A DNA stretch of 64,000 nucleotides from Sclerodactyla briareus. Taxonomy: Eukaryota > Echinodermata > Holothuroidea > Dendrochirotida > Sclerodactylidae. The position numbers and the translations under genes are program-made. Positions 1 through 64,000 of this stretch are shown here, piece by piece. The notes below the pieces were generated by a model that saw nothing but the letters and a program-made list of their open reading frames with translations, made no database searches and was not told where the DNA came from. Numbering within the stretch: position 1 is the first letter of the stretch; every line of letters starts with the position of its first letter. Location: positions 62,001 through 126,000 of the forward strand of contig JAODTK010003843.1 of assembly GCA_026419785.1 (NCBI GenBank). The letters are read 5' to 3'.

Positions 1-1268
1 ACACCGAATAATGTAGTCTGTGGCAAAACAATATTTATACTGGGTATACCCCAATGCCATGTCACAAATGTTACACCAGAGAGTTCCCAAAGTCCTTGCC
101 ATTCAGAAGTGCAATCATCTATTTTATTGAATAATGAACAATACAATCACCCAGTTGTAAAAATTCGCCCATCAAATTACCAGTCACCCAGGTTGTGTGT
201 TGCATTTTTTTCTTCCAATTACTATTGGCTGATCCTGAAGATATTCATTCTGTTATTCTGGACAGAGAAATGGGCGGTGGCTGGAGGCTGCCGCAGATGG
301 ATTACATATTGATGATAGATCATCAATGGGTACCCACTGAGACTTCGAACAATATTACCAAATATTACCATTATTATTACCTAACCCCCAGAAATGATGC
401 AGCAGTCTTTTTCTTCTTTGGAGGGGTGGAGGAGGGGGAAGACAATTATGATACAACTATTTAAGCAAAGCACCACCTTCTGCTGGCACAGAGAGTGGAA
501 CAAAATTCATGACCCTTGGAATCACTGGAAATGGGCTATTCCAACTGCAGAAAAACATTGAATTATATGCAATTCATGGACCGAATGTGGGGGGGGGGGG
601 AGGGGGGACTTGGGGGCTAATTTGGAGCTGTCCCCTTCCCAGCCCCATAGAACCGTGCTGGCTTATGGCTGATCATGTCAAATTTCCCACCTTCAAATGT
701 TCTCAGGTTGAAGGACCTTTATTTAGCATACCAGGATTATCAATTATTTATGTTCTGTTTCACCAAAGGACTACTGACGCTCCAGAGTGTTAAATCGACA
801 CTAGTGAAGATTCTTTGTCTGGATTTCAGTCCTTTATTGCCAAACCTTAATGTCACATTTTTTTCTACAGTGGGGAGGTTCGCAGACATGTTCAATCAAT
901 TGAATCGTGAAGATTGTCTGTCTGAATTTGATCCTTTCCTGCCAAAACTAATTTTTTTTATATAGTTGAGTTATAGCAGACATCTTCAATCTAACAGATT
1001 TTCTGCAGTGGGAAAGTCTGAATCTTACTACTATATATATACAGTTTACCTAACCACATTTCCTTGGTATATCTAACAATGACATTCGTGGAGCAATCCC
1101 ATGTGAAGAAATGCAAGGGAGAGGGGGAGGGGGGGGGGGGGGGAGGGTCTTCGAACAAGGAATTTAATGTTGAAAATGTTGATGGGAGCATCGGCCAAAC
1201 GTGGCCGGTATGTTTCCTCCCCATCCCCCATGGGACAGGCATCCATGATGACCGTACACTTTACTTAC
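1..1268. other. Presumed XDH intron, left edge
   Basis: No exon recognised on either strand. Short G runs at 590-607 and 1126-1146. The next XDH exon was looked for and not seen. Confidence 0.6.
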
Positions 1269-1365
1269 CTAATTTGTTGAGAGTATTGGTCATATCTGGA
1301 TACCATGACAGTGCAAGCTCCACACCCACCTTCTCCACAGGCCAACTTGGTACCTGTTAACAGTA
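1269..1365 (-). CDS. XDH: Xanthine dehydrogenase/aldehyde oxidase family, exon with the [2Fe-2S] cluster motif
   Basis: Seen: a 97-nt exon between acceptor tttacctcag and donor ATTAG|gtaagt. With the T left over from the exon at 6489-6546 it reads [20 protein letters not shown], then MVSRYDQ, with no frameshift. Known: XDH and aldehyde oxidase begin with a plant-type ferredoxin domain whose first cluster ligands lie in C-G-E-G-G-C-G-A-C; three of the four cysteines are here. These enzymes oxidise hypoxanthine/xanthine or aldehydes using molybdopterin, FAD and two [2Fe-2S] clusters. XDH and aldehyde oxidase cannot be separated from this domain alone, so the symbol is a family label. The exon ends in phase 2. 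The following exon, expected to start near the HFSVNACLAP region, was not found in 1-1268 and should lie left of the window. Confidence 0.95.
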
Positions 1366-4300
1366 CTGAGGTAAAGTTAAGGAAACAGAGGGACTAACAA
1401 CAAAGAGATATTCTGACATATAGCTGCTACAATCAAAAAGGTTTTGCAGGGCTACACAAGCCTACATCCAACTCACCAAATATAGCCAAATGTTGAAGAG
1501 AGCATACTACTGAACACAAATCTTGAGTAACTGCAAGACATGTAAAAAAACTATGCATGGCCATCAACTGATAGGGGAGGGGGAAAGGGAACATCTCCCA
1601 ACTTTCTAGTTTACCCCTTTGACATCCATATTTTACACAATAAAGTTATGCTCTACATGCCCAGGTTTGGGGGTGGTGGTAATGCCTTATGGCCACCATT
1701 GCTATTCTCATGAGGTGAATGGTATCAAAAGATTCTTGGGAGAATTACTCTCCACCCAACTCTGGTGTTCCAAAGTTTGCAGGTCTCCAAAAGTCGGTTT
1801 GATGAGAGTCAACAAGCTTTTGTCCACTTCCAAATATAGTTTGGAAGCATAGGGTCAGTTATGATTTGAAAGTACTTTTTTCCCAACTCGGCCTTCTCTG
1901 CTAAATTTTGTCTATATCACTGCCCTAAAGATGTATTAAAGTGTTAACACTATTAGACCAGACCAAATCTCAGGGAAGCTATCAATCGATAATCACTCCT
2001 TTGCAAAAAGAAATACTTCAAAACGTCGAATTGCACTGTTTATTACAAAGTTTGGGAATTCAAAACAGTAGCTGAAAGGAAGGTCATCAAGCCAAAGAAA
2101 CAAGATTGTTATAATGGCTAACTATTATAGATTATAGGCACCCCTCCCAAACTCTTCCCCTTATCCAAACCTCCTCCCCCTTCACACCCAGGAAAACCAT
2201 GCTTTATTAAAGGGACCTACAACCTCCATTTTAAACACACATTTCATTTGCAGGCATCTTTCTCAATTTAGATTTGATTTATCACAGGTTATGGGTATCA
2301 ATCAACCCCAGGTATATTGATATAGTGAACCATCCTATGAGCACCTGGGGGGATGACCCCGGGGTTATCAATACAGGGTGATAGATCCTGCAGGGTTCTA
2401 GGGACATCAGACTAAGAAGGTGCCCAGGGACCTCTACCAGAGAGGCAACTGAATAGTAAAGGAACACAGGGTGAGTCAGTCGGTAGGGGAGAGGCAAACT
2501 GAGGAGTGCTTGATTGGCGACCAGAATTAAAAACACAATCAGGACTGTGGTCCATTACAGTGGTTGTCTTTTGAGGAGACCCCCCCCCCCAAAAAAAAAT
2601 GTAGATTTTCCTAGATTTTATTCAACAAATTATTCCTGCACTACCTGTGCGGTTTACTGCAAAAGAAGCGAATGGAACACCAGATTGTGTATGGAACCAT
2701 TATTTGAACTTGAATTGTGGGAGGGAATGGAGAGTATGGTCACTGATGGGATCAGAAGGTTGTGGATTAGCGTTTGCCACTCCCCACTACAACAGAGCAA
2801 GTCCACGACGTCCATTATATTAATCCAGATTCTTAGGTTTGGAATATTGCAATTATGAGGTTTCCGTTGTTAGTGAGGCAGCTTTTGTTTTATAGGACTT
2901 GAAGTTTTAAAAAATTGTCAATTGAATGCAATGATGAACGCTTTGAATAGGAGAGTAATCTGAGGCTGTTTAGACGACACTAGATCCGTCAGTTAGGGTT
3001 ATGGTTAGAGGATGTAAGCTCAGAAAAATACACTCGAAAAGTGGAAATGTAAAACCTCAGTCTCTTAGTAGCGATCGGAATTTGGAAAGGTTTAGTTTTT
3101 TCAACAACTATAAGCTTGGTCGAAACTGACTGTTTAAGATGGGAAAGGCCCTTCATTTTTCAAAATCTTCTTGCACTGGCTTCGCATTCAAGCACTACTT
3201 TTATCCTCAATTAGCGGTTGCCGATTGCATCTAACCAACTAGACATGTGCCAGGTGGGTTGTAAACCGCCAATGTATAGCCTGCAGAAATTACCTTTGGG
3301 ACCTTCATTCAGGGATGGAAGCACATAATATCATGTCATTTGACCTATGAGACTTTTGCAATGGGACCTATCTGATTGTTCAGGACAAGTCAAACTGTAG
3401 TCTAATTCTCCAAGTTTCGTTTTGAACCTGACAAAGTGAGAAATGTTGCATAACTTGCAAATTAGAGCATCCTGTGACCTGAACTGATCCTGTGTTGCTT
3501 TTGCGACTATTACAAACATGTCTCCACCCACCAAGTTTGTGTATCAAACCAACTCTGTATTTTCAAAAAAAAACCTGCAGAATAGAGGGCAGCAGACAGG
3601 CAGTATCGCTCACTTCCAAACCATCTGAGATTTTACTAGGGCAGAATGGTAAAAGTGTCGATAATTGGAATATAAAAGCATTAAAAACTCATTGCGCCAT
3701 GCCAAAATTCCAGCGCAACAGATGGGGTGGACACAGGCCCCAAAAACCATAAGATTACCGAACACCCAGAATGTGGAAGGGGGATAGGGGATATAATTAC
3801 AGTGGATGACTTGACACATTCCTGAAAGCCCTCATGGATCAGCGGCCGGATGAATACTGATAGCTAAACGAGAGGGCATTAAAATGAAAAGAATGTCTCT
3901 AATCACTTTGACAAGAATTGGGGCAGCTCTTTCCCTAAAGTCCCCATTACCCGCAAGGTCATAATGTCAGTTTGTTTTCTCTGTTAATACTGTAGAGGTC
4001 ATCATGCCTTAGGCCAGTACCTTTAACATTCCTGGGAGCAGTAATAAACAGTTTTATTGTCCAGGTAAAAACCTATAACCCCCTGGTCAGTTCCCTCAGG
4101 GAAAGGCAGGGGCCTTCCGGGGGTGTGCAGATGGACATGCACCCTATAGATAAGGGAAATTGGCCAAGCAGCTTGCCACATGTTTTTTTTAACTACATGT
4201 TTTTTTCCCCCCGTGTGGCATGGTCATTCACTGTCTATTCCATGTGTCTTCAATAAAGACACATTTGACTTTTGTGGTATCAAAGTCAAAAACTTATGGA

Positions 4301-4599
4301 GGGCTAATTATGATGTGACCAGAGCAGTCCAAGTGGGCTGACCACCATCAGTGCGGCGAGTGCAAGCATACGTGAGCATTTCGAAAAATGATGACTCCCA
4401 TTCATTACAGGAATCGCTTCCCAGCTCAAATGGCACAATCAAAAGAGGGGCAGGCAAGGCAACCACCCCCTGGATGCTGTGTGCATACAATTGAGCAGTG
4501 CCATTGCCATTACGGAAACAAAAACGAGCTTCACGTAGCCGGACAAAGCACTGTGCGCAATGCCTATGCAGCCAATACCACATGACTCACAGAGACGCG

Positions 4600-4790
4600 G
4601 CGCCTGTGACTGCTGCGGGGAAAGCGGGCTTGCAATGACGTCCCCATACAGGAGGCGTGTTGGGGGAGGCCAAACCTCTTATTTTGCTTTTCATGCAATT
4701 TGGAGTAATGTTCCCGCCAATCAATTGACGTCAATTTGGCCCCACACTGATGACTATTTAATTTCCCCCCCCCCATACCCCCCCCCCCCC
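4600..4790 (+). promoter_or_regulatory. Promoter-like cluster (CRE, CCAAT, TATA-like) within the XDH intron
   Basis: Seen: TGACGTCC at 4636, CCAAT at 4717-4721, the palindromic CRE TGACGTCA at 4726-4733 and TATTTAA at 4755-4761, followed by a C-rich run. The spacing suits plus-strand initiation around 4785. The stretch is more CpG-rich than its surroundings. Known: CREB/ATF proteins bind TGACGTCA. Inference: a possible promoter antisense to XDH. Confidence 0.35.
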
Positions 4791-5511
4791 CGCCCAGTTC
4801 GAGTTTGAAACGATTTTTAGGACAGTCGGAACCAAAAGTTAGTGCAGTTTGAGGGAGGAAAAACGAGCAAAATCTCGAGATTCTGGGATCTTTCCCATTG
4901 ACAAATTAGCAGTTGCCTTTTTTAACGAAAATTGGCGTAACTGTCCCAGGAAACTTTAAGACGAAATGTTATGGCAGGAAGAAGATTTGAAAAACTTTCA
5001 AATACCACGTGAACTAGTTCAAAACAATGAATTTGGTAGGAGGGAACGGCCCAATAGTTCAAAAGTGGTGGTGCGTCTACACAGTTAAGGGTCAGTTTCG
5101 CCGAACCGCTAAGGCATGTGTTCCGTATCAATGATTCACAATGAGGCAATATTGTCCAATGAATCGATGCTGTGATCGAATAGAAAGTGAAAGGTAATAC
5201 AAAAGTAGACATTGAACAACAATTACGGGTCATTCCAGAATTTTAGATGTTAATGCTAATATTAGAAAGAAAGTGTTCACCCAGTACAGCATTGGGCCAT
5301 CAAAACCTCCACTTGAAAATTGAATCAAGTCTTCCACTCTTAAATCATTTTATTTCATTGCATGGGTGAATTCTGCACAGTCAATGTATAAGAATATCTT
5401 TTTTTTCAACTGAATCAATTAACTCACATTGTGCAGATCCCTTTGTACCATTTGAACTTTAACATCAACATTATGAGTTCTTAATCCTTCTTAATTCTCA
5501 ATTTCTTACAG

Positions 5512-5535
5512 GACTGCACGCAACCACCAAATTAC
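5512..5535 (+). other. Candidate 24-nt microexon
   Basis: Seen: a textbook acceptor (attctcaatttcttacag) and donor (ATTAC|gtaagt) only 24 nt apart, with eight open codons reading D-C-T-Q-P-P-N-Y. It is on the plus strand between the promoter-like cluster at 4.7 kb and AATAAA at 5937. No long open frame was seen in the neighbourhood, so a noncoding transcript is as likely as a coding one. Confidence 0.3.
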
Positions 5536-5936
5536 GTAAGTCCGCAAGACAAGTTCGGTTGAGAATATACCAAGACATCAAACCAAAATGAATGTGGGGT
5601 ACTTAGGAGAGCATTGTTCAGGATTCAGAACCACCTCTCATTCCAAGTTTTCTTCAGAAATGCAGTCCTAACAAACAGTTTGATGTGTGAAGGCTGGTCA
5701 CATTGAACGGTAACCATGACAATAATGACAACAACAGAGTTGGAGCAGTAGCACCATAGCGATGAAAGCCTACGATAACGAAGCTCAGAGAGGCATGGAG
5801 CTGAATAGGCTGCGAGTCGTATGTGAACATTCTCCTAATTGGTCAACAACTTTATCATTCAAGTTTATGAGATAGTTCATCGTTCACGGATTGGTCCAGA
5901 TTTTATCATTGTCAGTCATGAGGTTTGTGTGTGAGC

Positions 5937-5990
5937 AATAAATTTTTCGCTAACTTTACAGTGTGACTCTGCTTCAATCGATTGTGTTTC
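5937..5990 (+). promoter_or_regulatory. Possible plus-strand polyadenylation signal
   Basis: AATAAA at 5937-5942 is followed within 20-50 bases by GT-rich sequence (gtgtgactctg, gattgtgtttcg), the usual arrangement of a cleavage site. It would end a transcript begun near 4785. Isolated AATAAA motifs are common in AT-rich DNA. Confidence 0.3.
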
Positions 5991-6488
5991 GTAGAGTATT
6001 TTTCACATTAATGACACTATGTCCCCCTATCTACCTATGACATTTCCTTTTCAGATTAGGAGGTAGTTTCAATGAGACTTGAAGAATCTACACCAGTAGA
6101 TGGTTGCATTTTTCAACATGCCTGGGACAATACCACAGTATGTTTGTCCCACCAGAGATTGTATCATATCCTGCCAAATCACTATGAGACGGTTTGATTT
6201 TTAATTCTGTCCAGAATGGGGGAACTCTCACTTTTCTAATGACTCTATATGATTATGTGATTTCTGTTAGTTGGCTTTAATGGGGCAGGCCTTTCATGGA
6301 AGAGAAAGGGGAAGGTGCCCCCTTGATTTTCTCAGCAGCTGCATGCAACTGCCGAATGCAGACCATTCTGAAAATGAAATGTAACTGGAGAATCCATTCC
6401 GTCCTTCCGTGGCAAAAAACAACATCTACTATGGTCTTTTCAGCTGTCACAAGTTGAAGCAACCAACAGTCATAACATATAAGGATAC

Positions 6489-6546
6489 ATTTTGTTCTCA
6501 GATAGGTCAGGAGGCTCATCTCTGGATCAACATCTTTTTCTTCCAC
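6489..6546 (-). CDS. XDH: XDH/aldehyde oxidase family, second visible exon
   Basis: Seen: a 58-nt exon after acceptor cctttcag and before donor AAAT|gtatcc. It reads VEEKDVDPEMSLLTYLRTK with one base left over. The leftover T joins TA of the exon at 1269-1365 to give leucine, so the frame carries across a 5,123-bp intron. Known: the family has a V-D-P-E-x-x-L-L-x-Y-L-R-x-K segment just before the first cluster loop, and vertebrate XDH has an exon of similar content here. No indels are needed. The intron upstream is only 124 bp. This exon confirms that the gene runs on the minus strand, right to left. Confidence 0.93.
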
Positions 6547-6670
6547 CTGAAAGGAATGTTAGCACCGTACCAGTGAGATACAAATTTCTCGGGAGATTGG
6601 GAGTCAATCACTTAGCGATGTTTGGATAAAAGAACCATATGAAACGTGGAATAAAATTTATGAAACTTAC

Positions 6671-6727
6671 CGGAATCCCTTTCAAAGTGCATTTGTTCAA
6701 TTCAGAAAGATCCTTGATAACAGTGTT
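6671..6727 (-). CDS. XDH: XDH/aldehyde oxidase family, first visible exon
   Basis: Seen: a 57-nt phase-0 exon after acceptor ccactaactttag, with donor ATTCCG|gtaagt. It reads NTVIKDLSELNKCTLKGIP. A stop codon immediately precedes it in frame, so it cannot be extended upstream and needs an earlier exon carrying the start codon, which was not identified. The last residues align with the beta strand and turn of the ferredoxin domain (usual form F-x-V-N-G-x-x-V). Here the common Asn before Gly is Lys, a one-base difference that could be real or a sequence error. The short intron and clean phase join to the next exon make membership in the gene likely. Confidence 0.75.
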
Positions 6728-7048
6728 CTAAAGTTAGTGGCAGCATGCAGCAAAACCAAGCTGTACGACCCTGAGTTGTCACCATGCAGAAAATTACTCC
6801 TTACAGTACAGGGCACTGCAAAACATTTCCAACTTTGTTACCTGCAATCACCACTATTAAACATTTTTGTCAAACTATCCATGGGGAATGGAACATGAAA
6901 GAACAATTTTTCTTGTTCCTTTTGGCAAATTTTTGGCAGGGAGATTCAGCCACTTATAAAAACAGCACATCCTCAGAGGGTATAAATTTGTTCTTCCGAA
7001 ATGGCCAATGGAATGATAAATGTTTGATATGGCGATTAACATATTACA

Positions 7049-7049
<1 letters not shown>
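6728..7049. other. Region upstream of the first visible XDH exon
   Basis: The XDH start exon should lie in or beyond this interval; none recognised. Confidence 0.4.

Positions 7050-7094
<45 letters not shown>
7050..7094. repeat. (ATT)n microsatellite
   Basis: About 14 uninterrupted ATT units. Confidence 0.97.
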
Positions 7095-7104
7095 AAGATT
7101 TCCG

Positions 7105-7480
7105 ACTTTGAGGTCTGCTGACCTCTGTGACAAATGGACTGGCCCCTAGCCTGGCTAGCCTATATAACGTTGATGAACCCCATAATCATTGTGTTCAACA
7201 GTTACCATGTTTACAGGCTCTACAGACTTTGATCACAGTTGACCTTTGACCTGACTGAAAAACAATACGTCCGATGTAAATACTAAGTATGATCGTCTAC
7301 ATCTTTCCATTTTACAGTTACCAAGATCATAGGGTTTTAGATTTTGCCCCTGTTGACTTAGATGACCTTGGACCTGAAAACAATATGGATAAACTACTTT
7401 ATGCAGCCAATCTACATGCTGAGTATAAGCTCACCAGATGCAAGTGCAACAAAAATGATGAAGAGAGCTAATATTTGGTT
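7105..7480. repeat. Old copy of the TGACCT family
   Basis: Contains TTGACCTTTGACCTGACTGA, TAGATGACCTTGGACCTGAA, AACAATATGGATAAAC and GAGTATAAGCTCACCAGATG, recognisable but diverged compared with 44.3 kb. An apparent 60-codon frame here is repeat-derived. Confidence 0.6.
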
Positions 7481-9184
7481 GGCTATACCATACATGATTT
7501 CTGAAGTTTTTGGGGCAGTCCTACAGAAGGTTCGTATCGGTTGCAGGGATAATACTAAAAGGGAAGTAATACTTTAGATATTACCAGATGAAAAGTGCCA
7601 TAGCACTATCAAACTATTATCAGTATATATATAATATGGTATACATTGCATACAGGTATCTTAATTATAGAAGGGGTATAGTATTAAATGTATTGTTGGA
7701 GTCTCGAGGGTGCATTCAATGATTTCAGACAGAATAAATATTCATGGCACTAAAAGTTGAAGAACATGCATCAATTATTGAAATTTTCGGTTGACAAAAA
7801 ATCCTGCAAATAATTATTATGAAATTAAATTCATTGTTCCTCATCAAACTTGCTTATTATAGAACCATGTCAATCAAGTTTGTGATGTGCATAGTATATA
7901 TATAGCCAATAACACTTCTTTTGTTTGGGGCAATGCATGCATACAGTTCTTTGCCAAACGCTGAAGGACCTAAATGTAGTATTTAGTCCCCGAAGCAATG
8001 CCAAATAGAGAGGAAGCATATTATTTCGTATCAGCTAAAGGCAATTCTCTCCCATAGAGAAAGTACCTCATTATTTTAATTTTTTCAGACTTCCAGATGC
8101 TTTACATTATACAAAGTTGAGAGAAGCTTTGCCAAGTTAAACATGCAAGCATAACACTCCATGTTTATTTAAACTATGCCGAGCCAAGTTATACTGATCA
8201 AATACAAAACACTCTTGAGTACGAAAAGAATTTACACAGATCTCTTTGAAGAGTGTGATAAATGCAAGGCTCTAAATATGCCTCTCCCTGTGAAAACACT
8301 ATGTCAGGGGCATCACAACCCATAGTTGCTGGGAATAGGCTAAAGCTGACATGCACCAAACATGGCTGGAAGCTTGGCAGATGATTAGCATGGTAACCTC
8401 TGAACACTGACCATAAAATGACCTCCACTATTGTCTGGATGAAACAAATCACACCCACCCAGTTCCCTTGGAATCTAACAAACTTTTAAAAATCACACAA
8501 TTCGACCACTGGCGACCTTAAAAAACCATTCTCAGGACCAAATGTTGTCCCGATTAAGGATGTAGTCTACATACCAAACACATGATCATCGAGTAGGTAA
8601 TAGGCCTACAGGTACTCACTTCTTGCCATTACAGAAGAATATCAGGATCTGACATGTATCCTCTCTCAGCCATGGTTGGGGCAATTCCCACAGAGGTTTG
8701 GAGATGTATTATTCCAATGGTCTGCTGAGAAAAAGAGACTGGATTTCTGCCTGACTTACAGTGACACTCCTACACACTCCAGATGTATGACCGTTGTTGT
8801 CTCATTTAGTATCAGTACATGACATTTTAGAAGATTTCAGTCATCCTGGAAAACTGGATGGATTATCTATAATGGAGTGAATGATCCTACGATTGAGCCA
8901 AATGTACATTGTACAGAAACCTACTTGGGTCCATGAACGCTAGTCCTATCCCGTTTCATCGGGTTAGTGGTTGTTCCTGTTCAGGTATACATATGTTCGA
9001 TATGTCTCAACCATCCTCATCTCAGAGGTTGGAAGGGAGCAATTTGCTATTTTTCAGCAGATACGACCGGGTCCATGAACCGCTAGTCTTGCCTGTTTCG
9101 CGGTTAGTGATAGGGATCATGTACTCATCTAGGGGGGGTCGAGTCTGCAAGCCGAAATTGGCCAAAGCATAAATTCTCCACAAA
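7481..9184. other. Gene-free sequence
   Basis: AT-rich, no exon recognised. A ~45-bp direct duplication with GGGTCCATGAAC, GCTAGTC and GGTTAGTG occurs at 8926-8972 and 9069-9113. Confidence 0.5.
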
Positions 9185-9223
9185 CCCCCCCCTCCCCCCC
9201 CCCCCCCCTCCCCCCCCCCCCCC
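9185..9223. repeat. Poly-C tract
   Basis: Thirty-nine bases, C except for two T, then seven A. Confidence 0.95.
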
Positions 9224-9289
9224 AAAAAAAGACCCCCAATCTAGTGAATCTATACCTAGAACAATAGGTTTTTTGTTATCCCCATAGGA

Positions 9290-9575
9290 AAGGCTGCGAA
9301 CGAACCACAAATCCCGCTTGATTAGACCAAGCATTATGGACCTACCCATGTTCTCAAGGCTTTCAGCCTTTGACTACTATTGACCTTCGATGACCCCAAA
9401 ACAATAAGGATCATATACTAGAGGATCCCACATACCAAGTATGAGCTTGACCCATCCAGGTGTGGAGTTGTAGTTGACTATCTTGTTTACAAGCCGGTGT
9501 TACATACATACATACATACATACATACTGGCAGGACTGCCAAAATTCTCGACTGAAATCGAGGAATCAACTAGAG
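9290..9575. repeat. Single copy of the 300-bp family with CATA tail
   Basis: GATTAGACCAAGCATTATGG, CCAAAACAATAAGGATCATA and ACATACCAAGTATGAGCTTG match the family. A (CATA)n run at 9504-9530 precedes TTCTCGACTGAAATCGAGGA, a clear stem-loop. Confidence 0.75.
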
Positions 9576-10689
9576 CATTAATGGTTCTGGTAGCTCAAAC
9601 TCGCCCAATGTACCAAGTTTGAATGTACAATTCTGTGATAATTGTTCAGAATCATCAGGCCTTTTGGCTTGATCTCATAGGGCCAAGATGCCTTAGCGGT
9701 TAATAAAAATTGGTACTCAGTTTGATAACATACATCAAAGGAATGATCAGTTGAGAGAGAAAAAAGGCAATTTCACACAGTGGCCTACTGTGTCCCTTCA
9801 CTGAACTTTGAACTTTGACCTCATCAGATGAAAGAGGTCCCCCCCATGGTCAATGACAGTGGTCCAGTTTGGTCATAATCCATCAAGCAATGATTATTTG
9901 GGGGTCCGTAATGCTTCTTTTCGTCAAAAGCATCTAGATGTGTTTTAACTTCAAGGGGAATTCTATATTATGACGTTGATCCAAAATCTGTAAACAAGCA
10001 CAACGAGCACCCCAAGGAAACATCATTAAACAGTTTCAAGAAAATCTAATGTACTTTGTATGAGAACATACTTTTGAAATTCAAACGCTATGGGTCGTAA
10101 AACTGGGTACCACTGGGGCTTTCACTGATCCGGCCAAATAAAATACACCTTTTTGAAAAAAACAGAAGGAGCAAGTCCCATCAAATGAGGTGTTTCAAGT
10201 GACCAATACTAGGCGACTAACTACTGGTGTGTAGAATTTTTTTGGAAAATTCTCATTTCCACATTATGGACAGAGATTCCTTCGTGTCCCCATTGTTTGG
10301 GTACGCGGTGACATCTATAAAACATGAATTGATTTCGTAAAAACGATATTGGAATGTACGCATTTCACTGCGTCGTTATATCACAGTTAGTATAAAGTAG
10401 GAGTCAACATGGTTAAAGTCTCAGTATACCCTCAGCCACTTTCCATACAAGCACATACAAAAATCAACCTAGAAAATGTCGGGCGGGTGTAAACGCCAGA
10501 CGTATATATCCCCGCAATCGTATTCAAGAAAATTTGGATGAACATGAAACCGGACAATATTCGTGGAAAGAAGTCATTCATAGACTTTGAAGCGAAAAAG
10601 TGTACAGGTAAATGGGTCATCCAAATGCACTGTTTTTAGTTGTATGAGGCACCCTTACCGCCCCGATACGGTGCGTCCTTAATAAACCA
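9576..10689. other. Gene-free sequence
   Basis: Scattered TGACCT motifs near 9800 (CTGAACTTTGAACTTTGACC) suggest further old repeat; no exon recognised. Confidence 0.5.
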
Positions 10690-12290
10690 CATTTATTCAA
10701 GACTCGACCTTTAACCACATGGCCCCCGACAGAGGTCAAATTCAGGGCAGAGGTCCACACACATGCAGGTCAACAATTATATCACAAGGGGGAACCATCC
10801 AGCCTTCGCAGATATTCCAATTCTCCGATTATAGCCCAAAAAAACAGTTTTTGACCCCTAAGTGACCCCGAATGACTTTAATGATATGACAGATTTAATG
10901 AGCAATGTTACTCTCCATGTGATACATCCACTCCAGGAGCATTTGCATTATGATGAACACACCCAGCGCTTTGCCGAACAAGTACTAAAATCAGTTTATC
11001 ACCCCTACGTGACCTTAGATGATCTTGCATTTGAAATGGCGGTTTTGATGCGAAATGTTACACTCATGTGATGCACCACTCCTAGAAGGAATATTGCAGT
11101 CCACATGAACAGCCCAATGTTATTGCCGAAAAAGGTATAAAATGAAATTAGACCCCTTGTAACTACCAAAGTAAGTGTCCGATCGAAGCGGGAAGTGTTT
11201 CCCGCCATAAAGCAACACAAAGCTCTATCACTACCAAAAATTAACCGTTTCTATTTTTTTGCACGTAACTCCTTAAATAAAATAAGCACATTTATTCAAG
11301 CTTCGGCCCTTAACATATGACCCCCGCAGAGAGTCAAATTCAGGTCAGATGGTCACACACAGCAGGTCAACACTTTATCACAATGGTGAACCATCCAGCC
11401 TTCGCAGATATTCAATCTCGATTATAGCCAAAAAACAGTTTTGAACCCTAAGGACCCGAAAGACCTTAAGATTGAAAGTTTTTATGAGGATTGTTACTCT
11501 CATGTGATACATCCACTCCTAGGAGATTCTTGCATTTGATGAACACACCCAGGGCTTTTGCCGGAAAAGTACTAATCAGTTTTGACCTAAGTACCTTATG
11601 ACCTCAATGACATGGCGGGTTTATGAAAATTGTTACATCATGTCATGCATCCACTCTAGAAGCAATTGCATTCCAATGAAATGTCCAAGGTTATCGAAAA
11701 AGGTATAAAATTGAACTTTGACCCCTGTAACTACCAAAGTAAAGTGTCTGATCGAAGTGGGAGTTGGTCACCTCCATGAAGCACACAAGCTATATACATA
11801 TCCAAAATTACCAGTTATATTTTTTTGCCGTAACTCCTAAAATAAGCCTATTTTCAAGATTCACACCTTTAACCAATGACCACCCGATAGATGTCAAATT
11901 CAGGTCTGAGGTCACACAATGCAGGTCAACCAGTATTCCACCTATGGTGCACCAGCAGCCTTCGCAGAATTCAAGTCTCCGATTATAGCCAAAAACAGTT
12001 TTTGACCCCTAAGTGACCCCGAATGACCTTAAATGAATAGACAGTTTTTGCACATGTGTACTCTCCATGTGATACATCACTCTAGGCGCATTTTGCATTC
12101 TGATGACCAAAACGTGCTAGTTGCTGAAAAGTACTAAAATCAGTTTTTGACCCCTAAGTGACTTTAAATGACCGTCAATGACATGGCGGCTTTATGCGAA
12201 ATGCTACCACTCATGGATGCCTCCACTCCTAGTCGCATATTGCATTCCAATGAACATGTCCAATGTTATTGACGAAAAGAGTATTTAAAC
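10690..12290. repeat. Three-copy tandem array, unit about 575 bp
   Basis: Unit starts near 10690, 11282 and 11842, each with a TTTATTCAAG-like start, GGTCAAATTCAGG, and ACCATCCAGCCTTCGCAGAT. Inside each unit are two related ~145-bp subunits built on TAAGTGACC, AATGTTACTCTC and ATGTGATACATC. Later copies lack many single bases compared with the first. A CTTGTAACTACCAAAGTAAG landmark recurs at 11155 and 11724. Confidence 0.85.
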
Positions 12291-13080
12291 TCATCGGTTG
12301 ACTGATCAGCGACAACTAATATGCAAATTAGTCCCACAAATGTACCCTCAGTGAGCTTGATGCCATTGAATAACTTTATCAGGACTGGTAGTACGTCCTA
12401 TTCACAAGTTTCGTCGAAATCCCCAAAGTTGGGAAAATAATTGCATTAATTATTCTATTTATGCTACGATATGTATTAAACCCATAATGACCTTCAGTGA
12501 TTTCAACGCATTTTAATAAATTACACAGGACTGTTAGAAGGCCTCTACTCCCCAAGTTTCTTGAGAATTCCAACACATAAAGTTTATAAATTTGCCTATT
12601 GCTAATTGGCGCAACTATATGCAAATTCGTCCCGCCAGATGACCTCCAGTGACCTCGGCCACATTTGGAAAATTCATCGGCCCTGTAGTTGGCCTATTCA
12701 CTAGTTCATGAAAATCCAATGAAGTTTCAATATCACATACATTATGCTATAAATTAGGCTACTGGCCAAGAAATGCAAACTGAGACCTCGCTCCAACAAT
12801 CTACCACCCACAACCACGACAACGCTTCGTGTAAATCGCACAAATTTGAAATTTTGCGAAAAACTGCAAGATAGAGGGGAACAAAATTACGATATAGCCC
12901 ATTTTCAAAACTTATCCATAATTACTCATACAGACATGAGGGTACCAAGTTTTGGGTCAATCGGATAAGTGTTAAAGAATGAAGCGGCTAACGCCTAAAT
13001 TTTCCGGCGTCGGCGGAGGCAGAACGGCGGGCACACGGCCAAACCATAATATCCCGAACACTTACAGTGTTGCGGGGTAA
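12290..13080. repeat. Dispersed repeat following the tandem array, with conserved terminal segment
   Basis: First come degenerate units with ATATGCAAATTAGTCCC, CAAGTTTC and GAAATCC. Then 12935-13078 holds GGTACCAAGTTTTGGGTCAA, AGTGTTAAAGAATG, GCTAACGCCTAAATTTTCCG, GCGTCGGCGGAGG and CCATAATATCCCGAACAC. The last part is found reversed at 19.5 and 32.4 kb, and its final part recurs near 3720-3790 in the same orientation. Confidence 0.75.
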
Positions 13081-14031
13081 TAATAATGGTGGTGGGAACC
13101 TTTTCAGATAACATTAAAATATCTCCTCTGACAAGCTTGTTGTGATTATTTGAATTTTTCAATTTTTTGGTGTCCCCCCCCATTTGTTCCCCCCCTGCTG
13201 CAGTTATGTTGGTCAGTACTGTAGTTCCAAACTACTACATCCATTCATACTGGAATTTAAAATTATTAATCTGGATAATGGAACAGTCTTTTTGTTAGTA
13301 TTAAGTCACTTAACAGAAATTCAGCAATGTCTATCGCGTGTTACAGGGACACCAAATTTTGGGTGCCCCATAACACGCGCCAGATCAAGTTGATCAAACT
13401 CACTCTTGTAAGAAAGATGATGATGAAAACATCACTGATGGACAAGTACAGTGTTCTAATGTCATTATGCATGGAACTTTGGACAAGAATAGTGCCAATT
13501 AAAAACATTGAAAACTGTCAATATGGACAAAACTTCACTTTGTTTATTTTTCCCAATAGAAATGGCTGATATCACAAAACTTGATTTTCAAAAAAGTCAT
13601 CTGCGAAATGTTTTTCTAAAATTTGGGTATAGTTACACCATGCAGCGTTACAAGTTGCACATGAATATGAATATCTATACATTGTGAAGTTTTTTTTATT
13701 TTTTTTCTGACTTCAGAGTGAAAGATGCTTGGGTCCCGTTATGTTGGTAGTTATGTGTAAGGCGGTACCCTTATGCCATGCAATGCATGAATGCAACACG
13801 CCATTTGCATTTTTATAAAGTACTAAAAGTACCCTATCTACAGTAAAATTTCAATCAATAATAATGATTTTGAAATTTTGACCTCATGTCACACTTTTGG
13901 TACCCAGGTTATGACAATGACCATATAATAGCACAGTGCCCCTCTAATGACCTTGACCTTCACAAGGTCAAACATGCCCCATGGGTAAATTATGGAGCCG
14001 AGATAAGAAAGATGAATAGACCAAGACGACG
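13081..14031. other. Gene-free sequence before the tetranucleotide array
   Basis: A fragment at 13880-14010 (TTTGACCTCATG, CCTTGACCTTCACAAGGTCA) is TGACCT-type repeat leading into the GACA run. No exon recognised. Confidence 0.5.
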
Positions 14032-14075
14032 ACAGACAGACAGACAGTCTGACAGACAGACAGACAGACAGACAG

Positions 14076-14162
<87 letters not shown>

Positions 14163-14283
14163 GATAGATAGATGGAGGGATGGATGGATGGATGGATGGA
14201 TGGAGGAGGGATGGAGGAAGGCGGACGGACGGACGGACGGACGGACGGACGGACGGACGGACGGACGGACGGACAGAAAGACC

Positions 14284-14314
<31 letters not shown>

Positions 14315-14341
14315 CACAGGACAGATAGATAGAGAGATGCT
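14032..14341. repeat. Compound tetranucleotide microsatellite
   Basis: Blocks in order: (GACA)n to 14112, (GATA)n to 14171, (GGAT)n with AGG interruptions to about 14220, (GGAC)n to 14273, then (GACA)n again and a short GATA end. Neighbouring blocks differ by one base per unit. Frames open on both strands here are artefacts. Confidence 0.97.
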
Positions 14342-16201
14342 AGCTAGGAAGATAGATGATGAGAGGTGACAAGCAGATCCAATAACAGATTATTATCGAA
14401 AATGTGGTATTCAATAAGACTTATGATACTTGTCGTGTTACTACAAACAACTAAGTTTTAAATCATGCGATCCCATATAATGCCTGTTGTGCATAATGTT
14501 TTACATTCACTTTGCATTACAGAGGAATATGTGGTCACCCGCGATGTTACAGGAGAGGTCAAGAATCCAAAAAAAAATAAACTGTTGATGGGCAATCGTC
14601 TCAATCCCCTGTCAAATATTTGATGCTGACACAAGGCAAAGTCATTTCAATATGCATCAGAAAAAAATAATTGCATATTAGTACTCTCCAAGATTTTCTA
14701 AAATCATAGCCTATAAGGCTACACTTGTGAGAAATATATAACAAGAATTAGAAGGCCTCTGGTTCTACACCTTGGAAAATTGTATCGCAACACTACGATG
14801 AACAATGGACAGGCAGGGATTGAAATAAGGGGAGCAGAGTCCAGTGGTTACTGTTCCCAAAAGAAGAGCCCGGCCCTGGTTCGTAGAATCTAGTTTTCCA
14901 ATTGGCAGCCAAGGTGAAGGCGGCGCCTCAGTATAGCACAACCAGCTTTGAGTGGGTGTCACCCGCATTCTCGAGTCATCCCCGCTCACCCGCCCACCCG
15001 TACGATCTCCTGCATGTCCCCAAAAAACTCCCACATTTTTTAAGAACTCTCCGCATTGTGGAGTTTTTCCTGTGAAAATGTATCATTGATAGCGTGAAAT
15101 TCATGGAAATTACTCAAAGTCATCCTGAATATGACCCAGCTGAAAGCACACATACTATACGATTCGTGAAAACTAATACCGTTACACAGTGAACGAGAGA
15201 TGCGGCCATCGCACAAAATAAAAAATGTCACATTCTAAAAAGAAAATTGTCAACAAAAAAAAAGAAAACCGCATGTAAAAAGAATGTCAAACGCTAAAGG
15301 ATTCCCAAACTAACTGAGGAAAAACAAATGCAGATAGAAAATTTTAGAACGAGAATGTGAAAACTTCCCAACAAGAAAACTCAAAAAACACTGAAGCGGG
15401 AAACACTGAGAGTTGGAACACTGAAGATGGAACATGAAAAGCTGGATAAATGAAAGCTGGATCATGAATGTGCTGAAAACTGGCACACTGAGAGTTGAAA
15501 CACTGAAAGTTGAAACACTGAAAGTAAGCACCACGGAAAGGAAAGGGAGGGACATTATGGTAGGCTGGGTGCTGTGCACTTTGAAGAAGAGTATGAATTA
15601 ATGTGTCGATCTTATATTCACTTACATACCTGGTATTTGTGTAGAATCCACAAATGTCCTGCTAGCTGTTGAAAAGTGGTCTTCTTGCAAGGTTACCTAA
15701 TTCCAGAGCTGCTCGAAGTGAAAGAGGAGCATATTTAGACTATGGTTATTACTGCATGGAGTATTATTGGGGAATAGATGCCAGAGGTGGAAAGAGATGC
15801 CTAATCTCACGCCCAAATGAGTCATTTTAAATATGCCTGACTTGATATCCAGGATTTAAGTTCAATTGTTGAACAATTCTGAATTAGACTTAATTTCCTG
15901 TTTCACCTGCGCTGAATTCGTTTTCACAATAGCTGTCATCAACTTCACTATTCGCGAGACTTGACACCTGCTCACGAACAGTTTACTCGGTCTTGTTGAT
16001 AAAAATTTTTATTTAAATGAGTAGACAACGAGTCCCGTTATTGAGCGAATACACCTATGAATGCATCAGAAAGGGTGCGAGGCCTACCTGTCTCACAGAC
16101 GTCAATTTGAAGTTCCTTTCGGTGCCTTGTAATTCAGCTGTAAGGTGAAAAGCTGGTGCTAAATTAAAAGCTCCAACTGTGGGCGCGCAATGGACGTGGT
16201 G
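14342..16201. other. Gene-free sequence
   Basis: Holds the small minisatellite at 15.39-15.54 kb. No exon recognised; short frames here have no splice or family support. Confidence 0.5.
15389..15535. repeat. Degenerate ~16-bp minisatellite
   Basis: Units like AACACTGAAAGTTGAA, AACACTGAGAGTTGGA, AACACTGAAGATGGAA and CACACTGAGAGTTGAA, nine or so copies. Confidence 0.8.
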
Positions 16202-16361
16202 GGTCGTCTGCTGTGTTCGCAGTTGAGTTGCCCGGAGCGGGATAGTGCGTACAACAGTACAATGCTTCGTTGACACGAGCATCAGCGCCGATGCTTGTAA
16301 CCAACACAGCGACTCGATCGAACCACGCGGAAGCCGAAGTACTTGGGCACAGCAGACGACC
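16202..16361. repeat. Inverted repeat in a CpG-rich stretch
   Basis: GGTCGTCTGCTGTG (16202-16215) is exactly inverted at 16348-16361, enclosing about 130 bp with a further AGCATC..GATGCT hairpin. The surrounding 16.18-16.42 kb is richer in CpG than its neighbours. No matching target duplication was seen. Confidence 0.55.
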
Positions 16362-16439
16362 GCCAGTTCTTAAAATGAGGGCGCACTTTCTAGCGACTGT
16401 GTGCAGTGCATAAGTGTAATCTCGGGTGGACTTCGGAAG

Positions 16440-19160
16440 TGGGACCACTGCAAGTCTGCTGCCCTTTGTTTTGGGTTTAACGAACATAAGAGTTAGTCCG
16501 TTTTACAAGAAAGAAGAAACTGGTGTAATTGGGACAAATAAAAGTGGTCTCGAAAAATATGGACGTGATTTTCAGGGTGTATCGGGGTCAGAATTCCAAG
16601 GACAGGTAGTCAAATTCTTGTTTATCGCGATTTAGGCCTACCTACTTTGTCTAAGATTTGGACGAAACTGAGTGGATGTGGAATGTTGTTAGTCGTTTCT
16701 TATTTACATGTAATTAATTTTTTTATTTTTTTATTTAGGTCTTGATTTTTTTATCTAGGGTTTTTTTAATGAAGGTATTTAAGGCCACAGAGGCCCAATT
16801 GAATGATTATGTGACTTCTAACCTTGTCGGTATGTGCAAAACAGGGAAATGGTTAAACGAAACTAGGAGAATGTGGATTACAGTTGGTTCCTGAACAACA
16901 GGTAGGGTATTTCAACGTCACCTGGAGGGTCAAATGTACATGATTCGATGCGCTTCTCTGAACGAAGTTTACAAAGGTAATTGCTACGACAAGAAACCTA
17001 CACGTCAGCGGTTTACCAGTCTGCCAATTTCATGCCCATAAGGGACCTTGATGACCTTTGATGACATTATGGTTTTCATGAAAAAGTAACCCTAGATGGG
17101 ATACACCTTGTCCTGAAATATAAACCACATCAGGGAAGGTCACTGGAAGTTTTGCAGAACAGGAACACATACTATTTCACAGGTTTATGCCCATAAGTGA
17201 CTTGAATGACCTTTAAGGACATTCCGGTTTTTATGAAAAAATGTTACTCTCGATGAGATGCACGCAGTCCTAACAACATTTTGTGTTCCAAAGTATACTG
17301 CCTGATGCTCTCGCATTGCTCACAAGGTGTATCGAAACCAACCTTTGATCCCTTGTAACTTGAGAACCAAGTGCCAATGGAAACGGGAGTTTGTCTGGTC
17401 CTCTTCAAAACCACAGAGTCTGTAACATATCCAAACAATTGACAGTTGTAATTCTCTTTGCCCGTGTTAACTCTAAAAATAGGCAGATCCATTCGACTTC
17501 ACCTTTGACCTTGTGACCTCATCAATCAGTGGTAGTTTGACCATTGATTCTAAAAAAGAACGCCATGGGGTAAATCACTAGGAAAATTTCCTAACTGCAC
17601 TAAATTTCAAATGAAAACTTTGACTTCTAATATCGGTTTGAACACAAATAGGTCACATGATGTCAATTTATGGGTCATTTCGATTGGAAGGTACTTTGAG
17701 ATTCGGAAAAATGGCCACAAAAAGCTTCAAGGCCCCAAAACCCAAAACTAGTGAAGGTCAAATTGCCTGGTCAAAGGTCACACAGATGAGAGTCAACGAG
17801 CGGATCACATTGGCGCAACTCCCCCACCTCGACAAGAAATTTGGGTTTCCATGTATGACAAAAAAAACACGTTTTTGACCCCTAATTGGCCTTGACCGTG
17901 GGTGACATGACGGTTTCACTAAAAAATGTGACCCAGATGATATACACCCTGTCCGAAAAAGTTATACCACACAGGGAAATGTCACTGGGAGTGTTGCAGG
18001 AAATGCTACTATTTGACAGTTTTATGCCAGAGTGACCCTGAATGAACCTTTGATGACATTACGGTTTTATGAAAAAATGTCCACCCTTAATGGGATTACA
18101 CAATGTCATGAAAATAAACCACACTCAGGAAAGCGTCAATGGAAGTTGTTGCAGGAACACATACTATTACACAGTTTTATGCCCATGAGTGGACCGAATG
18201 CCTTTGATGACATGAGGTTTTATGAAAACCTGTTATCCACCAGGATGTACAGGACCCTATCCTGCGAAATTTCAACGTTGCCAAGCAATGTCAATGTAAG
18301 TTGTTCCAAAAAAATATTATTTTTTTGTCCATAAGTGACCTTGAAGGACTTTGCTGACATGACAAGTTTTATGAAATGTTAATCTCGTCGATGCACGCGG
18401 TCCTACAAGCATAGGTATCCGAAGTAATATACTGACGATGCTATTGCCAAACAAGGTATCAAAATAAAACCTTTGACCCCTTGTAATTGAGAACCGAGGG
18501 CCCCCGCCCGATTGAAGAGGGAGTTGTTTTTTTTTCGTCTATTCAGCACACAGGAGCTTGGACACAGATCAGAAATGGCGGTTCAATTTTCTTTGCCCTG
18601 TAACTCTAAAAATAGACCTTTGGAGCCCTGCATCAGAGGGGTAGTTTGGACCCACTGATTCTAAAAAAAAAACACCATTACAAATCACTATGAACATCCT
18701 AAACCTGCACTAAATTCAAATTGAAAAACTTGACCTCGAATATCTTTGCACCACAAAGGTCACTGGGGTCAAGGTATGGTAATTTCCCGATCGAAGGTAC
18801 CTTGAGATCCGAAAATGGCCACGAAAATTTGATTCGGCCAAAACAGGCAAAGGTCAAAGAGGGTCAAAGGTCACCACAGATGGGGGTAAACGGTGGATCA
18901 CAATGGTGCACCTCACAACCTTGGCAGACATTGGTTTCCATGGTATGGCAAAAAACTAGTTTTTGACTCTGAATTGACCTTCATGGACCTTGGGTGGACA
19001 TGTACCGTTATGTGTTTGAATATGATCCCTCTCATCAATCGCAACTAGGCCCAAAAGGTCAGCGATGAAGAACCTTGCTAATAGGAGTTACTGCCCTTTT
19101 CAATATTTCTGATTTGGCTCCCATTGACCTTGGTAACCTTGACAGGCAAACGGAAATCTA
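16440..19160. repeat. Long repeat region of TGACCT-rich modules, super-unit about 1.13 kb
   Basis: The segments CCTTGTAACTTGAGAACCAA (17351) and CTTGTAATTGAGAACCGAGG (18479) mark two super-units. Short ~145-bp subunits with ATGACATTACGGTTTTTATG, CACTGGAAGT and GCCCATAAGTGACC begin near 17035, 17185, 17875, 18020, 18178 and 18325. It is related to the arrays at 10.7-12.3 and 48.6-49.1 kb. No coding exon was seen. Confidence 0.75.
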
Positions 19161-19240
19161 GGGATCACTTCACACATGACGACCTACAGCTGAATATGAC
19201 CTGATAATGCTTGGTTCCTCAGATATCGTCCGGACAAAAT

Positions 19241-19346
19241 GTGTCACACACACACACAACACACCAAAACACACACACACACCGCACATGCACACGAACA
19301 TGCACACGCAAACATTAAGCACACACACACGGACACACACACATAC
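19241..19346. repeat. CA-rich microsatellite
   Basis: Interrupted (CA)n with CACACGCA variants, followed by TACTGCATGACCGCATAGAA, the tail seen in the 300-bp repeat family. Confidence 0.9.
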
Positions 19347-19489
19347 TGCATGACCGCATAGAATCAAAAGAGCAGTAAGTAATCACTACGAAATATCTGG
19401 TTCTTGGTTGTTCGGATCTTATCATAAATTGAAAACAGCAAGCAGTAATGAGCATTCAGTGACATGACTGACATCAGACCGGCAGATTG

Positions 19490-19930
19490 CAGACAGATGT
19501 CCTGAGCAATTTTCTGTAGGCTGAGAATGACGCCGGGAAACTTTAGGCGTTAGGCAATAATCTTTAACGCTTACCGATCGGATCTGAAACTTGGTACACT
19601 GTCCGTCCTAGCAAAATCTGGATGATTGGGCTCGGGGGGCTCACTGGCATGTTTGCTGCCCTTCTATGTTGAAGGTTTTTGAACGAAAAACAGCGTTGGT
19701 CCGATTTACATGAAACTTGGTGTGGGGTCGATCAAAAGTTGATCCCGAAACAACATGATGGTATTTTCAAGGTCACAAGAGGTCAAATTTGCGTTCTTTC
19801 GAGATTTTTCTAACTTTGTCGGAATTGAACGAAACTGGAGAATGTGAAACTACAGCTGGTACGTGAACAACAGGTGGGCATTTCAAAGTCACCAGAGTAA
19901 AAGGACATAAATGTGCTTTCTTCAACGAGG
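19490..19930. repeat. Dispersed repeat, reverse-oriented terminal segment plus body
   Basis: 19530-19610 is the reverse complement of the terminal segment at 12.94-13.05 kb (CGCCGGGAAACTTTAGGCGT, CTTTAACGCTTACCGATCGG, CTGAAACTTGGTACAC). The rest, to about 19930, resembles 16440-16990 (TTGCTGCCCTTC, GAACAACAGGT, GGGCATTTCAA). Confidence 0.7.
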
Positions 19931-20767
19931 TCCACAAAGGCCATTTTTGCGGGGATTGCAGTCGGCTGTTTACCGCACTGCCACATGCCTAGTTTTAAAA
20001 TACGACTTTTTGGCCTGCCCACGATTAAATGTCCCTCGGGCAAGGCGCGTACGAGAGATTGTAGGGGGGAGGGGGGGTGGGGGTGGATTTCGGAACTCGA
20101 GGGAAGTGCGCCCTCATAAATTCCCCACACTCCACCTCCCCCAACCCCATTGGCAAATAAGACAAATCTATGGGCCCCTAGCCGCATGCTGCTGCAATAT
20201 TGCTTAATAACAGCTGCAAAAACTCTACGGAACCGCAGAAAAAATACAGTTTTGTGTGGAATAGTATTGATCACTGGGTCAGGGGGAGGGGGGGGGGGGG
20301 GGGTTATGGACCCCCCGTGGGTACGCGTGCCCTTGGGGTATCTAGGAGTAACACACGACCCTGCTGAAAATGGCATGCATCTTCTCAAATTGTTACCATT
20401 CCCCCATATAAAAATGTTCCCCATTTCTCAGTCCCCATCTCCGGATCTGTCTAGTTAGCACTCCATTAAACCTTCACATAACCCTTACTGATTACTACTG
20501 TGGACAGTGGGCGTAACCGATAACTTGATCTACTGACGGGCGTGTGTGGGTGCAAGGGGGGGGGGGGGGGGCTAAAGGGAGTGCACCCTACGTATAGCCT
20601 CACCCTCCCCATTGGCGAATAAGTACAATTTATTAATATTAATATTATGAATATTTTGTGGGTTACCGATCAGTGTTTTCAGTATATTAGTCAACATGCG
20701 AACAATTACATCTAACTTACATAAGGCATCTAATGAGTTGCTTTTTGTTTTAAGATTCTGGTATTAG
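19931..20767. other. G-run rich repeat region flanking the hAT element
   Basis: Two similar blocks, 20040-20165 and 20520-20632, each with a G run, GTGCRCCCT and CCCATTGGCRAATAAG, about 475 bp apart. A 204-codon minus-strand frame across the G runs is not considered a gene. Confidence 0.5.
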
Positions 20768-22679
20768 CAGGGGCGGCGCTGGCCCACCGGGGGGGGGGGG
20801 CACAGGGGGGCGGTTTTTGCCCCCCTAATGTGGTTTTTTTGGGGGCCCGAAAAAAAAAAAATCGTTTGAACTATGTGTTTAACACACATATTTTCCGTAG
20901 GGGTGGGGTGAGGTGTCTATATATTGTTTACTACTACTATTCATCCTAGTTTGTCGGATTCGAAAATCTTCCGTAAGAGGGGGGGGGGGGGGGGGATGGG
21001 GCACGGTTCCCCCAATCAAATCCTAAGTGAAACATAAAATGTTGTGGTGCTAGTATTTTAACTCTTTTGTCTATGAAAAACCCAATTTTTCGCGCTTCGC
21101 GCGCGTGGCCGTGTTTTTCTTCGTCCGTTTTTATTTCATTTGATCCATGATATCCCACGCATGGATCTAATGTACCAAGAATCAAGATTCACAGATGGGG
21201 TGCCACGTTCCCCCAATCAATCCAGTTTATATCCTAGTTAAAAACCCTAAATCTTCGCTGCGTCACGCACGCCTGTCTGTGTTTTCTTTCTTCGTCAATT
21301 TTCATTTGAACCCATTGCCACGCATCATTTCAGTGACCAAACTAATTCGCGGATTCGAACAAATCTTCGTAGATGGGGGGGCATGTTCACCCGAATCCCC
21401 AAATGAAAAACTGTCTGTGAGTGATAGTTTTTAACAGCTTCCTAAAAAAATACTCAAAAATTTTCGCGCGCTTCGCGCACGCGTGCTTGTGTTTTCTACT
21501 TCAATTTTAATTTTATAGTTATGCCGCGCATGAATCTACCTCAGGTACCGAAATATAGTTTGTCGAATTCGAACAAACCTTCAAAAGTGGGGGCAAGTTC
21601 CCCCAACATATCAAATTATTGTTGGAAGAAACAATGTTGTGGATGATAGGTTTTAACACTTACGTAGAAGAAAAATATACACAATTCCGCGCGCTTCGCG
21701 CCCGAGTGCCTGTGTTTTCTTCGTCAATTTTCATTTGACACGATTAGATGCCAAGCATCATTTTAATGTCCAAACATGAACTTCGGGTTCGAACAAATCT
21801 TCGTAGATGGCGGTGGGGGGGGGCATGCCTAACCCCAAATCTCCAAATGAACCATGTTGTGGTGATAGTTTTTAAACACTTAGTAAATAAAAAAAAACTG
21901 GCAACGATTTTACGCGCGCTTCGCGCGTGTGTGGCGTGCTGTTTTCTGCCAGCAATTTTCCATTTTATTCGATTATATGCCACGCAAGGATCTACTTGTA
22001 CCGAAAATAAAAACAAATAAAAAAAATGTTGTGTGATAGATGTTAACACTTATGTGAGGTAAAAACCCAAAGGTTCGCGCGCTTCGCAAACGCGTGCTGT
22101 GTTTTCTTCGTCAATTTTAATTTTTGACCGATTGTATGACACGAATATATCTACTTTTACGTTGGGGGACTGTCGACTTCAGAGGGGAGGGAGTTCATCA
22201 GTATCGGGGGGACGCATTCCGGCCACCCCCGTCTGCATATTTACTCCAGCGGTTTATTTAGTCCAATAATCGGCAGTGCAAAGTTCAGTACAAAATCTTA
22301 CGCCTGCCGCATAGGCGCACTGTAAGAAAACTGAAGGCCCTAAGGTTCACGATCGAGTGTTTTTTTGTGTATGCTATCAGTTTATTGACTCCTCATGCGG
22401 TCGTGCGGGACGTCGGAGAAATCCCTCGCCATCATAAAGTGAGGAAAATTGTTAAATAAAATACCAATTGATACAAAATGACAGGACAGAAAAGCCAACT
22501 TAAAGATATTTTCAGTGTCGATTGTGAAACGCCCAGAGAGGCGATCTCCTGTCACTGGGAGCTTCAGACGGCCAAAATGTTTGGTTTACGCTCCGCCGCC
22601 AACCGTGGGGCGCTCGCTTGATAGTCAATCAACAAGTTCGCCCCCCCCCCCTTTGTAAAACCCTGGCCCGCCGCCCCTG
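20768..22679. mobile_element. Nonautonomous hAT-type DNA transposon
   Basis: Seen: the left end starts CAGGGGCGGCGCTGG. The right end finishes GGCCCGCCGCCCCTG, whose reverse complement is CAGGGGCGGCGGGCC, so 11 terminal bases match perfectly. The direct repeat GGTATTAG flanks both ends exactly (20760-20767 and 22680-22687). Known: hAT elements have short TIRs, often CAGGGGCGG-like, and make 8-bp target duplications. The element is 1,912 bp. No transposase was recognised inside; a 47-codon frame starting at 22478 is unassigned. Both ends carry long G or C runs and the middle holds a tandem palindrome array. Confidence 0.88.
21080..22110. repeat. Six-copy array of a GC-rich palindrome inside the hAT element
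   Basis: Units contain CGCGCGCTTCGCGC (a hairpin with a CTT loop) followed by CGTG, TGTGTTTTCTTCGTCAATTTT and then a gene-free AT-rich spacer with GTTCGAACAAATCTTCGTAG. Cores lie near 21089, 21250 (degenerate), 21463, 21686, 21910 and 22073, with spacing of about 160-225 bp. Confidence 0.85.
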
Positions 22680-22689
22680 GGTATTAGCA

Positions 22690-24514
22690 TTTGACAGAAA
22701 CCCCTACTTTTCAGTGATCAATTTCAAATCCTAAGGACGATATTGCAATGTCTTACCATATAAGTTTGTGGAAATGTGACTACAATAGCCTAAATTATAC
22801 AAATTAGACAATAATTCAACTTTCTGTTGCCCCTTTTCTCCCTTCATTATCTCAGACACAATTGTGAACACCACAATTATAATTCCTCGGAATTCAAAAA
22901 ACTTGAACATTTGATGAATCAACAGTGCTGGGAGCGAGTCCTCTCAAGTCCGAGTCCGAGTCCGAGTCACAGTGTCCGACGTCCGATGATCGGCTTCCGA
23001 GTCCGAGGCCGAGTCACAGTGTCAGAGTCCGATATAGAGTCCTCGACGAGTCCTTTTGAAAGTTGACTGTACACTATTTTACAAAAATTTAGGGCCAAAC
23101 TTAACACCGCTGTATGTTTGCTATATTATCGCAATGGTTTGAATGCACGGCTACTGATCGACAGTTTACGAATAACGAGAACTTACTTTAGAGTACTGGG
23201 CTGGGTATACCTCATGCATGGGCGTCAACAGGGGGGCGCCCCCCCCCCCCCACTTTTTGATTTGCTTCCCATTGACTTAAACATTTCACACAGTAAAATT
23301 TTGAAAATGTGGCCATATCCCCCCCCCCCCCCTCCCTCCACTTCGAGAGGGTTGGTTGGACGCTCATTACCTCATGAGAAGTGCTAATAACTGATATCAT
23401 AGGTTAATCATGTTAATCGATAGCTGAGATAGTTTAAGGGGCAATAATGGACTATACTTAATTTGGGCCGAAAGAGTTGTCTTGTAGACAAGGACTCCCT
23501 GGACGTTACAGGCACCATTTCCAATATGAAAAGACCAATATTAATTTGAAAATCAAATATCGATTGCCATGCATGACTAGGAATGAAAAGCATAGAGAAT
23601 GAAATTGCTCTCTTCCACATTCATCTACTTTTCTTTTATGGGAGCTTTTTTTCATAATTGAACCCTTCGATTCCCTCCTTGTAAATCACTCTTTACCAAT
23701 TCACATACTTATCAATCTATGACTACCTCACTAGTCGCTTATATATGGCATTGCAACATGAATATAAAATGAGGGACGCGGACGATCAAGAGATATCGAA
23801 AGTGTACTGCAAACGTTCGTGGGGGCAAAAGCAATTGCAACCCCAATGAATTATAGAGAATTACACCGCCTGCCCGGGTAAACTTCCGCCATAATCGATT
23901 TCACATTGATTTACCGTCGGCAGGAAAAGGAAAGTAGAATGCCCAATTGTCAGTTACGATTAAACGAATAGTGAGAAAGACATAGTTAAATGACAGCTGC
24001 AGGATGATTTATACAGGGTGGCTACTTAATAGCTGGAGAAACAACTGAATGCGTCAGTTTAAACCTGAAGTTCACAGGAATTTCGTTCAGAGGTATAGTC
24101 ATTTGAAGTTTGTGTATTGTGAAGCATGTGTATTGCGCAAGATCAAATGAATACCTCATGCAATAATAATTATCATACTTGCACAAACCTGCAAACATTT
24201 TTTGTTTTCTATTTGAAAATTCAACATCGTTTCACTTTCCGCAAAGCATTAAGGCTATGGGAGAGGATGCCTGTTAGTGGGTTGGTAGGGTTGATTGGTG
24301 ACGTTGGTGAGAGAAAGGCAACAATAGAACTTCTGCAAATGTTGATCATTCAAACAAAATGAAAAAATCAAAACATAACTTAATTTCTGTGTTGGTCCCA
24401 TGTGTGACGTCAATGCGTTATTGCGCAATCTGGACTTTCCTCCCTAATTCCTCTGCTTAATGCTCAAACTTGAAGGCCAATAACTCCACTAGGAACATCG
24501 TATCAGGAATCTAC
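22690..24514. other. Gene-free sequence
   Basis: C runs at 23230 and 23321, the GAGTCC repeat, otherwise unremarkable AT-rich DNA without recognised exons. Confidence 0.5.
22949..23055. repeat. Degenerate (GAGTCC)n hexamer repeat
   Basis: AGTCCGAGTCCGAGTCCGAG, then TCACAGTGTCCGACGTCCGA, and a second block GAGTCCGAGGCCGAGTCACA. Two sub-blocks share CCGAGTCACAGTGTC. Confidence 0.85.
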
Positions 24515-24835
24515 ATCAGTTCGGATACTCTTCATAGTTGTTTATATACTCCAACGGCATCACAATTGCATCTACCGATCGAGAGATTATTTTGTACACA
24601 AGCCCCGGCCAATTTTCATTGAAATGCAAATATGCAATGAGTATGGTCTTTCGGGCAAAAGTGGATTGCACGCGGCAACTACTCATAGCGCACCTCCACA
24701 AAAAAGTCCAGATGATGGCTCTTTCACGGTGAGGAGATATCGACCGCACATACGGGACAGACAGACAGACACACACTAACAAAGTGGACCACGATGTCTC
24801 TCCTTGAACAAAGTTCAGGCGAGACAAAAAATGTC
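24515..24835. repeat. Second copy of the GAACAAAGTTCAGGCGAGAC repeat
   Basis: CATAGTTGTTTATATACTCC, CCCCGGCCAATTTTCATTGA, GAGTATGGTCTTTCGGGC and the 3' end CCTTGAACAAAGTTCAGGCG then AGACAAAAAA match 49.6-49.88 kb. A 115-codon minus-strand frame over this copy is repeat-derived. Confidence 0.85.
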
Positions 24836-27267
24836 CTATCTCCGGGGTCATTCTAGTTAGCACTCCATAAGCCAGTTACAAACCCCTTACTGATATCGAT
24901 TAGGTTGGGAGATTTTGGTCTCAACAAATTCTTAGAAGACACAGCCATTTTGCCATGCCGTTCCCTATAAGCTTAAACGTGTACAATATGGTTAGCCATC
25001 CCATGCCGTGTTCGTGTTGGCCCACTGTCTTCAGGTGCCCGGTGTTTCCGAAGCCAAAGCTGCAAAGACCAGTACAAAAAGTGTCAATCGTTAGGGGTTT
25101 AAGGGGAGAAACAAATTATGAGTTGCCTCATGCGTAGAATGTATTGACGATAAAACATTCATGGACCTTATAGGCCATGGGTATGTTAACAGGGAAGTTA
25201 TTGGGCATAATAGGAGAAGTTACGGAAATTTTGGGATAGTGTGGCCTATCAATCACCATGTAATCATTCCCCATAAGTCACGCACATGTTAATAATTCTG
25301 TGGACAACTGTTAATCTGTAATGTGGCTTGTCAGTCAGAGCGCCATTCAGGCCCCGTAATCAAATCATATGGAACTAAGATCATGTTAAATCTGCAGTGA
25401 GCAACTGAGCGACGTCATGATTCTCTCTGCCTCATTAGTCTGTTGCCCTTTTTCTGTATGATCAGGTTGTATGAAACTTGGCGGTGGCGACCCCCGCTGA
25501 GGCCTCGTCAGGACAGGTGTTTGTATTTCCCGTGGTGTGTTGAGATTACAATGAAATAAAAAACAGCCTCTTATTGAGCTCATCTTGTGAGAGAGATTCG
25601 TTTTGATAGCAATTCCCATTTTTCAAGACAGTTTCGAGGACAGTTGTCTGTAATGGATAAATTAATTTTTGTGCGCAAATGTTACAGCTTGTATTCAGTC
25701 CCAGCACATAGTACCCGATAAAGGTCAATGCTAGTGAGGACATTTACGAAAGTGAAGCTTGTTTGTTTGATGGTCTGAGAGGGAAGCTTACAATTCTTAC
25801 CCGGTTGAAATTTTTAACATTTTTGAATACATTCAGCCGCGTCAGTCTCGGATGGTGCGGCCTTGGCCTTGACGCGAGCGAGATGCGTCGGCCTCGACTA
25901 CAACATGGTAAATTTACAAAGGACATTTCATTATACCTGTTCAGAATCTCCAAAAATTATACTGCAGGAAATCGCCTGGACAGCTTTCTAAAAAAGCCAG
26001 TTGTTGGTAGGGGCCAGCATTAAGGGTCTAGACTCATAGTGGGGCTTTCTTAAGTCCAAGTCTTCCAGCGCGATTCCGGTTAAGTTTAAATTTGAAGTCT
26101 TTCAGACTCTTTCAGACGGCTGTTTTCGAGGGGTTTCATGTCTGTTCCCTTGCCTTCAACTTGATGTACCCTTGGATTCTCCAGCTGTTGTATGTAGTAT
26201 ACAAAATGTCATTTTATTTCACGTTCATACCTCAGTGACTTCGCCTATGGTTCAACTTATGTGTTGATGCCCTAGATCTTTCTCCGGTTTTTGTTGTATT
26301 GTAGTCAGTACAAGGGACACAGTTTATTTCCACCTGTTTGTCCCGAAGGGCCAGTGAGATATGGTAGTCAGTTCCCAATTCACCTATATTTACTGTTGCT
26401 GGTTGTCATAGCAAGTTGCTATGGTTAAAATAGTGGTTGTCGGACTATCCACTGAGAGGTACCCATTGTGTTGGTGATTCCAGCTTGTGATGTGGCCCCC
26501 CTCGACAGTGTCCGTTGTGGTGTGCCTTTCCGTCAGATTATTGATGGTTTTCATAATCATCTCCACTTTGGGAGTGGCCCGTTACAGAGTAAATTTTTCA
26601 CACACCTGAGTAGTCACGAACCCCTTTTTCTCTCAAAATTAGGCAGAAACTATCAAAATTGTGAATTGGGGGGGGGGGGGGGAAAAATTTGGAACAATTT
26701 TTTAATTCAATTGTTATTCTTTACTATTTTTCAAGAAATTGCCCGATTCCAATTAGCTGAATGATTTCAACTGTTTTAGTATTACAGAGAAAGTCACAAA
26801 TGAAATAATTTCATGGCGCAATCAGCCAAAAAATACCAGATGTGAAATTTTTGGATTACCCGTTGGGACTGAGTTTCATACCTCTTTCCTGCCGTGGTCA
26901 ACTTGTGGACCCTGGCTCGGTCAGTAGTGGGCACTGGGTGGTATATTCCACTCCAGGCTATGTAGGGCACCACACACAGTGATTAATTATAGTGTTAGAG
27001 GTTTTCACTCTGACTTGGTAATTCTTCCAGCAGTAGTCAGTCAGATGTTCTCACCATTTCAAGATAATGCCAATCCTGACAATTGAACTCACTAAACGAG
27101 GAGTGCATTTGTATAAAATAATATTAATGATCATGTCAGTACAATTCACTATGAAAACATGCAAAAATACCAATAGTGTTCTCATTATAGTCAGGGGTGT
27201 AGTGCTTATGCGTTGTCTCCCAGGTGGTCCACAGACAGGAGCAGATTGTGATAGGTAATCCAGACAC
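24836..27267. other. Gene-free sequence
   Basis: 24853-24897 shares CTAGTTAGCACTCCAT and CCCTTACTGAT with 20450-20495. A CpG-rich patch lies at 25830-25905 (CGCGTCAGTCTCGGATGGTG, GACGCGAGCGAGATGCGTCG) just before a possible donor ATG|gtaaat; no further support for an exon. Confidence 0.45.
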
Positions 27268-27411
27268 CCTAATTTTGGGACACAAGTCTAGAGCCTTATC
27301 CATATGGTATAGGGCATCCTCAAAATGGTTCAAATCAGCCGATTGCTTGTTAACGTTATCTACCATTTGTTGTACTGTATAAACATGTGTTCTCACTCGC
27401 ATCACAGGCAC
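27268..27411 (-). CDS. Isolated TPR-type exon, possibly DNAJC7-like
   Basis: Seen: an open frame with D-N-V-N-K-Q-S-A-D-L followed by FEDALYHMDKALDLCPKI, which fits the tetratricopeptide pattern (A at position 8, A-L at 20-21, P at 32). Acceptors are possible at tctgttgag (27412) or atgtttatacag (27375). The donor near 27267 (AGG|gtgtct) is poor. Known: DNAJC7, an HSP70/HSP90 co-chaperone, has a similar stretch before its second TPR block. Inference: an exon of a TPR co-chaperone-like gene on the minus strand. No flanking exons were recognised, so a lone chance match or pseudogene fragment is possible. Confidence 0.4.
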
Positions 27412-30400
27412 CTCAACAGAATAAAAGACAATGATAGAAAAAAAGTCGAAATTCTTTTGGGAATCAATAGATTTGAAGGAATCTAATCTTTACCAGAACT
27501 GACGAAAAAAAATTACTGTTTTTACCTAAATCTCACAATCATTGATTCTATGTTACAAATGCAATGACTGTATCTGTAATACAAATGTGCCAGGGATAAA
27601 ATGTGCCTAGTCAGCTGTGCCTTACCACAATAGGAGGAATATAATATCAACGACAAAAATTTATTATTTTACAGGGTTAATAAAAAGTGGGATACCCACA
27701 GAGCAATTTCCACACAGCTGTGTCTCTGGCATAGCACGGATGTACGCCCAGTGCGAGAGTAACACTGATATACAATCAATTCCACTATGAAGAAAACCTT
27801 CTGACATCTCTTGCTTGGACAAAGTGGGTTCCTTGGATTCTCCAATGCAAAGACATTGTTGGACAGTCAACAATCCCAGTCATAAGGGATATCCTTTACC
27901 GTCATATTGCCTCCACTGACAGGGACCCATGACTATAGGTCAGAAGCAGAGGGAACGCTATAGACAATGCACCCAAATACCAATTCCCCAACCCCTATCC
28001 CAATGGTGAGGAAACAGGACCACCACAAGTATTACTGTAATAGTCCCAAACCTTCCATAGGTATGCTTTATGACTGTTTATTCAGAGAGAGAGTCAACTG
28101 TGCGTAAAATGTTCAAATCCTAATAACAGCGCCTTAACAGTGGGAGGGTTGGTGGCAAAGTTCACCAAAACACGCGGTGTTACATAAATGTAGTGTTTTA
28201 ATGAAGTTCTACCCCTACTCAGTAGGAGCCTTTCCGACGGGCTGTGGGAATAATTGTGGGCAGATTTACAATCCCCAGCCCCAAACCTGCCCCATGGTAG
28301 GCGAGACTTTAGAGACTTGTGTTTTACAAGGAGGTGGGTGAGTAGGAATACAGTGTTCTTCAGTCGAATGATAATATGTTACACGGACCTGTGGATTAAT
28401 TACCAATGCATACGCTCATGTCAGACTGGGGACTCCAATCAACTGTTTATCAACACACCTGTCACCTAATTCTTAGTTTGACCCAGATCATGTTGAGTGT
28501 CAGATTCTCCCTCCCGCCCCAGTACTTGTTTTAGTTTGGTATATTGCAGGTCTCCCAATTGACTGAGGACAGAGGATGGCACAACTGATGCCTTATTTTG
28601 AGGGATTATAATGTTATGTCAAGATATGAGTGCCATTTCAAATCTGTTCCAGTATAACATTTTAATTGACATATGGTTTCAAAACCCCTAATTGCTTCTG
28701 CAGGAATTGGAGTTCAGGCAAATTTATAGCCGACTACTGAAAATGTTTATCTGAAGATCTGATGTCTGTGAAAAAGGAGCAAACACCTGTGTTCATACCT
28801 TAGTTTAGCACCTATTCTGTAAAAAAAAAAAGCTTCAGGAAAGGAATCTGCGTAATTGGAGACTACCCCTACTGACCATTATGGTACTTAAATATAGAGG
28901 GAGGACAAGAAGAAACATATCAATAAAGTTTTTAGTAGTTAATCACCATATTTTCTAGTTGTGTGATGATGTGACATTCCTCTTGAAGTGTATTTTTAAT
29001 AGCCTCCATGCTCCCATTTCTTTCGAGGTGGTGGCCAGCACACCTAGAAAATTACTTAAACAAGAGACCATCTTTAAGGCACTTAAAAAACCCGGAAGTG
29101 TTATGTGCTCACGCATTTTAACGAAACACAATGTATGTATCCATTTTCATGCTTGGGAGGCTACATTTAGGAGCCTCATTCTCAACAATCACACTATGCG
29201 AACATTGTATAGTTTAAAGTAGAAGGTACATGAACGGTTTTTGTGCAGGTGGTGTTCTATTGTGCCAGCTATTGATAATCTTCAATCAACTGGAAATCCA
29301 CAAACAATGAATCAACAACAGTCATTCATATTACCAGCTGGTTATTGAACTTCAGAGAATTTTTACTAAAAAAAAGGCATTGCGAGGGGAGGAATTTGGT
29401 ATTTTGCTAGGATGGCCAAACCAACACCAGCAAACCAGGCTCACACAGTCTTGCTACACAACACAAACTCCACTGTCAATTGAATTATAACTCCCAAATT
29501 GCCTCAATAGCTCAATTGCTGAGCTCAGGGCCCAAACAAAGATTAAGTTCTTTTGAATCAATGCGCTACTGTGTGCCGTGGAAAGTCAAAGTTCCGTATA
29601 GTTTAAACAGAGTCTATTGATCTGCCGCATTCTTTTCCACACCATCGATTGCGATTAGCCAAATGTGAAGTTCAAAACAGGACAGTCACCTGTTTGCTGC
29701 CCAAGAATTCATTTTGGTATGGATAGAACTTGCTTCCCAAGGGATGAAAGAAGTTGTCAAAGGAGCACAATTTACATGATGTTCACTCTTCACAATCCTG
29801 TGTAACTGCTTGTGGTGAATTACTGAACTCAACCTTGATGTGTGTCGGTTCCAATTAACATGCCAAACATGTTTTTTCCCATATTCATGCTATAACCATG
29901 GGACATACAAAGTGAAGGGAAATGCTTGCTGTCAATGTACTTTCTGGTGATTTTCAAGCCACCATAATTTTTTGCAGAGGGTTTTCTTGCCCTTGGTCTG
30001 AGGTGGTGCTAGTTCAGAGGGGGGGGGGGGGGGAGGAGAGGGGGAGAGCAGTCAGTTTCACACCAATGTCATAGAAGATTTGATACCGAGATAAAAGGGT
30101 GCATTATTACCTGGGACCAGTATAGGGTGAGCAGGCTTTCCGTATTAGTTGTGAGGCGGCTATACTCATTGCCTGTTCGCTGGTTTATGGGCATCTGGAT
30201 ATCATATTCTGTCCTATCGCACAGTGATGGTTAGAGTGTTTTCACAAAAATATTCTGTGAATCTGTGAAATTCAATGAGTATGACAATATCATACTCATT
30301 AAACATTATGAGTTACACGGGGAACTCTGATAGAATTGTTAAACTTAAAACTAGGTTTCAATGAGAAAAACGATGCTGGTCAATTGACAAAACTTAGTGC

Positions 30401-32389
30401 ACATTGTAGAAAGAACAAGGAGTTATCTATGATATGAACATTACTGACGGAACTGTTGCAGGAAATTGTAATGCATCATATTCAATGTGCCGAGAGAGGT
30501 CTGAAATTCAATAATTCAAAATGATTATCCATGATAAAATAAGAACATGGTTTACATCATAACAACTACTGATAATGGAACTACATATCGACAGTTATAA
30601 TGAAATGTTGATATTAGTTCTAAATAATGCATTACAAGGTTTGAACCAATGTAAGATCAGGTTCTTAACAAGTGAAAAATGTATTGGGCTGAGACAAGTT
30701 ATGTGTCCTCAAGAATAACTGACTGATAGAACAAGCGTTCAGCATTTACCTTCATCATTTCTGTTCAGTACCAAAACCAAATAGGGCCTTTGGAATGCAG
30801 GTCTGTTTGGTATACATGTTATCATCGGCAAGCCCATGAAGAGTTAGGTATAGCAGTGCATGCTAGCTTACATAGCATGATTTGAAAAAGTAATTTAGTT
30901 TAGTTTTTACACGTTGCACATTTCGAAAATTTCAGTCAGAAATCCCAGTGGTTTATACATACCAGAGGCATTCACATATGGCTAGGCAGCAAGGTAGTCA
31001 ATGGATTCTTTTGAGAAGAAGAAACCTTGCCTCAACCCACCTTTCGGCAAAACTTTCGACTAGACTCCTAACCCTTCTCACCCATAACAACTAAGGACTT
31101 TAATTGAACATATAAAGAAGATGACACCATAACTACTTACTGTTCATCGTACTAACACTGTTATCAACAGTTAATCAACCTACCTACATGGCTCCGAACC
31201 CGTCCCGGTCATCAAGTCAAACAATTCTGCCTCGTTTGCATTCGTTACAAAAATTATCCGAATTCTCAGTAATAATAACAAACGGTTACATGGTAGAGTT
31301 TGATATTGGCGCAATGAGGAAAGATGACTGGCTTTTTATTAGATTTCCATTGAATGGCCCCAGGGAAGCAGCCGAGGATTCAAATAAAAAAAATCTAGAA
31401 ACATCAATGGCACATTACATTAGAGCCATCCTGGTAACATGAGAGGAGCAATGAACTCCTGAAAACAACACAGAGCGTAGCTAATTGGATTCCCAGTAAA
31501 TAGCCTCGGGCATTGGCACATCACGAAAACACGATCCAGACCTAGACAAAGAACCTCTGAACTTTTGCACAGTCTTTACAACATGATCTTCCAAAATATC
31601 TCAATCTTAGGCAAAAAAGGAAGAGAAAGATGTCACGATACATTGAGCAAAACCCAGTATCAGAAGGTACACCACGTACAGGGTGGTGGTAGTCCTTCTT
31701 TTAACTAGCACTGAATGGGTCGGTTTACAGAGTTCAACTATAATACAAAGAGAATATGATGACATTACGGGGTCCAGAGGTCAATGGAGGAGTATGGACA
31801 AAGGTAGTGAATGAGGACGTTTACAAAAAATTTTGTTCACTGGGACAAAATTTTATATCCTCCTATCATATTTACCCCATTATTGGGGCAATGAATCATC
31901 AAAGAATGGGGATCACATGATTCAGTTATTGTAGACGTGGTGGATGACACTTCAAGGGAAAACCGGCTGGGTAATACTGGTGAATACCTGCAAGTGGCAA
32001 TTAACCTCAATAAAGAACATAGGAAGGCCCTTAAGTATAGTATTCTCCTACTATGGGCTGCATTTTGTTACTAGATATTCATACCATGATGCTAGTTTAT
32101 GCAGTGGATCAGGGGGGCTCCATAGTGGTGTGGATTAGCAGAGAACAAGCTGATCCGAATGACACATGGAATGATCCGAATGTGTCCTGGGCCATTGACA
32201 CATCAGTAACTGTCATACAGTGCTGACAAGAACGGGGCTATTAAGTATTCTTATTAGCATCCACATCATTACGGGCATAGGAAACCCATACTCTACCACA
32301 TCATAACCCCGCATCCAAATGCCAACTGATGGTGGAGACTGGCTTCATACTTTATCCCCGCAACTGTGAAGTGTCAGGGATAGTATGGT
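27412..32389. other. Gene-free sequence
   Basis: Looked at for exons upstream of the TPR-type exon; none recognised. A G run at 30019. Mostly unique-looking AT-rich DNA. Confidence 0.45.
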
Positions 32390-32580
32390 TTTTGTGGGGG
32401 GTGTAGCCGCCGTCTCCCACCGCCTTCGGAAACTTTATGCGTTAGCGCAATAACTCTTTAACCTTTAATCCGATCGATCTGAAACTTGTAACATTCCGTC
32501 CTGTAAAATCTCGGAATGAGTTCGAAAGTGGAGCATCGTTGCATGTTGTTGTCCTCTATTTTGCAGTTTTAACACTAAAA
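32390..32580. repeat. Third copy of the terminal segment, reverse orientation
   Basis: GCCGCCGTCTCCCACCGCC, CGGAAACTTTATGCGTTAGC, CTTTAACCTTTAATCCGATC and GAAACTTGTAACATTCCGTC match the 19.5-kb copy with small indels. The copy is short; no TGACCT body is attached on the downstream side. Confidence 0.7.
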
Positions 32581-33724
32581 TACCCTCAAATGACATTGTT
32601 GACCGGGAGAGACAAACAACCACAATATCACACCAGGGAAGCATCTATTATCAATACAGTGCATAGGAAAGCACCACTCATTTAGGCATCCTATATCCCA
32701 AACCCGAAGGGAGGGGACTGCTAAATAATTCGAATGTATCCCCTCAAATTATGACATTTTCAACTGAGATAAAAATGACATCAACAATCCCTATTGATAG
32801 AGAGATGATTGCCAGCAGGATTCCTATGGCCAATTACAATCAGGTAACCTGTCGTATCGCTAACACCTTTGCTATTAGTATTCCTCCCTCACAGTGTAAT
32901 CCTACAAAGCCCAGGGAGCATCCATCATCATTATATGGGTGGGTAGGAAAAACACCACTAATAATCTGCATCCTAATCCCAAACCAAAGAGAAGAGACTG
33001 CTCAATAATCTTGATGTTTCTCCCCTACACATTCGGACTTTTTAATAACCAAGATGAAAAACAATAATATCAACAGATCCCCATTGATAGAGAATGAATT
33101 CCGTTTCATAAGAAATTGACTATCAACCATACAAGAACGATTCTCCACAGCAAAATCCCTTGGTCATGTGGTGCAATCTTACAACAAACCAAATCAACAA
33201 ACTGTGTAGTTGGTGCAAGATACCATCTTCCCCAAAATGGACCGTTTTGCATGTACATGTGTGGCTGCAATTACTCTATGAGGACATCATGCATGTATTA
33301 TAAGCTGTCATGTAACACCCCTGCACTCCTTCGCATAAGCAAAACCTGACATCGCTCAAATAATCATATCATCTCATACATAGTCTCCTTTCTTCTCATC
33401 CCCAAGCCTCCGTTGGAGGACAAACCACAGCAACATGACCTAGAGTCAGCTGATAACACGTATACATGCAAGAAGGTCCTCTAATCCTGTTCATCAATCT
33501 GACCCTAAAGTGCATCTCGTCAACTCCTGTAAAATCAATAAAACAAAAACAACAAAACAAAGCTTCTGCCAGTAAAACTTCGGTAAGTGGTACAATAATA
33601 GGCAAAGCTTTTCAAAAATCTTATCTGTTAAACATGTTGTTCCGCGTCCCGCCTCGAATGTCCTCCAAGACGACGGGTGACACAGGCACATAGAGTGGGG
33701 GCGTGGCTTCTGGATGACCACTGA
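32581..33724. other. Downstream flank or 3' UTR of the B56 gene
   Basis: The 3' UTR should extend leftward from 33724. No strong minus-strand AATAAA was seen close by; ATTAAA (reverse complement at about 33039) is a weak candidate. Confidence 0.4.
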
Positions 33725-33877
33725 TCAGCTGTTGGTCCGGGCGATGAACCGAAGGTACTCTCTCCGATCTCTTGTGGGTAGTCAAAGCCCTCATAGTCTG
33801 GGCGTCGTTGTTGAAGCTCCAGATTTCCGTCGCATCAGGGGCTTTGGTCCTTTCTTCTCCTCTGGGTTGATATTCTT
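33725..33877 (-). CDS. PPP2R5: PP2A B56 subunit, C-terminal exon
   Basis: Seen: acceptor gaagaatag (or tgcag eight bases upstream, which would put a stop in frame). It reads KNINPEEKKGPKPLMRRKS, then, after indels around GGAGCTTCAACAACGAC, E-L-P-Q, then DAQTMRALTTHKRSER. Known: vertebrate B56 delta and gamma end with R-R-K-S-E-L-P-Q-D-x-x-T-x-x-A-L-x-x-H-K-R, so the identity is firm. After E-R, removing one G gives a short tail ending at TGA (33725-33727). Without that change the frame runs on to a TAA near 33626. Which stop is used is undecided. No clear polyadenylation signal was seen just downstream. Confidence 0.88.
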
Positions 33878-34699
33878 CTATTCTTCTGCATGGATTGAGA
33901 ATAGAAGGTAATGTTAACGCGTGTTAGTGCTAAGGGGTGGGGAGTCAGCAGGGTTCCTGCATTCCACGAGAAAGAAATTTCTGATAATTTTCCATATTAA
34001 ATTTTAGAATTCCAGGATGAAAACGTTTACTTGTTTCCAGTCTCTGGAAAGCCACCTTAGCCGATCAATTCTCCTATGCCTGTCTTTGGCCAATAAAATG
34101 CCAGGATTTTTTCCAGGATTTTGAGCATTTCACCCCAAATTCTCTACTTTTCAAGGACTCAAAGCATTTTCCCCCCTTCAAATTCCATGACTTTCCCAGG
34201 TTTTCCAGGTGATGAAGCCTGGGAACCCCGAGTCGGGTTCCATACACGAAATGTTGTAGGAGAGGAATCCCTTCATTTTTTGAAGCATCTCAACATGATG
34301 CCAATGGGAAATCTCTCGTGCACTCGTGGATCCCCTCGCACTACCACTAGCAACTATCACTATGTTCAAGCAAGGTGTCCATAGTCATATTGACACATAA
34401 CATAACAAAATGACTTGTTGTGCATCAGATCTATAACAAGCGAGTTCTAGAGACACTAGATTCACACAATCCAGGTTGCGTGAGAATTGTCCGATGCCAT
34501 TGTTCTGTCTCTGGAATCTCTCAAGAATAGTCATGTTGCTAATGAAAACCTGCCCAATAACTGCCTGCTTGTTGGTTCTCTGTCATTTCTGAGGTGATGC
34601 TTCCTTCATAGAATCACATGAATATTCAATTATTATTATTTTGTTAGGGATATAAAAATTATTAATGTCGTAATGTTCACTAGACTAGTGTTGGTATTG

Positions 34700-35215
34700 A
34701 TCTAGTTCCGTCCAGTTCTGGTTGTTCCCGCCCCTCCTTCAGTAGGTTGTTCCTCAACTATTTCCAGTCTGACTTGTTGAGAACATTCTTTCTTTCAGTT
34801 TACAGATTGACGATCCGAGGATGAGGATCCGTTTGACGGGGAAAACCCTCTGTCCATTTCTGTACAGCTGAGGGAATGATCCCGTTAAGATTCTGTCTGT
34901 TATGTCTCTATTCCGTCACCACTGTCAATTTTGTCAACACAATGGAAGCATTCGGTCAGTCTGACATAACCATTCTGTTTGATGATGTTGTTCCACCAAG
35001 ATCCCGTCATTTCCGTCAACTGACAGAACACTTCCGTCAAGCTCCTGTCCGTTCGGTTGAGACCATGCTGTCAAAGTCCCACCAATATAAAACATGCTTC
35101 AAATTGACAGGGCCATGGCCGTCTTCAGGCCGTTCTACATGGCACCAGCTTCCGTCACACCCGCCTGTTTCAAGTTCCATCAGTCCCTGACGATGCCGCT
35201 GGGAGCTGACAGAAC
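34700..35215. repeat. Degenerate CCGTC/GTTGA minisatellite-like region
   Basis: Short motifs TTCCGTCA, TTCTGTC, GTCAACTGACAGAAC and GTTGAGAAC/GTTGAGACC recur at irregular 15-30-bp intervals for about 500 bp. The frames open here on both strands (34876-35190, 35037-35219) probably reflect the repeat. It lies in the last B56 intron. Confidence 0.5.
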
Positions 35216-35602
35216 CCAAGTGGGTGGTTGGCTAACTCTACAAAACTATGAACTGGAATTGCCATTTTTAGAGTTTTTAGTTATAATGATGTTTTGATGG
35301 CCTAGATAGTGGCAGTTGAAATGTAACTGTTAAATTAGGTGAAATACCTAGTGCACTATCCCAATAGGATGATGAGGAAACAAGCACCCAGCTGGAAGGA
35401 ATTATAAATGGGACCAAGGTATCTCCAACCGCTTGTAATATTAGGTGACATGATTTGCTAAAACATTCAGAATTTTTTTCACATGAAAGCCCTAAGACCT
35501 GACTGTACTTGCATTGCGCTGTTTTATTCCATTGGCAGTTGAAATCATATCAACGACCTAGATGTGACTGTTCATATACATGGGGATCCAGAATGCACTT
35601 AC

Positions 35603-35878
35603 AATTCTTAATATAGCCACCATCTTTGGGGAGCGTAAATGGGGTCGTCGGCATCTTCCATACGGTCATTGATGTCCCATCTCCACTCTCAGTGATAGGT
35701 CCACATCAAGCTCATTCGTCAGCTTCTCATAACTGTTGAGGACAGATGGAGACATCCATCAGTGGGTCTGTGGTAAACGTTGCGGTGCCCGCAACCGGTG
35801 GACGTGGCCCAATCATGGGCATTACACAGCCCCAGTGGTTGCGTAAAGAGAGGCCTCGAAGGTGGGGGACCGAGCTTT
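35603..35878 (-). CDS. PPP2R5: PP2A B56 subunit, unusual C-terminal linker exon
   Basis: Seen: acceptor aaatccctgcag, donor AGAATT|gtaagt, 276 nt. It starts in phase 0 with KARSPTFEASLYATTGAV. After one missing G it reads MPMIGPRPPVAGTATFTTDP. After another it reads SVLNSYEKLTNELDVDLS. A further shift gives SGDGTSMTVWKMPTTPF. The last frame is uncertain. Inference: it sits between the end of the B56 core and the RRKS tail, where family members are variable and alternatively spliced, so it is assigned to this gene by strand, order and phase and not by similarity. It could instead be an optional exon. Confidence 0.65.
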
Positions 35879-36638
35879 CTGCAGGGATTTAGGATTGTGG
35901 CAGGGATGTCCCATTGCTCACGACACTATGTTGACCAAACTGTTCCGATTTAAGGGTCTTGGTCAAGTTATAGTGTTCACCCATCGATAACAGGCTATAC
36001 GATAATGATATAAACATTAATAAAACATTACTTATCTGGGTGTAACAATACATTACTATCTAAGTGGTCATGTTCAATACGTCAACATTCAGGATTTTCT
36101 TGTTTTTCATTCTCCCTGCCCTAAATCTAAACACATGTTACGCTAGCCCTGCTTTCCCTAATCATGGCAAAAGACCATATTGCTAATCTGAAACTGGCTT
36201 ATAGAGTCCGAATAAGAGGGATTGATCCGATAGATGTTGTTTGAGAAATCATTAATGAATGCCAAAGTCCAATTTTTATGTATTCGAGAGTAGAAACAGA
36301 TCGGACTCCTTAGTAGGGTCTGTATTGATAGAGACTCTTCAGCTCTCTTGAAATAATTTGTCGAGTTTTGCAGATGTTGCAATGGGATGGAGGCACTCCC
36401 ATCAATGTAGCAACAAAGTTGATAGGCAATTGGTCAAATGGGCTGAATAAACTTCTGAGTATGTATGTCCTCTTGTGCCACGTTTGGTTCCAGGTAACAT
36501 AATTTGAAAGAAGAATGTCAACCGAATGGTCAGCATTTTATGAAAAATCCCACAAGCAGTAAAGCACTTCAAACTCGTAATGATTATAGTACAGTCAGCA
36601 AGCACAAGGCATGAGGGGTGTCTGATCAGCTAACTTAC

Positions 36639-36710
36639 CAGTGGACTTATCATAGCTTGCTTCTCAATCCTCATCCAGTTACTTCCCTGGCCTCATGATC
36701 TTGTTTTTCC
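36639..36710 (-). CDS. PPP2R5: PP2A B56 subunit, exon 10 of the visible part
   Basis: Seen: acceptor ccattccgcag, donor CCACTG|gtaagt. Segments D-H-E-A-R-E and WMRIEKQAMISPL are in different frames, joined by one missing base at GGAAGTAACTGG. Known: the family has R-E-x-x-W-x-K-I-E-x-L-A-x-x-N-P at this point, so W and I-E align. The exon ends in phase 0, compatible with the next exon. The first codons (E-K-Q) continue the charged helix begun in the exon at 38224. Confidence 0.85.
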
Positions 36711-37197
36711 CTGCGGAATGGATGAAGCAAAGTCGAGCATTAGGTAATTAGCGTTCCATGGCACACTTTCCAGCAATCTGGTTTCATTAACAGTCTGTTT
36801 CTAGCTGTGAAGGATGGGATTGCTTCCTCAATGCCGAGAGTGTTAAGAACTTTGGATTATACCCATATCTCCTGCAGACTTTTATAGATGGCAATCACAA
36901 GCAATTTCTGCATTGAGCCACCACCGACCAGTCCAATGATCAACGCCAAGTTAAAATGTAAAGACAAAATGCTGGTACAGTGTATGTAAACCAAATACAT
37001 CCATCGAATATTCAAGGCACGAGTTCAATTTCCTACTGGCAGTGAAGCAACGTTGAATTGTGTAGTTTCACATGCAAATACACAAAGCCGAATAGCGGGC
37101 TTAGCAAGTGCTGTGGTCTGGCACTGGGGGGTCAGTGAGTGGAACTTTGACATTTTGTAGACCTTGGTGATGGCATGGGAAGGTGTTTCCTGGGTAA

Positions 37198-37272
37198 GGG
37201 GGGGGGGGGGGGCGGTGGGGGGGGGGGGGGGGGGGGGGGGGCGGTGGGGGGGGGGGGGGGGGGGGGGCGGTG
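37198..37272. repeat. Poly-G tract with GGCGGTGG interruptions
   Basis: Seventy-five bases, G apart from three CGGT interruptions (near 37213, 37242 and 37268) spaced about 26-29 bases, so it may be a G-rich minisatellite and not a pure homopolymer. Strong G-quadruplex potential. Confidence 0.95.
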
Positions 37273-37639
37273 GACAAAGAATTTGACTTCTAAAAAGCAA
37301 ACCTTTAGGTGGCAGCTGGTTGCAAAATGAGAGTTATTATGTTCTCAACTCAATGTCCATGTGCAAGAATGTCAATCTCCAAGAAATTCTGGTTTTCTGA
37401 ATGCAAATTTCTGTTCTGTAATCCGAGTAGTTTGATAAAATTTCCTTTTTTCGAAGATTTACAACAAGCCAAAATGTGATAGGGGGTCACAGGGCTTAGT
37501 GATTTCCTTGAATCTTCGGACACAATAATTGAACTACAGGTCCGACAAATGGAGATTGCACAAGCCCATTATGGGCAACAGAACATCTGACAAAATTTCC
37601 ATTTATTCACAACCAATAGGGTTCCGCTACTCTTGATAA

Positions 37640-38195
37640 GAAAGCTACACACTGAAATTCAAGGTTTTCAGATTGCTATGGTGACCTCAGATGACCTCGA
37701 CATAACCCCCAAACAAAAGGGGTCATTTACGCATCGTGGGGAACACAATACCAATATGGGCCTTCATCAATCCGAGGTGGGGTCGAGTTATCGGGTTAAT
37801 CGAGCTGAAATTGGCCAATTATCATTTTTTCACCAATTTCCCAATTTTCCACAAATCCCCTGATTTACACCGAAAAACAATAGGATTCCTGTACGCCTCA
37901 TAAGAAAAGGTTTTGCCTACCGAATTCCTACCCGTGATGGACAAAGCATTCTGGACTATCGTGTTAACCCGATTTCAAACTTGACCTTCTTGACACTCAG
38001 ATGACTTTCGACCTGACCCCAAAACAAGGAGATCATTTGTCTGGGTTATGGGGAACCCATATACAAAGTATGAACATGATCCATCCAAGCGGGCTTGAGT
38101 TATCGTGTTTTAAACAAGGCTAAGCATAACACACACGCACACACACACGTCATGATTGTAGATTCATCTGACTTCGTCGAATCAAAAAGTATAAA
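37640..38195. repeat. Diverged copy of the 300-bp family with its tail
   Basis: About 1.5 units (GACCTCAGATGACCTCGACA, CATCGTGGGGAACACAATAC, GGGGTCGAGTTATCGGGTT), then a CACGCACACACACACG run and GATTCATCTGACTTCGTCGA followed by ATCAAAAAG. It ends just left of the B56 exon at 38224-38329. Confidence 0.75.
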
Positions 38196-38223
38196 AAATT
38201 AATTTGCTGCTGCTATATATAAC

Positions 38224-38329
38224 CGTCTTTTTGCTTTTCAGTTTGTACTGCTGAGTACACTCATCGAAGAGCTTCTGGTTCATCTCCATGAACAGCTTCA
38301 AAGCATTATAAATCAGCCCGTGTATCGTC
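38224..38329 (-). CDS. PPP2R5: PP2A B56 subunit, exon 9 of the visible part
   Basis: Seen: acceptor attaactcttcag, then [20 protein letters not shown], then FDECTQQYK, all in one frame. After K a missing G is needed to read A-E-K-Q-K, matching the family Q-Q-x-K-A-E-K. The donor is weak (GACG|gttata); the exact end, 38224 or a few bases either side, is uncertain. Known: this helix closes the B56 core, and the charged segment that follows is a solvent-exposed helix. Confidence 0.96.
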
Positions 38330-39222
38330 CTGAAGAGTTAATAGAGAGTTATGGAATCCGTTAAGAGAGTCCAGAGAATCAAAAAGGCAAATACAAGCAA
38401 GATATATCATCATCATCATCCCATCCACTTTTGCGTATATCCCCCTCCCTTAGCGATCGAGAGGGACACAAAGCAGGTATGGCTGCCATAGTGTAATGAA
38501 TAGAAAGTGAGAAAAGTGGTATTTTGACCTATATAATTAGGCAATCCCAAATCTGTAGTATCTGAGTATCAATGTTCCAATAAACGCTGATGCTCAGGCG
38601 TTTGCATCGCACGGTGCTCCTCGACTCTATTTGAATGAATATGGTATTCCAAAACTGAAGCAAAAACCCCCCCCCCCCCCTTCATACACCTGCTTTTTAG
38701 ACGAACCATGTAAGGGGAAAAAGTGATGCAACTACAAGTCAATGTGTGTGACAATGACCACATATGACTGACCATGACCACAGTATTGGGGAGTGAGGGG
38801 TGTTTATGCAATTGTCAAGTGCACTAAAACTGCATACATTACAGTTCCATTCAGCCGTCATCTCATGTCCTCCTTCCAGCCACTAAGCAACGCTACTGTA
38901 GTGAGGTATTGTATTGATTGAGAAAAAAACTACAATTTGTTTCAAAATCGTTGAAACAAAAGTATTAGGTTGAAATCGTATTTGTGGTATAGGTCTCTGT
39001 GGCGAAACACCGTTACATTTGTTGTGGTCGCCCACCTTCTCGAAAATTCGCGAACTGATCACTATTTTCTCCAAGAAAAGAATTTGAGTGCTGTAATTTT
39101 TACTGAGGTTCTTCTCGTGGATGAGGTATCGAATGATGGCGTTCATTTTCAATATCATTGATGTTTATTTTCTTGAATACTTGAACAGGCTAAATAAACT
39201 TTAACAGTTGAAGAGAACCTAC

Positions 39223-39349
39223 TTGTTCCAGTGTGACTTTGAATTCTTGTAGAGTGCAGGGAACATGAGGGGAAGAATGGTGCTGGCATTCTCACTGATG
39301 AGCTCATGATGTACTCGTTATTCCAGTAATAGAGCGCTCTCTCAGCAAC
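39223..39349 (-). CDS. PPP2R5: PP2A B56 subunit, exon 8 of the visible part
   Basis: Seen: acceptor attttttgtag, donor GGAACAA|gtaggt. It reads [16 protein letters not shown], then after one missing [21 protein letters not shown], then K-S-H-W-N. Known: it matches the family block [18 protein letters not shown] exactly up to the indel. It ends with AA, completed by G of the next exon to Lys, giving the family's H-W-N-K-T-I-H-G. Phase 0 start agrees with the previous exon's P-H-F-Q end. Confidence 0.97.
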
Positions 39350-40510
39350 CTACAAAAAATAAAGAGGGTGAAGAAAATGAAGGCCAGATAAAACAGAGTC
39401 TATTCGGCTTGCACCCGTGACTGGACAATTCCCCCTCAACAAAATTTTGTTGTGGTCAGAATTAGGGTGAGGTCTTAAAGTTAGGAAGTTTGGGGGGAAT
39501 TTGCCGGTGTGGGAATTGTCGGGTGGGAGTTGGTCCGGGAACCCCTTCAACAATGAGCTAGTTCATAGTAACATCGAATGATAACTGATTCAAGCACTAT
39601 ATAAATTCTGAAATTATTGGAGGAAACTTGACGAACAGGGCATTTTTCAAAGCTCAATGAACTAATTATCACTTTTATTACTAATATACCAAAGACAATA
39701 AGCGAGTTGTGGTTATAAGTGGCATGTTCACAGAACCAGTTTGGGGGAGAATAGAAAGATTCCCCCATAGCATTACCATTACGGCTTATTTTTCAAACTG
39801 TTACCACTATTGAGAACGCAAACCATTCATTCCTGTTTTAGGAGTTATGTAGTATGGGGGGGGGGGGTGGAATCTGTGGAGTTTTGTGTTGGCAAGATTT
39901 GTAATTTTCGGCAGGGGAGTTTCAAAGATCGTTCTGCACACTGTACGTTCAACATCGAACTGCCTCCGTTCCCTTATGACCTTTGACACAATATCATTAT
40001 CATCCCATTAAACTGTGACTCTGAACTGGCTTATATAAAATAATCCCAGAAATGTAGCAAATTGGTTTGTTCATAGTGGGGTGTTAACGTTTTGAGTGAA
40101 AACTGCAAAGTAGCCGACTGCTATGATCGAGTGGTTTGTTCACACTTTCTGCATGGTTCCATTCTGGGGGAATAGCTTGGGAGGGGGTTTTTCCTTGCAT
40201 GGTGAAAAGCTTTCATCCTCCGCTCTAGGTAATGGTCAACTCCCACAGTAACTTGGCAGCCTAGTACCGCCGAGCTGGCGATGACAGTCTTGTAGAAACA
40301 TGAAATTCTAACCTCCATGATTTAGGGATTGCAGATATGATGCTGAACCACAGAGACTAAGACAATTTCAAAGTTTTTCAAAATACGTCACCGCCCAGGA
40401 GCCCACGAATCTGGTAGGAAGACGCAGATAAGTAACCACTGAACCATATGATTAGATAGTTTGCTTGATGATGGCTCGTTATTTTCTTGTGTATCTTCAT
40501 GAATGACATA

Positions 40511-40606
40511 ATCACCTGGGTTCGCCCAACAGGACCTTTTCCTCTATCAGTGTGCCAACCTTGATGCTTCACCATGGAAGGTAAGACAGGCATTCATCAT
40601 TTAGAG
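40511..40606. repeat. Dispersed repeat, copy 1
   Basis: CAACAGGACCTTTTCCTCTA, GTGTGCCAACCTTGATGCTT and GGCATTCATCATTTAGAG are colinear with 50226-50367. Both copies lie in B56 introns. Confidence 0.7.
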
Positions 40607-41397
40607 AAGGGTGATTTGTCTGAGATTCCTTGCCATGAATTGTTTTACTCGTAACAGACCCTCAAACCAATTATGACATGGAAATTGAGACTCGCTTACA
40701 GCTCACATCACAACCACGTATGTATCAACCATTTATATATGTGTACTGTCTAGGATTTGAGGAGGAAGTAGAGGGAAACCAGACTAACAGAATTAGGTGA
40801 CAAGATATCAAATGGTACTCCCTAGAGCAACGTGACAAACTACACAGACAGCCTTTGTAACTACAAGTCAAAACTTTTATCTTTCCCATGGGGATTGATA
40901 AAATGAATTGGGAATTCATAGGTATATATAATATGTTTTGCTTGGACACTGTATATATACATTTGCTGAATGTTCTTGAGATGGACAATGTGCTTAATAT
41001 AACCCTGTTGGGTAACACCTGGCCTCACATGTTGGAAATGATATGTTCAGCTAATAGCAAAAGAAAAAATGGAAAATGATATATAATGTGCTATTCACCC
41101 CATTCTCTGCACATGTCAGGATTATTAGTGCCAGTGCATCTAGAAAATCATGTATTCAATTCTGACTTCTAATGACATAGATCTCTACATTGACAGCTCT
41201 AGATTACAGGGCAAGTGTTAGGATATCAGCGGGCATTTCTGCTGGTAGACTGTTGTATAATATACTGTGTATTGACCCAATAGGTTGTAGAGAATTCTCT
41301 TACTTCAATGGAGGAATTACAGTTAGGTGATACTCAGGCGCCCTCTATTTCAGTCACAATTCTGTTGCATAATGGACTGCCCAAATGGAGGAACATT

Positions 41398-41643
41398 CTA
41401 GAGCTGATACAGTGGGCTGTCCAACATGGCCTTACTCCTCAATTTCTTCTCCTCTTGCACCGCTTTCAGTTCACCCTTCTTTTTCAAGACAAGGGGCACT
41501 ATGTTGTTTGCCCTACTCCATTGCGGATCAACACCCACAATTACAGCAGGTCCCATTCTCAAAGTCTTTGGTAAGATATCACAAGGGATGACAATATGGA
41601 GAATTGACCAATCCCTCTGGAGGAGTGAAGGAGAATGCTTTAT
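41398..41643 (-). other. Unassigned minus-strand open stretch inside a B56 intron
   Basis: Seen: 81 sense codons without a stop. Part reads MGPAVIVGVDPQWSRANN, then a lysine/glutamate-rich segment (L-K-K-K-G-E-L-K-A-V-Q-E-E-K-K) ending S-P-L-Y-Q-L-stop. A second frame just upstream (41579-41851) contains a hydrophobic segment, YFILTLVTVLNILAYGMI, that looks membrane-spanning. I do not recognise either. The two could be one frameshifted reading or unrelated intron sequence. No confident splice sites were assigned. Confidence 0.2.
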
Positions 41644-42013
41644 CTACTGGAGGCAGTGTGTTTGATGCAAACTTCAGGATCATTCCATAAGCCAAGATGT
41701 TAAGTACCGTTACTAGGGTCAAGATGAAGTAGTTGATCATTGATAAAATAGTAGGCCTAGTCTCATTGAGCACACTGTAGGCCCACTGCGGGCCAAAAGA
41801 ATTGGCCATGTGGGCCAGATTGGACCTGTGGGCTGTAAGTTGCCCATGCACTCTGTGTCTACTTGCAATAGTGGCATTTTGCAGTCATCCTCTGAGATGG
41901 TGGCAAAACTCCCGATCCACGTACTAGGCTATTAACCTTATATACTATCGGCATAGTTCACCCCACTTGCACAATCTAGATGTGGAGTTGCGATGAGAAC
42001 AAAATGCAAATAC

Positions 42014-42132
42014 CTGGAAGTGTGGGCTCGATACACACTTGGCCAGCTGTTGGAATAACGGGGTCATATCTTCTGGAACTCGGCTGGTTCAATCACATCT
42101 AAGATTTCCTCCAATTCATTTAAAAACATGAC
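42014..42132 (-). CDS. PPP2R5: PP2A B56 subunit, exon 7 of the visible part
   Basis: Seen: acceptor ctatccatacag, donor TTCCAG|gtattt. It reads VMFLNELEEILDVIEPAEFQ, then K-I, then after one missing A (AAGATATGACC) M-T-P, then LFQQLAKCVSSPHFQ. This is the most conserved stretch of the B56 family and the strongest evidence for the gene. The length is 119 nt, one short of 120. P-A-E-F-Q is the form I recall from some invertebrate B56 proteins (P-S-E-F in vertebrates). Without the missing base the frame stops at TGA within three codons. Confidence 0.98.
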
Positions 42133-42398
42133 CTGTATGGATAGGAGAGAATAAAATAACAACCATGAAATAAGCATGTGTAAATGTAGCATGAAATGCA
42201 TTTCATTGAACAAAATGGGAGTCTTAATCATTGTCATTAGGCGAAACAGGACTATCACTCACTATAGACGTGCACTATGACAATGGCTCACCAGGGTTAT
42301 TTTTGGGGTGGGGTGTGAGAGAATTTGATTTGGTTCAGTAAGTAAGCCAATTAAGGCTCATCTAGGAACCCTGGCCATATTGATAATGAATGAGCAAT

Positions 42399-43358
42399 GG
42401 GCACTGGTACTCTGTCACTGGGTCTGGTACTCTCTGTCACTGGGTACCGGTACTCTCTGTCCACTGGGTACTGGTACTCTCTGTCACTGGGCCACTGGTA
42501 CTCTCTGTCACTGGGCAATGGTACTCTCGGTCACTGGGCACTGGTACCTCTGTCACTGGGCACTGGACTCTCTGTCACTGGGCACTGGTACTCTCTGTCA
42601 CTGGGCACCGGTACTCTCTGTCCACTGGGCACTGGTACTCTGTCACTGGGTACTGGTACTCTCTGTCACTGGGCACTGGTACCTCTGTCACTGGGTACTG
42701 TTACTCTCTGTCACTGGGCACTGGACTCTCTGTCACTGGGCACTGGTACCTCTGTCACTGGGCACTGGTACTCTCTGTCACTGGGCACTGGTACTCTCTG
42801 TCCCTGGGCACTGGTACCTCTGTCACTGGGCACTGGTACTCTCTGTCACTCTGGGCACTGGTACTCTCTGTCACTGGGCACCGGTACTCTCTGTCACTGG
42901 GCCTGGTACTCTCTGTCCACTGGCACCGGTACTCTCTCTGTCCTGGGCTGATCCTCTCTGTCATGTATACTGATACTCTGTCACTGGGTAACTGATACTC
43001 TCGCACTGGGTACTGTACTCTCTTCACTGTGTACTGGTACTGCCTGTCACGGGGTACTGATACTCTCTGTCACTGGGTACTGATACTCTCTGTCACTGGG
43101 TAAACGGTACTCCTGTGCCCTGGGTACTGTTTACTCGCTGTCACTGGGTCTGGTACTCTCTGTCACTGGGCACTGATACTCTCTGTCACTGGTAACAGGT
43201 ACTCTCTGTCACGTGGTACCGGTACTCTCTGTCACTGGGTAACTGGATATTCTCTGTCACTGGGCACTGATACTCTCTGTCACTCGGTACTGATACTCCC
43301 TGTCACTGGGTCTGGTACTCTCTGTCACGGGGTACTGGTACTCTCTGCCACTGGGTAA
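42399..43358. repeat. Minisatellite, unit about 23 bp, roughly 40 copies
   Basis: Unit form CACTGGTACTCTCTGTCACT then GGG, with frequent 1-2-base losses and C/T or G/A variants; more variable after 42950. It occupies most of the 1,324-bp B56 intron 42133-43456. Three overlapping plus-strand frames of 184-201 codons and two minus frames are products of the repeat, not genes. Confidence 0.97.
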
Positions 43359-43456
43359 ACGTGGTGACAGGGGGTGACTCTCGTGGTCTTGCGTTCCACC
43401 TTCATCTGGTTTACTGCACCCTCCATCATTAATTGGTGCAAATACTGTCAACTTAC

Positions 43457-43507
43457 CTCTTTGGCCTCTGGACCTTTCGGCCAGAACCGCAAAAGTAAAT
43501 TCAGCCC
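43457..43507 (-). CDS. PPP2R5: PP2A B56 subunit, exon 6 of the visible part
   Basis: Seen: a 51-nt phase-0 exon, acceptor ttcgcctcctgcag, donor AAAGAG|gtaagt. It reads GLNLLLRFWPKGPEAKE with no indel. Known: the family has G-L-L-K-F-W-P-K-T-H-S-P-K-E here, part of a pseudo-HEAT helix. The intron that follows in transcript order (42133-43456) is mostly a ~23-bp minisatellite. The T-H-S of most B56 proteins is G-P-E here. Confidence 0.94.
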
Positions 43508-43727
43508 CTGCAGGAGGCGAAGAAAACATAACAAGAGTCAAGAGAGAGAACTGACAACCAAAGTTTATTAAAGTGAGTATATATATAGGAATACCAGGCA
43601 GAGTTGTAGGGCTACATTTGTACTCTATTATTCTGCCACACTGCTCCCTGGTTCTTCATCCTCCAATTGATGTGAACGTTGGATATTGATGGCACTGATA
43701 TCTGAGCGAGCGCCACATAAGTTTATA

Positions 43728-43799
43728 TACATATAATATATATATATATATATTATATATATATATATATATATAATATATATATATATAGATATATTA
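43728..43799. repeat. (TA)n microsatellite
   Basis: About 70 bases of TA with two TAATAT interruptions. Confidence 0.95.
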
Positions 43800-44289
43800 C
43801 TATACCGAGCATGAACAATGAAACCCGTTTCTAAAACATCGAGAAATTTTTTTTCAATGAAAAATTTGATGCCATGCATTTTCGGTGCCCTTAATACATT
43901 TTTGCTGCCCAATTTTATAGCACACCTAATACACTCACTGGGGTAGAGCTTCCATTTGCAAATAACTTGTAATTACTAGTTGTGAACTGGGAAGTCAAAA
44001 GTTGCCTCGACATTCATGAGTCATTCAATCCAAGATGGCAACTACAAACGAGTTGACACAAACGAAGCCCAAACAGAATATCCAATGCACAAATTCAATA
44101 ATCTTGAAGCATCAGAGAACATTCCAACAACCAATCACTACAATTAGATGCAAACCAATCCTTATAACCAGAAAGCCAAAGGCTTAGTGATTCGTGACTC
44201 TTTCTGACAACTATAGCCAGTCTCAAGGACAACTGGGAGATTGTACCAGTCATTGGGTGAAAATAACGTTGACAAATACTCTTGATAAG

Positions 44290-45365
44290 ATAGCTACACA
44301 GAATTCCAAGGACTTCAGACTTTGACCTCTGGTGACCTCTGACCTGACCCTAAAACAATAGGGTTCATGTACTCATCATGGGGAACACACATACCAAGTA
44401 TGAGCTTCATCCATCCAGGTGGGGTCGAGTTATCGTGTTCACAAGCCAAGTTGGCCAAATTATTGACTTTTCACAAATTTTCTATTTTGACCAAAATTCA
44501 CCCCGACCATACAAAAACAACAGGGTTCCTGTACTCCCCATAAGAAAGCTACATACCATATTTGAACCCGATTAGACCAACCATTCTGGACTTACCGCGT
44601 TCACAAGGTTTCAGACTTTGACCTCTGGTGACCTCAGATGACCTCTGACCTGACCCTAAAACAATAGGGTTCATGTACTCATCATGGGGAACACACATAC
44701 CAAGTATGAGCTTCATCCATCAGGTGGGGTCGAGTTATCGTGTTCACAAGCCAAGTTGGCCAAATTATGACTTTTCACAAATTTTCTATTTTGACCAAAA
44801 TTCACCCCGACCTATCCACCAAAAACAACCAGGGTTCCTGTACTCCCCATAAGAAAGCTACATACCATATTTGAACCCGATTAGACCAACCATTCTGGAC
44901 TTACCGCGTTCACAAGGTTTTTCAGACTTTGACCTCTGGTGACCTCTGACCTGACCCTAAAACAATAGGGTTCATGTACTCATCATGGGGAACACACATA
45001 CCAAGTATGAGCTTCATCCATCCAGGTGAGATCGAGTTATCGTGTTCACAAGCCAAGTTGGCCAAATTATTGACTTTTCACAAATTTTCTATTTTCGACC
45101 AAAATTCACCCCGACCAATACCAAAAACAATAGGGTTCCTGTACTGCCCATAAGAAAGTACACACCAAATTTGAACCCGATCAGACCAACCATTCTGGAC
45201 TTATCGTGTTCACGAGGTTTTCAGACTTTGACCTCTGGTGACCTCAGATGACCTCTGACCTGACCCTAAAACAATAGGGTTCATGTACTCATCATGGGGA
45301 ACACACATACCAAGTATGAGCTTCATCCATCAGGTGGGGTCGAGTTATTGTGTTCACAAGCCAGG
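44290..45365. repeat. Tandem array, unit about 300 bp, 3.5 copies
   Basis: The landmark CAGACTTTGACCTCTGGTGA occurs at 44316, 44612, 44933 and 45222 (spacings 296, 321 and 289). Each unit has CCTAAAACAATAGGGTTCAT, ACACATACCAAGTATGAGCT, GGGGTCGAGTTATCGTGTTC and ACTTTTCACAAATTTTC. It lies in the B56 intron between the exons at 43507 and 46374. Confidence 0.92.
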
Positions 45366-45450
45366 GCGTCACACACATACATACACACACACATACACAC
45401 ATACCACTGGCATGACTGCATAGCTTCCCCCGACTTCATCAAGGAATCAA
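45366..45450. repeat. CA-rich tail and hairpin ending the 300-bp family
   Basis: A CACACATACATA run is followed by GGCATGACTGCATAGCTTCC, GACTTCATCAAGGAATCAAAAAG. Related ends occur near 9530, 38150 and 55910, where the form is GATTC..GACTTC..GAATC, a short stem-loop next to an A run. Confidence 0.75.
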
Positions 45451-46373
45451 AAAGTGAAGTTTTGAACCAAAAGGCTGTTTGCCGAACGCGGGGGGGGATC
45501 AGAGGTTTGGGCAACCAATACCCAGTGCAGTAACATTTACCGTTAAACATTTGAATATGGAAAGTTGCCGTAAACTTACAAATTCTTTATTTTTGTTGAT
45601 ATTGATGCATATTTTCAAACAAATGGAAAAAAACTGATATAGATCCTCTTTATTTTGATGATTAAACAATACGAGGTGTTTTCAATTTTGCCCATGTAGG
45701 CTGCCATCTTGAATTCCCAATTTCACTACTCTCTTTACTGGAACGCAATTCACGAGTTGGGAAAAGTGGTGAAAACAATATTCATGAGATAAATGAAACA
45801 TAGTATTAGAGAACTTACAAAGTAATTCCATTAGTAGGGGCCAAGCTTCTCCCATTATGTTATACTAATCCAAGTAAAACGACAGCAAATCACAGAGGTC
45901 ACTTTTGTGACTGACCATTTCGGAAAGTGATGCACACGTGAGTCACTCTGGAGTTACCAACCGATCGATTTGAGTGACCATGTTCAGGGGATTGGGGGTG
46001 TGAGTCACTCTGGATTTAAACAAGCTCACATTTGATGGACCAGGTTCAGGGTATTGGGTGCAAAATGCATGATTATGACAAGTGCACACCTGACTTGGGA
46101 ATCAAACTCATAGGTAAGTCAGAATGAGTTTAACCTCATTACCATGAAGTTTGCCCATTTCCATGAGAGAAGATTCATCACATGAAATGCCGAGATATCA
46201 TGACACAAATAGCTTTAAAACTGCACAAAAAAAGCGGGGGGCAGTAAATAATGAGTGATGGCCCAGAGGTTTTATAGCCACCGGTTCTGTTACTCTGGTA
46301 AAACAACTAACGTTGTGAGTCTCCTGGACTACATGAACATCCCTCTCCCTCACACTATTATAAGCTCACTCAC

Positions 46374-46424
46374 CTCTTTGTAATGTGAGGATCTTTTTCA
46401 CAAGGAATGGACAATTTACGTACG
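46374..46424 (-). CDS. PPP2R5: PP2A B56 subunit, exon 5 of the visible part (weaker match)
   Basis: Seen: acceptor ctctctcaacgcttag, donor AAAGAG|gtgagt. It contains E-K-D-P-H-I-T-K in one frame and a Y-C-like start in another. Known: at this place the family has A-Y-C-V-V-Q-F-L-E-K-D-x-x-L-T-E. Restoring one A to an AAA run makes the end T-K-E and joins the next exon without a gap: fourteen positions from this T to W-P-K of the next exon align one to one with other B56 proteins. The first half matches poorly even with indels, so the exact start and upstream frame are uncertain. Confidence 0.68.
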
Positions 46425-48639
46425 CTAAGCGTTGAGAGAGAACACAGCTGATAGTCAAACAGAGGTGGGGAAGAAAGTCTTTAGTTATAATAAAATATTG
46501 CATTTCTTGGTCAAGACAAAATTCAACAACATGATTATGACTGTTCTCCGTATGGCCTGTTGAGAAGGGAGTGTCAAAATAGCAGCATTCCTTTCAAACA
46601 GCATACTTGGGAGATAAGAAACCATAAGAGTAACAAATGCATTGAAAAGAAAAAATGGGTGCGTTTTGTTTTTGTCCCCCATCTGTGACGGATTGCCACC
46701 TCTGCGTGTATGTAACTTGTTGTTCTTGAGTTCTTTGTTATCATATATTATATTCCTTCTAAATATCCCTTCCTTCGCTTGCATACAGTTTTCAAGAGGG
46801 GCCGCTATTTGATACACAACATGATAGGAGTGTGGCCTAGTGGCTGCCGGTCGTCGCCAGTTGGCAAATAATATTGATAGGGAAAGTTGCATCGTCTGCT
46901 GGAGACGTGAAACAAACCATGTGGGAGTCAACGTGTTATATTCTCCTCATGTAATTGCATGAATGCAGGCCCCTATTTGTACACCACCTGCACAGCAGCA
47001 GTGGCCGAGTACCAACTGTACATTGCTAGTGGCATGCGATCTAGCTCACCTGCATTGAAGTCCTGTACAGAGCTAGCGACGCCTCTATCGTCTCCACACC
47101 ACTTAATTTCAATGGAATGTTTTGCATTGACACTGAATTGTTCGAGCGTAACCTAACCCAGTTTAGAATTAATGGGACTTGACCTCATGGAAAGTGATAC
47201 AACAATTAAAATTAACACCGCTTCAGCAATTAATTCCTATCACGTGTACACAAGTCCTTGCCTAAGTTTTGTACACAAGTCTGCTTAAGGTTTTTATGCA
47301 GAATCAGGATGTTGGAGCATGGTAGCAGCCTGCTCTGAATTGTTTAGAGCGACTTGTTGTATTCAACTGTATAGAGCTACAATCTCCATAAAAAAGCAGT
47401 ATGCAACGTTGAAGGCATGTGCAAGATCTTAAGCCCCCCCCCCCCCCCCCCGTGTCAATTTTGTACTCGGTTGTGGGCAGGCCTAACTACAACATTGAGC
47501 AGGGGTTTGTTCCTGCTGTACTGTAGGTGCCAGGTCATGGTCATGGCTCGTTTAGGGTCGCAATTGTCCAAATAAAAAACAAAGGCGACCGCACCCAGTG
47601 TCTCGCCTGGTTCGCGATCAGTGATTTGTTCTTGTAGTCACCATGCAAACAATTACAAGGTACAATTAGACACAAATAGCCAACGGAAATTCCATTGACC
47701 CATTTTCCCTGACTTCCAAATATATCCTCAATACTCTTCGAAAGGTTCATGGAAATCAAACGAACTTGTGAAATTTTGGAATGAGCCAGCCAAATAGACA
47801 CACTGAATGACCTCCATTCTGATTAAATAATAGTTAATAATATTCAGAATAAACAATTTTATATTGCGAATAATTATAGAAATAAGTGTGGTGATGGAAG
47901 GAAAAAAATCTGAACTAAAGCAATAGCATCTATCATCAAGAGTATGTCCTTTATATATACATCTAACTACTTCCAGTAACTACCCAAGGATTACACCCAC
48001 CCCCTCGCACAGCTACTTGCGCATCCCCTGCTAGAGTGGACTAAGCCTCTCATTAGGCTCTGCCTCCTACAGTTTTAACCTGACCCCTCCAGTGCTGTTG
48101 GCTGTTGACATGTAACAGTAGGCCCCCACTGTAGTGCTGGACTAGGGCTACTATAGGTATATACAGTAGGGGGATTCCACTGTAACTCAACTGCTCAATC
48201 ATTGTGCAACCATAGTCCCTACATTCTGTCAACAGGTATGCCCTGAGTTGATATAAGACAATAATGAATCTCGGTCCTTCAGATAGGAATACTAGTTAAG
48301 ATAATGGAAATACCATACCTGAGGGGTTAAAAGTTGAAATGGAATAAAAATTCCAAATAGAATTTTTCTGCTATAATTGATAGGATGCTGAGGCAGACTA
48401 TAACCATTCTTAAATGGGTAGGCCGAGAGGTTCATAATAATAATCAAAAAATGTAATGTAGTTTTTGTAGGGGCTATTTTTACTATTTCAAACTTCTCAC
48501 AATAGATTTCGAATAATCGAATGGCCCTTTGATACAACAGTTTTATGGAAATATCCCATCATAATGAGCACCTTGTCTCGAAACACAGCCATATCAGATA
48601 CAGTCTTTGGGAGGGCTGTTGCAGGGAATTTTATGATTT

Positions 48640-49560
48640 GCACTATTTGGTCCATAAGTGACCATTGAATGACCTTTAATGACTTACATTTTTTATAAAA
48701 TTTTTACCCTTGATAATATGCTGCATGTTCCCTAAATTCCAACCATTCACACACACAGTCACTAGAACTGCTGCAGGAAATGCTCGCATGTGGCAGGTCT
48801 GGTCCATGAGTGACCTTAAATGACCTTTGAAGACATGACAGTTTTTATGAAAATGCTTGCCTCGATGTGATTCACCAAGCCCTAAAAGTATTGTAATCAG
48901 ATACACACGCCCTATTCTATCGCCCCAAAAAGGGATCAAATCGACTTTTGGCCCCTTGTAACGTGAAGACCAGGGGTCAGGTCGAATGGGAGTTGTTTCG
49001 TTGTCTATGAAGCACAAGAGCTCTATCACTACCCCAAAATGGAAGTTTTTATTCTTTGGCCTGTAACTACTAAAATAAGCACATTCTCTTAAAACTGTGA
49101 CCTTCGAACTTGTCTTGATGTTGTTTGATTCACTTAACCCAAAAATTACTATGACCAATCTTTACGAGCACCCTGACTGCCCTCATTCCAATTGTTACTG
49201 GCCATTTAACACAAAACTTCGGAAAAATTGCGGCAATTTATGCCAAAATATTCCACATTAAAATGACCTTAATGACCTTCGCACTGGCTTGTTAAATTTA
49301 TCAAGATTAAAGGTGTGCTTTTGTACATCTCCACCAAGTTCATGAGGATTCAACCAAACTTTAAAATCTGAATAAATTATGCAAATTGAGACTAGGTAAA
49401 TGCAATAGTAACATAAAGGACCTTTGGTGACCTCGTCCCTACTGGTAAATTTAGTGGGACTATAGATAAACCATCTCCACCGATTTCGTCACATCCAACG
49501 AACTTGAAAAATATCGCAGAAATTATGCAAATTAAACTACTTGATTAGCATATATAATGC
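48640..49560. repeat. Dispersed TGACCT-module repeat
   Basis: Subunits at 48655 and 48811 (AAATGACCTTTGAAGACATG, TTTTTATGAAAATG), then CCCCTTGTAACGTGAAGACC and GTCGAATGGGAGTTGTTTCG as in the 10.7- and 17-kb arrays. After these come ATGCAAATT/CTTGAAAAATATC modules related to 12.3-12.7 and 60.5-61.0 kb. Confidence 0.75.
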
Positions 49561-49885
49561 CAGGATCTAATCAGTTTTTGTACACTTCATAGTTGTTATA
49601 TACCCCGAACGGCATTACTAATGCTCCTACCGATCAAGAATATCTTGTACACAATCCCCGGCCAATTTTCAATACATATGCAAATTTAGCACATAGTATG
49701 GTCTTTTGGGACGAAAAGTGGTAGCACATCAGCAACTCTTTCACCGCACACCTCCACGGAAGGTCCCAGCATGATGGCCTTCCCGGTTCAGGAGATATCT
49801 AACCGCCCATACGGACAACAGACACACCACAAAGTGACCACTATGTCTCTCCTTGAACAAAGTTCAGGCGAGACAAAAAGAGTTA
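49560..49885. repeat. Repeat ending in GAACAAAGTTCAGGCGAGAC
   Basis: CATAGTTGTTATATACCCCG, GGCATTACTAATGC, CCCCGGCCAATTTTCAATAC, ATATGCAAATTTAGC, AGTATGGTCTTTTGGG, AAAGTGACCACTATGTCTCT and CCTTGAACAAAGTTCAGGCG then AGACAAAAAG. It is colinear with 24515-24832. Confidence 0.85.
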
Positions 49886-50225
49886 AGGGGTCACTTTGGG
49901 AGAGGGCAGTATGCCCAGAAGAATACATTACATATATTGGCCTGCTTGCTACATAGCGCTGGACTTAGCTAAACAAGAGCGACATGCAGGTTTTGTCTTG
50001 TTTGTGTACGTGGCCTGTTCTGACACAAAGATTACTCCTCCTGAGATGTCACAAGGCTCCACAGCTAATCAGGCACGTAGTAATGCCTGACGAATTAATC
50101 TAACACCAACGGACACGGAAAAACATACAATAGGTCCTCCATTTTTTTCCTGGATAGATTCACAGATATAGCTAGTACAGTGCGGGATCAGAAATCTATG
50201 TTCACCCTTCCTACATAACACCATA

Positions 50226-50367
50226 TATCCTGGTTGTGCTCAACAGGACCATCTTTTCCTCTATCACACACAAACAGGGTAACACACAAGTGTGCCAACC
50301 TTGATTGCTTGTTCAAAAAAAGAACAAAAACCATGAATGTAAGACATGGCATTCATCATTTAAGAAC
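50226..50367. repeat. Dispersed repeat, copy 2
   Basis: CAACAGGACCATCTTTTCCT, GTGTGCCAACCTTGATTGCT and GGCATTCATCATTTAAGAAC match 40511-40606, with two insertions (ACACACAAACAGGGTAAC and a TTCAAAAAAAGAAC stretch). Confidence 0.7.
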
Positions 50368-51230
50368 AGTAACACCACACATATTTATGCCATCTGCTGC
50401 AGTGAAAAATTGACTTGCCCTCCTTGAGTATGTGGGTAGTCACATTTTCAAGTTATCAACTGGTTGACATCTTCAAATTGACTAGGTACAGATCAGCGTT
50501 TCTCTATGATCCTCTATGACTTATTGCACTTATTTTCAAAGTTTAAGTTTATTTTCTTATTTTTTACGCAAACCAGTGCACACTAGGGAATTTGAATCAC
50601 CACAATTCTCAAATGGAGGAATTTTTTTTTTCTTTTGACTCACGCCCAAATTTCAGAGGAAACCCTGTACAGTCCCTCACTTGCCTCAAATTTCAGAGGA
50701 AACACTGGTACAGTCACTTCATCATCAGGTAGGTCTCCTAGTTTTCTAGGGTGTCTGATTGTCTCTTTAAACCATGACTTGAAGCCGAGAAACAATATCA
50801 CAGAGTTCTGCAATGCACACACTGCTGGGAGACGTGTTGGCCTTCGATGACAGACACATGTGCATCTCAAGTTCTTACTCTTATGTTCACTGCCTTCATC
50901 TCTCACGAATGACTTGAACCATCGTCATATATCAACAGCCTACAGATGTCATTAGTCTGAGAGACTGACAGTGATCGGAAATTTGTCTGCGAGAACCCCA
51001 TACCTGTGGAATAACAAGTGCACACAAAAGTTACTTTGTAGGTGTTGTTATGGTTTTGTTAATCCAAACAATGACTAGATTGCTCTTTGGAAGCTTTCCA
51101 AACTAGGCGAAAATTCTGGTTCATTCGAGGCTCAAGGCTATATGTCTATACCCTGCAAGTAATCCCTCCACACCGGTTATCCAGAATCTAAAGTTATATT
51201 GGCAAACCAGCTGTCATTCGATGAACTCAC

Positions 51231-51333
51231 CTGTGGTGATATACACTGAGAGACTTGGCTTTATGAAGAGGCATCAGACCGGGATAGAAACGTCTTGTGT
51301 CTCTTCAAAGGCAAGGCAAAACCATTAATAATA
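51231..51333 (-). CDS. PPP2R5: PP2A B56 subunit, exon 4 of the visible part
   Basis: Seen: acceptor ccttcattaag, donor CACAG|gtgagt. It reads IINGFALPLK, then, after frame changes, H-K-T-F-L-S-R, M-P-L-H-K-A, and SLSVYH. Known: the family block is S-I-I-N-G-F-A-L-P-L-K-E-E-H-K followed by P-L-H-K-x-K-x-L-S-x-Y-H. The exon is 103 nt against 109 expected. The six missing bases fall in GGAGGA, GGGTCC and CCC runs, so the overall frame is kept while three internal segments are shifted. The splice sites are canonical. Confidence 0.9.
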
Positions 51334-52415
51334 CTTAATGAAGGAAATGATAAAAAAATATAAGCAGAGCATTGTACCGAAGAGCGTGGGCATCAATGCA
51401 AGGGTGTTGTGTCCCTCCACCTATTGAATTTTTGACTCACTGCTCCTTTTGACTCAAATACCAGAGATTACCCAGATGGTGGGCATACTCCCCAAGTGGT
51501 AGTTTTTTCCATGGAAGTTGTTAACCGTAAATTGGGTGAATACATGTTTGCAATCTAGAGTTGGGGAATCCAATGACTCCTGGACTGCTCTCTCGCTAAA
51601 TCCATGTCTCCAACATTTTCACACACTTTCTGCTGAAAAGGTGGTGGACACTTGGTTGGACGGCCGTTCATAGTAATATGTAATGAAACATAGTTTCTCC
51701 TAACTTTTTTTAAGTTGTATGTGGACATGAACTTGAGTAAGCTTGCCTGGATCAAGATGATGCAAATGATCTAGGTTTCAATTTCCAAATACTGCAGTGT
51801 CATAAGGCCTCTACATCAGAGACGCAAGTGTGGTCCTGTATTCAGAGGCTCTTAGGATTTCCTATGCATAGATCACTTATGTGTTGTGCTTTTCTTTTTT
51901 CCTCTCCATTTCTTTCCATTCCGAAGCGCCCCGATGATGCTCATAATACAATACAAAAATACAGTAAGGACCCCTCTCCTACATATCGTATCTCTACTCA
52001 CAGAGTATGTGGCCTTTTGATAGAACTGGTTTACCACTTTCTCCAGTGAAAAAGCTGACCCTTGAAATTGTGCACTTTGGCCCAAATGCACCTGACCATC
52101 GAACCCTTGTGAAAATGTTACTGTGTAATTGCTCCAATTTGACCAATATGAGAGAGGTCCAAATGAGGTCAAACCACTTATCCTGCAGCTCTACCTCCAA
52201 GCACTTGCTCTCGCAGATAGCTCAAAGAGACTTTACTTGGAGGCGCAGCACGCACACACACCTATTTCACTGTAGCCAACAAGTCATCCATGAATGTAAT
52301 TCATGTGCACGTGGTACAAATAGCATGTTGGCTCATACCTTCACATGACATGCTGACTGACAGCTGAGTCATCTTTGATTTATTTCACAGACGGCGCCAG
52401 GATAATTCAACTCAC

Positions 52416-52474
52416 CTTCCCAGGATCCAAGCAACTCTGCGATTCCTTATTGTGTTCGGTTTCATAAGACAAAC
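52416..52474 (-). CDS. PPP2R5: PP2A B56 subunit, exon 3 of the visible part
   Basis: Seen: acceptor tgtcgaaag, donor GGGAAG|gtgagt. Fragments Y-E-T-E-H-N, I-A-E-L-L and I-L-G are readable in successive frames. They correspond to the family block F-I-Y-E-T-E-H-x-N-G-I-A-E-L-L-E-I-L-G. One extra T and two missing bases (in GGG and in GAG) explain 59 nt instead of 60. The first base G completes the Arg codon begun in the exon at 54970, and the final AG joins the next exon to give Ser. Both split codons agree with the family gene structure. Confidence 0.88.
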
Positions 52475-52628
52475 CTTTCGACACAGAGGATGATTTACAA
52501 TGTTAACGAGGGTACCAATCACTCTGATTTTGCTTCAGAGCACAGGAACTTATTCTAGAAGGGGAAATAAGTAGAACAGAGGAACATTGCAATATAGATG
52601 AACAACTGGCTGTAGTCCCTTTAAAATT

Positions 52629-52661
52629 AAAAAAAAAAAACAAAAAAAAAAAAAAAAAAAA
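52629..52661. repeat. Poly-A tract
   Basis: A run with a single C; could be the tail of a plus-oriented retroposed sequence, but no element body was recognised upstream. Confidence 0.9.
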
Positions 52662-54969
52662 TTCCATTCAACATACAAACCATGTTCACAGACTAAAACA
52701 AATTCATGAACGATGTCTTTCATAAATACTTCTGGGCAGCAAGGAGAGCGGGCAGCTAGAAACTTTTACTGAATGCAGGGCTCTTCTGAAGATTTTGCTT
52801 CTAGTTTGTTCCCTTGGGTTGTTTCCTAGTTTACAGTTCATAGTTGGGTTTGTAACTCGATGTTGGACGACAAACTGACATATCAGGACAACCGTAATGA
52901 ACAGCAGGATGAACATAAAATCAGATCCAAGACCAATGTCTTCATCTGGTTGAAAACCTTAGTCTATTTTACCCCCGAATTTGGCTTCATATAATGAGGA
53001 CCATACAGAATGTGCCCTACAGCAAGGTCTGCATGGGAGCCCATGCTGGGTTGGTCTTGGTTAGAAACTTTCAATTATTGCACCAATCCTTCAGACCGAT
53101 GTTCAGCCAGTAGGCACAATGGCTCTTGGGAATTTCCCTGTGTGGTGTCACAGGGAACCACAGGGTTCCCTGTAGAACAGAGCCGTGTCAAGCGTACTTT
53201 TAGAACCAGAAAAATGGGGATCTGAATGAATTTTTTTTGGGAGAGTCATGAAGATTCAAAAATTTCTCATTTATTTCTTTGTGAATATCTCTTTGGCCTT
53301 TGTTACAAGGCACAAACTTGTCAGTATTCTTTTGAGGCACCCTTTCTCTTCCTCCATGAAATTTCTCAATTCAATTGGAATTCTTCGATAAGGGCAAACA
53401 TGCTAGGTCTCCAGATGTGGGGTGTGATTGACATGTCCTCTCTCTTTTATTACCTGTGCTAGTCCAAGAGATTCTGTTACATGACCATAGGAACTCAAAC
53501 AACACAACCTTTATGTGTTAAACAGAACGTATCGATGCCTCGATAATGACCCATTCTGGGTTATCTGATCAGACAAGTACAATGGCAATGGAATGAAGTC
53601 TCTTTGAAACTTCATTCAGCCTTTGAAATTTTCGAGGACATAGCATCAATGTTAGTGAAAATAATGCCAGTGATGGATTAGATCATCTCAAAAGAATTTC
53701 ATCAATGACAGCACTCGAATCATTTTCTATTTTGGTAAAATGGTCAGCGATTTTAAAGAAGCCTGCCGGCCGCACCAATGTAATTCGTTCTTCCACATGG
53801 ACCTATTTCCACAAACATTACAATTTTGACCTAATACTAATTTGTTTCAACAGATTCTTGTTCAATTGTAGGCTTCAATCATTCCAACACAATAGATTAC
53901 TACAGTATGGTAGCTTCGTGGCTGGAAGAGAAGACACAGCTGAGATACATGTCAGAAGCCCATACCAAAAATTTGGAAATGTAGCATGAAGTGTACCTTG
54001 TATAATTATCCAAAATTCACCCGGATTAATTACGTCACATGTGAAGCCCGCTATAAATATGACTTTGATTGAAGGTTGTCGCATGGACTCTGGGCACAGT
54101 AAATGCTGCCATTCACTGAGAAAATGACATTTTTTCATAACTTGTGATCATTTGTGTGAGTTTTTATTCCTATACCTTTTTAGTTGTAGTTGCGGTTTTC
54201 GAAGTTTATGCTTCGCATTATCTTTGATTCGGCAGGCTCCTGCAGTCCTTTTGTGACATCACAAGCATATTTCACATAATCAGATGGACCCATCTTAAAC
54301 TTGTTATGGGCTAAATATGGTATGAGTTCAAATGTCCTTGATGTGCTCAATGGACGGTATCTAACAAGGCTGCAGATCCTTCTTCATTTCAGGGCTACTT
54401 TCCATTAACTTTGCCCCTATAACCCTTTTTTTTTCTGAAATTTCAGCGGCTAATATGATATTTTCAGGGTTTTGATCATTCCAGAGGTGATCACCCTTCC
54501 ACACTGTATTTACCCCCTGGTATCAAGTGATCGGCAAATCACTAAATGTATGACAATCATAACATTAAAGACACACAAAGACTGCTGCGTCACTAGTGTC
54601 ATGGATAAAATAATGTGACAGTCCCCCATATCAGGACTCAGTTTTTCTCACCTCCCCTAATATTCTAATGTCGAGAACCTGCTAGGTCACTCAAGCTGTT
54701 TTGCAATGCATGTCTAGTTTTTGGTTTTGAATGTAGTGAATGACCCCACATAGGGGCCATAACAACACTACTGTTGCACATGCCTGCATTACATCGAATA
54801 CTGGCAAAACATACCACATGACTATTACCCCTTCCTCTGCATTGTGGGGTGCATGGGGAAGGCTTACCTAAGGATTGCAACTACCAGAAATGAGATATTC
54901 GGACAATACACCACACCTGGCAATTTCTTTTTTTTAAACTTCTATCGAAGATTTTCATAGTGTACTCAC

Positions 54970-55092
54970 CTATAGAATATATTGTTGATTGCTTCCGATA
55001 TTGCCCGGAGGCCAAGGATTGCCATAACATCTTCAGGGTGGTTTTTACGAAATCCCTCTCTCTTGGGTTCTTCACTGTCAACAGTTCTAAAT
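54970..55092 (-). CDS. PPP2R5: PP2A B56 subunit, exon 2 of the visible part
   Basis: Seen: acceptor gtcaccccag, donor TATAG|gtgagt. The frame PRERDFVKTTLK is exact. The start (L-E-L-F-D-S-E) and the end (I-N-N-I-F-Y-R) lie in other frames. Reconciling them with the family needs about nine single-base events, nearly all losses: a T in the TTTA and TTTG runs, an A in AAAT, a C in CCGG and others. Exon length is 123 nt against about 131 expected, matching the count of inferred losses. Known: this is the strongly conserved L-F-D-S-E-D-P-R-E-R-D-F block of all B56 proteins. It ends in phase 2, as in vertebrate genes. Confidence 0.93.
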
Positions 55093-55689
55093 CTGGGGTG
55101 ACGAAAGAATGCAGATAAGGACTCCATGATAGGAAATTTTTACTGATTGAAAATAACATAAGTTTATCCCATAATTTGGAACAACATTTGAGTGTAGAAA
55201 TTCCCTCCAGCCACAAATGTGTTATATTAGTAGGGATTCCATTGACGTTATATAGTGGAGAAAATTTGATAATGCCACATAGTGTTTGGCAATTGTGCCA
55301 TATGTTATAATATGACAAACTGCATTTAAAACCCTCAACTGTGCATCCTGTCGTATGTAGACAGTGTTTCAAGATGAATATCAATCTGGAGGATGTTCTC
55401 CTAACTTTTGGAGATTTGCCCATCGATTTACTTAACACACAGTAAAGGTGGAAGTCAGTCCCTACACAATGAATCCAGCTCTATTATGCAGTGTTTTCAC
55501 CATCCTGTTTAAACAGGCTTATGCAAACCATTGCATATTGAATGCCCCACATACTAGTAGCAGCAAATAGGCAATGAAGACTGAAACTTACACTTGGGTT
55601 TTTCTGGTTGTGTTTCAACAAGTATGTTATGTCTCAACCAGAAACCAAGACCCTTGAATTCCTGACTGCTTGAATGATTGTTGACCAAG

Positions 55690-55955
55690 TTTGACATTTG
55701 CCCTGCCCACAACAAATAGGGAGCATTACGCATTATTGGCACCAACCTACCATGTTGAGACCTTCGTTCACAAGCAAACTATTGGATGTTCAACCTCGAA
55801 TGTACATGACTCCATGGAACCCGCATACCAGTATGAGCTCGATCCATCTAGGTATGGCTTTTCCAAGTCGAAGACTTGCTCAAAGCTCTTTACACACATC
55901 ATATACGACTGCATAGATTCCTCTGACTTCATCCAGGAATCATAGAAAACAAATA
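55690..55955. repeat. Truncated copy of the 300-bp family
   Basis: CCATGGAACCCGCATACCAG, TATGAGCTCGATCCATCTAG and the tail GACTGCATAGATTCCTCTGA, CTTCATCCAGGAATCATAG match. It lies in the short B56 intron between the exons at 55092 and 55982. Confidence 0.65.
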
Positions 55956-55981
55956 ACAGGTGAATGTAGGAGTTTACTAAC

Positions 55982-56072
55982 CTGCATTACAAATCTCTGA
56001 TCAATGAACCTTTAGCACATTCGCCTGAAAATCTGGTGACTCCAGAAAGCGCAGGAAAAACTCATAAACCAA
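55982..56072 (-). CDS. PPP2R5: PP2A regulatory subunit B56, exon 1 of the visible part
   Basis: Seen: reading leftward, [18 protein letters not shown], then after one missing base A-K-R, then FIDQRFVMQ, ending at donor CAG|gttagt. Known: B56 subunits bind the PP2A scaffold and catalytic subunits and select LxxIxE-motif substrates; this is a helix pair of the pseudo-HEAT core. The family exon begins at L-V-Y-E-F, preceded by an AG. Here the bases before it are cccctcacg, so the acceptor A appears to be missing, consistent with the small deletions elsewhere in this gene. About two bases are missing compared with the 93 expected. The preceding exon (E-P-T-L-E-A-A-W-P-H-L-Q in the family) was not found up to 64000. 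PPP2R5 is a family label; the paralogue is not resolved. Confidence 0.95.
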
Positions 56073-57214
56073 CGTGAGGGGGAGAGGATGATTCATCATA
56101 GGAGTTCCCCACCTTGGATGAATAATAATTCGAATATTACCAAAATACTAGTGGCACCAATACTGCAGGAGGCCGATATCCGATCTATTGATCGTGACAC
56201 TGATAGATTATAGAGACACAATGACTTCCCGGAATACCGAATACTGACAGAATACTTGAATGACTCAAAAAAATTTCCCCACAAAATTGGCCTATATAAG
56301 TTCTTTCAATTACCTCTGATAATACTCTGCTGTACATTGTCCAGTGGTCAATGATGATACCTGACCAACTATCATGACCTCAGCTAGTTGTCTGTGGTGA
56401 CATGTGACACAAACACTATTATCAGATCATTCAACCCATTAAATCTGGATCATTGATATTGGTCAATTGTGCAGTGATCACATTCCATGATCGTCTATTC
56501 CAAATCAATGTGTGAGAGGGAAACCCATTTATTTTGATCCCCAAATACCCCAAAATAATCTTTCCAAATGAACACTTGTGATGACATTTGACCTAACAAC
56601 CCTGAACAACCCTATGCATGTATGGCAAAAAACCCAAGTTTCCTAATACTTTAAAGTTTTCAGACTCTCACTTCTAATTGTCCCTTTTTGATTTGTTATC
56701 TTACTTGTTCACTAATAAGTGAATTTTTGGTTAAACAGGGAGGGTAAATTCAGAGCCCTTTGTGAAACGTCCTGAGTTTTGGATGGCGGTATTTCCGGGA
56801 TTTTAAGTACTGGTGCTACTCTATGTGTTACTTGTAGAGTCCTCGCAACGTTGCTGTAGCTCTTACACTTTTTTTTTTCAAACAACCATATTGCAACCAA
56901 CATATAGAGGCTGAAGAAGCTCAAATTTCCCAGATTTGCACAAACAATATCTTTCCAATTCCCAGTGGTCTATATGTATCTGAAGACTTGTGCTTCCAAC
57001 TCCAAAACTGAACCGAACAGTCTATGAACAACATGATAACAATTGTGGCCCTAGTTGACCTGAAACACTGACCAATCAGGATTTCCTTAATAACCTTTAG
57101 ATGAGGCACAAGCTGCCCTCTAAGAGTAGGTTTCATCCTCTTCTGGTCAAACTTCCTCACCCATAGGATTAGACGGTGAGGGAGGGTTCGGACGAGATTT
57201 TTTAGCAAACTATT

Positions 57215-57249
<35 letters not shown>

Positions 57250-60200
57250 GGGTAAGAAGGCAAAAACACAATGATCAGGATTAGAGAATTCTGACGCATA
57301 CATGAATACACATGCTTGAAATTGCACAGTGGGATACTTTTGCCTCCCCAACTGACTACTGACCCTTAAATAATCAATGACTACCACCCTACTAATAACC
57401 ACAAAAATTGGTCCCGACAAAATTATTGTTATGAACAACTGGTACTTATTGACTTCTTTCCAGATTTGTCAACAATTCAACCGAACCGAACCCCTCTAGA
57501 TAACTGACTTGGAAGGAGTCTAAGGAGTGAAGACAAACTAACAACCTACTGCTGCTGTCTACCAATTTCAGCTGGATCTCTCTCTCCCACAGTTTCGAGG
57601 GAGAGATCCCAGAGACTGACCACCCAAAGCGTCACTCACTCAATCCCGGGCTCTGTGACTCCAGCAGCTGTGATCAATTCAATACTAGAAAACCCTAAAA
57701 CTAATGACAATATAACATTAATTGCACTTATAATAATAATTGTCAGTAGTGTATAAAACATTTGAAACGTTTTCTGTTCAAATCAGGTCTTGCATTGCAA
57801 CTGTTGTTGTTACCATCTGGAGCAAATAAATACACTATGTATTATTCCATATATAACACACACAAGACCGCAGGTGACTGGTTGATTGTCAAATCATAAA
57901 CATTGTAGTAGTAACCGGTATTCACGGTTTAGCGATCCAACATGAATAACAATGTTGAATGGATATTGATATGTTGACAGATGTCTAGACTAACATTCAT
58001 CAATGGCCCTATGATAGGCCTGCCACGGGCATACCCTGTGAAAGGTTAAGTCAATTTTTATATTTCATTTCGAGAATCATTCCTAGTATCTTACTACTGG
58101 TATGCATTCACATAAATAGAAAACCTCCATTTCCACTCCACCTTAATACCTACGAGTCTCATTGATCATTTTATCCACTTCTTCAGTAGGCTCCCAGCTC
58201 ATTCCACTTAGTATCGTCAATCGGAACAATCAAGCAATAAAATAACTTCCATACAGGCAGTGAAAACTTTCTGTTTCGGCAGCAATACAAACACTGTCAA
58301 TAGCTTCCTTGTCCTCCTAATTAACACTCCTTCTTTCAAACGTAGGCTGCAATACATTGGCATTTCTTTCTTGTAATGAGCGTAAAATCCAACCCTGTGA
58401 TGTGAGGATAATGACCACCTGATAAGAGTGATTTATACAGCAATGCATCTTAAATACTTCCTCTTCACCCATGAGTCCCCATGAGCCCACCCCCCTCCCC
58501 TTCAGAGTGGAGTGCAGGCATACAGCCGAGTCAGCAATGAAGTAATCTCTCGGGCCGATGCCCAATTTCAGCTTATTTTACAATGCAGTCTTTGTTGTAT
58601 TCAGTAGTTTACACCTGGTCAGTGGTTTGTAACGCCAGAAGTGTCAATGATTGCTGAAATTGTTGTGGAGTTATAATTTGTAGTAACTTAGGATATTGTC
58701 GAACTCTTCTCTCAAGACAATCGGCATTGCTAAATCCGACCATACTGTAGAGAATCAGTACCGTAATAGACTACAGTGGGACTGTTACAATGACTGATAC
58801 TGTGACTGACGATCGTCCATGGCCTGATTGATTATCACTCCAACTCAGAGAAGTTAAAAGGACAAATGTAACAATGGAACAAAAGCTTGATGATTGATTG
58901 TTTAACCTTTTCATTCTGGATCTGGCAAGTGGGAGAGGTCGGTTTGAATTGCTTTCATATTTGGTTGATTGGTTCTGTATTTTCTTGCATCATAGCAAGA
59001 CCACTCGTTTGCATTAGGCTTTTTTTTACGTGTATATATATTTCTTTCCAGTTCCACTGCGAAATGTGGAAGTTAGTGTTATGATATTAATGAATGATTC
59101 CAGATGCGAAAAACTGATCAGATCGAATTTAAACTGTAACCAGTTTACTCAAACAATTGCAGACACCAAGGACTGCTTGCCAACTCGCACAAAATTACAA
59201 ACTAGTCACATTCTAATACTGTATACCTACTAAAATCCTTCCCCCATGAAATAGTCTTATCATTCATCTCTACTTTAATATTACTGATCTTTGGTGTCAA
59301 AAATTTAATCATATAGTGTTCATCCAACCTGATACTACATACAAAATTAAAATTCAATCAACTCAATTGTCTTAATGTCCAGAGAATCTTGCTAATGAGA
59401 AAGTGGACACAACACAGCGCTACAGTACTGCACACACACATGCCAAAGCGATTGCTTTAATAGTCTCTTTATAATGCACTTTGTTCAGGTAAGACAAAAA
59501 TGGCTGATGTTGAAGCCTACAATATCAGGCAATGATGACACAGATTTAGAACATCATTTCCTGCAGAATTTCAATGTCGGATACATTAAGTCCGGGAATT
59601 CCCCGCATATCAGTGACAATTGCGTCACATTTCTTAATGTCAGTGAGAAGGACTATTGACATGACAAAACCCAATACAGAGATAAGTGCCACCCCCAGGG
59701 CTTCCTAACCCTCCAATTGCCACGATTATACTGAATTATCGGGCCCTCCAGCTTTCACTCACTGATTTCTACTCTAACTTTTTCATGATAATAAAGGTCA
59801 GCAGACCCAGTACAAAGAATAGGATGGGGCTTCTAACCATTGCCACGAATTATACTGATTATTAGGGCCATCGCAGCTTTCAACTCACTGATTCTACCAT
59901 ACTTTTCAGGAATAATAAAGGTCAGCAGACACAAGACAAAGAATAGGATTGAAAGAGGTTGCGTCTATTCCATAATTGTTCAAAGGACAAACGCAGGATC
60001 AATTGTAATGAGGCTAATATAGCAGCTAGGGAAGAACTAAATGCATCAGTTGGAACCAAGGTTCAAGCAGTTATCGGTTACGGAGCTAGAGGTCTCTGAA
60101 GTAGGGCTGTAGATTTTGAGTAATTAGCTATTCAGTGTTTGCTACATAGTATATATTCAACCGAATACGGAATACTCGCTTTTAACGGATGCTTATTGAA

Positions 60201-60469
60201 TGCTGATGTTCGCAAGATCGATCTCTTATGGCAACAGAAACGTGACAGAGAAGAAGTTTGGAGTATATGCATGTGTAGTCTATCAGTCAACATGCAAACA
60301 ATTTAAATGCATTCCATGTGTTGTGTCAGATTTTGGAAGCAGCATTTAACAGAAGCAGCTTACTAATCAGTGACCAATGTCAAATAGGGACTGATTATTG
60401 ACCATGTATACCAGGAGTACAAAGTTTAGTAGAAATGTGTCGAAAATTGGCTAAATTATCAGGACCAAT
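56073..60469. other. B56 intron or upstream region
   Basis: B56 N-terminal blocks were searched for by eye and not seen. Contains the 33-G run, and a hairpin near 57571-57612 (GGATCTCTCTCTCCC with GGGAGAGATCC). No exon recognised. Confidence 0.45.
57216..57248. repeat. Poly-G tract, 33 bases
   Basis: Thirty-three consecutive G, then AGGG. Length is likely imprecise in the assembly. Confidence 0.95.
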
Positions 60470-61310
60470 GGTGGACCGCACTTATGTTCTATGGAAATCC
60501 AACAAACTTAAAAATTTGTATGTATGCATAATTGCATATTGAATAAACCCCAGTGACTCAAATCTATGTTGAAATTTTGTGGGACTGAAGGTTGACCATA
60601 TCCATCAAGCTTCATGAAAATCGAACAAACCTTGAAATTTGGAATGAATTATGCATATGAGACACACTGAATGACCTCCAGTCTATGTTAAAAAAAAGGT
60701 TGGGGTGAACCATAACCACCGAGTTACATGAAAATCCAGTTAACTTTGAAATTACACATAAATTATGCCACAAATGGGACATGTTGAATGACCTCCACTG
60801 ATCCTGAATCCTTGTTTGAACAATTTTGAACAACCATACCCACCTAGTTTCATGAAAATCCAACCAACTATGAGATTTTCTATGAATTATTCAAATTATT
60901 CACAATGAACAATCTCTAGTGACCCTGGATATTCATTAAAAAGTTTCGAGACTGAAGGTAGACCGTGTTTAGTCAAGTTTTGTGGAATTGCGACAAACTT
61001 TGCAAATTTTGCAGAAATTATGCAAATCAGATGGCCTGATCAGCATATTTTACAATGAAACTTGCTGACAAGTTCAAACAATGAATGAAATATGCCAATT
61101 ACCCTACTTAATTAGCGACTGTTGTACCCCAAATCTGATCAGATCGTGTGCACCCAACCCCGATACTACATTTCATCAAAATCGATCCTACCGTTTCAGA
61201 GAAATCCTGCTAACGAGAAAGCCGGACACACACACACACACGTACATACACACACAACAAAGTGATCGCCAAGTCTTTTCCTGAACTTCGTTCAGGCGAG
61301 ACAAGAAGCA
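60470..61310. repeat. Tandem ~125-bp modules ending in the GAAC/GTTC hairpin
   Basis: Four or five degenerate units carry CATGAAAATCC, AACCTTGAAATTTGGAATGA, ATTATGCA and TGAATGACCTCCAGTCTATG. After them come TTTCATCAAAATCGATCCTA, GAGAAATCCTGCTAACGAGA, a CA run at 61228 and the 3' end CTGAACTTCGTTCAGGCGAG then ACAAGAAG. Confidence 0.8.
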
Positions 61311-62437
61311 TCCCATCATGCAATTAAGTGATGTCATTGATGGAAATCAATTTCACTTTGGGAATTGCCGAGTCTATGGAAAGGATTGGCTGTAGTGGGT
61401 TGGTTTAGGTGCTGCTGTTGGTTACTTCTGTGAGAGACAGTAAAACTTTTGTGGAATGTTGAGTTATCTAACACAATAAAACAATGAAAACATAACATGA
61501 TTATTTGAATTGTTCAACTATGACGTTATTGCATAAGGATTCTCCCTAATTTCTCTGCCCAATGGACCAAACTTTGAAGGCCAATAACTCCAGTCTCCAC
61601 ATAGAAGCATCGTATTGAAAATGGGTTTAGACCTGTAGATATAGTGTCCCATTCCCCATAATAAACCCTCCATTGTATCTGAGCCTCCTGTTGTCTTCAG
61701 ATGTAGATGTATCTGTTACAAATATAAGCACCTGACTTCTGCCAAACCCTAGTTGCAATTATTATAAATAGCACGGTTGAGTAGAAACTGGGTTTCCTGT
61801 TCAAAGTTTATTCACAGCACTGTATGTGGATAGAGACAGGCTTTGAAGCTTGCGAACATATATGATATTGTATATGTACATTGTATGTACATTACCTGGT
61901 CGTACACACTTGACAGTGTCCCCTTGCCCATGGCAAGAGGTACATGTATATTTAATGGCATTTGAGGACAAACTTCCAACAGGAAACTCCTGCTCAAACA
62001 TGACAACACAGTGCACACACAGGTACAAAGCTCTACAGTATGGCACACACAGAGTGACCAATTAATGGGGGATGGGGGGAGAAGGGGGTGGGGAATTTTA
62101 TTGACACAACACTGGGGGAGGGGAGAATAAAAATGTATGCTACACCATTCTAGATTGAGAATAGGTTCAGTGGCACAAACACTCTCACGGTTGGGCTATG
62201 GGTGGGTATGAGGTGGGCAGCACAGGACGTTGGCACCGGGCACTTTTCTGACATGTCTACTTTGAATGAAACTTCAGCACATTGCAGCATTGATATTTTG
62301 ATGCAAACTCTCCTGCCCCCTAAATCACATATTTCGTCCAAAAGTCGACCTGGTTTGATGACGAGAACATAACAAAGTTTCCTTTGACAACCTGTTTTCA
62401 TGGCACATCATATCCAGAACCAGCCTGCTCCATGCAG

Positions 62438-62503
62438 ATTCCATGGATTGAACCAATGTGGGGCGACTCTGACCTTCCAGTTGTGCAGGCTTTCGTCATG
62501 CAG
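62438..62503 (+). other. Exon-like 66-nt segment on the plus strand
   Basis: Seen: acceptor cagcctgctccatgcag and donor ATGCAG|gtaatt enclose 22 open codons beginning IPWIEPMWGDSDLPVV. The opposite strand is also open over this stretch, so coding is not established. No family recognised. Confidence 0.2.
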
Positions 62504-63218
62504 GTAATTAATTGCTTCCTGTGTTAGAATGCTGCTTACAACCCACTGACTGAATGAACACCCATAGTGTGCAACAGAACAAGGTTAAGCTGGCAGCCAA
62601 CAGAGCAACTGCTGCATAGTAATTATACACTTCCCCCTCAGTCGATCAGCTCCATTGTACCACTTCAGTTTTAATACATCTGGCTTCCATTCAGTATCCT
62701 GTAATTCCTAATACCATCCCTCTACCATAAGCGCCCCTCTCTAGCTTTTTTGAGAGAGGACTATGAACCCAGCCCATTCCAATAGTATAGGGTGATACAT
62801 GCACACTGCATAGAAATAAATGCCTGGGACAGCCCCCCGCTCCGACCTTCAATATTGTAGTTAGGCTGGGCGATCAAATACAACATGAATGAAGGAAAGG
62901 AGTTGCATGTTGCCGTATGTTTTCCAATGTTTTTCTGTTTTTTTTCTCTTGCGAAGATTGTAGAACTATGCATATACATGACTCATGGCTCTAAACCTAT
63001 CAACTACCTGCTGCACTGCACGAAAAAAGTTTCAAATCTACATTGAGGCCTTTAGCAAGTTGCGGCCTGGAACTTGTTAAATGCTAATAAAAAAAAATAA
63101 TTGCTGACTGTCATTTTCAATTGTTGAATCAATCCCTGGAACAAGCCCATCATTTAATGAAATTTTATGTAGACCCTCATGTAGATCTATGCGAGCCACA
63201 TCATTATTTAGGCAATCG

Positions 63219-63417
63219 ATGAACACTCAGTGTTAATCAGTTTCAATACAGGTCCACCCAAAATGGATTCCCATTGACTGTTGCGGTGAAGTCGATTCGT
63301 CAGTCTGAACAAGTCATAGGCGTGTGCCGACTCGGTAATGTTGTGTAGCGCACTGCACTTTATCAGCTGACTGGCCACTGGTACGCACTGGATACAGCAG
63401 TCTTGAGCACGTTCCAA
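63219..63417 (-). other. Orphan exon-like segment near the right edge
   Basis: Seen: a strong acceptor (gtcttcttcctag) followed by an open frame starting LERAQDCCIQCVPVASQLIK and continuing with L-F-R-L-T-N-R-L-H-R-N-S-Q-W-E-S-I-L. Candidate donors are weak (TTGG|gtggac, ACCT|gtattg). It does not match B56 N-terminal sequence and I cannot name a family. It lies upstream of the visible B56 exons, so it is either a separate gene, an unrecognised 5' exon, or chance. Confidence 0.25.
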
Positions 63418-64000
63418 CTAGGAAGAAGACTATTTACAATAGTGGCACAATCATTGGGTGAGTGAGCTATCATTATACAGCTTTGCATGTAGTTTTATCA
63501 TTATTAACTCAATAGGTACGGTACACTTAGGCTGCTATATACGGGAACGATGGCCACAAGCATTTACGCGAGTAATCTATTATAACGAGAAAACCATCGC
63601 AGTAAAATGAAAGGATACAATCAAAAAAGAAAAAAAATACCCCTAAATTGTTCTGTCTTTAGGGCAATGGAAAATGATCAGGGCAGTTAATTCAAATGCC
63701 CGACATGGCACGTTTATTTTGAAAGTTAATGTCGTGCCCTGCACCCCTAGTCTGATTTAAGGAAGAACGGTAGGTCCTTCAGACTATATACCCTTCACAA
63801 ATAACTCTATATAATTAGGTTTTATGTGCTCAGTTTTTCCCTTCCATCATAAACCATATTTTTATTCAATACATGACATAGGTATTTGGCCATACTATCT
63901 CTTATTAATCTACAGCTGTACCTCTCGTTATTGCCTAATTGGTAAAGTTTGTTCCCTTTTTAAAACAATACAATCAATCATTTCTCAGCAGGAGAATGGG

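Follow-up and report, generated by a model that had tools for sequence, protein, structure and literature searches.

The window (the whole stretch of 64 000 nucleotides that was analysed, from Sclerodactyla briareus contig JAODTK010003843.1) carries a non-autonomous element with an internal tandem array, for which the following features were located.

20760..20767, + strand: left target site duplication GGTATTAG, exact match, present as a single copy at empty sites
20768-22679, 1912 bp: non-autonomous element, whole, with ends CAGGGGCGGCG and the 8-bp duplication GGTATTAG
20768..20778, + strand: left terminal inverted repeat CAGGGGCGGCG (family consensus CAGGGGCGGCGCCA)
20768..20935, + strand: 5' part of the element, G-rich, without array, partly common to sister families
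20927..21016, + strand: first, partial unit of the array (model positions 127-202 of the unit profile), without the hairpin
21039..21217, + strand: array unit 1, palindrome at 21090 with one base changed
21236..21394, + strand: array unit 2, palindrome degenerate
21416..21607, + strand: array unit 3, exact palindrome at 21466-21478
21634..21830, + strand: array unit 4, exact palindrome at 21689-21701
21854..22010, + strand: array unit 5, exact palindrome at 21914-21926
22026..22160, + strand: array unit 6, truncated at model position 137, one palindrome arm broken, two mismatches at 22077
22141..22679, + strand: 3' part, more conserved than any other region of the family, no recognised protein domain
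22574..22615, + strand: 3' subterminal block, consensus CCAAAAATTTTCTGGTACGCTCCGCGC, suggestive of the unit's hairpin core
22669..22679, - strand: right terminal inverted repeat, reverse complement of CAGGGGCGGCG
22680..22687, + strand: right target site duplication GGTATTAG, exact match, compared with empty sites

The outline given by an earlier sequence-only reading was confirmed at both borders: the 8-bp duplication flanks the element exactly (20760-20767 and 22680-22687), and the ends are inverted repeats, CAGGGGCGGCG matching exactly at 20768-20778 and its reverse complement exactly at 22669-22679, with no other occurrence within the window. The interior had been described as six copies of a palindrome, each joined to a common downstream sequence. 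In the window copy the array is made of six head-to-tail copies of a unit of ~220 bp (203 positions in the unit profile), of which the palindrome is just a part; together with the following TGTTTTC... sequence it accounts for about a quarter of the unit. Six copies therefore hold for the unit, and the palindrome itself, the 13-mer GCGCGCTTCGCGC, is exact in three of them (21466, 21689 and 21914), has one mismatch at 21090 and two at 22077, and is degenerate in the second unit. The downstream sequence TGTTTTCTTCGTCAATTTT is exact twice (21713 and 22100) and is found with four or fewer mismatches in five of the six units. Among the papers searched, none contained the 13-mer.

Coding capacity and structured RNA were sought by standard scans. 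The window element has no open frame of 150 aa. The family consensus of the 3' part has two open stretches in one frame, one of 109 aa and a second open to the end, and neither gave a Pfam match. Rfam and tRNA scans of the window returned nothing, and Pfam searches on 24 open stretches of the window gave no credible gene; the sole stretch passing the cut-off (PF05413 at 54881-55480, E 7e-5) was taken as chance. For CGCGCTTCGCGCGC, at least 120 stretches were recorded in viral contigs by scan.

The genome (319 Mb, 3171 contigs) was searched with the element, including its ends and array as the sequence-only reading had proposed, and further copies with the same ends were found. The element query gave 114 matches that were grouped into 40 places (best 40 of 230 candidates); 39 other places of the array family were fetched and, with the window copy, made up the 40 copies used below. 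At least 50 array-bearing copies are present in the genome. The element is laid out as a ~170-bp 5' part, the array and a ~520-bp 3' part. The boundaries are sharp at the terminal repeats, where substitutions per column rise from ~0.1 to ~0.6 on the right and from ~0.2 to ~0.5 or more on the left. The terminal consensus CAGGGGCGGCGCCA is found on both sides, giving inverted repeats of ~14 bp, of which the window copy retains 11 bp. Divergence from the consensus over the 3' part averages 9.0% (range 3.0-15.3%, 40 copies). The perfect duplication had been taken to suggest recent movement; it is no sign of this, since the window copy lies 11.7% from the consensus and ranks 34 of 40 in divergence. 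The window copy is an old, decaying member of its family.

Insertion was examined at sites lacking the element. The flanks were joined with one copy of the target and used as a query, upon which the window's two halves and 38 other places matched across the site (best 40 of 925 candidates); the element was therefore inserted into an abundant older dispersed repeat. Fourteen of the 38 places were fetched, and all 14 of these paralogous empty sites, which the sequence-only reading had named as a check, have a single target, 0 bp inserted and the older repeat uninterrupted. GGTATTAG is exact in nine of them and has one base changed or missing in the other five. The insertion and its 8-bp duplication at the window copy are real.

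Across the family, target duplications were scored in two ways. With the ends fixed by alignment, the flanking 8-mers agree within one mismatch in 8/40 copies, against 1/1560 mismatched left/right pairings, and differ at three or more positions in 29/40. With ends located by motif (both found in 32/40 copies) and allowed to slide by up to three bases, duplications are perfect in 8/32 copies vs 0/992 pairings and within one mismatch in 21/32 vs 13/992. Sliding brought 12 of the 29 poor copies to one mismatch or fewer, and the remainder stayed poor. The hAT target consensus is nTnnnnAn for Ac and nnnTAnnn for Buster elements; the window duplication fits neither of these forms exactly, and among the eight copies with good duplications T stands at position 2 in five and A at position 7 in five.

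Related elements were collected by their ends. The consensus CAGGGGCGGCGCCA has 439 exact places in the genome vs 1 in the backwards control, and at least 14 convergent end pairs were present among the 100 places listed. One pair, on contig C970, is a known copy of the array family (L163), and the other 13 were fetched. Two of these (L200 and L204, with 7 and 6 mismatches in the target duplication) belong to the array family; the remaining 11 combine related ends with different interiors and lack an array. The target duplication has at most one mismatch in 3/13 of these elements picked by intact ends (L194, L201 and L202). Within one mismatch, the palindrome was found in four of the 11 array-less relatives (L196, L197, L201 and L203), which make up sister family B together with L205, where it has been lost; it was absent from L193, L194, L195, L198, L199 and L202, and thus, with L205, from 7/11.

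The connection to a transposase was made through family B. hAT terminal inverted repeats begin CAG. The hAT dimerisation region, PF05699, gave 38 matches in this genome and none in 14 control genomes. The stretch downstream of the match was fetched for 8 of the 38; in five it matches the family B 3' end (E 3e-12 to 4e-16), three times with CCGCCCCTG at the terminus. L239 has a match to a different part of family B (E 2e-5), and L237 and L238 match nothing. No such 3'-end match was obtained in 320 dinucleotide shuffles or in 8 reversed stretches. In a flank control using the first 600 bases of 40 array loci, two matched family B: L138 scored 31 bits, the element start lying inside the stretch, L130 scored 16 bits, which is unexplained, and the next score was below 3 bits. 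Two PF05699 loci were extended to whole elements of 1527 and 1543 bp, both with perfect 8-bp duplications and with PF05699 inside by coordinates. Both have the left end CAGTGGCGGC (one base off) and the right end CAGGGGCGG (read inward); of 98 papers containing CAGGGGCGG, the 15 listed seem unrelated by title. An open frame in one of them scores 30.1 bits for PF05699 (cut-off 21.4, E 4e-7). The palindrome is absent from both coding elements within one mismatch.

The array family is in this way joined to a transposase in two steps, from the array family to family B by the ends and from family B to the coding elements by the 3' end. The array family itself yielded no transposase domain, and no intact transposase was seen among the loci examined. 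The short inverted repeats of 10-25 bp described for hAT elements (PMC3942097) include the length seen here. The 8-bp length of the duplication, the ends and the two-step link to a transposase domain tie the array family to hAT, and the earlier assignment to a non-autonomous hAT element was supported by the duplication, by sister families with shared ends and by PF05699 elements with similar ends.

The array was compared between copies with the unit profile (233 units). Units with the hairpin region number 3-15 per array (median 6, 40 copies; 6 in the window copy), and 19 were counted over two overlapping loci in one more array, on contig C1434, which has a perfect 8-bp duplication; array number is thus variable among copies, a point that the sequence-only reading had proposed to check. 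The first partial unit is present in 35/40 copies, and the last unit stops at model position 135-162 in 39/40. When the nearest unit in another element was sought, first units matched first units in 29/40 cases, second matched second in 25/38 and last matched last in 32/40. Mean unit distance between elements is 0.188 for last to last and 0.292 for first to last; over all units, it is 0.226 within elements and 0.239 between them. Since the end units mostly match the same positions in other copies, the array was inherited as an ordered set.

In some copies, growth within the element is superimposed on this order. Of the 233 units, 46 have their overall closest match inside their own element, against 5.7 expected. 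In L136, 10 of 14 scored units are within 5% of each other, and block periodicities of two units (L135) and three units (L161) were seen. The units of the window copy are 22-39% apart, and its array is therefore old. Slippage of a palindrome array had been put forward as the source of the repeats; with a unit of ~220 bp and interior growth in blocks of one to three units, hairpin slippage does not fit. The pattern would most simply be accounted for by unequal exchange or replication-coupled tandem duplication.

Conservation of the palindrome was analysed in the same 233 units. GCTTCGC is kept in 84 of them, whereas the full 13-mer survives in 35. The palindrome columns carry substitutions at 0.13-0.17, similar to the level elsewhere in the unit (mean distance from the consensus 0.145). 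With no conservation beyond that of its surroundings, the palindrome gives no sign, within the array, that the hairpin is important. Eight stem positions were tested for pairing: the outer two show none, and for the six inner ones pair counts exceed the shuffled means by 0.3-1.8 sd, apart from a single position at 2.9 sd (132 vs a shuffled mean of 123.6; the highest of 300 shuffles gave 133). About 10 cells in total are changed on both sides of the stem, and the excess of paired changes is a weak signal that could reflect relatedness of the units. Folded as single strands, the six hairpin regions do not clearly outperform dinucleotide shuffles (best z -1.47, with 12/200 as good; worst +0.87). 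A hairpin acting as RNA or cruciform structure was considered on these data, and no reading below relies on it. CpG decay was rejected as the cause of palindrome loss, there being no consistent excess: C to T changes run at 0.064 at CpG vs 0.084 elsewhere, and G to A at 0.110 vs 0.041. The bottom strand of the palindrome core reads GCGAAGC, which is an unusually stable DNA mini-hairpin.

The palindrome recurs outside the array as part of a longer module, AAAATTTTCGCGCGCTTCGCGCGC, which occurs once per element in some sister families. In family B the core of the module is AAATTTTCGCGCGCTTCGCGCGCAGTG or a near variant, with 91% identity over 28 columns vs a mean of 74%, a level reached by 2% of windows of that alignment. 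Array unit and family B interiors show no alignment beyond the ~24-bp core. The 21-mer ATTTTCGCGCGCTTCGCGCGC has 37 exact occurrences in the genome vs 0 in the control. Ten of these sites are in known places, nine in the array family (two placed by unit search only) and one in family B. The other 27 were fetched and comprise 8 array units, 2 sites in family B and 17 others, which BLAST links assigned to a third family, C (nine), and a fourth family (four), with four unplaced. In family C, 7/9 loci match the array family's 3' end model 250-350 bp downstream on the same strand, and three of those seven end in GACGCCCCTG; the 5' ends lie outside the fetched stretches. Core conservation can be counted for family B, whose loci were picked by ends alone; that in family C is not countable because its loci were picked by exact match. 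The newly found part is that ATTTTCGCGCGCTTCGCGCGC is shared by three or more families whose ends are the same or related. The likeness of the unit core to the 3' subterminal block is only suggestive: 4/2000 dinucleotide shuffles were as good (10/2000 for the whole unit), for the best of 8 comparisons, and an earlier run of 300 shuffles (0/300) had overstated it. From its recurrence, the module may be a protein-binding site.

These observations are best explained by a non-autonomous hAT transposon that was moved in trans into an older repeat and that carries an inherited array grown by duplication of interior units, a reading to which a probability of about 0.88 was given. A hAT transposase recognising CAGGGGCGGCGCCA-type ends would have moved the element in trans. 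The element landed in a copy of the older dispersed repeat and duplicated 8 bp there, as the empty sites show. The array was already present when the family spread, given that units at the first, second and last places have, for the most part, their counterparts at the corresponding places in other copies. Some arrays then grew by tandem duplication of one to three interior units, a step for which the pattern is seen and unequal exchange or replication-coupled duplication would be the simplest mechanism. The palindromic module AAAATTTTCGCGCGCTTCGCGCGC conceivably binds, or once bound, a protein, perhaps the transposase through its BED/DNA-binding domain.

Whether the array itself has a role was considered next to this history. 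That it is selectively neutral, with a unit duplicated once by chance in the founding element, later changes in unit number through unequal exchange and a palindrome that has no role, has somewhat better than even odds. Such an account agrees with the lack of extra palindrome conservation within the array and the near absence of paired changes, with block duplications of the kind unequal exchange predicts, and with the 7/11 fetched array-less relatives without the palindrome; internal MITE arrays are also described in a review as changing copy number by recombination and microhomology (PMC12628747). However, it leaves unexplained why the same 21-mer is found in at least three families whose interiors are otherwise unalignable.

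The alternative, a form of which the sequence-only reading had raised, is that the array is an amplified set of transposase-binding sites: the module would bind BED domains, elements with more units would transpose better and selection would have enlarged the arrays. We regard this as unlikely, the neutral array being more than twice as likely. It would be consistent with the occurrence of the module in array units, once per element in family B (4/5 members), in family C and, weakly, in the 3' subterminal block, and with the conserved 28-column core of family B. There are parallels in described systems: the BED domains of Hermes cooperatively bind a palindromic pair of subterminal repeats (PMC10368747), and comparable proposals exist for Tetris and Galileo repeats (PMC4079207). 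hAT-derived DNA-binding domains are described as preferring CGG, CGC or GCGC, the CGG-binding proteins usually CGG or CGC and several coelacanth ones GCGC, and for four hAT-encoded proteins the motifs match the subterminal regions of their own elements (PMC8097297). Against binding sites stand the absence of the module, within one mismatch, from those 7/11 relatives and from the two coding elements, the position of the window palindromes ~320-1310 bp from the left end, and the retention of GCTTCGC in just 84/233 units. The Hermes authors also judged that extra transposases bound inside the ends were unlikely to support transposition (PMC10368747). A broader form of the idea, that the ~25-bp module AAAATTTTCGCGCGCTTCGCGCGC would be an internal binding site for part of a hAT transposase clade or for domesticated host proteins, kept across families and arrayed to 19 copies as a transposase landing platform, seems decidedly doubtful; if true, it would be a case of selfish amplification of binding sites in a hAT element.

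That the array is a captured or stand-alone satellite lying by chance inside some elements, as the satellite-like ~220-bp unit and the copy number of up to 19 might suggest, is highly improbable, given that a search with the unit alone (the best 40 scored out of 373 candidates, with no fewer than six unit-bearing places beyond the 10 fetched) yielded 10 extra unit-bearing loci of which 10/10 also carry the 3' part of the element and none is a free array without element ends, and that the array limits are common to the copies.

Among known systems, variable ~220-bp arrays inside non-autonomous DNA transposons are already on record in the descriptions compared, in Tetris, with miDNA4 representing the same idea, and those descriptions (PMC4079207, PMC12628747, PMC9659126) contain no hAT assignment for such arrays. 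Tetris of Drosophila virilis is like the array family in being non-autonomous, with variable internal tandem repeats of ~220 bp, 8-10 bp duplications and no apparent coding; it differs in that its repeats lie inside long foldback-type inverted repeats, that its authors suggest Mutator and that free satellite-like arrays also occur (PMC4079207). The array family has inverted repeats of ~14 bp, a single central head-to-tail array and no free array among the fetched loci. A foldback element of the Tetris type was ruled out by these short repeats and by an array that occurs once, head to tail. miDNA4 of Xenopus is a MITE whose satellite-like monomer occurs singly or in arrays of variable length; it belongs to Tc1/mariner and not hAT, and such arrays can become free satellite (PMC12628747, PMC9659126). 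New satellite DNA has been proposed to arise, among other routes, from tandem arrays inside short DNA transposons, and here array limits common to the copies, conserved terminal units and expansions of single copies by blocks of one, two or three units, all within one genome, allow the growth steps to be read directly.

With respect to hAT elements, the MITE-like derivatives of BuT2 are similar in their short terminal inverted repeats and 8-bp duplications and as deletion derivatives with the ends of coding hAT elements, and differ in that no internal array is described for them in the account compared (PMC3942097). The subterminal repeats of Hermes likewise provide a short palindromic protein-binding motif in a hAT element, a property for which the module here is a candidate; the palindrome of Hermes sits within the outermost 27 bp of the left end, with rigid phasing (PMC10368747), whereas the module of the array family lies far inside and is repeated every ~220 bp. 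The palindromic module common to several families is the part worth following, and its recurrence makes the idea that arrays multiply transposase-binding sites directly testable.

The hAT ends of the array element were also found on array-less elements of the same genome. Four features of the genome and the window are listed here (L-numbers denote fetched loci; C1434 is a contig).

L196, L197, L201, L203 and L205 (whole): sister family B, non-autonomous, 1.6-1.9 kb
C1434, L178:5357 to L169:4080: longest array seen, 19 units
Window 20640-20767 and 22688-22799: host sequence of the array-element insertion, an abundant dispersed repeat
Window 54881-55480, minus strand: 199-aa open stretch, borderline hit in Pfam (closterovirus peptidase)

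In family B the ends were the same as in the array family, the array was absent, and a single central palindromic module was present in four of the five members; the 8-bp duplication of L201 was perfect. Four other array-less elements (L193, L194, L199 and L202) carried these ends too and were related to one another across their 3' halves, and the palindrome was absent from all four. The exact 21-mer of the module was also present in a fourth repeat family (L227, L229, L232 and L221), the ends of which were not found within 1-kb stretches.

Other tandem repeats in the window were a 23-bp minisatellite (42398-43357, about 42 copies, also with a 45-bp period) with several reading frames open, a 309-bp unit in tandem array (44323-45363, 3.4 copies, 92% matches) and a compound tetranucleotide array of about 300 bp (14031-14337; GACA, AGAT, GATG and GGAC). 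The peptidase match of the 199-aa stretch (23.5 bits against a cut-off of 22.4, E 7e-5) is probably due to chance.

A genome search with the joined flanks of the window's element gave 925 first-look candidates for the host repeat, and the flanks were about 78-88% identical to 14 fetched copies. The target duplication of the 19-unit copy was perfect (GCCAGGTG).
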